Shown here piece by piece: positions 1 to 36,919 of a stretch of 36,919 nt of DNA. A model generated the notes under the pieces. The model searched no databases, had not been told where the DNA came from, and saw nothing but the letters and a program-made list of their open reading frames with translations. Within the stretch, counting starts at the first letter, position 1, and each line of letters begins with the position of its first letter. This DNA is from Acidimicrobiales bacterium (lineage in GTDB: Bacteria > Actinomycetota > Acidimicrobiia > Acidimicrobiales > Palsa-688), in assembly GCA_035533095.1 (NCBI GenBank), contig DATLUM010000078.1, positions 1 to 36,919 on the forward strand. Direction: 5' to 3'. Made by a program: the position numbers and the translations under genes.

Positions 1-86
1 GCAAAGCGCAGTTGGCCTCGGAATGCGATACCCGAGGCAAGTGCGACTATCCCGACGACGATGAGGAGCCAAGCCCACCACGGCAT
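1..86 (-). CDS. N-terminus of a small membrane protein (partial)
   Basis: The minus strand opens at an ATG (84-86) and reads MPWWAWLLIVVGIVALASGI before running off the window. The first 20 residues are strongly hydrophobic and would form a signal anchor or first membrane span, followed by a basic stretch (FRGQLRF). No clear ribosome binding site is seen. An in-frame GTG lies two codons upstream (90-92). The family cannot be named from 28 residues. The call rests only on hydrophobicity and an open frame. Confidence 0.35.
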   Translation of the reverse strand, partial: MPWWAWLLIVVGIVALASGIAFRGQLRF

Positions 87-248
87 GGCCACGATGGTAT
101 GACGCTGGGGGGTAACTCGGTCAGAAGCCCGCGGCGACTCCTCCCCGGCCGGGTCAGACGCTGCTCGGGTCGGAAGTGTCGGGTGTCGCCTTCGGGCCAG
201 ATCGATTGCCAGATTCGACGCCACTCGCATCACCCAGGCTTCTCGGTA

Positions 249-1091
249 CTACGCCGGCGGAATCGATCGTGCGACAGCAGCATTGAAAATCGCCGCATCC
301 TGGCAGAACAGCACGTGCCCTCCGTTGTCAGACCCGACGAACGTCGCACCAGGGATCTGGCTCGCGACCCAGCGCCCCTGCTCGATGCCTCGCGTGAAGA
401 TGTGGGAGTCGGCGGCGAAGACAGTGGTTGGTATCGTGATCGTCGGCAGGACCGTCGTGTGGTCGCGCATCAGGAAGTCCGAGTAGATCGCGACCGCGAC
501 CGCAGCGGGCGTCTTCATGCTCTCCGCGAGCATCCACCTCATGTCATCTGCGGGCGCGGCGCCTGACTTGAACATGTTGTTGATGAAGCGCCGTGCGAAG
601 GCCTCGCGATCCGCGCAGACCGATGCGCACGCGATGTTCATCTGGTCGTAGTCGTGGCCCTTCATCGGGTGGGCGTTCCAAGCGCCCGGCGAGAACGGGA
701 ACGGCGTCATGTCGACGAGGGCGAGCGCACGGAGGCGATCGGGGCCGTAGTGGCTCCAGTGATCGAGCACGACGGGGCCCGCGAGAGACCAGCCGACGAG
801 CGTCACGCCGTCGAGCTTCAGCGCCTCGATGACGGCACGCACGTCACGCGAATACTGCGGAATGGTGTGGCCGTGCAGGACCTTGCTCGAGTTGCCATGT
901 CCCCGAAGGTCCATCGTGACGACAGTGAAGTCGCGCGAAAGACCTTCCACCTGACGCACCCAGAACCTGCTCGACATCATCCAGCCGTGGACGAAGAGGA
1001 TGGAGGGACCATCGCCGGTCACTTCGTAGTAGATCAGCGCGCCATCGCTGGTCTCCACGAGTCCGGAGCGGCTCGATGTCGAGACGGCCAT
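249..1091 (-). CDS. alpha/beta-hydrolase fold protein
   Basis: A 280-residue alpha/beta hydrolase. The oxyanion-side motif HGW is at about residue 35, the nucleophile elbow GWSLAG carries the likely catalytic Ser102, and a late Asp (FAADSH) and His (DNGGHVLF) complete a triad. The sequence DLRGHGNS is typical of the esterase, haloperoxidase and lactonase-like group. The ATG at 1091 is chosen because GGAGG lies just upstream (spacing about 6). The frame stays open for 38 more codons upstream, but those residues do not resemble the family. There is no signal peptide, so it should be cytosolic. The substrate cannot be predicted. The gene stands alone, with a nested palindrome about 85 bases upstream. 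Confidence 0.88.
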   Translation of the reverse strand: MAVSTSSRSGLVETSDGALIYYEVTGDGPSILFVHGWMMSSRFWVRQVEGLSRDFTVVTMDLRGHGNSSKVLHGHTIPQYSRDVRAVIEALKLDGVTLVGWSLAGPVVLDHWSHYGPDRLRALALVDMTPFPFSPGAWNAHPMKGHDYDQMNIACASVCADREAFARRFINNMFKSGAAPADDMRWMLAESMKTPAAVAVAIYSDFLMRDHTTVLPTITIPTTVFAADSHIFTRGIEQGRWVASQIPGATFVGSDNGGHVLFCQDAAIFNAAVARSIPPA

Positions 1092-1174
1092 CGGGGCCTC
1101 CTTCCGAGAGGAACTTTCACTCCTACCATGCCAACTAGCCCAGCATGGCGGACAGGGCCAGATGACCCACTGGA

Positions 1175-1219
1175 GTTGACCCGGTTTCGCGGACACGGTG
1201 TCCACATCAGCGGGTCAAC
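1175..1219. repeat. nested inverted repeat upstream of the hydrolase
   Basis: GTTGACCCG (1175-1183) is perfectly inverted as CGGGTCAAC (1211-1219). Between them GGACAC (1191-1196) is inverted as GTGTCC (1198-1203). The words resemble ends of IS3-type elements, so this may be a pair of insertion-sequence ends left after deletion. It could equally be an operator for the hydrolase that starts at 1091. No transposase reading frame is seen nearby. Confidence 0.45.
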
Positions 1220-1346
1220 CCCAGCCAGCCGTCAACGACCGCGGCCGCGCCCGATCGACGGATATTTCCTTACGCCCAGGGGTCGGCAGACCGCTGAGGT
1301 GCGGACCCTGTCGCGCCGGTCCTTCCCCTCAGAGGCGCTCACTGAC

Positions 1347-1910
1347 CTAGTGAGGTCGCGAGCACCACTCTGTCCAGGCATCGACGGCCTCTTCAAGCGA
1401 AAGCGCCTTGACATCGTCCGGCTCCATTCCGACTGTGAGAACGAGCCTCTGAAGAAGCCAGTCAGGTAGCAGTTCGTGACCAGGCGGAGGCGTGGCAACA
1501 GTGCTCCCCGCGGCCCGTCGACCAATGCCCTCAACCACAGAGGAGAGCGCGATGGTCTGAGGTTGGCCTGGTGGCATCGCCGCTAGTCGGGCCTTCATTT
1601 CCGCATAGACCTCGCCATCGGAACGGACTCCAAGTGCCCATACCTCGGCGATTTCGACGATGGCCTCCCCGGCTTCGTCTTGCCGAACCCGCCAGACGAT
1701 GCGCCATCCGCGATCGCCGACGACGAGCTTCCACCATCCGATCAGAATGCCGAGCAGTGGCTCCCCGGCATAGGGGTTGCTCTCGAGCAGGATCATCTTC
1801 TTGAGCGCCCATTCGACGACGACTGGGGACCGCTCCGCGAGAGTCTGGAGATCCTCTGCTGCGGCTTCGGTGAGTTCGACGTGCGCTGCGGGTCGAGACC
1901 CAGCTGTCAC
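1347..1910 (-). CDS. RelE/ParE-type toxin with a C-terminal extension
   Basis: Residues about 10-95 fit the RelE/ParE toxin fold: an N-terminal helical part (VELTEAAAEDLQTL), a strand with GWWKLVVGDRGWRIVWRV, and a later EIAEVWALG strand. RelE family toxins cut mRNA at the ribosome, while ParE members poison gyrase; the sequence does not decide between them. The start is GTG in a GTGA overlap with the antitoxin stop, so translation is probably coupled. Typical family members are 85-110 residues. This one has about 85 more, including LPDWLLQRLVLTVGMEPDDV and EAVDAWTEWC, which I do not recognise. Antitoxin first, toxin second is the usual order. Confidence 0.7.
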   Translation of the reverse strand: MTAGSRPAAHVELTEAAAEDLQTLAERSPVVVEWALKKMILLESNPYAGEPLLGILIGWWKLVVGDRGWRIVWRVRQDEAGEAIVEIAEVWALGVRSDGEVYAEMKARLAAMPPGQPQTIALSSVVEGIGRRAAGSTVATPPPGHELLPDWLLQRLVLTVGMEPDDVKALSLEEAVDAWTEWCSRPH

Positions 1911-2236
1911 TCTGCGACCGTGCGGCCCTCCGCCCGCAGTTGACTCTCAAGCTCTGAGCGAGAGAAACCAAGGGCAGTGATCACCTTGTCCAAAGGCGTC
2001 CGTTCGCCGCGATCAGTCGCCACTCGACTAAGGAGGAGGGCCGCGGTTCGGATGTCCTCTTCGAGCGTCCGGAGCTCATTCAGGTGCTCAACGCTGATCA
2101 CAGCCGCGACGGGGCGGCCATGACGTTCGACGACAGTGTCGGTGCCGCTCTCGCTGTCCTTGAGCAGTCCGGTGACACCCCGGGCGTGCGCCTCTGTGAC
2201 CGAGAGAACCCGAGTCGGGAAGTCCACAACAGCCAT
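1907..2236 (-). CDS. Phd/YefM-type antitoxin
   Basis: 109 residues. The N-terminus has the Phd/YefM pattern (VLSVTEAHARGVTGLL, then DTVVERHGRPVAAVISVEHL), the fold that binds operator DNA and neutralises the toxin through its C-terminal tail. It lies directly upstream of and overlaps the RelE-like toxin by 4 bases. The ATG has no Shine-Dalgarno sequence; a TANNNT -10 box lies 7 bases upstream, so a leaderless transcript is likely. A palindrome over this -10 box is a good candidate autorepression site, which is how this family is usually controlled. Confidence 0.75.
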   Translation of the reverse strand: MAVVDFPTRVLSVTEAHARGVTGLLKDSESGTDTVVERHGRPVAAVISVEHLNELRTLEEDIRTAALLLSRVATDRGERTPLDKVITALGFSRSELESQLRAEGRTVAE

Positions 2237-2243
2237 ATCAGTA

Positions 2244-2252
2244 ACTGTACAG
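2244..2252 (-). promoter_or_regulatory. leaderless -10 box and palindrome of the toxin-antitoxin pair
   Basis: On the minus strand TACAGT (complement of 2244-2249) ends 7 bases before the antitoxin ATG, the spacing expected when transcription begins at the start codon. It overlaps the perfect 8-base palindrome CTGTACAG (2245-2252), a plausible operator for the antitoxin. No good -35 hexamer is visible. Confidence 0.4.
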
Positions 2253-2418
2253 AAATCTGAACAGGTCTCCCAGTGGTTTTGGTGAGATTCCCCAACTAGC
2301 CGTTTGAAAACCTACCTCAGGGGACTGGGGTGGATCCCGCGCCATGAGTGCGCCATGCGGTGCCATCCGGTCGGACCCGAACTGCTCCCACAAGCTGCTG
2401 ACCTGCGGTTTCTTGCGA

Positions 2419-2462
2419 GGCGGCGAGCGGAATCGAACCGCTGTACAGGGCTTTGCAGGCCC
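2419..2462 (-). repeat. distal attachment site (tRNA-Cys 3' fragment)
   Basis: This is a 44-base exact copy of the anticodon-to-acceptor part of the tRNA-Cys gene at 6434-6508, in the same orientation. The 5' half of the tRNA is absent, and the encoded CCA is replaced by CGC. A further 12-base match (GCTGACCTGCGG) occurs at 2397-2408 and 6414-6425, so similarity continues a little beyond the core. It is an attachment site, not a working tRNA. The surrounding 2237-2652 has no protein gene. Confidence 0.75.
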
Positions 2463-2589
2463 CTGCAGCGCCATTTTCCGGCCTTCGCCACCCTTGACCG
2501 TCAGCGTCCGCAGCCGACCATAAGTGCTGGTCAGCGGCATATTTCTGGGCCGGAGGAGGACGAACGTGGACGGCGCCGGACGGCCTCGG

Positions 2590-2630
2590 CCGCGGGATTT
2601 TCGCGGGATACCGCGGGATTTTCGCGGGAT
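2590..2630 (+). repeat. tandem 20-bp repeats, probable integrase arm sites (left)
   Basis: CCGCGGGATTTTCGCGGGAT occurs at 2590-2609 and again at 2611-2630. Each copy contains two CGCGGGAT words 11 bases apart. A one-mismatch copy in the same orientation lies at 6352-6371. The distances from the cores (about 130 bases here, about 70 bases on the right) fit integrase or excisionase arm-binding sites of an attP region. Confidence 0.6.
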
Positions 2631-2652
2631 GGAAAGCGGCCCCTCTTGTGGG

Positions 2653-3796
2653 TCACTCCGGCGCCACTGGGACCGGGCCGCAGCAGGTCTTGTACTTGCG
2701 TCCCGAACCGCACCAGCATGGGGCGTTACGCCCCGGTGGCCAAGGGACGGCGTCGCCCCGGCGGGCGATCTCCGCCGCGTAGGAGGAGCGGGCTTCCGCG
2801 GTCCCCGGGGCGTCGCCCTCCTCTGCGCCGAAGGCGGTGAGACCGTCGATGGTCATGGGCGACACCCGTATGGGGTGGCCGGCAAGGGTGCGCGCCAGGC
2901 GCTTCATCCGCGCCTCGATTCGATGGCTATAGGCGGTGTGGTCGGCCGGCAGCTCGTCGAGGAGGTCGGGCCATGTGGCGGTCGCCTTGTCCCACTCGCC
3001 TCGGGGGAACCAGGCCAGCGACACCATCATCGAACTTGGAAGGCGGGATGTGCGCCGGGGCGGGACTAACTCAGGGAGGGCCTCGAAATCGGTGGTGTCC
3101 CGGTCCCCTACTTTCAGGATGGCCGGGTCGTAGCCGCAATGCTTGCATCGCCGCTCCTGGAGCGGGGGCGGGTCGCCGCCCCAATAGTGTCTAACTCGAC
3201 CGGGAGGCGGCTGCCACGCCTCGACGAAGGCTTCGACCCGGTCGTTCAGGCCCGGTTCCGGACTCTCGCCGAGCGCCGTCCTGGCGGCCTCCAGGCCTTC
3301 GAGGAGCTGGACCACGACCTGGTCGGGGTCGCCGGTGCGGAGAGCGACGTCGATGCCGTCGCGGAACCACCGGGCCGATTCGCTGTGATCTGGGACCGCG
3401 GCGTAGGAGAAGCCCGCTGAGTTGTACAGCCAGACGTCGTCCGGTGTCCTCGCCCGGAGATTGGCGAATAGTGCATCCGCCTCGGCTCGCCTGCCGGCCA
3501 GGAGGTGGCACTCGGCGACGTCTGCGTCGGGGTGGGGCTCCGACCGGTAACCCGCCCGCACCGCTTCCTGCTTGGCGGCGATAGCGGCGTCGTAGTCGCC
3601 GGCGCGCTTGTGGAGCTCATGGATGTTGTCCCACACCTCGTAGGCGGGCAACCTGGTGGTGGGCACAGGGGTGGTCGAGCAGCTCGTGAAGGCCGGCGAT
3701 TGCGGTGCCCCAATCCTTGGCCTTCTCGCTTTCCTGCACGCGCTCGTTGATCGCCCGAATCTGCCGGTAGGACTCGTTGAAGCTGATCTCCGGCAT
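2653..3796 (-). pseudogene. SEC-C motif / TPR protein, frameshifted
   Basis: Translation from the ATG at 3796 (GGAGG just upstream) gives 47 sensible residues, MPEISFNESYRQIRAINERV through DHPCAHH. Coding then continues in another frame with RLPAYEVWDNIHELHKRAGD. Removing one base at about 3655 joins the two into a 380-residue protein. It has TPR-like helical repeats, an internal CKHCGYD zinc-ribbon-like pair, and a C-terminal SEC-C motif (PCWCGSGRKYKTCCG) of the kind that binds zinc. The role is unknown. It diverges from the pRiA4b-like gene, with 62 bases between the two starts. The cause is either a real inactivating insertion or a sequence error. No slippery heptamer is visible. Confidence 0.7.
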
Positions 3797-3858
3797 GTCC
3801 CTCCAGGCTCGTCGGCGTTGCGTCCACGGTAGGCGCGGCAGCCCATAGCGTCTCGGTG

Positions 3859-4983
3859 ATGAGAACCACTCGCCTTCGGGTGACGATGAGCGAGGTGGAG
3901 CCGACGGTGGTGCGGGTGCTCGACGTGCCGGCCGGCGTCCTGTTGCCCGAGCTGCACGATCTCCTGCAGGTCGCCATCGGCTGGACCGACTCGCACCTAC
4001 ACCAGTTCGTGGCCGACGGCATCCGTTACGGGATGCCTGACATCGACGGTTTCAACGAATTCGACGACGAGCGGGCCGAGACCGGCGTTTCACTTCGTTC
4101 CCTGCCGCGCCGCTTCACCTACCTGTACGACTTCGGCGACGGCTGGGAGCACGACGTGGTGGTGGTCGGCCCTGGAGCTGATCGGGTCGGTGTCGTCGAC
4201 GGCGAGGGGGCCTGCCCTCCCGAAGACGTCGGCGGACCGCACGGCTACGCGGAGTTCCTGACGGTGCTAGCCAACCCGACAGACCCGGAACACGAGCACA
4301 TGCGAGGTTGGGCGGCAGCATGGAGGGACACCTTCGACCTCGCGACTGTCGACCTGCTCGTCCAGCAGACAGTCGGTCAGGTGCCGACCCCGGTACAGCT
4401 GGTGCTCTCGCTGGTCCCCGGTGGGGTCAAGCTGACACCTGGAGGCCGCCTACCCCGGGTGTTTGTGCGGCAGGTCCAAGAGCAGTTTCCCAAATGGGGC
4501 TTCGATGCGCGCCCGGCCTCCATCGAGGAGGACCTGCCGCCGTTGGCAGCCCTACATGACCTCCTACGAAAGGTCGGCCTGCTCCGCCTGCGCAAGGGGG
4601 TCCTCGCCCCCACGCGAATCGCCGGCGACGACATGGAAGTGATCCGCCGCCTTCGATCGTGGTTCGGACCGCAGTACGGCTACGAGTCGCTCCTCACAAC
4701 CGACACCCTCGCATTTCTGGCCGCCGAAGGTCCGTGTAAGCCACAGGATATGGCCGGCCGCCTGCTGGAACTGCTCGGTGGCCGGTGGGTCACCAGCCAG
4801 GGCCAGCGCCTCGACGAGGCCCGGCTCCGTAGCGACCTCTATCGCCTCGAGTGCGTCCTCGTCGGCCTGGATCTGATCAACACCTCCAGCGGGAGCTGGG
4901 AAGTGGGCCCCTCGGCCCGCTGGTTGCTGCCACGAGCGACAGCTCTCACCTACCTTTGGTCGAAATCCGCCGACCTGGTGTAG
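3859..4983 (+). CDS. plasmid pRiA4b ORF-3-like protein
   Basis: About 374 residues. The N-terminal half matches the pRiA4b ORF-3 / IS1096 passenger family: RLRVTMSEVEPTVVRVLDVP, DLLQVAIGWTDSHLHQF, RRFTYLYDFGDGWEHDV and CPPEDVGGPHGYAEFL, ending in a WRDTFDL segment. The C-terminal half looks helical, with winged-helix-like stretches, but I cannot assign it. The family is spread by plasmids and integrative elements and its function is not established. Adjacent GTG (3856) and ATG (3859) codons are both possible starts; neither has a strong ribosome binding site. Its place inside the tRNA-bounded element fits its mobile habit. Confidence 0.8.
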   Translation: MRTTRLRVTMSEVEPTVVRVLDVPAGVLLPELHDLLQVAIGWTDSHLHQFVADGIRYGMPDIDGFNEFDDERAETGVSLRSLPRRFTYLYDFGDGWEHDVVVVGPGADRVGVVDGEGACPPEDVGGPHGYAEFLTVLANPTDPEHEHMRGWAAAWRDTFDLATVDLLVQQTVGQVPTPVQLVLSLVPGGVKLTPGGRLPRVFVRQVQEQFPKWGFDARPASIEEDLPPLAALHDLLRKVGLLRLRKGVLAPTRIAGDDMEVIRRLRSWFGPQYGYESLLTTDTLAFLAAEGPCKPQDMAGRLLELLGGRWVTSQGQRLDEARLRSDLYRLECVLVGLDLINTSSGSWEVGPSARWLLPRATALTYLWSKSADLV

Positions 4984-5001
4984 CCCTATTCCGGGGTTTG
5001 T

Positions 5002-5358
5002 CTATTCGGCTGGCTGTTCAAGGTAGACGAGGCGGTCGTCGAGCTCCTCGTGCGCGATGGCTCGGACGGCTGCAGCGATCTTGGGGATCCCGCTGGGTCG
5101 ACGGGAGAACCGCGAGGACAGAGCGATCAATACTCCTGAGTGATGCCCCCCTGCTGTAAGGCGATCGGCGGCGATACGAGCGAAGTCGGCAACGTTCTCG
5201 GTGAGCACGACGTAGCCATCCTCGACCGCCGCAGCCAGAACGTCGGAGTCGGACCGTCCGGCCAACCCTCGCTCGGCCACGGTGGAGGCGTTGATGCCAC
5301 CCGCCCGCAGTGCATCCGCCAGGGCCGGCGGGTACATCTCATCGATCAGGAGCTTCAA
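5002..5358 (-). CDS. DUF5615 PIN-like toxin
   Basis: 118 residues. The sequence MKLLIDEMYPPALADALRAG, then a Glu/Asp-rich middle (GRSDSDVLAAAVEDGYVVLTENVADF), is typical of the DUF5615 (COG4634) PIN-like proteins, presumed Mg-dependent ribonucleases with acidic active-site residues. The start is TTG in a TTGA overlap with the stop of the upstream antitoxin, so the pair is probably translationally coupled. Pairs of a DUF433-type antitoxin and DUF5615 protein are common and are regarded as toxin-antitoxin modules. Here it may help keep the surrounding element in the chromosome. Confidence 0.8.
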   Translation of the reverse strand: MKLLIDEMYPPALADALRAGGINASTVAERGLAGRSDSDVLAAAVEDGYVVLTENVADFARIAADRLTAGGHHSGVLIALSSRFSRRPSGIPKIAAAVRAIAHEELDDRLVYLEQPAE

Positions 5359-5744
5359 ATGTTCGAAGCCGCAGCTGTCTCTTGGCGATGCAAGTCGATG
5401 CGCGCACCGATCTCGTCTGGGTAAGCGGCTCGGTAGCGCAAGGCGGCGTCGATCTGTGGCCGGCTCAGCGACGATTCTCCAACCAGCACGGCAATCGGAT
5501 CCGTCTCGTCCGACAGATCCTCAATCCACATCACGACTTCCCACACGTCCGGCCCGCCAACCAGCCCAGCCCGGCGGCCCGTGGGCCCGTCTCGGAAGGT
5601 GATCAGTGGGTGCTCGTCGCGCCGGACCCCTTCGTCGGCGTAACGCCGCAGCCGGTCCGACAGGGTCTCTCCAGCGGCACGGGCCCGGACGCGCAGCCGC
5701 TGGGCCAGGCTGTCCTCCAAGCGGACCGACACGTTCTCAGACAC
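5355..5744 (-). CDS. DUF433-like / ribbon-helix-helix antitoxin
   Basis: 129 residues from GTG at 5744. The N-terminus (VSVRLEDSLAQRLRVRARAA, then GETLSDRLRRY) resembles a CopG-type ribbon-helix-helix DNA-binding segment. The rest (GRRAGLVGGPDVWEVV, LSRPQIDAALRYRAAYPDEI) resembles DUF433 (COG2442) proteins encoded before DUF5615 toxins. The GTG start is chosen because a TACAAT box ends only 6 bases upstream, which places the transcription start at the GTG: a leaderless message. The frame stays open farther upstream, but that sequence is not family-like. It overlaps the toxin by 4 bases. Confidence 0.75.
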   Translation of the reverse strand: MSENVSVRLEDSLAQRLRVRARAAGETLSDRLRRYADEGVRRDEHPLITFRDGPTGRRAGLVGGPDVWEVVMWIEDLSDETDPIAVLVGESSLSRPQIDAALRYRAAYPDEIGARIDLHRQETAAASNI

Positions 5745-5750
5745 GTCAAC

Positions 5751-5756
5751 ATTGTA
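5751..5756 (-). promoter_or_regulatory. -10 box for leaderless antitoxin transcript
   Basis: The complement of 5751-5756 reads TACAAT, one base from the TATAAT consensus, in otherwise GC-rich DNA. It ends 6 bases before the GTG at 5744, as in leaderless actinobacterial genes. No convincing -35 hexamer is seen at 16-18 bases. Confidence 0.5.
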
Positions 5757-6002
5757 GCACAATGCATACACCCACCGGCCAGAGGTCACCGAGGCTTTCC
5801 GCGGGCCTCGCGTCACGTAGCGGCGATAGGCAGCGGTTGCGCCACGGCGTTCGGCGTGCGCGCTGTGGGACACCCCGGCTTTGGACGGCCTGGCTTCGGG
5901 TGTTCCGGGATCCGTCGATCGGCGCTGCTCCATCGCGGTCACAGGCATGTCGCGAGGAAGACACAGATGATAATCGGCGTGGCATCGCTGATCGCTTGTC
6001 AA
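5757..6002. other. stretch without a recognisable gene
   Basis: Open frames cross this stretch on both strands, but none has family-like sequence, a ribosome binding site or a sensible start. It lies between the antitoxin promoter and insertion-sequence-like repeats that abut the broken integrase. It is probably decayed element DNA. Confidence 0.4.
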
Positions 6003-6079
6003 GGGACAGCGGGTTCTCCTTGTGGGCGGACAGGAGATCTCTTTGCCGGTGGACAGCAGAGTTCCGTGTGGGCGGACAG
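6003..6079. repeat. short direct repeats, possible insertion-sequence end
   Basis: TGTGGGCGGACAG is present at 6021-6033 and 6067-6079, with partial copies GGTGGACAG (6048-6056) and GGGACAG (6003-6009). Multiple spaced copies of a transposase-binding word next to a terminus are typical of IS21-like elements. No transposase gene remains. The repeats stop about 18 bases before the point where recognisable integrase coding begins, so an insertion here may have removed the integrase N-terminus. Confidence 0.4.
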
Positions 6080-6096
6080 CTGTCGGAGTCGATCCC

Positions 6097-6489
6097 GACA
6101 TGCACCCGCACGACCTTCGTCACCACGCCGCCACCCTCATGGCCCGGATGCCGGGCATCACCACCAAGGAGCTGATGGCCCGGATCGGCCATTCCTCCCC
6201 GCGAGCGGCGCTGATCTACCAGCACGCCACGGCGGAGCGCGACCGCCAGGTAGCGGCTTTCCTCGAGGCGCAGATCGACGCGACGACGCCGGCGAAGCCC
6301 CGCCTGGTGGCCCTCCCGGACCCCGAAAAGACAGCCCAAAAAATAAATGAGCCGCGGGATTCTCGCGGGATGGACCACCCGGAGCACGATGGAGCGGAGG
6401 ACCTAAAAGGGCCGCTGACCTGCGGAAACACTCTGGAGGCGGCGAGCGGAATCGAACCGCTGTACAGGGCTTTGCAGGCCCTTGCCTAA
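6097..6489 (+). pseudogene. tyrosine integrase, C-terminal remnant
   Basis: Only the end of the catalytic domain is left: DMHPHDLRHHAATLMARMPG (the HxLRH motif with the second catalytic Arg), RIGHSSPRAALIYQHATAER (the GH motif and the catalytic Tyr), then a basic tail. The N-terminal arm-binding, core-binding and first-Arg regions are missing; upstream sequence is repetitive and unrelated. The frame then runs on through the attachment core and ends inside the antisense of the tRNA-Cys. It lies beside the intact tRNA, as element integrases usually do. The protein cannot recombine DNA in this form. Confidence 0.8.
6352..6371 (+). repeat. 20-bp repeat, probable integrase arm site (right)
   Basis: CCGCGGGATTCTCGCGGGAT differs by one base from the two copies at 2590-2630 and has the same orientation. 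It lies 66 bases inside the right attachment core (6438-6481). It also falls inside the 3' part of the integrase remnant's frame. Confidence 0.6.
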
Positions 6490-6508
6490 GCCACTCGGCC
6501 ACGCCGCC
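6434..6508 (-). tRNA. tRNA-Cys (GCA)
   Basis: A full cloverleaf can be drawn. The acceptor is GGCGGCG paired with CGCCGCC. The D arm is GCC-GAGTGGCTTA-GGC, the anticodon arm AGGGC-CTGCAAA-GCCCT (anticodon GCA), and the T arm AGCGG-TTCGATT-CCGCT. The discriminator base is U, as is usual for cysteine tRNA, and CCA is encoded. Its 3' 44 bases (6438-6481) serve as the attachment core of the adjacent element and are duplicated at 2419-2462. Integration restored the gene, so it should still work. Confidence 0.93.
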
Positions 6509-6557
6509 CGGCATTGCCGCGGGCCAGCATAGGAGACCGCGATGTGCCGGTTAAGTC

Positions 6558-7235
6558 CTACGGTCTCGAAAGGCGGTAGCCAGCACCTCGAATCGTCTGG
6601 ATCAACGGTTCCAAGCCGTTGAAGTTGATCTTCCTCCGGAGGTAGCTGACGTAGACGTCCACGACGTTGCTGCCGGGATCGAACGCGAAGTCCCACACGT
6701 GGCTGAGGATCCGCGTCCTGCTGAGCACCTGAGTCGGGTTGCGCATGAACAGCTCGAGCAACGCCCACTCCCGCGGGGCCAGCTCGATCCGGCGCCCCGC
6801 GCGCCAAGCCAGCTTGGTGTGCAGGTCGAGCCGGAGGTCGCCGACAACCAGTTCGTGGCTCGCTGGTTGGCCGGAACTGCGAACCGCGGCCCGGATCCGG
6901 GCCAGGAGCTCCTCGAAGGAGAACGGCTTGGTCACGTAGTCACTGGCACCCATGTCCAGGCCCCTGACCTTGTCCTCCACGCGTCCACGCGCGGTGAGGA
7001 TGATCACGGGTGGCCGCGGCTCGCGTGTCCGAACGGCTTTGAGGACCTCGTCGCCTGCACCGTCTGGCAGACCAAGGTCGAGCAGCACGACGTCGAACGG
7101 CTCCGGATCATTGGTCAGGCCGGCGATTGCGGTCGTCACATCACCTGCAACAGTCGCTCCGTAGCCCTCTGCCGTCAGTCCTTTCGAGAGAAACGACGCG
7201 ATCCCGGGATCGTCCTCGACGATGAAGACCCTCAT
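6558..7235 (-). CDS. OmpR/PhoB-type response regulator
   Basis: 225 residues from ATG 7235. The receiver domain (1-115) has acidic pair E7/D8/D9, phosphoacceptor D53 (VVLLDLGLPD), T81 and K103 (VTKPFS). The winged-helix DNA-binding domain covers about 130-225 (APREWALLELFMRNP, VDVYVSYLRRKI, TIRGAGYRL). It overlaps the kinase gene stop by 4 bases (ATGA), so the two are co-translated. A GTG three codons upstream (7244) is an alternative start. It is the last gene of the redox operon and probably controls that operon, although the sequence does not show its target sites. Confidence 0.93.
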   Translation of the reverse strand: MRVFIVEDDPGIASFLSKGLTAEGYGATVAGDVTTAIAGLTNDPEPFDVVLLDLGLPDGAGDEVLKAVRTREPRPPVIILTARGRVEDKVRGLDMGASDYVTKPFSFEELLARIRAAVRSSGQPASHELVVGDLRLDLHTKLAWRAGRRIELAPREWALLELFMRNPTQVLSRTRILSHVWDFAFDPGSNVVDVYVSYLRRKINFNGLEPLIQTIRGAGYRLSRP

Positions 7236-8767
7236 ACCTCCCACCGATCCGACACCGCTTCGGTGCGCGGTTGCGCGTGGAGCCGCATGGTCACTGCCGT
7301 GCCTCCAAGTGGGGAGTCCTCGATGCTGACTCCGCCGCCGTGTGCTGCGCAGACCGCCCCCACGATCGCCAAGCCGAGCCCGGAACCGTCGGTCCCGTTC
7401 CGGCTCCGGGCGAACCTGTCGAGGACGCGGGAACGCTCCTCCGGGGCTATGCCGTGTCCCGCATCGTCGACGCGGAAGCTGATCTGAGCACCGGTCATCC
7501 CGGCTCGATCCATCTCCGCGGAGAGCCGGATGGCATCACCGGGTCCGGTGGCGTTCACAGCGTTGTCGATCAGGTTGAGAAGGGCACCCCGCACCTCGGT
7601 CTCGTCAAAACTGACAACCGCGTCGGGGATCGGTCCGAGCTCCCACGACCGGGGGGCCAATACGGAGGATGCGCCCAGCAGGTCGCCGAGAAAGGCACGA
7701 AGATCGACCTCGCGCACGTCGTAGCGCACCGGCTCACGGGCACGTCCGAGCGTCAGGAGCCGGTCGATCAGGTGAGCCATCCGGTCGAGCTCACCGATGG
7801 CGGTGTCGACGGTCTCTGACACCACCCGGTCCTGCCCACCGTTGCGGCCGAGAAGCTCCAGGTGTCCGCGGGCGACGGTCAGAGGAGTACGAAGTTGATG
7901 GGAGACGTCGGACAGCAGCTCGTGCTGGGCCTGCACCGCTCCCTCGATACGGTCCAGCATGGAATCGAAACTGCGGGCGAGGTCGCCGACCTCGTCCTTG
8001 GTGCCCTGATCACCGAGGCGGTTCGCGATCTGATCCCTGCCGATTCGGTCGGCCGTCTCGGCGATCCCACCGATCCTTCGCAGCAGGCGACGCAGGACCA
8101 GATACGCGCTCATCACTCCGGCTACCAGGGCGACGGCACCGACAAGGATGGCCAAGCGGGCAGCCGTGTCCACTGCAGGCTTCAACGCGCTGGTGTCCAC
8201 CGCCGCGACGAAGACGCCGGCGCTCTGATTCCCGATGCGGATCGGGGCGACCAGCACCTCCATCTGCCTGCCGGCAACTTGCCGAGAATGCATCGCGGTC
8301 CGGCTCGGAATCGCACCCGTGAGCGACTGGACGCGGGGATCGGACGCGATCGCCGAGCCTCCCGCGTTCGCTACGGCCCAGTAACCCGGGTCCGCTATCT
8401 CAATCAGGTCGCCGTTGGCGACAGCGTGGGATCCCAGGTAGCCGGTCGCGAAGGTTCGCAACGACTGAGAGGCGGGTCTCGCCACGGCAGCTTGCTGGAA
8501 CGCGGTCAGCTCCGCTTCGAGTTGGCGCACCGCAATCTGCTGTATGCCCACGGTCGTGGTGTGCAGGAGGACGGCCAGAAAGCCCGCGAGCACGGCGGCC
8601 AGCACCATCGCGTAGAGCGCAGCCAGCCGAGCCGCGGTACCGAACCGGCTGGTGACCACCCGGGTCCTTCGGATCGCGCTCCATGCGCGCGGTAGCACCC
8701 GGTCGCGGTTCCTGCTGGCCGCTGGGAGATTTGTGGCCAGTACGGCTTCCGGTGTTTCCGCGGTCAC
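7232..8767 (-). CDS. sensor histidine kinase with HAMP domain
   Basis: 511 residues, GTG start. Membrane spans are at about 47-69 and 203-225, enclosing an extracytoplasmic sensor of about 130 residues. A HAMP linker follows (to about 280), then a DHp domain with phosphorylated H290 (SDVSHQLRTPLTV), and a HATPase domain with N box NLIDNAVNA, G1 DDAGHGIAP and G2 GSGLGLAI. The partner regulator overlaps its 3' end. The gene follows the electron-transfer genes with a 19-base gap, so it may sense envelope redox state or the operon's substrate. The signal itself is unknown. Confidence 0.93.
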   Translation of the reverse strand: MTAETPEAVLATNLPAASRNRDRVLPRAWSAIRRTRVVTSRFGTAARLAALYAMVLAAVLAGFLAVLLHTTTVGIQQIAVRQLEAELTAFQQAAVARPASQSLRTFATGYLGSHAVANGDLIEIADPGYWAVANAGGSAIASDPRVQSLTGAIPSRTAMHSRQVAGRQMEVLVAPIRIGNQSAGVFVAAVDTSALKPAVDTAARLAILVGAVALVAGVMSAYLVLRRLLRRIGGIAETADRIGRDQIANRLGDQGTKDEVGDLARSFDSMLDRIEGAVQAQHELLSDVSHQLRTPLTVARGHLELLGRNGGQDRVVSETVDTAIGELDRMAHLIDRLLTLGRAREPVRYDVREVDLRAFLGDLLGASSVLAPRSWELGPIPDAVVSFDETEVRGALLNLIDNAVNATGPGDAIRLSAEMDRAGMTGAQISFRVDDAGHGIAPEERSRVLDRFARSRNGTDGSGLGLAIVGAVCAAHGGGVSIEDSPLGGTAVTMRLHAQPRTEAVSDRWEV

Positions 8768-8786
8768 GGGTTCGCGGCTTCCGGTC

Positions 8787-9275
8787 TCACCCGTCGGTGT
8801 GCGCCGTGGTCGTCGTTGTCAGGTCGCCCCCGTAGCCGCCAACCGTCGTCGACGGGGTGGACGCCCGCGGATCGGACCCGCCCGACACCTGGTCGGTTGC
8901 ATCGCCCCCGTCGGAGGAGTTGTCGCCGCCCGGGTGTGCCACGGGGTACTGGGCGGGCACGGCGGTCGGGGTGATAGCCGCGTTAGAGCTTTCGGGTGGA
9001 GACGGTGCAACCGTGGTCGGCGTGTCGACGATCGTCGTGCTCGTCGGTGCCTGTCCCTGCGGCGACGGTCCGCTGTCCGATCCAACCGCCTGGCCCGGTG
9101 CCGGCAGGGTGATCGCGGCGGGCAACGACGAATGGACACGGGCGACCGAAAGGTCCGTGGCGACGGCTATCACTATCACGGCCGCCGCCACCGAGAGCAC
9201 AGGACCGCCCGGACGCAGGCGAAGGCCTCTCCTGGAGGTGTCGGTGACGTGGTGCGGCCCCCTCACGCGCATCAT
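8787..9275 (-). CDS. single-span membrane protein with Thr/Ser/Pro-rich tail
   Basis: 162 residues from ATG 9275, in an ATGA overlap with the ferredoxin stop. A basic N-terminus (RRGLRLRPGG) precedes one hydrophobic span (PVLSVAAAVIVIAVATDL). The remaining ~115 residues are low-complexity and rich in Thr, Ser, Pro, Gly and Asp, ending in a TTTTTAHTDG tail, and should lie outside the membrane. No domain or flavinylation motif is seen. Its place between ferredoxin and kinase suggests an envelope part of the redox system, perhaps a spacer or anchor. That role is an inference only. Confidence 0.75.
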   Translation of the reverse strand: MMRVRGPHHVTDTSRRGLRLRPGGPVLSVAAAVIVIAVATDLSVARVHSSLPAAITLPAPGQAVGSDSGPSPQGQAPTSTTIVDTPTTVAPSPPESSNAAITPTAVPAQYPVAHPGGDNSSDGGDATDQVSGGSDPRASTPSTTVGGYGGDLTTTTTAHTDG

Positions 9276-9532
9276 TCTTGCGTCGGGCTCCCACTGGATG
9301 GAGTCAGGGCGTCGTCCGCTACCAGCGTGATTGCCTCCTTCGGGCAACACGCGACGGCCCTTCGGGCCTTTCTCACGAGTCTGGGGTCCGCTATCGGCTC
9401 TCTCGATACGTTCGCGTAGCCCCAAGGATCCAGCGAGATGCCCTCCGGGAACACCACGCTGCACATGCCCCAGCCGTCGCAACGCGCCGCGTCGAATGTC
9501 AGCTTCCATCCTGATTCGCGCCGTTGACTCAC
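9272..9532 (-). CDS. small ferredoxin ([3Fe-4S]/[4Fe-4S] type)
   Basis: 86 residues, GTG start in a GTGA overlap with the NuoF-like gene. The cluster ligands are C18 and C24 (CDGWGMC) and a late cysteine in ACCPKEAI (C63, with C62 adjacent). This is the pattern of single-cluster ferredoxins from actinobacteria that often carry [3Fe-4S] centres. It should pass electrons between the NuoF-like flavoprotein and the membrane haem protein, or to cytosolic partners. The gene order places it directly after the flavoprotein. Confidence 0.85.
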   Translation of the reverse strand: MSQRRESGWKLTFDAARCDGWGMCSVVFPEGISLDPWGYANVSREPIADPRLVRKARRAVACCPKEAITLVADDALTPSSGSPTQE

Positions 9533-10857
9533 GCGGGTGCACCTCGCGTGACCGGCAGCGGGAACGCCCCCGGGCGGCTCGCGGCCGTGCAGCGGCCGCG
9601 GCGGTGGAGTTCCGCCTCGGCGGTGAAGACTGCGAGAGCGCTTTCAGCCATTGCGATGGTGGCGTCGGGCAGGCTGCACAACCCACGGCCCGCCACGGAA
9701 TGCGCGAGGGAGGCGACCCGGCGCTGAGAACGACGGACGCCTCTTCCCCCTCCTGACACCAGTTCCATCTCCTCGGCGACAAGCGGCAGTCCGTACGAGC
9801 ACGCCCCGCACTGCCCGGCCCTCTGTGCCGCAAGCCAACCCACCAGCCGCGATGCCTCCGCGAGCCCGCAGCGGCCCGGCCCGAGAACGCCGATGAGCCC
9901 GCAGCCGATACCCAGGGACCCGTGGCTTCCCCGCCCTGGTTGCACGAGCGTACGGGATGCGCCGACCCGGTCGACCCAAGCACCTCCGTACCCGCCGACG
10001 AGGACCGCCTGCCACCGGTAACCGGGTTCGCACAGCGCGTCGACCAGATCGGGAAGACGAACGGGGTGCACCACCTCGAGGACCATTCCCGGATCGGGCA
10101 CGTCGCCGGCCAGGGTGACCAGCAGCGAACCCGGTGCTGCGGGCGAACCCGCAGTCCTGAACCACGTGTCGCCGAAGCGCGCGAGCAGGCCCACATGGCA
10201 AACGGTCTCGGTGTTGCTGACGACGGTCGGGCGGGCGTCGAGCCCGCATTCGGCCGTCGGTCGCGTCCGCGACGCCGGAGCGGCCCGACCACCTCCGAGC
10301 CATGAAACGAGGGCGCTCGACTCCCCAGCGATGTACCGGTCGGGCACGACCGCCACGCCGACGGTCGCGCAGTCGTCGCGCTCTTCGATCGCAGCAGCGA
10401 CCGAGGTCAGCGCGGGTGAGCCCGCATGGACCGCGATCACCACCCGGGTGGCCCCGCAGGCGGCGGCCACAGTCAGTGCACCGTCGATGACGAGATGGGG
10501 GCGCAACCGAAGCAGTAGGCGGTCCTTCGCGCTGGCGGGCTCGCTTTCTGTCCCGTTGACCACCACGACCGCCGGTCCCCTGCCCTTCAGGGCCGCCTCG
10601 ACCTTGCGCGCCAGCGGAAAATGACCACCCCCGCGGCCGGTGAGACCGGACTGCCGGATCATCTGAAGCAGTTCAGGAGCGCGGGGTGGCCAGCGGCGTG
10701 TCTCGCCAAGCCGGCCGAGATGGTCTGCGAGCCCCTCACGGGACTCGGGCCCGGCGAGAAGTCGTGCCCCAGGGTCGCCGACTCCCGCGATCCCGGCGAT
10801 CGACCGCGGGTCAGGCGAGGTCCGCACGGCGTCCAGAGCCGGCGCAACGGGCGTCAT
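9529..10857 (-). CDS. NuoF-like FMN / iron-sulfur oxidoreductase subunit
   Basis: 442 residues, related to the 51-kDa NADH-binding subunit of complex I. Recognisable parts are the nucleotide/FMN loop GRGGGHFPLARKV (74-86, compare GRGGAGFPTGLKW), NGTESEPASAKDR (101-113, compare NADESEPGTCKDR), a SLBB-like middle (about 240-310), and a C-terminal iron-sulfur segment. That segment has C350, C353 and C394 (GQCGACSYG, GLCSLPD). The position of the third cysteine of the usual CxxCxxC triplet is Gly356, so one ligand of the N3-type cluster appears lost. It probably takes electrons from NAD(P)H or ferredoxin. The ATG overlaps the membrane-protein stop by one base. Confidence 0.85.
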   Translation of the reverse strand: MTPVAPALDAVRTSPDPRSIAGIAGVGDPGARLLAGPESREGLADHLGRLGETRRWPPRAPELLQMIRQSGLTGRGGGHFPLARKVEAALKGRGPAVVVVNGTESEPASAKDRLLLRLRPHLVIDGALTVAAACGATRVVIAVHAGSPALTSVAAAIEERDDCATVGVAVVPDRYIAGESSALVSWLGGGRAAPASRTRPTAECGLDARPTVVSNTETVCHVGLLARFGDTWFRTAGSPAAPGSLLVTLAGDVPDPGMVLEVVHPVRLPDLVDALCEPGYRWQAVLVGGYGGAWVDRVGASRTLVQPGRGSHGSLGIGCGLIGVLGPGRCGLAEASRLVGWLAAQRAGQCGACSYGLPLVAEEMELVSGGGRGVRRSQRRVASLAHSVAGRGLCSLPDATIAMAESALAVFTAEAELHRRGRCTAASRPGAFPLPVTRGAPA

Positions 10858-11513
10858 CACCCTGCCTCGACTCCTGCTTTCAGGGGCTTGCGGAGCCCCG
10901 CGCTCACCGTGGCCGCCCCGACCAGGATCCCGCTCAGGATGTAGAGCCACCGCAGGCTCGCGGTGTCGGAACCGGCGAGCACGCCGTGCACCCACGCGAG
11001 AACGAAGGCCGGGTAGGCCAGGCGATGCAGGACCGCCCATCGCGAGCGGATGGGGCGGCGGCCGGCGAGATAGGCGCTAACAGCGACGATCATCACCAGA
11101 TACATCGCGATGAGACCGAAGGTGACCGCCCCAGGCCGGTAGGTGGCCCCGTCGGGCACGACAAGAGCCTTCCATCCGACTCCGGCATACCGGTCGGCCA
11201 GCAACGACCCGACGTGGGCCGCCAGCAGGCTGACCAGCCCCGGTCCCAGCACCACGTGGAACCGGAGCAGGGTTTCGCGCTGAACAGTGACCAGCGCCCG
11301 CACGGGACGGCGGAACAGAAGTCCCACGAGCACGATCGCCGTCAACGCGACGAACGCGCCGATGCCCGTGGCGCGGGCGACGATCCAGGGGAACATACGG
11401 TTCGACGTGGTGGGTCCCACGCCGGAACCCAGGGCGTAACCGGCGGCCGTGCACAGGCCCACGAAGGCTGCCGTCCCAATAGCGACGGCAGCCTTGCCGA
11501 GCGGCCTGCTCAT
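10857..11513 (-). CDS. ferric-reductase-like transmembrane haem protein
   Basis: 218 residues from ATG 11513 (ATGA overlap with the ApbE stop). There are about six hydrophobic spans. Two histidine pairs on spans, H86/H100 and H163/H176, match the bis-His haem b ligands of the ferric reductase / MsrQ-like family, which carries electrons across the membrane. No FAD or NADPH domain is attached, so a separate reductase is needed; the NuoF-like protein next door is the obvious candidate. The loop VPDGATYRPG contains a GAT but sits in a family-conserved YRP region and is probably not a flavin site. Confidence 0.85.
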   Translation of the reverse strand: MSRPLGKAAVAIGTAAFVGLCTAAGYALGSGVGPTTSNRMFPWIVARATGIGAFVALTAIVLVGLLFRRPVRALVTVQRETLLRFHVVLGPGLVSLLAAHVGSLLADRYAGVGWKALVVPDGATYRPGAVTFGLIAMYLVMIVAVSAYLAGRRPIRSRWAVLHRLAYPAFVLAWVHGVLAGSDTASLRWLYILSGILVGAATVSAGLRKPLKAGVEAG

Positions 11514-12562
11514 GCGTCGGTCCAGATGACAAACGGCTCGATAGCTGTGCTCATTCCGGTCACCCCGTCGGCACTGACCCACAGAGCCGCCAGGTCGAGG
11601 GCGCTCGCCCGGTCCGCGATCGATTCCCGACCGGAGATGAACAGAGACTTGGCCGCGGTCTCGGCCATGACCGGGTCGGCGTCGACGACCGTCACCGCCG
11701 CCAGCCCATCGCCTCCCGGCTCACCGGTGCGCGGGTCGATCAGATGGTGGACCGGTCGCTCTCCCCTCTTCCAGCTCCTCACCCTGATCGAGGACGTGGC
11801 GACCGCCTTGTCGGAGACCTCCAGAACTGCCACCGGACGCTCGGAGCCCGACGGCGACTCGACCCCGACACGCCAGCCCTGCGCGTCCATCGGTGCGCCC
11901 GCCGCGTAGATATCCCCCCCGGCATCGAGGAGGAAGTCCCCCGCAGCCGGACGGATTCGCGCAGCACCTTTGCGGATCGCCATTCCCTTGCCGATGCCGC
12001 CGAGGTCGATCCGGGCGCCTCCCAGGTTGATCAACCGGAGTACAGGAACCGCGCGGGGCTGCCAGCCACGGCCGGGGCCGTGGGCAACCGGATCCGGAGC
12101 CGGCGGGCACACCCCGGAACCGGTTTGCTCGGCGAGCAGAAGGTGGAAAGACCTGTCGTAGCCGAGCTCGACCAGCCGGTCGTAGATGCGCGGGTCGAAC
12201 AATCCTCCCGTGCGCCTGTGCGCGGCCATGGCCTCGACAACGACGGAGTAGAGCGGCTCGGGAACCCGATGCCAGCGCCAGGGATCGCGGTTGGCTCGCA
12301 TCAAGGCGCTGGTTTCGTCGAAGCGGCTGCAGTGGCGTTCGACGGCCCGGAACTCGTCGAACGCCCGCCCGATCGCCACCTCGATTCTCGGGCCGGCTGC
12401 CGAGTCCCCGATCGGCCCCAGGACCTGAGCGGTGACGACCGACGCCATCGCCTTGGTGCTGCGACGAATCTCGCGCCGGCGTCCACTCACGCCCTTCGCG
12501 TGGACCTCGCTCGGCGAAAGAGCGGCGGTGCGCCGGTAAAGGTCCAGATCAAGGGACTGCAT
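11510..12562 (-). CDS. apbE: ApbE-family FAD:protein FMN transferase
   Basis: 350 residues. ApbE enzymes attach FMN to a Thr or Ser of partner proteins, using FAD and Mg2+. Family landmarks present are TGGLFDPRIYDRLVELGYDR, INLGGARIDLGGIGKGMA, LLDAGGDIYAAG, ATSSIRVR, HLIDPRTGEP and TVVDADPVMAETAAKSLF. No signal peptide or lipobox is seen at the chosen ATG, so it may act in the cytosol or be exported with a partner. The start at 12562 overlaps the preceding coiled-coil gene by 14 bases; the ribosome binding site is weak. No classical FMN-binding acceptor domain is encoded in the operon. Confidence 0.9.
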   Translation of the reverse strand: MQSLDLDLYRRTAALSPSEVHAKGVSGRRREIRRSTKAMASVVTAQVLGPIGDSAAGPRIEVAIGRAFDEFRAVERHCSRFDETSALMRANRDPWRWHRVPEPLYSVVVEAMAAHRRTGGLFDPRIYDRLVELGYDRSFHLLLAEQTGSGVCPPAPDPVAHGPGRGWQPRAVPVLRLINLGGARIDLGGIGKGMAIRKGAARIRPAAGDFLLDAGGDIYAAGAPMDAQGWRVGVESPSGSERPVAVLEVSDKAVATSSIRVRSWKRGERPVHHLIDPRTGEPGGDGLAAVTVVDADPVMAETAAKSLFISGRESIADRASALDLAALWVSADGVTGMSTAIEPFVIWTDA

Positions 12563-13034
12563 GCGAGGCGCCCGTCGTGGCGTTGGTCGCAGGAGCCGGC
12601 GCCGGGGCCAGCACCGGGAGTGCGGGCAACGGGGCGAGCGGAGCCGCGGAAGCTGAACCGCCCGAGCCCGAGACGGGGGTCCCGCCGGCAGCTGCGGATG
12701 CGGACGCGTGCGCTTGCGCAACGATCTGCGCCAGGCGACCCTGGAGGGACTGAAGGGCCGCCTCCTCCGCCTGAAGCTGCTTCTGCACGGCGGACAGCTG
12801 GGCGGGATTCGTCGTAGGGGTCGGCCGCGCGACGGCGGTGGCGACGGTCTTGACTCCCGGCTGGCCGGCTACCCACGCGATCAGGCCGCCTGTGCCTGCG
12901 AGAGTCGTGGTTCCCACCACCAGCCCGGGGACCACGCGGCGCAGCTTCAGCCCCACGGCTTTCCGGCGGCCCGCAGCGAGCCGGTGCGCTGATGCGGCGT
13001 CCAGGGGCTCCTTCCATGTGGAGAAGGTGTCCAT
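12549..13034 (-). CDS. membrane-anchored coiled-coil protein
   Basis: 161 residues. A basic cytoplasmic N-terminus (AAGRRKAVGLKLRR) precedes one span at about 34-56, then a coiled coil (about 78-112, AQLSAVQKQLQAEEAALQSL), then an Ala/Gly/Ser/Pro-rich tail (PLAPLPALPVLAPAPAP). Its ATG overlaps the stop of the previous coiled-coil gene by one base (TGATG), so the two are translated together and may form a heteromeric coiled coil. No known family is recognised. It occupies the place in the operon where an FMN-binding protein would be expected. Confidence 0.75.
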   Translation of the reverse strand: MDTFSTWKEPLDAASAHRLAAGRRKAVGLKLRRVVPGLVVGTTTLAGTGGLIAWVAGQPGVKTVATAVARPTPTTNPAQLSAVQKQLQAEEAALQSLQGRLAQIVAQAHASASAAAGGTPVSGSGGSASAAPLAPLPALPVLAPAPAPATNATTGASHAVP

Positions 13035-13495
13035 CAGGAGTCCCGGCTACCGCCGTCACCACCGGACGTCGGGCTCTGGGGCTGGTTCGCGGCTGCCTGC
13101 TGCGCGGCGCGGAACTGCTGCTCCTCCGACGCCAGCTGCTTGGCCTCGGTTTCGAGGTTGGCCTGGTAGGCCGCGAGGGAGTTCCGTTCCTGGGCGATCT
13201 CCGAGGATTCGGAGTCCAATTGCTGCTTTTCCGCGGCGAGCTGCGACGGCGACGCGCCGGGCGAATACCCGTTGATCTGCGCCTCGAGAGCGTTGATCGT
13301 CTTCTGCAGGTTCTGTGCCTCCGCCGTCAGCTGGGCCAGCGAGTCCTCTCCGCCCGCCGCCGAGGAGCTTGTGGAAGCGCTCAGCGTTGCTGTCGCGGGC
13401 CGCGAGCCCGACGGTGCCGAAGCCAGCGCCGTCACCGCTCCGACGGCGCTTCCGCCGGCGGCCAGACACCACAACCATCTCTTCAGGGAACTCAC
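13034..13495 (-). CDS. secreted coiled-coil protein
   Basis: 153 residues from GTG 13495, with GGGAGG about 9 bases upstream. A signal-peptide-like N-terminus (MSSLKRWLWCLAAGG through ALASAPSG) is followed by a low-complexity linker and a long coiled coil (about 52-140; heptads in AQLTAEAQNLQKTINALEAQ and LAAEKQQLDSESSEIAQERN) rich in Gln, Glu and Ala. No cofactor motif is seen. It is the first gene of the nine-gene redox operon and its upstream region holds a palindrome. A structural or scaffold role in the envelope is only a guess. Confidence 0.75.
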   Translation of the reverse strand: MSSLKRWLWCLAAGGSAVGAVTALASAPSGSRPATATLSASTSSSAAGGEDSLAQLTAEAQNLQKTINALEAQINGYSPGASPSQLAAEKQQLDSESSEIAQERNSLAAYQANLETEAKQLASEEQQFRAAQQAAANQPQSPTSGGDGGSRDS

Positions 13496-13572
13496 GTCGG
13501 CTACCTCCCACGGTTCACTTTCGGACGGCAGGAGTATCGGTGTGTTCCCCTAACTCCTCGATGAAGCTGGGA

Positions 13573-13586
13573 TGAGAGTCCTCTCA
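13573..13586. promoter_or_regulatory. palindrome between divergent redox operon and antiporter
   Basis: TGAGAGTCCTCTCA is two 6-base inverted halves separated by 2 bases. It lies in the 187-base gap between the divergent starts at 13495 and 13683, about 78 bases upstream of the redox operon and 97 upstream of the antiporter. It is a candidate operator. No direct evidence shows which regulator binds it. Confidence 0.4.
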
Positions 13587-13682
13587 CAAATGAATGGCAG
13601 GTCGTTTTCGGTCGCCCCGCGGTCCCCCCTTTTCGTCCATTGGACTACCGGCCGCGCCTCGCGGGCTACCGTCGGCGGGTCC

Positions 13683-14777
13683 ATGCCCGAGGACCTGAAA
13701 CCCGTCCCGTTCACCCGCAACGAGCGCGTCACGGCCGCCGTAGCGGCAACTCTGTTCGCAGCAGCGGCGATCGTCACGGCCGCGGGCGCAGGGTCGGTAG
13801 CACGGTTCGTCACGGCGGGCTTGGCTCTCGCGGCGCTAGCGGCCGTGATCGGGCAGGCGATCGAGCATGTCGGGGAGCGCCTGGGCGCCGGCGCTACAGG
13901 GTTGCTCCAGTCGACGCTGGGGAACCTTCCCGAGTTCTTCGTCTCGCTGTTCGCTCTCGACCACGGCTTGATCGGGGTGGTGCAGGCGGCGCTCGTGGGT
14001 TCGGTGCTCGGCAACGCGGTGCTGGTGCTGGGCTGCGCTTTCGTGGCGGGAGGCGCGCGGCACGGGACCCAGAAGTTCGACCCGGAGCAGCCGCGGCTGT
14101 ACTCGTCGTTGCTCTTGCTGGTCGTCGCCGCGCTGCTGGTACCGACGCTCGCCAGCAAGCTGCATACGCCGGCGGCGGCGCACGCAGGGACTCTCTCGGA
14201 CATCTGCGCGGTCGTGCTGCTTGCGGTCTACCTGCTCAGCATCCCTTTCTGGTTGCGGAGCACCTCCGGGGATCCCGGTGGCGAACGCGGTACATCTGCA
14301 GGAGAGGATCGGGGTTCGTGGCCGATTGGCATGTCGGTCGTGGTCCTTGCGCTCGCGAGCGCCGGCGCGGCGGTTGCCTCCGACTGGTTCGTGGAGCCGC
14401 TCAAGGCGGCCACCGCGAGCATGGGGATATCGGAGGCGTTCACGGGACTCGTCATCGTCGCCATCGCATCGAACGCGGTGGAGCACGCTGTCGGCGTGCG
14501 GTTCGCGTTGAAGGCCAAGCCGGAGTACGCGATCAGCACCATATTGAGCAGTCCCCTGCAGGTGGCCCTTCTGCTGGTCCCCATCCTCGTGCTGGTGAGC
14601 CCCGCGTTGGGCTCGGCCCATCTGACGCTGGTCTTTCCTCCCATGCTGGTGGCGGCGCTCGGCATCTCGGCCCTGGTGGTGGCCGTGGTCGTGTACGACG
14701 GGGAGTACACCTGGATCGAAGGTGTCGCGCTGGTGGGCTTGTACGGCATCATCGCGGCGTCGTTCTGGTGGGGATGA
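13683..14777 (+). CDS. Ca2+/H+ (cation) antiporter, CaCA family
   Basis: 364 residues with about 11 hydrophobic spans. The two alpha-repeat signatures of the sodium/calcium exchanger family are present: GNLPEFFVSLFAL near residue 82 and ASNAVEHAVGVRFALKAK in the second half, each with the acidic residue (PEF, VEH) used for cation exchange. The length fits bacterial ChaA/Cax proteins. The ATG at 13683 is chosen because the preceding 37 in-frame codons are not family-like, though an ATG at 13572 is possible. It probably exports Ca2+ in exchange for protons. Confidence 0.88.
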   Translation: MPEDLKPVPFTRNERVTAAVAATLFAAAAIVTAAGAGSVARFVTAGLALAALAAVIGQAIEHVGERLGAGATGLLQSTLGNLPEFFVSLFALDHGLIGVVQAALVGSVLGNAVLVLGCAFVAGGARHGTQKFDPEQPRLYSSLLLLVVAALLVPTLASKLHTPAAAHAGTLSDICAVVLLAVYLLSIPFWLRSTSGDPGGERGTSAGEDRGSWPIGMSVVVLALASAGAAVASDWFVEPLKAATASMGISEAFTGLVIVAIASNAVEHAVGVRFALKAKPEYAISTILSSPLQVALLLVPILVLVSPALGSAHLTLVFPPMLVAALGISALVVAVVVYDGEYTWIEGVALVGLYGIIAASFWWG

Positions 14778-14809
14778 CCTAAAGGCCGCGATGGGTACGG
14801 TGTAGCACC

Positions 14810-16978
14810 GTGCAACCCCCCGTCTCGCCAGGTGATCCATTCCCCCTCGGGGCTACCTTCGACGGGCTCGGCACCAACTTCTCGGTGTTCTCCGCGGTAG
14901 CCGAGTCGGTGGAGCTGTGCCTCTTCGAAGACGGCGACGAGGTCTGCTACGTGCTTCCCGAGATCGACGCCTACTGCTGGCATGGCTATGTCGAGGGAAT
15001 CGAGCCCGGGGTCCGTTACGGGTTCCGGGTCCAGGGTCCCTACGACCCGAAGCAGGGGCTTCGCTGCAACCCGAACAAGCTGCTGCTCGACCCGTACGCC
15101 AAAGCGGTCGACGGAAAGGTGAAATGGGGGCAGCCGGTCTACCCCTACAAACTCGGCGGAGACGATCTGACGATGGACACGACGGACTCCGCGCCCGACA
15201 TGCCCAAAGCGTTCGTCGTCGACCCCGCCTTCGACTGGGGGTTGGACCGTCACCCGAGGACCAGCTGGCCTGACTCGGTGATCTACGAGACCCACGTGAA
15301 GGGCCTCACCCTCACCCACCCCGAGATCCCAGAGCACATCCGCGGCACTTACGCCGCAGTGGCACACCCCGTCATGATCGAGCACTTCGTCAAGCTCGGC
15401 GTGACCGCGGTCGAGTTGATGCCGGTTCACCAGTTCGTCAACGACGACCGCCTCGTCGACATGGGCCTCTCCAACTATTGGGGCTACAACTCGATCGCCT
15501 ATCTCGCCCCGCACAACGCCTACGCGTCGCGCGCCGGCCACCGTGTGGTCACCGAGTTCAAGGCGATGGTCAAAGCCCTGCACGCCGCGGGGATCGAGGT
15601 GATCCTCGACGTGGTCTACAACCACACCGCCGAAGGAAACCACCTCGGCCCGATGCTCGCGTTCCGGGGTCTCGACAACGCCAGCTACTACCGCCTCGTC
15701 GACGGCGATCCCCGCCATTACAGCGACTCGACCGGCACCGGCAACACGCTCAACGTCCGCAACCCTCACGTCCTGCAGCTGCTGATGGACTCGCTGCGCT
15801 ACTGGGTCCTGGACATGCACGTAGACGGCTTCCGCTTCGACCTCGCGGCCACGCTTGCCCGCCAGTTCCACGAGGTCGACCGGTTGTCGGCCTTCTTCGA
15901 TCTCATCCAGCAGGACCCCGTCATCAGTCAGGTGAAGCTGATCGCGGAGCCCTGGGACGTCGGCGACGGCGGCTACCAGGTCGGCAATTTCCCGCCTCTG
16001 TGGTCGGAGTGGAACGGCAAGTACCGCGACTCCGTTCGCGATTACTGGCGCCAGAGCGGTGCGAACATCGGCGAGCTAGCGGAGCGCCTGACGGGCAGCT
16101 CCGACCTGTACGAGGCGACCGGGCGCCGTCCGTTCGCGAGCATCAACTTCGTCACATGCCACGACGGGTTCACGCTGCGAGACCTCGTCTCATACAACGA
16201 CAAGCACAACGAGGCCAACGGCGAGGACGGCCGCGACGGCACAGACGACAACCGGTCCTGGAACTGCGGGGAGGAGGGACCCACTGATGACCCGGTGGTC
16301 GGGGCCCTGCGCCTCCGACAGTGCCGCAGCTTTCTCGCAACCCTTTTGCTGAGCCAAGGTGTCCCGATGCTTCTCGGCGGCGACGAACTCGGACGGACCC
16401 AGCGGGGCAACAACAACGCCTATTGCCAGGACAACGAGATCTCCTGGTACGACTGGTCGAACGTCGACCAGGAGCTGCTCGACTGGACCCGGGCGTTGAT
16501 AGCCCTTCGCCGCCAGCACCCCGTGTTCCGCCGTCGGCGGTTCTTCCAGGGCCGCCCCGTGCGCGGGCGCCGGCCCGACGACAAGCTCCCCGACATCGGC
16601 TGGTTCCGCCCCGATGGACAGGAGATGACCGATCAGGACTGGGAGGTCGGTTACGCCAAGTCCCTCGGCGTCTTCCTCAACGGCGGGGCCATTCCCGATC
16701 CGGACCCTCATGGCCGGCCGATCGTCGACGACTCCTTCTTCTTGATCTTCAACTCCTGGGAGAACGAGCTCGACTTCAACCTGCCCGAGGCGCGGTGGGC
16801 GGCCCAGTGGGAAGTCGTGCTCGACACCGCCGGCCCACCCCCGAGATCCACAGACCAGCCGCCGGCGCGCAGGCCGGCCGGCGGGGTGGTGCGCGTGACC
16901 GGGCACCGTCTCGTGGCGCTGAAAGCAGTCCCTACCCTTACGGACAAAATTTCGCCACCCGGAGTGGCGACGCCTTAG
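14810..16978 (+). CDS. glgX: glycogen debranching enzyme GlgX
   Basis: 722 residues, GTG start. An N-terminal CBM48 domain (about 10-110, [20 protein letters not shown]) is followed by a GH13 barrel with [10 protein letters not shown], nucleophile D344 (VDGFRFDLA), acid/base E380 (LIAEPWD) and D452 (VTCHDG), then a C-terminal beta domain. This is the full set for isoamylase-type hydrolysis of alpha-1,6 branches during glycogen breakdown in the cytosol. Length and order match GlgX/TreX enzymes. The gene follows the antiporter by 32 bases and may share its transcript. The ribosome binding site is weak. Confidence 0.95.
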
Positions 16979-17016
16979 ACCCTCGGTACGATCTCGCGTC
17001 GAGGGAGGTAACCGAA

Positions 17017-17532
17017 GTGGCAGAAGAGGTTCCCACTTCATACGCGAGAGCGGTTGGGGAGCGGCTGCGGAATCTTCGGCGGCAGCAGAGGTTGTCGTTG
17101 CTCGCGGTGGAGGAGGCGTCGGGACGTGAGTTCAAGGCGTCCGTGCTCGGGGCATACGAGCGCGGTGAACGGATCATCTCGGTCCTCCGGTTGCAGCGCC
17201 TCGCCCAACTCTACGGCGTTCCGGTCGACCAGCTCCTCCCCCGTGCTCCCGCCGGCGGAGCGCTCGCGGGCGCCAACGGGTCGGCGGCTCAAAACGGCTC
17301 GGGGGCGGCGGACACCCCGCTCACGATCGACCTGGTCCGCCTCGGCGGGCTAGACGCCCCGGAGAAGGACATCCTCCGCCGCTATATCTCCATGATCCAG
17401 ATTCAGCGCGGCGACTTCAACGGTCGGGTCATCACGATCCGCCTGGAGGATCTCCGCGCGCTCGCCCGGGTTTTCGAGCTCGACGAGCCGGGCATGCGCA
17501 CGCGCCTTCGGGAGCTGCAACTCCTGGGCTAG
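17017..17532 (+). CDS. BldD-family regulator with c-di-GMP signature
   Basis: 171 residues, GTG start with GGAGG 8 bases upstream. An XRE-type helix-turn-helix covers residues 10-75 (GERLRNLRRQQRLSLLAVEE, SVLGAYERGERIISVLRLQR). After a Gly/Ala-rich linker, a BldD-like C-terminal domain carries R131-G-D133 then R142-L-E-D145. This matches the RXD-X8-RXXD signature through which Streptomyces BldD binds tetrameric cyclic-di-GMP. The protein is likely a c-di-GMP-responsive repressor. Its targets here are unknown; it lies between glgX and a hydrolase gene. Confidence 0.9.
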   Translation: MAEEVPTSYARAVGERLRNLRRQQRLSLLAVEEASGREFKASVLGAYERGERIISVLRLQRLAQLYGVPVDQLLPRAPAGGALAGANGSAAQNGSGAADTPLTIDLVRLGGLDAPEKDILRRYISMIQIQRGDFNGRVITIRLEDLRALARVFELDEPGMRTRLRELQLLG

Positions 17533-17547
17533 CCGTACGATGCTCAC

Positions 17548-18261
17548 GTGAACGACGGGCTCTACTTCCGCCAACTCCTCTCGGGACGTGACTTCGCCGC
17601 CGGCGACCAGGTCGCGACCCAGATGGTCAACTTCTCTTACCTGGTCGGCGACCGCGAGAGCGGCGAGGCGCTGCTGGTGGACCCGGCGTATGGGGTGGAG
17701 GAACTGCTCGACGCGGCGGCGGCCGACGGGATGCGCGTGACCGGGGTGCTCGTCACGCACCACCACCCAGACCACGTCGGCGGGACGATGATGGGATACA
17801 CAATCGAGGGTCTGGCGAAGCTGCTCGAAATCCAGGCGGTGCCGGTCCACGCAAACCGCCACGAGGCGGGCCTGGTCGCGAAGGTCACCGGGCTGCAGCT
17901 GACCGACGTCATCGCTCACGACAGCGGCGACAAGGTCTGCGCCGGCAAGGTCGAGGTCGAGCTGCTGCACACGCCGGGACACACCCCTGGGAGCCAGTGC
18001 TTCCTCGTCGACGGGAGGCTGGTCGCCGGCGACACCCTGTTCCTCGAGGGCTGTGGGCGGACCGACCTGCCCGGAAGCGACGCCGGCGCAATGTACGAGA
18101 GCCTTCAGAAGCTGGCTTCACTGCCGCCGTCGACGGTGGTCTACCCGGGCCACCGCTACTCGGTGGCGTCCACCGCGACGATGGAGGCGGTCAAGGAAAT
18201 GAACATGGTCTTCAAGCCGCCCACCAGGCAGGCGTGGCTGGCCGCTTTCGCCGGCGCCTAG
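17548..18261 (+). CDS. metallo-beta-lactamase-fold hydrolase (glyoxalase II-like)
   Basis: 237 residues, GTG start 15 bases after the BldD-like gene. The metal motif THHHPDH (residues 70-76) is followed by LLHTPGHTPGS, a GDTLFLEGCGRTDLPGSD segment and YPGHRYS, the order found in hydroxyacylglutathione hydrolases and persulfide dioxygenase-like proteins. It would bind two metals, or one iron in the dioxygenase type. Actinobacteria usually lack glutathione, so the natural thioester may be a mycothiol or other conjugate; that is an inference. No signal peptide is seen. Confidence 0.9.
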   Translation: MNDGLYFRQLLSGRDFAAGDQVATQMVNFSYLVGDRESGEALLVDPAYGVEELLDAAAADGMRVTGVLVTHHHPDHVGGTMMGYTIEGLAKLLEIQAVPVHANRHEAGLVAKVTGLQLTDVIAHDSGDKVCAGKVEVELLHTPGHTPGSQCFLVDGRLVAGDTLFLEGCGRTDLPGSDAGAMYESLQKLASLPPSTVVYPGHRYSVASTATMEAVKEMNMVFKPPTRQAWLAAFAGA

Positions 18262-18315
18262 CGGAATAGTTGCGGTAGCAATCATGTTGGACCATCGCGA
18301 CGCAAGGAGGTCCGC

Positions 18316-19269
18316 ATGCCCGCAGTAACCGTCGAAAACCTACTCTCCCTACCGAAGGTCCCCGCCCCCGCCGGGCACCCGAGGCCGGTCGTGTCCGTCA
18401 CCACGGCGCCGGCGGGGTTCGAGGGCGAGGGGTTCCCCGTCCGCAGGGCATTCGCCGGCGTGCCGCTGGGCGCGCTCGACCCGTTCGTGCACATGGACCA
18501 GATGGGCGAGGTCGACTACGGGCCGGGCGAGCCGAAGGGGACGGCGTGGCACCCCCACCGCGGGTTCGAGACCGTCACCTACATGATCGACGGCATCTTC
18601 GAGCATCAGGACTCCACCGGTGGTGGCGGCGTCATCACCAACGGGGACACGCAGTGGATGACCGCCGGATCCGGCATCCTCCACATCGAACGGCCCCCAG
18701 AATCCCTCGTCATGAGCGGCGGGCTATTCCACGGCATCCAGCTGTGGGTCAACCTTCCCTCGACGGACAAGTGGGTGGACCCCCGCTACCAGGACATCGG
18801 CCGCGACCATGTGACCCTGCTCTCCTCGCAGGACGGCGGGACGCTGGTGCGGGTCATCGCCGGCGGGATCGGCGAGCACGCCGGCCCGGGGGCGACGCAC
18901 ACGCCGATCACGATGGTCCACGCGACCGTCGCCGCCGGCGCCCGGCTGGACCTGCCGTGGGACCCCGCGTCCAACGCGCTCGTGTACGTGCTGGCGGGCA
19001 ACGGCACCGTCGGGTCGGGCCAGCGACCGATCGAGTCCGGCCAGCTGGCGGTCCTCGGCGCCGGCGGCAGCATCGTCCTGAGCGGCGGGAACCGCCAGGA
19101 TTCCCGGTCGGAGAGCTTCGAGGTGCTGATCCTGGGGGGCCGCCCGATCGGCGAGCCGGTGGCCCAGTACGGGCCGTTCGTGATGAACACCCGGGAGGAG
19201 CTGGTGCAGGCGTTCGAGGACTTCCAGAAGGGCCGCATGGGGGCCATCCCGGCCCAGCGGTCGAGCTGA
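18316..19269 (+). CDS. pirin family protein
   Basis: 317 residues, ATG with AAGGAGG at ideal spacing. The N-terminal cupin has the pirin metal motif HPHRGFETVTYMIDG, followed by EHQDSTGGGG and MTAGSGILHIE, which supply His and Glu ligands. A second cupin-like half follows (about 180-290). Pirins bind Fe2+ and have been linked to quercetinase activity or redox sensing; the role here is open. It has its own upstream gap of 54 bases and precedes the MerR-TetR regulator. Confidence 0.92.
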   Translation: MPAVTVENLLSLPKVPAPAGHPRPVVSVTTAPAGFEGEGFPVRRAFAGVPLGALDPFVHMDQMGEVDYGPGEPKGTAWHPHRGFETVTYMIDGIFEHQDSTGGGGVITNGDTQWMTAGSGILHIERPPESLVMSGGLFHGIQLWVNLPSTDKWVDPRYQDIGRDHVTLLSSQDGGTLVRVIAGGIGEHAGPGATHTPITMVHATVAAGARLDLPWDPASNALVYVLAGNGTVGSGQRPIESGQLAVLGAGGSIVLSGGNRQDSRSESFEVLILGGRPIGEPVAQYGPFVMNTREELVQAFEDFQKGRMGAIPAQRSS

Positions 19270-19312
19270 CGCGGCCCATCACTGGGCAGAATCGGAAAAA
19301 GAGGGCACACTG

Positions 19313-20038
19313 GTGCACGTGAACGCCCCAGCTCGCGGAACACGGATGTCGTTGTCGGAGCTGGTTCAACGCAGCGGTGTGCCCGCCAGCACCATCCACC
19401 ACTACCGGCGGGCTGGGATGATCCCGCCCCCGGTACGCGAGGCGGCGAACCGTTTCGCGTACGACTCGCGCCATCTCGAGGCTCTTCTCCAGATCCGCTC
19501 GCACAGCTCGGACCCGGACTGCCGGGAACGGATCGTCGACGCTGCCATTCACGCCTTCCGGACACGCAGCTACAACGAGGTGACCGTCAGCGACATAGCG
19601 GAGGCGTCACACCTGGCGAAGGGCAGCGTCTACCGCTATTTCGAGTCGAAAGAGGACTTGCTCACCGCGGCGATCGAGAAGCTCCTGGAGCAGACCGCCG
19701 AACGATTCGAAGCGACTGTGCAGTCTCTCGGGGGGGCCGAAGGCCTCACCTCCGACCCCGGGAAGGCGGCGCTGGTGTTCGGCCATCTGCTGGTCGACGT
19801 TCTGCCGATCCTCCTGGAGCTGGGAGCGCGGGCGGCCAAGGGGCACGAGCCGAGCGCGGATCTCGCCCGCAAGGTCTTGCGAACCCTCGCCGAGACCGGG
19901 GGGCGGCCTTTCGTAAACGACGGAGACCAGGAGAGCGCGATCTCCGCCGGCCTCGGCGTGATCGAGCGAGCTTTCGCCACGGTGCTCTCGTGGGCGGTCG
20001 GCCCGGATTGGCCACCCGACAACGGGCTCGCCACCTGA
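19313..20038 (+). CDS. MerR-TetR fused transcriptional regulator
   Basis: 241 residues, GTG start with GAGGG 7 bases upstream. Residues 12-60 form a MerR-type DNA-binding unit (SLSELVQRSGVPASTIHHYR, then RAGMIPPP and NRFAYD). Residues 68-115 are a complete TetR helix-turn-helix (RIVDAAIHAF, VTVSDIAEASHLAKGSVYRY, FESKEDLL), followed by a TetR-like helical C-terminal domain (about 120-235). Two DNA-binding heads in one chain are unusual. The stop codon lies inside a 25-bp palindrome that precedes the hopanoid promoter, so this protein probably controls itself, the hopanoid operon, or both. Confidence 0.88.
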   Translation: MHVNAPARGTRMSLSELVQRSGVPASTIHHYRRAGMIPPPVREAANRFAYDSRHLEALLQIRSHSSDPDCRERIVDAAIHAFRTRSYNEVTVSDIAEASHLAKGSVYRYFESKEDLLTAAIEKLLEQTAERFEATVQSLGGAEGLTSDPGKAALVFGHLLVDVLPILLELGARAAKGHEPSADLARKVLRTLAETGGRPFVNDGDQESAISAGLGVIERAFATVLSWAVGPDWPPDNGLAT

Positions 20039-20060
20039 AGAGGTTCGCAGAACCTCTTCA
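20036..20060. promoter_or_regulatory. 25-bp palindrome before the hopanoid operon
   Basis: TGAAGAGGTT (20036-20045) is perfectly inverted as AACCTCTTCA (20051-20060) around a 5-base centre. It begins at the stop codon of the MerR-TetR gene and ends 7 bases before the -35 box of the hopanoid promoter. Its size suits a TetR operator. A terminator is less likely because no T-tract follows, although a hairpin could form. Confidence 0.6.
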
Positions 20061-20067
20061 ATGGTGC

Positions 20068-20096
20068 TTGACACCCGGGAGCCTGCCGCGTACAAA
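20068..20096 (+). promoter_or_regulatory. probable promoter of the hopanoid operon
   Basis: A perfect -35 hexamer TTGACA (20068-20073) is separated by 17 bases from TACAAA (20091-20096), close to TATAAT. The predicted start of transcription is near 20103. It lies immediately downstream of the 25-bp palindrome, so a protein bound there would touch the -35 region. Confidence 0.6.
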
Positions 20097-20098
20097 GG

Positions 20099-21040
20099 AT
20101 GACCACGCGGTCACTCTCTTACACACCCTCTGCTCACGCACCCACTGGCGGCACACCGACCGGAGACCTGACCGCCGGCGCCGGCGCGCCCCCTGACCTA
20201 CCCGTGACCGGCGAGGTCATGCGCCGGGCGTCGGGCGAGAACTTCAAGGTCGCGTCGAGGCTACTGCCCCGCCGCGTCCGCTCCGAGCTTCTCGGCCTCT
20301 ACGGGTACGCCCGCCTGGTCGACGAGATCGGCGACTCCTACGACGGTGACCGGATCGCCGCTCTGGACTCGGTGGAGTCGAGCCTCCTCCGGGAGATCGA
20401 AAGCCCCGATCCGGCGGCCCACCCCCTCGTCGCCCGCGCGGCGGCCATGGTTCGTGACGGCCGAATCTCGCGCCAGCCCCTCCTGAACCTGATCGAGGCC
20501 AACCGGCTGGACCAGACGGTCCACCGCTACGAGACCGCCGAGGAGCTCTACGGGTACTGCGCCCTGTCGGCGAACCCGGTCGGCCGGCTCGTGCTCCAGC
20601 TGTTCGGAGTCCTGACGCCCGAGCGCGTGGCCTGGTCCGACTCGATCTGCACAGGGCTGCAGCTCGTAGAGCACTGGCAGGACGTGGCGGAGGACGCCGC
20701 CGGCGGGCGGGTGTACCTGCCGGCCGAGGACATGTCCCGCTTCGGCGTCGCCGATGCCGAGCTCGCAGCGTGCGGCCCCGCACGTGCCGACCTGCGCTCT
20801 CTCATGGCGTTCGAGGCACGGCGCGCACGCGGCCTGCTCGAAGAGGGCGCTCCCCTGGTCGCCTCTCTTCGGGGAAGGCTCAGGTTCGCCGTGGCGGGAT
20901 TCGTAGCCGGCGGGCACGCTGCTCTGGACGCGCTCGCTCGGCAGGGTTTCGATCCCCTCGCCGGCGCCCCGCGCCCGTCCCGCCCAGCGGTGCTTCGCCA
21001 CCTGGGGAACGCGCTGATGCGGCGCCGGGAGCACTCGTGA
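20099..21040 (+). CDS. hpnC: squalene synthase HpnC (hydroxysqualene to squalene branch)
   Basis: Up to 313 residues of the trans-isoprenyl diphosphate synthase fold. The Asp-rich motifs are VDEIGDSYDGD and EHWQDVAEDAAGGRVYLP. With HpnD and HpnE it converts farnesyl diphosphate to squalene; HpnC turns presqualene diphosphate into hydroxysqualene. HpnC is told from HpnD by gene order and by the ENFKVASRLLPRR start. The ATG at 20099 lies at or before the predicted transcription start, and the first 35 residues are not family-like. GTG 20204 or ATG 20219, just before ASGENF, may be the true start. It is the first gene of the operon. Confidence 0.88.
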   Translation: MTTRSLSYTPSAHAPTGGTPTGDLTAGAGAPPDLPVTGEVMRRASGENFKVASRLLPRRVRSELLGLYGYARLVDEIGDSYDGDRIAALDSVESSLLREIESPDPAAHPLVARAAAMVRDGRISRQPLLNLIEANRLDQTVHRYETAEELYGYCALSANPVGRLVLQLFGVLTPERVAWSDSICTGLQLVEHWQDVAEDAAGGRVYLPAEDMSRFGVADAELAACGPARADLRSLMAFEARRARGLLEEGAPLVASLRGRLRFAVAGFVAGGHAALDALARQGFDPLAGAPRPSRPAVLRHLGNALMRRREHS

Positions 21041-21894
21041 ACGTCCCAGAGGCCTACGCCCGCTGCGAGGCGATCACCGCGGAGCAGGCGCGCAACTTCT
21101 CCTACGGCATCCGGCTCCTCCCTCGGGAGAAGCGCCAGGCGATGTCGGCGCTCTACGCGATGGCGCGCCGCATCGACGACGTCGGCGACGGGAACGCGCC
21201 CCCCGACCAGAAGCTCAGCGACCTCGCCGCCATCCGCAAGGATCTCGCCCAGATCTCGTCGCGCGACAAGACCGCATCTGCCGACGACCCCGTCCTGGTC
21301 GCACTTGCTGACGCGGCGCAGCGCTTCTCCTTGCCGATGAGCGCTCTCGACGAGCTCGTCGATGGCTGCGAGATGGACGTCAACGGCACCACCTACCGCA
21401 CCTTCGACGACCTCGTGGTTTACTGCCGGCGCGTCGCGGGCACGGTGGGCAGGCTCAGCCTCGGGGTGTACGGCAGCAGCGACACCGAGCGCGCCGTTGC
21501 GCTGGCGGACGCATTGGGCGTCGCGCTCCAGATCACCAACATCCTGCGCGACGTGGTCGAGGATCTCGCAGATATGGGCCGCGTGTACCTGCCCGAGCAG
21601 GACAGGGAGCGCTTCGGCATCGGGCCGGGACTGGAAGGCCCACGCGACAGGCTCCTCGCTCTGATCCTCTTCGAGGCCGCTCGGGCCGAGCAATGGTACG
21701 AAGAGGGCCTTCAGCTACTGCCCCTTCTGGATCGCCGGTCGCGGGCGTGCACTGCAGCGATGGCGGGCATATACCGGCGGCTGCTCACCACGATCCAGCA
21801 CGACCCCGAAGCGGTGCTGCGCGGCAGGATCTCGCTCGGCGGCGGCCAGAAGGCGCTCATTGCAGCCAGAGCCTTGACGAGGGGCGCCGCGTGA
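21037..21894 (+). CDS. hpnD: presqualene diphosphate synthase HpnD
   Basis: 285 residues from GTG 21037 (GTGA overlap with hpnC). HpnD joins two farnesyl diphosphates into presqualene diphosphate. The squalene/phytoene synthase signatures are both complete: RRIDDVGDGN near residue 48 and ALQITNILRDVVEDLADMGR with the NxxxDxxED pattern, then VYLPEQDRERFG. YGIRLLPREKRQAMSALYAM is the usual N-terminal helix. Longer open sequence upstream overlaps hpnC and is not family-like. Confidence 0.93.
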   Translation: MNVPEAYARCEAITAEQARNFSYGIRLLPREKRQAMSALYAMARRIDDVGDGNAPPDQKLSDLAAIRKDLAQISSRDKTASADDPVLVALADAAQRFSLPMSALDELVDGCEMDVNGTTYRTFDDLVVYCRRVAGTVGRLSLGVYGSSDTERAVALADALGVALQITNILRDVVEDLADMGRVYLPEQDRERFGIGPGLEGPRDRLLALILFEAARAEQWYEEGLQLLPLLDRRSRACTAAMAGIYRRLLTTIQHDPEAVLRGRISLGGGQKALIAARALTRGAA

Positions 21895-23288
21895 ACCGCC
21901 CTCGCGTCGTCGTGGCGGGCGGTGGACTCGCCGGCATCACCGCGGCGCTCGAGTGCGCCGACGCCGGCGCGCATGTAACCCTCGTCGAGAAGCGAACCGG
22001 GCTGGGCGGCTTGACCCGGTCCTTCCGCCACGGAGACCTGTGGCTCGACAACGGCCAGCACGTGTTCCTGCGTTGCTGCACCGAATACCTGTCGTTGCTG
22101 TACCGGATAGGCGCGGCCGATGAAGTCGAGTTGCAGGACCGGCTGGACATACCAGTCGTCTCACCCGCGCGCAACGCCGGCGGGCAACCGGTGATCGGCA
22201 ACCTGCGCAGATCGGGTTGGCCGGTGCCGCTGCATCTGGCCGGGTCGTTGGTGCGCTACCCGCATCTGGGCATCGCCGACCGGCTGAAGCTCGGCCGCGC
22301 GGTACTGGGCCTGTCACGGCTGAGGCTCGACGACCCGGCTCTCGACCTCCACACGTTCGCGTCGTGGTTGAGGGCGCACCACCAGAGCGACGCGGCGATC
22401 ACAGCGCTCTGGGATCTCATCACCGTTCCTACCGTCAACCTCCCCGCGGCGCAGGCGTCGCTGACGATGGCAGCCAAGGTCTTCAAGACCGGGTTGCTGA
22501 GCGAATCCAGCGCCGCCGACATCGGATGGAGCCGGGTGCCTCTCGGGCGACTCCACGGCGAGCGCGCTGCAGCGGCGCTCGAGGGCGCCGGCGTCGAAGT
22601 TCGCACCGGCGAGAGGGTGCGCCAGATCCGGACGCGGGTCCGTGGCGGGTTCGAGGTCCTCGGTGACGGCTGGTCGGCAGACGCAGACGGGGTGGTCGTC
22701 GCGGTGCCCCACGACGAGGTGGGCGCCCTTCTCCCGCAGGGATCCGTCCGCGCCCAAGAGAGGCTCGGCGATCTCGGCACATCGGCGGTGGTCGACGTTC
22801 ACCTGGTACTCGACCGGCGCGTAACCGAGTGGCCGGTCATGTCCGCTGTCGGATCGACGGTGCAGTGGGTGTTCGACCGGACATCGTCGTCGGGCCTCAC
22901 CAGCGGGCAACTGCTCGCTGTCTCGCTTTCCGCGGCGGACGCCCTCCTCCCCCGGCGACCCGAGGACATCGCGTCGGAAGTTCAAGCGGAGCTCGCGCGA
23001 CTGCTGCCGTCTTTTTCCCGGGCACGGGTTGTCGACTCGGTCGTCACGAAAGAGCGCCACGCGACGTTCAAGGCGGTGCCCGGCACGGCCGCTCTCCGGC
23101 CTCCCGCGGCAACCAGCCTGCCAGGCCTCGCCGTGGCAGGGGCGTGGACCGACACGGGATGGCCGGCGACCATGGAGGGGGCGGTGCGAAGCGGCACCGC
23201 GGCAGCGCGCGCGTGTCTCGCCGGCGCAGGGCGTGCCCTCAGAGATCGATCACTTGCAGGAGCTGGGCACGAAGAGGAGGTTGCGTGA
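21891..23288 (+). CDS. hpnE: hydroxysqualene dehydroxylase HpnE
   Basis: 465 residues from GTG 21891 (GTGA overlap with hpnD). An FAD-binding amine-oxidase-type fold begins with VVVAGGGLAGITAALECADA and LVEKRTGLGG (the Rossmann glycines and ribose-binding Glu). It ends with the second FAD contact GLAVAGAWTDTGWPATMEGA. HpnE reduces hydroxysqualene to squalene. The order HpnC-HpnD-HpnE matches the three-enzyme bacterial squalene route that replaces single-enzyme squalene synthase. The short C-terminal tail after residue 445 is not conserved-looking. Confidence 0.93.
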   Translation: MNRPRVVVAGGGLAGITAALECADAGAHVTLVEKRTGLGGLTRSFRHGDLWLDNGQHVFLRCCTEYLSLLYRIGAADEVELQDRLDIPVVSPARNAGGQPVIGNLRRSGWPVPLHLAGSLVRYPHLGIADRLKLGRAVLGLSRLRLDDPALDLHTFASWLRAHHQSDAAITALWDLITVPTVNLPAAQASLTMAAKVFKTGLLSESSAADIGWSRVPLGRLHGERAAAALEGAGVEVRTGERVRQIRTRVRGGFEVLGDGWSADADGVVVAVPHDEVGALLPQGSVRAQERLGDLGTSAVVDVHLVLDRRVTEWPVMSAVGSTVQWVFDRTSSSGLTSGQLLAVSLSAADALLPRRPEDIASEVQAELARLLPSFSRARVVDSVVTKERHATFKAVPGTAALRPPAATSLPGLAVAGAWTDTGWPATMEGAVRSGTAAARACLAGAGRALRDRSLAGAGHEEEVA

Positions 23289-24331
23289 CCACCCCCACCA
23301 TTGGTGTTCCCGAGGTGCTGGAACGAACCCGAGAGGCGATCACCCCCGCGATGGTCACCGCCATCGACAGGCTGGCGCCGGAGATCCGCCAGTTCGCCGC
23401 CTACCACATGGGATGGATCGACGCGGACGGCAAGGCCGTCGCGTCGCCCGGAGGCAAGGGAATCCGGCCGACCCTCGCGATGCTCGGCGCCGCCGCCGCA
23501 TGGGCAGACCCGTCAGTAGGAGTGCCCGGTGGCGTGGCCGTCGAGTTGGTGCACAACTTCTCGCTGATCCATGACGACATCATCGACGCCGACGTCGAGC
23601 GGCACCACCGCCCGACGGTGTGGTCCGTCTTCGGGGTCGGCCCCGCGATCGTCGCCGGCGACGCGCTGCAGATCCTCGCCCACCAGGTCCTCATGGAGAG
23701 CTCTCCCGATCACGGGCCACGCGCGTCCAGTGCTCTCGCAGACGCGACGGCCGCGATGATCGCGGGCCAGGCCGACGACATCGCTTTCGAGAAGCGCCGC
23801 GACGTGACCGTCGAGCAGTGCACGGCGATGTCCGCGGCCAAGACAGGCGCTCTCCTCGGTTGCGCCGCGTCCATCGGTGCGATCCTCGCAGGTGCCCCGC
23901 AGGCGACGATCGGGGCGCTGCGCGATTACGGGAAGCACCTCGGCCTGGCGTTCCAGGCCGTCGACGACCTGCTCGGCATCTGGGGGGACCCGAGCCGTAC
24001 CGGCAAACCTGCCGGTAGCGACCTGAGGCAGAGGAAGAAGTCGATGCCCGTCGTCTCCGCGCTCGCCGCCGGCGGAGCCGAAGCGGACGAGTTGCGCATG
24101 CTCATCGTCGGTCCCGCGGACTCCGAGAACCCGCTGCTGCCACTGACCGCGGACGAGATCGACCGCGCACGCTTCCTCGTCGAGAGCTGCGGCGGCCGTG
24201 AGTGGACGACCGTGCGTGCCAAGGCGAACCTCGACGCAGCGCTCGGCGCGCTCGAACGGGTGCGGCTTTCTGCTCGGCCGCGTCGCGACCTTGCCGACAT
24301 CGCTGTGTTCGTGGTGGAGCGCGAGGCGTGA
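23285..24331 (+). CDS. polyprenyl (farnesyl-type) diphosphate synthase
   Basis: 348 residues from GTG 23285 (GTGA overlap with hpnE). Class I trans-prenyltransferase motifs are GGKGIRPTL (the GGKR/xRP loop, with Gly in place of Lys/Arg), first Asp motif D97-D98-I-I-D101, a KTGALLG segment, and second Asp motif D227-D228 (FQAVDDLLGIWGD). It should extend DMAPP with IPP, most likely to farnesyl diphosphate for HpnD, given its position. The residues before the first Asp motif (LVHNFSLIH) include a bulky aromatic consistent with a short product, but chain length is not certain. Confidence 0.9.
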   Translation: MTTPTIGVPEVLERTREAITPAMVTAIDRLAPEIRQFAAYHMGWIDADGKAVASPGGKGIRPTLAMLGAAAAWADPSVGVPGGVAVELVHNFSLIHDDIIDADVERHHRPTVWSVFGVGPAIVAGDALQILAHQVLMESSPDHGPRASSALADATAAMIAGQADDIAFEKRRDVTVEQCTAMSAAKTGALLGCAASIGAILAGAPQATIGALRDYGKHLGLAFQAVDDLLGIWGDPSRTGKPAGSDLRQRKKSMPVVSALAAGGAEADELRMLIVGPADSENPLLPLTADEIDRARFLVESCGGREWTTVRAKANLDAALGALERVRLSARPRRDLADIAVFVVEREA

Positions 24332-26235
24332 CAGAAGCGCGGACGGTAACCGAGGCCGCCTCATCGCTTCGAAGAGCGTGCGACCACCTCCTGTCGTTGC
24401 AGAGCACCGACGGGTGGTGGAAGGCGGAGCTCGAGACAAACGTGACGATGGACGCCGAGGACCTTCTGCTACGGCACTACCTCGGCATCTCGGACCACGC
24501 GATCACCGAGCCGGCCGCGCGGTGGATCCGTCACAACCAGCGGCCCGACGGCACCTGGGGAACCTTCCACGGCGCACCCGGGGACCTGTCGGCGACGATC
24601 GAGGCGTACGTCGCCCTGCGGCTCGCTGGCGACGATCCGTCGGAACCGCCCATGGCCGCGGCCGCCGAATGGATCAGGTCCAACGGCGGTGTGGAACGAA
24701 GCAGGGTGTTCACGCGCATCTGGCTGGCGCTGATGGGTGCCTGGGATTGGGAGGACCTCCCCGTCCTGCCTCCCGAAGTCATGTTCCTGCCTTCGTGGGC
24801 GCCGCTCAACGTCTACGACTTCGCCTGCTGGGCACGACAGACCATCGTTGCCTTGACGATCGTCATGGCGCACCGCCCGTCGCGCCCGCTCGGCTTCCCG
24901 ATCGATGAGCTGTTCAGCGGCGGGCCGCGCCGTCTCGAGTCGAGCGGCCTCAGGGACCTCGCGAGCACGGGGGGACGCTTCCTCGCCCTGGACCGTCTGC
25001 TGCACCGCTACGAGAGGCTGCCCCGCTGGTTCCTCCCGCGTACCTTGCTGCGCAAGGCTGCCCTCACCAAGGCCGAGCAGTGGGTCGTCCGCCGCCAGGA
25101 GGCGGACGGCCTGTGGGGAGGGATCCAGCCACCCGTCGTCTACTCGGTCATCGCCCTGCAGCTCCAGGGCTACAGCCTCGACCACCCCATCATCAAGGCG
25201 GCTCTCGACGGCCTGGAAGGCTTCGTGGTCCACGACGACAAAGGCCGGCGTGTCGAAGCGTGCCAGTCACCTGTGTGGGACACGGCCCTCGCGGTGGTAG
25301 CGCTGTCCGACGCGGGTGTGGACCCCGGTGAACCCGCGATCAAGTCGGCAGTCGAGTGGCTCGTCCGCGAAGAGGTGCCCATCCGCGGCGACTGGGCGGT
25401 CAGGCGCCCCTCGCTCGGCGCCGGCGGTTGGGCGTTCGAGTTCGCCAACGACAACTACCCCGACATCGACGACACCGCCGAGGTGATAATCGCCCTGCGC
25501 AAGGCGGGGGTCGCCGCTGGGCGCGACTGCGAAGCGGCGTGCGAGCGCGGCGTCGCTTGGACTCTCGGCATGCAGAGCCGGGACGGGGGTTGGGGCGCCT
25601 TCGACGCCGACAACGACAGCCCCCTCGTCGCCGCACTCCCCTTCTGCGACTTCGGCGAGGTCACCGACCCGCCGTCTGCCGACGTGACCGCGCACGTCCT
25701 CGAGATGCTCGCGACCGAACCGGGAGTTCCGCCGGCGGTCCTCCAGTCCGCCACCCAGTGGCTCTGGAACGCCCAGGAGCCCGACGGGTCATGGTTCGGC
25801 CGCTGGGGCGTCAACTACGTGTACGGGACCGGAGCCGCCGTTCCCGCGCTGGTAGCAGCCGGCGCACGGCCGGAAGACCCGCGCATCCGGCGAGCGGTCG
25901 CGTGGCTCGAAGCCCACCAAAACGGCGACGGCGGCTGGGGAGAAGACCTCCGCTCCTATGTCGACCAGTCGTGGCGGGGCCGCGGCGAGTCCACCGCTTC
26001 CCAGACCGCCTGGGCGCTCCTCGCCCTGCTCGCAGCAGGCGAGCACGACTCAGACGCGACCCGGCGCGGCGTCGACTGGCTCGTCCGCAACCAGACCGAA
26101 GCCGGGACATGGGACGAGCCGTGGTTCACGGGGACCGGCTTCCCTTGGGACTTCTCGATCAACTACCACCTGTACCGGCTGGTCTGGCCGGTCATGGCCC
26201 TGGGCAGGTACGTGCGCGGAGCCGGCACGCCATGA
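24328..26235 (+). CDS. shc: squalene-hopene cyclase
   Basis: 635 residues from GTG 24328 (GTGA overlap). The catalytic DxDD motif is D379-I-D381-D382 in NYPDIDDTAEV, almost the same number as in the Alicyclobacillus enzyme. Several QW repeats are present (DGTWGTF, DGGWGAF, DGSWFGRWG, NGDGGWGED, AGTWDEPWFTGTGFP). It cyclises squalene to hopene and hopanol as a monotopic membrane enzyme. The upstream open sequence overlaps the prenyl synthase and is not used. This is the key gene that marks the cluster as hopanoid rather than carotenoid. Confidence 0.97.
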   Translation: MTEARTVTEAASSLRRACDHLLSLQSTDGWWKAELETNVTMDAEDLLLRHYLGISDHAITEPAARWIRHNQRPDGTWGTFHGAPGDLSATIEAYVALRLAGDDPSEPPMAAAAEWIRSNGGVERSRVFTRIWLALMGAWDWEDLPVLPPEVMFLPSWAPLNVYDFACWARQTIVALTIVMAHRPSRPLGFPIDELFSGGPRRLESSGLRDLASTGGRFLALDRLLHRYERLPRWFLPRTLLRKAALTKAEQWVVRRQEADGLWGGIQPPVVYSVIALQLQGYSLDHPIIKAALDGLEGFVVHDDKGRRVEACQSPVWDTALAVVALSDAGVDPGEPAIKSAVEWLVREEVPIRGDWAVRRPSLGAGGWAFEFANDNYPDIDDTAEVIIALRKAGVAAGRDCEAACERGVAWTLGMQSRDGGWGAFDADNDSPLVAALPFCDFGEVTDPPSADVTAHVLEMLATEPGVPPAVLQSATQWLWNAQEPDGSWFGRWGVNYVYGTGAAVPALVAAGARPEDPRIRRAVAWLEAHQNGDGGWGEDLRSYVDQSWRGRGESTASQTAWALLALLAAGEHDSDATRRGVDWLVRNQTEAGTWDEPWFTGTGFPWDFSINYHLYRLVWPVMALGRYVRGAGTP

Positions 26236-27770
26236 GCGCCGTCCCCGAGACCGCAGGCCCTGCCGGCGCCGGGCTGCTCGTGCTCTGCCCGCTCCGACTC
26301 GAGGCCCGCGCCGTGTCGTCCGCCTCCGTCGGGGCAACCGTCGTCAGGACGGGCGCGGGGATGTCCAAGGCGGCAGCTGCGGCGGACCGGGCGCTTGCCG
26401 GCCGGGCTCCTGGCCCGGTGGCCGTCGCCGGCGTCGCCGGAGCACTGGTCGACGGGTTGGAACCCGGCACCCTGGTCGTCGCCGACCGGGTCGTCGACGC
26501 GGCGGACGGCGCGCTCGTCGCCGAGCTCCCGTCGGCCGCATTGATCGCCGCCGCCCTCCGCCGGCGCGGTCTGCCTGTCGTTGTGGGGACAGTGGCCTCG
26601 TCCGAACGCCTGGTGCGCGGCTCCAAGGCCCGCGCCGGGCTGGCCGCTCTCGGGGCCGTGGCGGTCGACATGGAGACCGCTGCGGTGCTGCGCCGCCGGT
26701 GGGACCGGCCGGTAGCGGTGATCCGGGCGATCGCCGACACGCCCGGCCGGGAGCTCGGGTCCCCGTCGACGATCTCGTGCGGGCGGCGGGCGCTCGGCGC
26801 GCTCAAGGCCGCGGCACCCGTACTCGAGGAGTGGGCGGCCGTGACGGGGGCGAGGACGGTTGTGCTGGCGGGGCCCAGGTCGTTTTGCGCCGGCGTGGAG
26901 CGCGCCATCGAGACGGTGAGCAGGGCGCTCGAGCGGTTCGGGGCGCCGGTGTACGTTCGCCGACAGATAGTGCACAACCGCCATGTGGTGGAGGAGCTCG
27001 AGGAGCGCGGGGCGGTGTTCGTGCACGAGCTCGACGAGGTTCCCGACGGCGCGACGGTCGTGTACTCCGCGCACGGGGTGTCCCCCGCCGTGCGCTCCGC
27101 CGCCGCCGAACGCCAGCTCGAGGTCATAGACGCGACCTGCCCGCTCGTGGCCAAGGTCCACCACGAGGTCCACCGGTTCGCCAACCGCGGCTACCAGGTC
27201 GTGCTCATCGGCCACGCCGGGCACGACGAGACGGAGGGCACTCTCGGTGAGCATCCCGACGTGACACTGATCGAGAACGAAGCCGACGTCGAGACGATCG
27301 ACGTGCGCGACCCCGAGCGAATCGCTTACATAACCCAGACGACGCTCTCGCCCGGCGACGTCACGACGGTCGTCAGCGCACTCTCGAAGCGTTTCCCTTC
27401 GATCGTCGGCCCCAGCGCCGGCGACATCTGCTACGCCACGCAGAACCGCCAGGAGGGCGTGCAGGCGATCGCGGCGGACTGCGACCTGATGATCGTGGTC
27501 GGCTCGGCCAATTCGTCCAACACAGCCCGCCTCGTGGAAGTCGCGGAGCGGGCCGGTTGCCGAGCGGTGATGGTCGACGACGAGAGCGGTGTGGACCTCG
27601 TTTCGCTGCGCGGCGTGCGCACCGTCGGGGTGAGCGCCGGCGCTTCTGCTCCCCCGATCCTCGTGGACCGGCTAGTAAGGGCCTTGAGCGGTCTGGGGCC
27701 GCTGGAAGTCGAGGAGCGAGCGGTTCGCAAAGAGAACGTGAATTTCCCCCTACCCTTGGAGGTCCGCTAA
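26232..27770 (+). CDS. HpnG phosphorylase fused to IspH reductase
   Basis: 512 residues from ATG 26232 (ATGA overlap with shc). Residues 1-205 form a nucleoside-phosphorylase-fold domain like HpnG, which removes adenine from adenosylhopane (VAGVAGAL, VDMETAAVLRR). Residues 208-512 are IspH, the 4Fe-4S HMBPP reductase that makes IPP and DMAPP. Ligands C219 (FCAGVERAI), C303 (DATCPLVAK) and C400 (DICYATQNRQ) are present, as are H248, H281 and catalytic E333. Spacings C219-H248-H281-C303 match E. coli IspH exactly. Both domains look complete. A single chain joining precursor supply to side-chain processing is unusual. Confidence 0.93.
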   Translation: MSAVPETAGPAGAGLLVLCPLRLEARAVSSASVGATVVRTGAGMSKAAAAADRALAGRAPGPVAVAGVAGALVDGLEPGTLVVADRVVDAADGALVAELPSAALIAAALRRRGLPVVVGTVASSERLVRGSKARAGLAALGAVAVDMETAAVLRRRWDRPVAVIRAIADTPGRELGSPSTISCGRRALGALKAAAPVLEEWAAVTGARTVVLAGPRSFCAGVERAIETVSRALERFGAPVYVRRQIVHNRHVVEELEERGAVFVHELDEVPDGATVVYSAHGVSPAVRSAAAERQLEVIDATCPLVAKVHHEVHRFANRGYQVVLIGHAGHDETEGTLGEHPDVTLIENEADVETIDVRDPERIAYITQTTLSPGDVTTVVSALSKRFPSIVGPSAGDICYATQNRQEGVQAIAADCDLMIVVGSANSSNTARLVEVAERAGCRAVMVDDESGVDLVSLRGVRTVGVSAGASAPPILVDRLVRALSGLGPLEVEERAVRKENVNFPLPLEVR

Positions 27771-28775
27771 GTGGGAATACCACTTCGTCAGAGCATCAAG
27801 ATCGGCACCTACCTCGCCCGCCAGAAGCTCGCCGGGCGTGACAAGTTCCCCCTCATCGTGGAGCTGGAGCCGCTGTTCGCCTGCAACCTGGAGTGCAACG
27901 GATGCGGGAAGATCCAGTACCCGACGGAGGTGCTCCGCAAGCGGCTGACTGTCGAGCAGGCGGTCGCTGCGATCGAGGAGTGCCGGGCCCCGATGGTGTC
28001 GATCGCCGGCGGTGAACCGCTCCTGCACCCAGACATCCACACCATGACCCAGGAGCTGCTCGATCGCGGCCGCTTCGTCTACCTCTGCACGAACGCGCTC
28101 CTGCTCGAGCGCAAGCTCGACAGGTTCAAGCCGCATCCCCGTTTCTCGTGGGTGGTTCACGTGGACGGTCTGCGGGAACGCCACGACGACTCGGTCAGCC
28201 GCGAGGGAACCTTCGACAAGGCAGTAGCCGCAATTCGCAAGGCGAAGGAACTCGGCTTCAAGGTGAACACCAACACCACCTTCTTCAACACCGACTCCCC
28301 GAAGACCGTCCGCGAGATCCTCGACTTCCTCAACGACGAGCTCCAGGTCGACCAGATGATGATCTCACCGGGTTACGCCTACGAGAAGGCGCCCGACCAG
28401 GTCCACTTTCTCAGCCCGAGAAGCTCCACGGCCCTGTTCGCCGACGCGTTCGCCGACGGCAGGCGCAAGCACTGGCGCCTCAACCACAGCCCTCTGTTCC
28501 TCGACTTCCTCGAAGGCAAGGCCGAGTTCGATTGCACGCCGTGGGGAATCCCGAGCTATTCCGTGTTCGGTTGGCAGCGCCCCTGCTACCTCATGGCGGA
28601 CGGCTACGCCGAGACATACCAGGAGCTCATCGAGACCACGGACTGGGACCGCTACGGCCGGGGCAAGGATCCTCGCTGCGCCAACTGCATGGCGCACTGC
28701 GGTTACGAGCCGAGCGCGGTGCTGGCGACAACCAGGTCGTTGCGACAATCCCTGCGGGCTGCCATAGGCTCATGA
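27771..28775 (+). CDS. hpnH: adenosylhopane synthase HpnH (radical SAM)
   Basis: 334 residues, GTG start directly after the previous stop, with GGAGG 8 bases upstream. The radical SAM cluster motif is C38-x3-C42-x2-C45 (FACNLECNGC), followed by the SAM-binding IAGGEPLLHPD. A C-terminal cysteine set (CTPWG, RPCYL, CANCMAHCG) is also typical of HpnH. The enzyme couples the 5'-deoxyadenosyl group to hopene (diploptene), the first step of side-chain building. Its product is the substrate of the HpnG domain encoded just before it. Confidence 0.96.
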   Translation: MGIPLRQSIKIGTYLARQKLAGRDKFPLIVELEPLFACNLECNGCGKIQYPTEVLRKRLTVEQAVAAIEECRAPMVSIAGGEPLLHPDIHTMTQELLDRGRFVYLCTNALLLERKLDRFKPHPRFSWVVHVDGLRERHDDSVSREGTFDKAVAAIRKAKELGFKVNTNTTFFNTDSPKTVREILDFLNDELQVDQMMISPGYAYEKAPDQVHFLSPRSSTALFADAFADGRRKHWRLNHSPLFLDFLEGKAEFDCTPWGIPSYSVFGWQRPCYLMADGYAETYQELIETTDWDRYGRGKDPRCANCMAHCGYEPSAVLATTRSLRQSLRAAIGS

Positions 28776-28779
28776 CCCG

Positions 28780-30222
28780 ATGGGGTTCGATCTTCAAGGA
28801 ATTCTGAGCGCACGTTCGGGCGAGGGCGCGGCCCTCTGGGGCCGTTACCTGAACCCGGTAGCACCCAAGGTGCTCCACTCGATCGGGTTCGACCGCCAGT
28901 GGGAGCGGGCGGGGGGGAGCTACATCCATGACTCCACCGGCGCCCGCTACCTCGACTACCTGTCCGGGTTCGGGGTGTTCGGGGTGGGCCGCTCGAACTA
29001 CAAGGTCCGCCAGGTGCTCCACGACGCCCTCGACGCGGATCTCGCCGACATGGTGCAGATGGACACCCCCCTGCTTGCAGGCCTGCTCGGGGAGGCTCTC
29101 ATCGAGCGGGCCCCGTACCTCGACAGGGTGTACTTCTCCAGCAGCGGCACCGAGGCGGTCGAGGCGGCGCTGAAGTTCGCCCGGTACTCGACGGGCCGGC
29201 GGCGGGTGATCTACTGCGACCACGCCTTCCACGGTTTGACGTCCGGCTCACTTTCGGTGAACGGAGCCAGGGAGTTCAGGGCCGGGTTCGGGCCGCTCCT
29301 GCCCGCGACGATGGTTCCTTTCGGCGACCTCGACGCGCTCCGCCGCGAACTGGCCGCAGGCGATGTCGCCGCCTTCATCGTCGAACCGGTACAGGGAAAG
29401 ACGGTCCTGGTCGCGCCGCCGGGCTACCTGGCCGAAGCGGCCGCGCTCGTGCACAAGCACGGGGCCCTCCTGATATGCGACGAGGTTCAGACCGGGCTCG
29501 GGCGCACCGGCAAGTTCCTGAGCCACGAGTACGACGAAGTCGAGCCGGACATCGTCACCGTCGCCAAGACGCTCTCCGGCGGCTTCGTCCCGGTAGCCGC
29601 GACGATGGCGACCAACGCTGTGTTCGAGAAGGTCTACTCCGGGCTGGACCGCATGCTGGTCCACGACTCGACCTACAGCGGCAACACGTTGGCCATGGCC
29701 GCCGGCTTGGCGACGCTGGCCATCCTCGACGACGAGGGGCTGATCGCGAACGCCGCGACGGTCGGAGCGGAGATCCAGTCGAAGCTTCGCGAGGCCGCCT
29801 CACGATACGAGCTCGTGAGCGACGTTCGCGGCCGGGGACTCATGATCGGCATCGAGTTCGCCCGGCCCGGGTCGTGGCGGCTTCGCCGGCGCTGGGGACC
29901 CTTGACCGCCGCCCGGCGGGGCCTGTTCACCCAGATGGTCGTGTGCGCCCTGTTCGAGCAGCACCACATCGTCACCCAGACCGCCGGCGACCACGTCGAC
30001 GTGCTCAAGATCCTCCCGCCCCTCGTGACCAACTCCGAGGAGGCCGGTTATTTCGTCGAATCGTTCTGCTCGGTGATGGACTCGATCCACGACAGCTCCC
30101 GCCCGGTGTGGCACTTCGGATGGGGGCTCACCACCCGGGTCGCCGGGGTTCAGGCCGGACGCAGAGGCAGTCGAGGCGCATCGAGAGGTCGGTCTGCCCT
30201 GCGTTCGCCGAAGACGGACTGA
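28780..30222 (+). CDS. hpnO: class III aminotransferase, HpnO-like
   Basis: 480 residues, ATG 4 bases after the hpnH stop. A fold-type I PLP enzyme of class III: SSSGTEAVEAALKFAR phosphate loop, HAFHG, LLICDEVQTGLGRTG, and the Schiff-base Lys in TVAKTLSGG. In hopanoid clusters such enzymes (HpnO) convert the ribosyl or aldehyde end of the side chain to aminobacteriohopanetriol. The position as last gene of the operon supports that, though acetylornithine-type transaminases look similar. The last ~35 residues are basic and low-complexity. Confidence 0.82.
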   Translation: MGFDLQGILSARSGEGAALWGRYLNPVAPKVLHSIGFDRQWERAGGSYIHDSTGARYLDYLSGFGVFGVGRSNYKVRQVLHDALDADLADMVQMDTPLLAGLLGEALIERAPYLDRVYFSSSGTEAVEAALKFARYSTGRRRVIYCDHAFHGLTSGSLSVNGAREFRAGFGPLLPATMVPFGDLDALRRELAAGDVAAFIVEPVQGKTVLVAPPGYLAEAAALVHKHGALLICDEVQTGLGRTGKFLSHEYDEVEPDIVTVAKTLSGGFVPVAATMATNAVFEKVYSGLDRMLVHDSTYSGNTLAMAAGLATLAILDDEGLIANAATVGAEIQSKLREAASRYELVSDVRGRGLMIGIEFARPGSWRLRRRWGPLTAARRGLFTQMVVCALFEQHHIVTQTAGDHVDVLKILPPLVTNSEEAGYFVESFCSVMDSIHDSSRPVWHFGWGLTTRVAGVQAGRRGSRGASRGRSALRSPKTD

Positions 30223-30255
30223 GCCCCTGGCTGCCCTCGAAGCGGGTCTCGGCTC

Positions 30256-30636
30256 CTAGTCCTCGTAGTAGCGCAGCTCGATGGTGTTCCCGTCGGGATC
30301 TCGCACGTACAGCGAGGTGCCGTCGCCCCTGGCGCCGAACCTCTTGCCGGGCCCGTCCAGCACATCGAACTTACCGCTCGATTTGATCTGCTCGAAGTCG
30401 GTGGGCTCGACGACGAGGCAGAAGTGATTGAGGTTCTCACCCGTCCGTGGCAGCTCGAACAGGTCGATGATCGTGCTCTCGTTGAGCCTGACCGAGGGAA
30501 AGGGGGCCTCGCCGTCGCGCCACTCCTCGACCCGCACTCCCTCCAGACCCAATTCGTAGCGGTAGAACGCGAGGCTCTTCTCCGCATCCGCCACATTCAC
30601 GACTATGTGATCGAGTCCCGTCACCCGCAATGTCAT
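30256..30636 (-). CDS. VOC (glyoxalase/dioxygenase) superfamily protein
   Basis: 126 residues with two beta-alpha-beta-beta-beta units. Candidate metal ligands are in GLDHIVVNV (His9), LNHFCLVV (central His) and NTIELRYYED (Glu), the pattern of catechol-dioxygenase- and lactoylglutathione-lyase-like VOC enzymes. YVRDPDGNTIEL is the usual C-terminal signature. The substrate is unknown. It follows the LLM oxidoreductase gene by 34 bases on the same strand and converges on the hopanoid operon with 33 bases between stops. Confidence 0.9.
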   Translation of the reverse strand: MTLRVTGLDHIVVNVADAEKSLAFYRYELGLEGVRVEEWRDGEAPFPSVRLNESTIIDLFELPRTGENLNHFCLVVEPTDFEQIKSSGKFDVLDGPGKRFGARGDGTSLYVRDPDGNTIELRYYED

Positions 30637-30670
30637 GGACTCATGATCGCGCGACCTGACACGGAGATTG

Positions 30671-31555
30671 TCATAGCGGCGCGGTCTTGATGGCCCTCAA
30701 ATCATCCAACGCCGGAGCGAATGTCGACTCGAGCCAACCGCCCGGGTCGTCGCCCACGGCACCGGTCACGAGCGTCGATACGCCAACCCCTGCAAAGGCT
30801 TCGGCGCCGCGCACGACCTCTGCCACGCCGGCGCCGGGCGGAAGGTCGCGGTACATGGCAGTCACCTCGATTTCGTTGGGGTCCCGACCGACGGCGTCGC
30901 AATGGCGGCGGAGGACATCCACTTTGTGGGCTACTTCTTCGGGCCCGCCGAACAGGTTGCACGAGTCCGCGTACTGTGCGACCAACCGAAGCGTCTTGCG
31001 TTCGCCGCTGCCGCCGATGAGGAGCCGCGGTCTGGGGCGGCTCACCGGCTGGGGACTGCAGAGGGTGGCCTCGAGCTGATAGTGACGACCTTCATAGGGC
31101 CCGTTGTCGTCGCTCCACATCTGAAGGCAGATCTGGATCGCCTCCTCCAGTCGTTCGAATCGCTCGCGTGTCGATGGAAATGGCACGCCGAGTCCCTTGT
31201 GCTCGCGCTCGTACCAGGCGGCCCCAATTCCCAACTCCGCCCTGCCACCCGACAGAACGTCGAGCGTGGTGACGATCTTGGCCAGCAAGCCCGGATGCCG
31301 GTAGGTGACGCCCGTGACGAGCAAGCGCAACCGCAGACGCTCGGTGACGCCGGCCAAGAAGCCGAGCGCGGTGTAGCCCTCGAGCATGGGGTCTTCCGCC
31401 GGTGCCATCCAGTCCATCTGGAAGTAGTGATCCATGAAGGACATCGTCCGGATGCCGATCGCTTCCGCCCGCTTGGCGAGATCAGAGACGCCGGGGCCGA
31501 TTCCTGAGGGCCCACCGGCCCAGTCGAATCGGGAGACATGCAGATCTAGTTCCAT
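30671..31555 (-). CDS. LLM-class (F420-type) oxidoreductase
   Basis: 294 residues, a luciferase-like TIM-barrel: MSFMDHYFQMDWMAP, TSERLRLRLLVTGVTYRHP-like segment (VTERLRLRLLVTG), HPGLLAKIVTTLDVLSGGRA and LGIGAAWYEREH are the standard family blocks, and LLIGGSGERKTLRLVAQYAD is the cofactor phosphate region. In actinobacteria most such proteins use coenzyme F420, though FMN is possible. The substrate cannot be inferred. AGGAG lies just before the ATG. It is probably co-transcribed with the VOC gene downstream. Confidence 0.9.
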   Translation of the reverse strand: MELDLHVSRFDWAGGPSGIGPGVSDLAKRAEAIGIRTMSFMDHYFQMDWMAPAEDPMLEGYTALGFLAGVTERLRLRLLVTGVTYRHPGLLAKIVTTLDVLSGGRAELGIGAAWYEREHKGLGVPFPSTRERFERLEEAIQICLQMWSDDNGPYEGRHYQLEATLCSPQPVSRPRPRLLIGGSGERKTLRLVAQYADSCNLFGGPEEVAHKVDVLRRHCDAVGRDPNEIEVTAMYRDLPPGAGVAEVVRGAEAFAGVGVSTLVTGAVGDDPGGWLESTFAPALDDLRAIKTAPL

Positions 31556-31707
31556 GGCTCCTGTCTAGCGCCCTTGGCGTGTGCCATTCTCCGTCACGTC
31601 CCGACCAGGCCGGCACCTGATCCCGGTTACTGGATGAGTGCCAGAGTCTGCCCTGCGGCAGCAGCTGTGGTGAACATCCTCCCGATCAGGGCCTAGCTTG
31701 GCGGGGC

Positions 31708-32232
31708 ATGGCTATCCAGGTCGCGGTCGTCGGCGCGTCCAACGCGACCGACGAACTGACCGGAGCTGCCGAAGTCGTCGGTGCCACGCTGGCGTCCGCC
31801 GGCGCGGTGCTCGTCTGCGGCGGTCTCGGCGGTGTCATGGAAGCGGCCTGTCGCGGGGCTAAATCGTCGGGAGGGGTCACGGTCGGCTTCCTGCCGGGAC
31901 CCGACAAGACCACCGCAAACCGGTGGGTGGACATCTCGGTTCCCACTGCCATGGGCGAAGGCCGGAACATCCTCGTGGTCCGTTCGGCCCAAGCGGTGAT
32001 CGCGCTCGGCGGCGAGTACGGAACCCTCTCCGAGATCGCGCTGGCTCTGCGGGCCAATATCCCCGTGGTCGGACTCGCCACCTGGAACCTCACGCGAGGT
32101 ACCGGGGTACCCGACTCCGGGATCGTCTATGTCGACGATCCTGTCGAAGCGGCCACCACAGCGCTCAGACTTGCGTCGATCCGAGGCGCAGACACCTCGC
32201 ACCGTGCGCAGCCGTTTCGACCCAGTCCCTAG
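31708..32232 (+). CDS. SLOG / TIGR00725 family Rossmann protein
   Basis: 174 residues. The start MAIQVAVVGAS and VLVCGGLGGVMEAACRGAK form the nucleotide-binding half. ALGGEYGTLSEIALALR is the family signature, related to the GGxGTxxE motif of LOG cytokinin-type phosphoribohydrolases and DprA-like SLOG domains. TIGR00725 proteins bind a nucleotide-derived ligand, but no reaction is established. Its stop overlaps the stop of the convergent glycosyltransferase gene by 3 bases. Confidence 0.88.
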   Translation: MAIQVAVVGASNATDELTGAAEVVGATLASAGAVLVCGGLGGVMEAACRGAKSSGGVTVGFLPGPDKTTANRWVDISVPTAMGEGRNILVVRSAQAVIALGGEYGTLSEIALALRANIPVVGLATWNLTRGTGVPDSGIVYVDDPVEAATTALRLASIRGADTSHRAQPFRPSP

Positions 32233-33326
32233 ACCTCGAAACCCAGCCCCTGTACCGCGGCCAGGAACTGAGCCGACGCGAGGTGAGCTTCCTTCGACGG
32301 CGGCACCTTGGAGCGCTCCGGGTCGTCGATGAAAGACCTCACCGACCTCCGGATGGACTCCGCAGTCGTCATGCAGGCGGTTGCGCCTCCGAGCTCCAAC
32401 TCGTGCATCAGGTTCTCCCGCCCGTGCCCGGGGACCACGTCGAGCAGCACGATCCCCCGGCCGATCGTTCGCGCCTCCCTGCACGTGTCGCCGGAGCTGG
32501 TGACTACCACGTCGCACGCCGACATCAGCTTCGGCACCTCGTCTGTGAAGCCAAACGGGATCACGTGAGGTTGCGAAAAGGCGATCGAGCGGAGACGCTT
32601 CTCGAGGGTGGCGTTCGTGCCGGCAACGGCGAGCACCCAGATCCCGTCCTCGGCCAGCGACTTCGCGGCGAGGTCGAGAGGGCCGAGACCCCAGGCGCCG
32701 GACATGAGCAGCACGCAGTGGGCGTCGCGCGGGATTCCGAGCGACTCCCGGGCCTCCGTTCGCGGGGGCGCCGTGTAGAAACCTGGTCTGACCGGAGCGG
32801 TGATCACCTCGATCCTGGCCTCCGGCCAGTACCGGCGAACGGACTCGCCCGACGCGGGGGAGGTGACGAGGAATAGATCGGTGCTCTCGTGGACCCACAT
32901 CCGGTGCGCGAACGAATCGGTCATCGCGACGATCGACTTGAACGAGTACCCGTCAGCCTTCAACCGAGCGGCCACCCCGGCGCCGGTTGCGAATACCGGA
33001 ACCACGAGCTCCGGCCGAACCTCGTCCATCACCTTCCTCAGATGCGGGTGCATCCGCCCGACAGCAACGCGGTCCAGCCAGCGGGCAATCCTCCCGTCGT
33101 CGCGCAGCTGGGAGAAGTGGAACGCGTCGTAGAGCGCGTTGACCGACACCAGTCGCCGGAAGACCCAGTTGCCTAGTGCGTCGGCTCCGGACCCGAGCAT
33201 GTGCATAGCGTCGATGGTCTCGCACTTGACTCCCCTCGCCTGGAGGGCGGCTACACACGCCTCTGCAAGAACGTCGTGACCCTTGCCCAGCGAGCCGGAC
33301 ACGAAGAGGGCCTTGGTCAGCTTCAA
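32229..33326 (-). CDS. MGDG synthase-like glycosyltransferase
   Basis: 365 residues, GT-B fold. The N-terminus KALFVSGSLGKGHDVLAEAC is the family's glycine-rich, acceptor-side motif. VVPVFATGAGVAARL and IVAMTDSFAHRMWVHESTDLF resemble the MGDG synthase N-domain, and VVTSSGDTCREARTIGRGIV with PGHGREN is the donor-binding region. Related enzymes put galactose or glucose on diacylglycerol at the inner membrane face. The start is TTG in a TTGA overlap with the aminotransferase stop. With that neighbour and the transporters, it may make an (amino)sugar glycolipid; this is inferred. Confidence 0.82.
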   Translation of the reverse strand: MKLTKALFVSGSLGKGHDVLAEACVAALQARGVKCETIDAMHMLGSGADALGNWVFRRLVSVNALYDAFHFSQLRDDGRIARWLDRVAVGRMHPHLRKVMDEVRPELVVPVFATGAGVAARLKADGYSFKSIVAMTDSFAHRMWVHESTDLFLVTSPASGESVRRYWPEARIEVITAPVRPGFYTAPPRTEARESLGIPRDAHCVLLMSGAWGLGPLDLAAKSLAEDGIWVLAVAGTNATLEKRLRSIAFSQPHVIPFGFTDEVPKLMSACDVVVTSSGDTCREARTIGRGIVLLDVVPGHGRENLMHELELGGATACMTTAESIRRSVRSFIDDPERSKVPPSKEAHLASAQFLAAVQGLGFEV

Positions 33327-34477
33327 CTGTTCAGTTTTTCGATTGTGGAACGGACTCCTTCGATGACCTGATCGACCTCCGCACTGGTCATGTCGGAGTG
33401 CACGGGCAGGCAGACATGGCGAGCACAGAGATCCTCGGCGACGGGAAGTGGCTCATCCGCAAATCCCTTGAACACGGGTTCCAGGTGGAGGGGTGTCGCG
33501 TACACCTCCCCGCTCATCCCGACCGAGAAATCCTCCCGGATCCTCGACTTGAACTCGTCCCGGTCCACGCCCTCATCGAGAACGGCGATGTACTTGTAGT
33601 AGTTGCTGTCCGATCCGGGGCTGGGAACGAGGGGGGTTAGCCCGCGACAATCCTTCAGGCCCTCGTCGTAGCGGGACGCGACCGTCCGCCTGACGGAAAG
33701 GAAGTCCTGGAGCCGGCTGAGATGAACCATCGCCACGGCGGCTTGGAGCTCGCTCATCCGCCAGGCCGACCCCAACCGGACATGGCCGCCTTCGAGGAAG
33801 CTGGCCTTGCCCTGATCGCGGTAGATGCGGGCCTCGTCTCGAAGCGCCTGGTCAGATGTGAGGATCAGTCCGCCTTCAGCGCTCGCCACCACCTTGGTCG
33901 GATAGAAGGAGAATGCCGCCGCCCTCGACCAGCTCCCGGCCGCCTTTCCTTCGAGGCGCGATCCGTGTGCGTGGGCAGCGTCTTCGATCAGCGCCACACC
34001 GCGTTCCTCGCACAGCCCCCGGATCTTCTCGATCTCAGGGCTGATAGCCCCGCCGATGTGCACGTGCAGCACAGCCGACACGCCTGGTCGCAGCGCGGCT
34101 TCCACTGTCGAAGCCGACAAGGCAAGCGTTGCCGGGTCGATGTCAGCGAAACGTGGCCGGCCCCCAGCGTGCAGCACGGCTGCGGCCGTCGCGTAGAAGG
34201 TGTTGGCTGGCACCACGACCTCGGAATCCTCGACCCCCACGCAACGAAGGATGATCTCGAGAGCGCTCGTGCCGGAGTTGGTGCCAACCGCATAACCACC
34301 GCCGTGCGCCGCAGCGAAGGCATCCTCGAACTGGCTGGTCAATGGTCCGAGGGTGAGGGTGCCACTGGCCAGCGCCGAGTCGACGAGTTCGAGCACCCGC
34401 CGGCGGTCGTCGGCGTTGAAGACCACCCGCGCGGGTGGGACGAACGGTCGCGCCGGAGGGAGGGATGGAGCTGTCAA
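33323..34477 (-). CDS. DegT/DnrJ/EryC1-type sugar aminotransferase
   Basis: 384 residues. PLP-dependent family landmarks: GTNSGTSALEIIL, VVVPANTFYATAAAVLHAGG, LIEDAAHAHGS with D166 contacting the pyridine nitrogen, and Schiff-base K195 in FSFYPTKVVASAEGG. Members transaminate keto-sugar nucleotides for aminosugars in glycolipids, antigens and natural products. The start is TTG in a TTGA overlap with the upstream transporter stop, and its own stop overlaps the glycosyltransferase start in the same way. The substrate is unknown. There is no sugar nucleotide dehydratase in view. Confidence 0.9.
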   Translation of the reverse strand: MTAPSLPPARPFVPPARVVFNADDRRRVLELVDSALASGTLTLGPLTSQFEDAFAAAHGGGYAVGTNSGTSALEIILRCVGVEDSEVVVPANTFYATAAAVLHAGGRPRFADIDPATLALSASTVEAALRPGVSAVLHVHIGGAISPEIEKIRGLCEERGVALIEDAAHAHGSRLEGKAAGSWSRAAAFSFYPTKVVASAEGGLILTSDQALRDEARIYRDQGKASFLEGGHVRLGSAWRMSELQAAVAMVHLSRLQDFLSVRRTVASRYDEGLKDCRGLTPLVPSPGSDSNYYKYIAVLDEGVDRDEFKSRIREDFSVGMSGEVYATPLHLEPVFKGFADEPLPVAEDLCARHVCLPVHSDMTSAEVDQVIEGVRSTIEKLNS

Positions 34478-35346
34478 AGGCTCGCGAGCGGCTCGCGGTG
34501 CTGGACGGTCTCATGGCTGCCGGATCGGCTCAACCACACGAGTCCGGCGGCCATCACGATGATCGACAGGACGACGAAGGGGCCCCTGGCCCCGCCGAGG
34601 TGCAGTGTCTCGCCGAACAGCCCGACGCCGATGCCACAGCTGACGAGGGGCTCGGTCACCGTTATGAGCGGAATGGAGATCTTCGGCTGTCCCGTCTGAT
34701 AGGCGGTCTGGGTTATGAGCATGGCGGCCAGGCCCGCCGCGCAGAGAGCGTAGGGGATCCACGTCTTGAACATCGTCACGTAGCCGTGGTCAGTGGCGCT
34801 CGCCAGCGCCTTGGTCAGCACGGCCATGAAGGCGTCGCCGAGGCCGGCCGCCAGCCCGAGCGCGGCGGCCCGGCGCCGCTTCGGGCCGGTGACGCCGACC
34901 CAGATCAGTGTGCCCAGCACGGCGAGCATCGACACCCCGGTCGCGACCCAGTCGATGGCGTCGGCGGAACCCGAGCTGCTGTCGCTGGGGGCAGCGATCA
35001 CCAGGAAGGCACCGAGACCGGCGACGACGGCGACGACAGCCAGCCAGTCCCTCGGCTCGACCGTCTGCTCGTTCCAGGACGCGGATATGGCGATGGCGAA
35101 GATCAGGGAGGTCGTGATCAGCGGTTGGACCACGACGAGCGAGCCGTGGCGCAGAGCCCCGACCTGCACGACGAAGGCGGCGATCTCGGCTGCCACGCCC
35201 AGCAGCCAGAGCGGCTGGCAGGCGACGCGCAAGAGCAGACCCGGGCGGGCGGCCAGCTCGTCGGGCACCTGGGACGCAGGTCGTTGCTGGAATGCGACCC
35301 CCGTGCCGAACAGCGCCGAAGCCAGAAGCGCGAGGGCGACCGTCAT
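34474..35346 (-). CDS. DMT-family transporter (second of a tandem pair)
   Basis: 290 residues with about nine or ten hydrophobic spans: TVALALLASALFGTGVAFQQ, the LLGVAAEIAAFVVQVGAL segment, GSLVVVQPLITTSLIFAIAI, and a C-terminal repeat (PLITVTEPLVSCGIGVGLFG). It resembles the EamA/NIPA-like side of the drug/metabolite transporter group. ATG 35346 has GGAGG at about 6 bases and lies 13 bases after the first transporter. A longer open frame upstream overlaps that gene and is not used. It may export the product of the two enzymes downstream. Confidence 0.85.
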   Translation of the reverse strand: MTVALALLASALFGTGVAFQQRPASQVPDELAARPGLLLRVACQPLWLLGVAAEIAAFVVQVGALRHGSLVVVQPLITTSLIFAIAISASWNEQTVEPRDWLAVVAVVAGLGAFLVIAAPSDSSSGSADAIDWVATGVSMLAVLGTLIWVGVTGPKRRRAAALGLAAGLGDAFMAVLTKALASATDHGYVTMFKTWIPYALCAAGLAAMLITQTAYQTGQPKISIPLITVTEPLVSCGIGVGLFGETLHLGGARGPFVVLSIIVMAAGLVWLSRSGSHETVQHREPLASL

Positions 35347-35359
35347 GCTGCCCTCCAGC

Positions 35360-36265
35360 CTATGGGCTTCGCCAACGGCGCTGGGGTTGGAGAGACGAAC
35401 CGGACATCGTCGAGAACCAGGAGCCGGCCAGGATGAGAGCGAACCCGATCGCGGTCGCCGCCGAGAACGGCTCTCCGAGCGCCGCCACCCCGAGCAGAAC
35501 GGCCACGGCCGGGTTGAGGTACGTGATGACTGTCGCCCTCGTGGACCCGATCTCCTTGATGAGCTCGAAGAAGGCCACGAAGGCGAGTGCAGTGCACACC
35601 AGACCGAGTACAACCACCGAAGCCACCGCACCGCCGCTCGGGACGCGTTCCGGATGCAGCCACACCGCGACGGGCAGGTACCCCAAGGCGACAAGGGCGA
35701 GCGATACAGCGGCCAGGGCCAGGCTGGACAGGTCACGGAAGTACCGCGCGGCGAGATGCGGCCCGATGGCGTAGCCGATGGCGACGAGGATCACCTCCAC
35801 CACAGACCCTGTGTCGCCGTGCACGTCCAGTCCGAGCAGGACCGCGACACCTGCCAGGCCGATCAGCAGTCCCGCTATTCCGCGAGCGCCGAGGCGGTCG
35901 CGGTGGCGGGTCGCGATGCCGAGGAGCACGCCGAAAAGCGGTACCGTCGCCACCAGCAGCCCGGAGAGTGAGCTGGGGAGTCGGCGCTCGGCATCGGACA
36001 GGAGCAGCCAGGGGATCGCGAGCTCCGCGACGGTGTACACCAGGAATGGCTTCCAGACTCTCATCAGCGGCCCGAGTTGACCTTGACGGGCCGCCAACGG
36101 CAAGAGAACGAGGGCGCCTATGGCCGTTCGGGCCTCGACGACCAGGGGCGGCGACAGGTCGCGAACGGCGATCTTTATCAGCAAATAGGGGATCCCCCAT
36201 ACGACCGACATCAAGGCAAACAACGCAGCACCGCGCCTCGTCACTTGTTTGGGCCTAAAATGCAT
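35360..36265 (-). CDS. EamA-domain DMT transporter (first of the pair)
   Basis: 301 residues, ten spans in two EamA repeats. The first repeat includes LFALMSVVWGIPYLLIKIAV, EARTAIGALVLLPLAA and LVATVPLFGVLLGI. The second includes VLGLVCTALAFVAFFELIKE, IGSTRATVITYLNPAVAVLL and GEPFSAATAIGFALILAGSW. It probably exports a small metabolite by proton exchange. ATG 36265 has no ribosome binding site; GTG 36244, in VTRRGAALFAL, is an alternative start. It heads a four-gene minus-strand cassette and diverges from infA. Confidence 0.88.
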   Translation of the reverse strand: MHFRPKQVTRRGAALFALMSVVWGIPYLLIKIAVRDLSPPLVVEARTAIGALVLLPLAARQGQLGPLMRVWKPFLVYTVAELAIPWLLLSDAERRLPSSLSGLLVATVPLFGVLLGIATRHRDRLGARGIAGLLIGLAGVAVLLGLDVHGDTGSVVEVILVAIGYAIGPHLAARYFRDLSSLALAAVSLALVALGYLPVAVWLHPERVPSGGAVASVVVLGLVCTALAFVAFFELIKEIGSTRATVITYLNPAVAVLLGVAALGEPFSAATAIGFALILAGSWFSTMSGSSLQPQRRWRSP

Positions 36266-36318
36266 GATGGCCGTCGGGCACGCAGGGTGTCCCGAGGCGA
36301 GGTGATGGAGGACCGAAA

Positions 36319-36543
36319 CTGCCCCAAGGCAAAGAAGACGCGATCGTGCTGGAGGGCACGGTGAGCGAAGCCCTCAAGAACGCCATGTTCAAAGTCGAGC
36401 TGGCGAACGGGCACGAGGTGCTTGCTCACAACTCGGGGAAGATGCGGATGAACAGGATCCGTGTCCTGCCCGGCGACAAGGTCCAGGTCGAGATCAGCCC
36501 GTACGACCTGACCCGGGGCCGCATCACCTACCGCTACAAGTAG
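36319..36543 (+). CDS. infA: translation initiation factor IF-1, probable CTG start
   Basis: Translation gives an OB-fold IF-1: [58 protein letters not shown]-1 binds the 30S A site during initiation. In the coding frame an ideal GGAGG (36307-36311) stands 7 bases before CTG at 36319, giving [14 protein letters not shown] and 74 residues, the family length. No ATG, GTG or TTG occurs in this frame at that position; the next candidate, GTG 36346, would cut nine residues and lacks a site. TAAAAT (36256-36261) may be the -10 box. The usual ribosomal-protein neighbours (rpmJ, rpsM) are absent. Confidence 0.9.
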
Positions 36544-36619
36544 ACCCATTCGGGCTGAGGCTAACGAAAGTCCTGGTCACAGCGCTATCCAATAGCTCGA
36601 CCGGGGCGCCAGTCCTCAG

Positions 36620-36784
36620 CTAGTCCTCAACGGAATCGTGGGGCATGTGGCGGAAGCACCCGGAATCGGTCCACGTTCCGTCGGCGTAGCGCCGGATGAT
36701 GCACCCGCAGTCAAGGCCCGTCGTGTCTATGACCTCGACGAGCGTCCCGTCCGCCTCGACGCTGTAGTCCGAGTCCTCGCTCAC
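36620..36784 (-). CDS. 54-residue hypothetical protein beside an integrase
   Basis: GTG 36784 overlaps the integrase stop (GTGA). The product begins SEDSDYSVEADGTLVEVIDT and is acidic, with three cysteines (GLDCGCIIRR, DSGCFRHM). The Cys/His set could bind a metal, but there is no known motif. Overlap with the integrase suggests it belongs to the same mobile element and is translated by coupling. Function is unknown. Confidence 0.5.
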   Translation of the reverse strand: MSEDSDYSVEADGTLVEVIDTTGLDCGCIIRRYADGTWTDSGCFRHMPHDSVED

Positions 36785-36919
36785 CGTGCTTGCTCCTCGC
36801 TCTCGTCGGTCACCTTCTTGAAAGCCGCCTCGACCGCTCCCCTAGCCCGGTCGTGATCCTCCGGGATCAGGTGGGCGTAGGTCGACAACAGCACCGCCGG
36901 AGAATGGCCGAGGTACTCG
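36781..36919 (-). CDS. tyrosine integrase, C-terminal end (partial)
   Basis: The last 46 residues of a tyrosine recombinase read into the window from the right: EYLGHSPAVLLSTYAHLIPE includes the GH motif and the likely nucleophile in STYAHL, followed by DHDRARGAVEAAF and a charged tail. This is the pattern of actinophage and integrative-element integrases. It differs from the integrase remnant at 6097, so a second, separate element begins here. Its attachment site is not seen in this window. Confidence 0.85.
   Translation of the reverse strand, partial: EYLGHSPAVLLSTYAHLIPEDHDRARGAVEAAFKKVTDESEEQAR

Follow-up and report, generated by a model that had tools for sequence, protein, structure and literature searches.

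The window, by which we mean the whole 36,919-nucleotide stretch of DNA analysed, carries within its hpn operon a gene (26232..27770, plus strand, as are all features below) in which an HpnG-like domain and an IspH are encoded as one continuous protein. This protein is probably bifunctional, with the IspH half serving as a dedicated, operon-controlled supply of IPP and DMAPP for hopanoids. The single frame, the two folds, the intact active sites, the place in the operon, purifying selection, and a further IspH in the genome are shown, whereas both activities, the supply role, and any benefit of the physical link are inferred.

Architecture and genomic setting of the fused gene

Translation of 26232-27770 from its ATG start to its TAA stop yields 512 residues in a single open frame, with the terminal stop as the only one. 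On this protein, Pfam places PNP_UDP_1 at residues 35-175 (56.6 bits, cut-off 25.1) and LYTB at residues 210-485 (303.7 bits, above the cut-off of 24.5). The AlphaFold2 model (mean pLDDT 92.6; pTM 0.88, an overall figure without an inter-domain error map) contains both folds. In it the last HpnG helix reaches to residue 203 and IspH opens with a strand from residue 208; residues 204-207 (26841..26852) form the linker. The HpnG-like domain spans about residues 1-203 and the complete IspH about residues 208-512, separated by roughly four residues. Of the 73 full-length fused proteins, 72 have 15 residues in the stretch from W201 to P215 that spans the junction, and the remaining one has 17. Both domains are under purifying selection, with dN/dS below 0.5 in all 34 pairs of at least 80% identity (0.04-0.19 for IspH and 0.07-0.48 for HpnG, the pairs overlapping and hence being non-independent). 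The first-pass annotation had described a true fusion of two complete domains through a short linker at about residues 200-210 in a hopanoid setting, and each element of that description is borne out by the frame and its many independent in-frame copies, the Pfam and NCBIfam matches, the model, and the neighboring genes.

The fused gene lies between genes for squalene-hopene cyclase (SHC) and HpnH. Farther upstream are hpnC (20099..21040; TIGR03464, 286 bits, above cut-off) and hpnD (21034..21894, start approximate; TIGR03465, 287 bits, above cut-off), followed by the open frame of hpnE (21693..23288), which matches TIGR03467 with 414 bits from residue 72 and whose true start is probably near 21.9 kb, and by that of a polyprenyl diphosphate synthase (22829..24331; PF00348, 179 bits), whose domain begins at residue 201. 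The stop of shc/hpnF (24202..26235; TIGR01507, 742 bits) overlaps the ATG of the fusion in the sequence ATGA, and the GTG start of hpnH (27771..28775; TIGR03470, 518 bits) comes immediately after the fusion's stop. A class-III aminotransferase gene (28780..30222; PF00202, 289 bits) is assigned as hpnO by position only.

The HpnG half

Residues 1-205 (26232..26846) have the MTAN/nucleoside-phosphorylase fold by Pfam, NCBIfam, conserved residues, the model, and Foldseek, which aligns this half with the MTAN structure 4f1w (E 5.3e-10, TM 0.68 by target length). The curated HpnG model, TIGR03468, matches residues 19-175 with 62.8 bits, below its cut-off of 187.1, and for this reason the HpnG identity stands on the position between SHC and HpnH, the fold, and the relatives of the domain. 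An HpnG encoded on its own in a different actinobacterial hpn cluster, the one such protein compared, also falls below this cut-off with 77.5 bits, and TIGR03468 may therefore be too narrow for actinobacterial HpnG. Three acidic residues are conserved among the 73 full-length fused proteins. Glu24 (26301..26303; Glu in 73/73) lies in the first loop, and we therefore equate it with the catalytic Glu12 of MTAN; Glu148 (26673..26675; Glu in 73/73), in a D-M-E motif, is presumably the ribose-binding Glu of MTAN; and Asp169 (26736..26738; Asp in 72, Glu in one) is assumed to be a general acid like MTAN Asp197. The N-terminal domain would remove adenine from adenosylhopane, the HpnH product, to give ribosylhopane or its phosphate.

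The IspH half

Residues 207-512 (26850..27767) are assigned to IspH by Pfam, NCBIfam, active-site residues, and fold. The NCBIfam IspH models align to residues 203-512, the best-scoring, NF002189, with 420 bits (below its cut-off of 444), NF002190 with 410.5 bits (above 389), and TIGR00216 with 304 bits (above 187.85). Alignment with the E. coli enzyme locates the three cluster cysteines and the catalytic glutamate that the first-pass annotation had reported, at Cys219 (26886..26888; E. coli C12), Cys303 (27138..27140; C96), Cys400 (27429..27431; C197), and Glu333 (27228..27230; E126). All 13 ligand and substrate sites checked, among them the three cysteines that bind the cluster, the catalytic Glu, and residues in contact with HMBPP, have the E. 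coli residue in the window and in 82/82 distinct fused sequences. The C-terminal domain would be an ordinary [4Fe-4S] HMBPP reductase yielding IPP and DMAPP.

An alternative is that the IspH half has exchanged HMBPP reduction for another reduction in the formation of the side chain, for instance the unassigned one after HpnG. The IspH half is joined to HpnG, whose product then undergoes reduction by an enzyme still to be established, according to two reports (PMC12583986, PMC9228677), and it was never the sole IspH in the 39 genomes checked. The invariance of the 13 HMBPP-site residues speaks against such a role, as do the top Foldseek matches of this half, which are E. coli IspH structures, several of them with HMBPP. 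Aldehyde reduction is not a known reaction of IspH. We consider a replaced function very unlikely, and less probable still is a specific form of it, in which the IspH half is not, or not only, an HMBPP reductase and would convert ribosylhopane or its phosphate to an open or anhydro side chain, the HpnG product being passed between the joined domains.

Distribution of the fusion and variant clusters

A search for the same domain order, as proposed in the first-pass annotation, found the fusion in many actinobacterial hopanoid clusters. It is present in 23 of 32 genomes sampled from the window's family, and among 431 matches in named genomes, the best 80 loci all carry it in frame (80/80), isolate genomes included, in Amycolatopsis, Pseudonocardia, Kribbella, Nocardia, Parafrankia, and other genera. 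Because the same joined gene recurs in this way, we regard it as a real protein rather than an error; on the strength of these comparisons, the fusion is old and widespread, a genuinely conserved two-domain protein. A missing stop or a chimeric assembly is rejected even though the assembly containing the window has 142 contigs, as the fusion recurs in the family, in the phylum sample, and in named genomes; the sequence error hiding a stop, which the first-pass annotation had named as what would undo its claim, is excluded by the many independent fused copies. In a plasmid collection, 85 records had a match, none reaching 80% query coverage.

Within the best 80 of the 431 named loci, 74 have SHC upstream of the fusion and 76 have HpnH downstream; 70 have the two flanking genes together. 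Two of these loci depart from the pattern without a contig end as the cause, L109 having 1.5 kb upstream of the fusion without a recognised SHC and L103 having 5.2 kb downstream without HpnH. Most hopanoid-cluster genomes of the phylum sample (396 genomes) nevertheless lack the fusion, since only 5 of its 32 HpnH-bearing genomes carry it. At L022, the locus of a relative, and at L036, a free-standing IspH lies between SHC and HpnH and the HpnG domain is absent, and physical linkage is therefore not required for the role of IspH there. DXS occurs in 9 and IspG in 3 of the best 80 named fused loci, and in family f57, whose clusters have HpnG as a separate gene, IspG and DXS adjoin HpnH in 7 of 11 clusters; taken together, these imply that hopanoid clusters have recruited MEP genes repeatedly. 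Separate HpnG-like proteins in four genomes (L063, L064, L062, and L068 in G011, G437, G014, and G001) score 48-73 bits with a profile of the fused HpnG. They may be HpnG or other nucleosidases: among genes adjoining HpnH, the same profile gives at least 158 bits to the HpnG of family f57 but no more than 69-87 bits to the HpnG-like genes of seven further loci (family f53).

Origin and copy number of the fused IspH

The window's own genome has a second IspH, for which the first-pass annotation had suggested a check, 42% identical to the fused one. At least two IspH genes are likewise present in all 38 isolate genomes checked from the best 80 named fused loci (38/38), and the fused copy as the sole IspH is rejected for the own genome and these isolates. 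This makes the fused IspH an additional copy, which favors a dedicated precursor supply. IspG and DXS are single-copy in the own genome; with only IspH doubled, supply would be relieved only if IspH limits flux.

In the trees, the fused IspH and the same genome's housekeeping IspH fall in separate clades, and the IspH of L022 is placed within the fused group. An exclusive clade of fused IspH is rejected (AU p 4.8e-7), one of fused IspH plus L022 is disfavored (p 0.013), and one that also includes L036 is borderline (p 0.050). Together with six other stand-alone IspH (L037, L047, L164, L166, L168, and L170), the fused IspH, L022, and L036 make up one side of a branch with support 87 (not starred). 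The E. coli row lay on a long branch within the fused-containing group in the first tree; the second tree, built with 35 of the 82 fused rows, left out the E. coli row and L169. One origin followed by losses would be the simplest story.

Function of the link

Under the dedicated-supply interpretation, the IspH half would be an extra, hopanoid-dedicated copy alongside the housekeeping enzyme, and because it is translated within the hpn operon, a rise in hopanoid synthesis would automatically strengthen the final, cluster-dependent step of the MEP pathway. A fixed HpnG:IspH ratio, an idea of the first-pass annotation, is predicted since the two are a single polypeptide. The link most likely acts through dosage and expression and perhaps also through location, while channelling between the halves is unlikely because their reactions are not consecutive.

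The distance between the two reactions in the pathway would also fit a chance neighborhood, in which co-transcribed but unrelated genes were joined, the joined form persists because it is harmless, and the domains work alone, the link having no function. The retention of IspH without HpnG at L022 and the six further stand-alone IspH genes that cluster with the fused ones point the same way; against this, the genes remain joined in many families, even though gaining a stop and a start would easily separate them, and the junction keeps its length in nearly all fused proteins. We regard a functionless link as possible but somewhat doubtful. The near-constant junction could instead reflect a physical hopanoid assembly, a possibility also raised in the first-pass annotation, in which the HpnG half and its partner HpnH would hold IspH near the prenyl and squalene enzymes and IPP and DMAPP would be made on site. 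The MTAN relatives of HpnG are dimers, and the pTM of the two-domain model and the flanking of most of the best named loci by both SHC and HpnH would fit this proposal. It is unlikely, as prenyl and squalene synthases must still act on IPP and DMAPP ahead of the SHC and HpnH steps, and as L022 does without the link altogether.

Relation to known systems

The component enzymes of the fusion have been described before, as have terpenoid operons with an additional IspH, and no description of an HpnG-IspH fusion was found in the literature searched, which consisted mostly of openly accessible papers. The window's protein resembles HpnG (TIGR03468) in its position and fold and in its conserved residues, and differs in its fusion to IspH and its score below the cut-off; it resembles IspH/LytB (TIGR00216, EC 1.17.7.4) across the entire domain, including the three cysteines, the catalytic Glu, and the residues for the substrate, and differs in its N-terminal HpnG domain, its hpn operon, and its clade apart from housekeeping IspH. 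A precedent is Rv3382c (LytB1), a second LytB in the isotuberculosinol terpenoid operon, which is reported to complement a lytB strain of E. coli and is proposed to have raised flux (PMC3470408). Like this extra functional LytB, the fused IspH has a second IspH elsewhere in the genome (own genome and 38/38 isolates) and a terpenoid operon setting, the hpn operon; unlike it, Rv3382c is unfused and belongs to a diterpene pathway (PMC3470408). A passage on HpnCD likewise describes two fused hopanoid-operon genes, although these join two squalene-synthesis steps rather than two pathway ends (PMC5462960). One passage of that paper has hpnH clustered with shc and ispH in SD1 Acidobacteria, an ispH that is, unlike the window's, unfused; this statement may be a slip, because another passage lists ispA, not ispH (PMC5462960). 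IspH is also fused in the IspH-ribosomal protein S1 family (NF000907), but there IspH matches the start of a 671-position model and the partner is a translation protein. IspDF, which joins enzymes of non-consecutive isoprenoid steps and is described as common in a review, differs in that both partners are MEP enzymes (PMC13001223).

In one conserved protein, the fusion unites isoprenoid building-block synthesis with a late step toward hopanoids, membrane lipids that double as geological biomarkers. The curated HpnG model misses this actinobacterial form, and where such genes are annotated as plain IspH, the HpnG of the organisms that bear them would probably go unnoticed. The fusion is present in cultured, testable actinobacteria, where it may serve as a natural tag for a precursor supply dedicated to hopanoids.

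Results

The fusion gene at 26232-27770 (+) encodes 512 residues with no internal stop in translation, and its product matches the Pfam families PNP_UDP_1 (residues 35-175) and LYTB (residues 210-485). Its start and the stop codon of SHC overlap in an ATGA, and the GTG of hpnH directly follows its TAA stop, within a same-strand series of HpnC, HpnD, HpnE, a polyprenyl synthase, SHC, the fusion, HpnH, and a class-III aminotransferase occupying the place of HpnO. Just 5' of hpnC, a regulator encoded at 19313-20035 (+) carries a MerR-type HTH (12-62) followed by a TetR-type HTH (74-119); this double-HTH protein is unusual and is possibly the regulator of the operon. An AlphaFold2 model of the fusion, built from its sequence plus those of 34 fused relatives (pTM 0.88, mean pLDDT 92.6), ends a helix at residue 203 and begins the first IspH strand at 208. 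In a Foldseek search, structures of E. coli IspH match one part of the fusion (best E 2.3e-32) and MTA/AdoHcy nucleosidases another (best E 5.3e-10).

Judged from sequence, both the HpnG and IspH halves look to have been retained as working enzymes. Comparison of 169 IspH-bearing loci, 164 of them full length, gave 137 distinct rows (82 fused, 55 not), and the 13 active-site positions checked (E. coli C12, H41, H74, C96, H124, E126, T167, T168, C197, S225, S226, N227, and S269) are all identical in each of the 82 fused sequences; the 55 unfused rows keep them with the sole exception of one S226A. After removal of duplicates and cut proteins, 113 fused loci left 73 full-length fused proteins, in 72 of which the W201-P215 stretch is 15 residues long. 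A simple counting method gave dN/dS below 0.5 for both domains in 34/34 pairs of at least 80% identity.

The name HpnG is supported by position, fold, and conserved residues (E24 and E148 in 73/73 fused proteins and D169 in 72/73), not by the curated cut-off, as the fused domain scores 62.8 bits with TIGR03468 against a cut-off of 187.1. The one separate HpnG of family f57 that was scanned likewise falls below it, at 77.5 bits. A profile built from the 73 fused HpnG domains finds the separate HpnG of f57 hpn clusters at 158-180 bits in 11/11 loci of the phylum sample. Searched with the HpnG model, the window's own genome yielded no match besides the fusion.

Among 61 genomes of the order (its own and 60 relatives, 32 in the window's family and 29 in others), the fusion is present in 23/32 of the family, with contig ends truncating it in three (G022, G025, and G027). 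Within the same family, G011 has IspH without HpnG, G013, where SHC and the 44 initial residues of the HpnG match stand at the end of a contig, was counted neither way, and seven show neither the fusion nor an HpnG-less IspH. None of the 29 genomes from other families shows a complete fusion. In G051 (family f21), one contig ends in SHC and HpnG residues 15-93 and another in the final 114 residues of IspH with HpnH, probably one fusion gene split by assembly. HpnH occurs in 32 of the 396 genomes in the phylum sample; of these, five carry the fusion (the window's own, G117, G239, G325, and G353), G437 has SHC-IspH-HpnH with HpnG absent between, and 11, all of f57, have a separate HpnG. For the remaining 15, IspH lies within 1.5 kb of HpnH in 0/13 loci viewed.

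A search of named genomes returned 520 matching stretches, 431 of them confirmed, and the best 80 of these all encode an in-frame fusion; because the query crossed the junction, this sample is enriched for fusions and gives no measure of frequency. The genera among the 80 include Amycolatopsis, Prauserella, Pseudonocardia, Nocardia, Kribbella, Nonomuraea, Actinomadura, Modestobacter, Parafrankia, and Desertimonas. The fusion has SHC upstream in 74/80 of these loci and HpnH downstream in 76/80, with contig ends accounting for five of the six loci lacking SHC and three of the four lacking HpnH. No nearby contig end accounts for fused locus L109, with no recognised SHC in 1.5 kb upstream, or L103, with no HpnH in 5.2 kb downstream. 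In L139 (from 6001; Pseudonocardia sp. CNS-139), the fused frame is broken within the IspH half by a frameshift or sequencing error. Actinobacterial-type fused clusters also occur in records titled Acidobacteriota (L078) and Melainabacteria (L150), of which at least the title of L078 looks wrong.

The window's own genome encodes one IspG, one DXS, and a separate IspH, 42% identical to the fused one, that falls in a different clade of the IspH tree with IspH genes from other genomes of the order. Each of the 38 isolate genomes examined, which account for 38 of the 80 named loci, carries at least two IspH genes, and the fused IspH is therefore an addition. In the flanks seen at fused named loci, DXS occurs in 9/80 and IspG in 3/80; the hopanoid clusters of Nocardia L112, L120, and L123 have both 3' of HpnH, making three MEP enzymes with the fused IspH. 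As IspG and DXS also follow HpnH in 7/11 f57 loci, MEP genes have entered hopanoid clusters more than once.

In the IspH tree and its reduced version, fused rows cluster with two unfused hpn-cluster copies, L022 and L036, and six other stand-alone copies. An exclusive fused group was rejected on the reduced tree (p 4.8e-7) because L022 falls within a starred set that also contains close relatives of the window. Both L022 (1300-2274) and L036 (1468-2436) are SHC-IspH-HpnH clusters without an HpnG domain, and IspH begins at the SHC stop in each. No HpnG relic was seen at the SHC-IspH boundary of L022, which most simply lost HpnG; L036 and the other stand-alone copies may be HpnG losses too or may be older than the fusion. 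Terpene-like or odd neighbours lie near stand-alone IspH genes grouping with the fused ones: a polyprenyl synthase at L206 and L208, a pair of SrpI-like encapsulin shells carrying cNMP-binding domains at L207, and DXS at L209. In Streptomyces sp. YIM 121038, a plasmid (L174, 6922-10406) encodes in series a polyprenyl synthetase, an IspH, and a P450, and this IspH groups with ordinary actinobacterial IspH, apart from the fused ones.

Discussion

The NCBIfam scan of the fusion protein found no model for an HpnG-IspH fusion, and no description of one turned up in the papers searched. Both halves are already known, as are additional copies of IspH in terpenoid operons and other fusions of hopanoid enzymes or of IspH, and the joining is thus a variant on known kinds. 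One paper (PMC3470408) offers a precedent for the logic of an extra, operon-borne IspH: a second LytB, which is functional, encoded in a terpenoid operon.

Equal dosage of the two halves follows, provided that the protein stays whole, and channelling between the fused domains is unlikely. The boldest reading left, that the IspH half has taken on a new reductive role at the as yet unassigned step after HpnG, is improbable because the HMBPP-site residues are conserved. Repeated entry of MEP genes into hopanoid clusters supports a supply role for the fused IspH. Read most plainly, the gene encodes a bifunctional protein with a hopanoid-linked supply of IPP/DMAPP: an IspH within the hpn operon, joined to its operon neighbour HpnG, would provide extra IPP/DMAPP whenever hopanoid synthesis runs.
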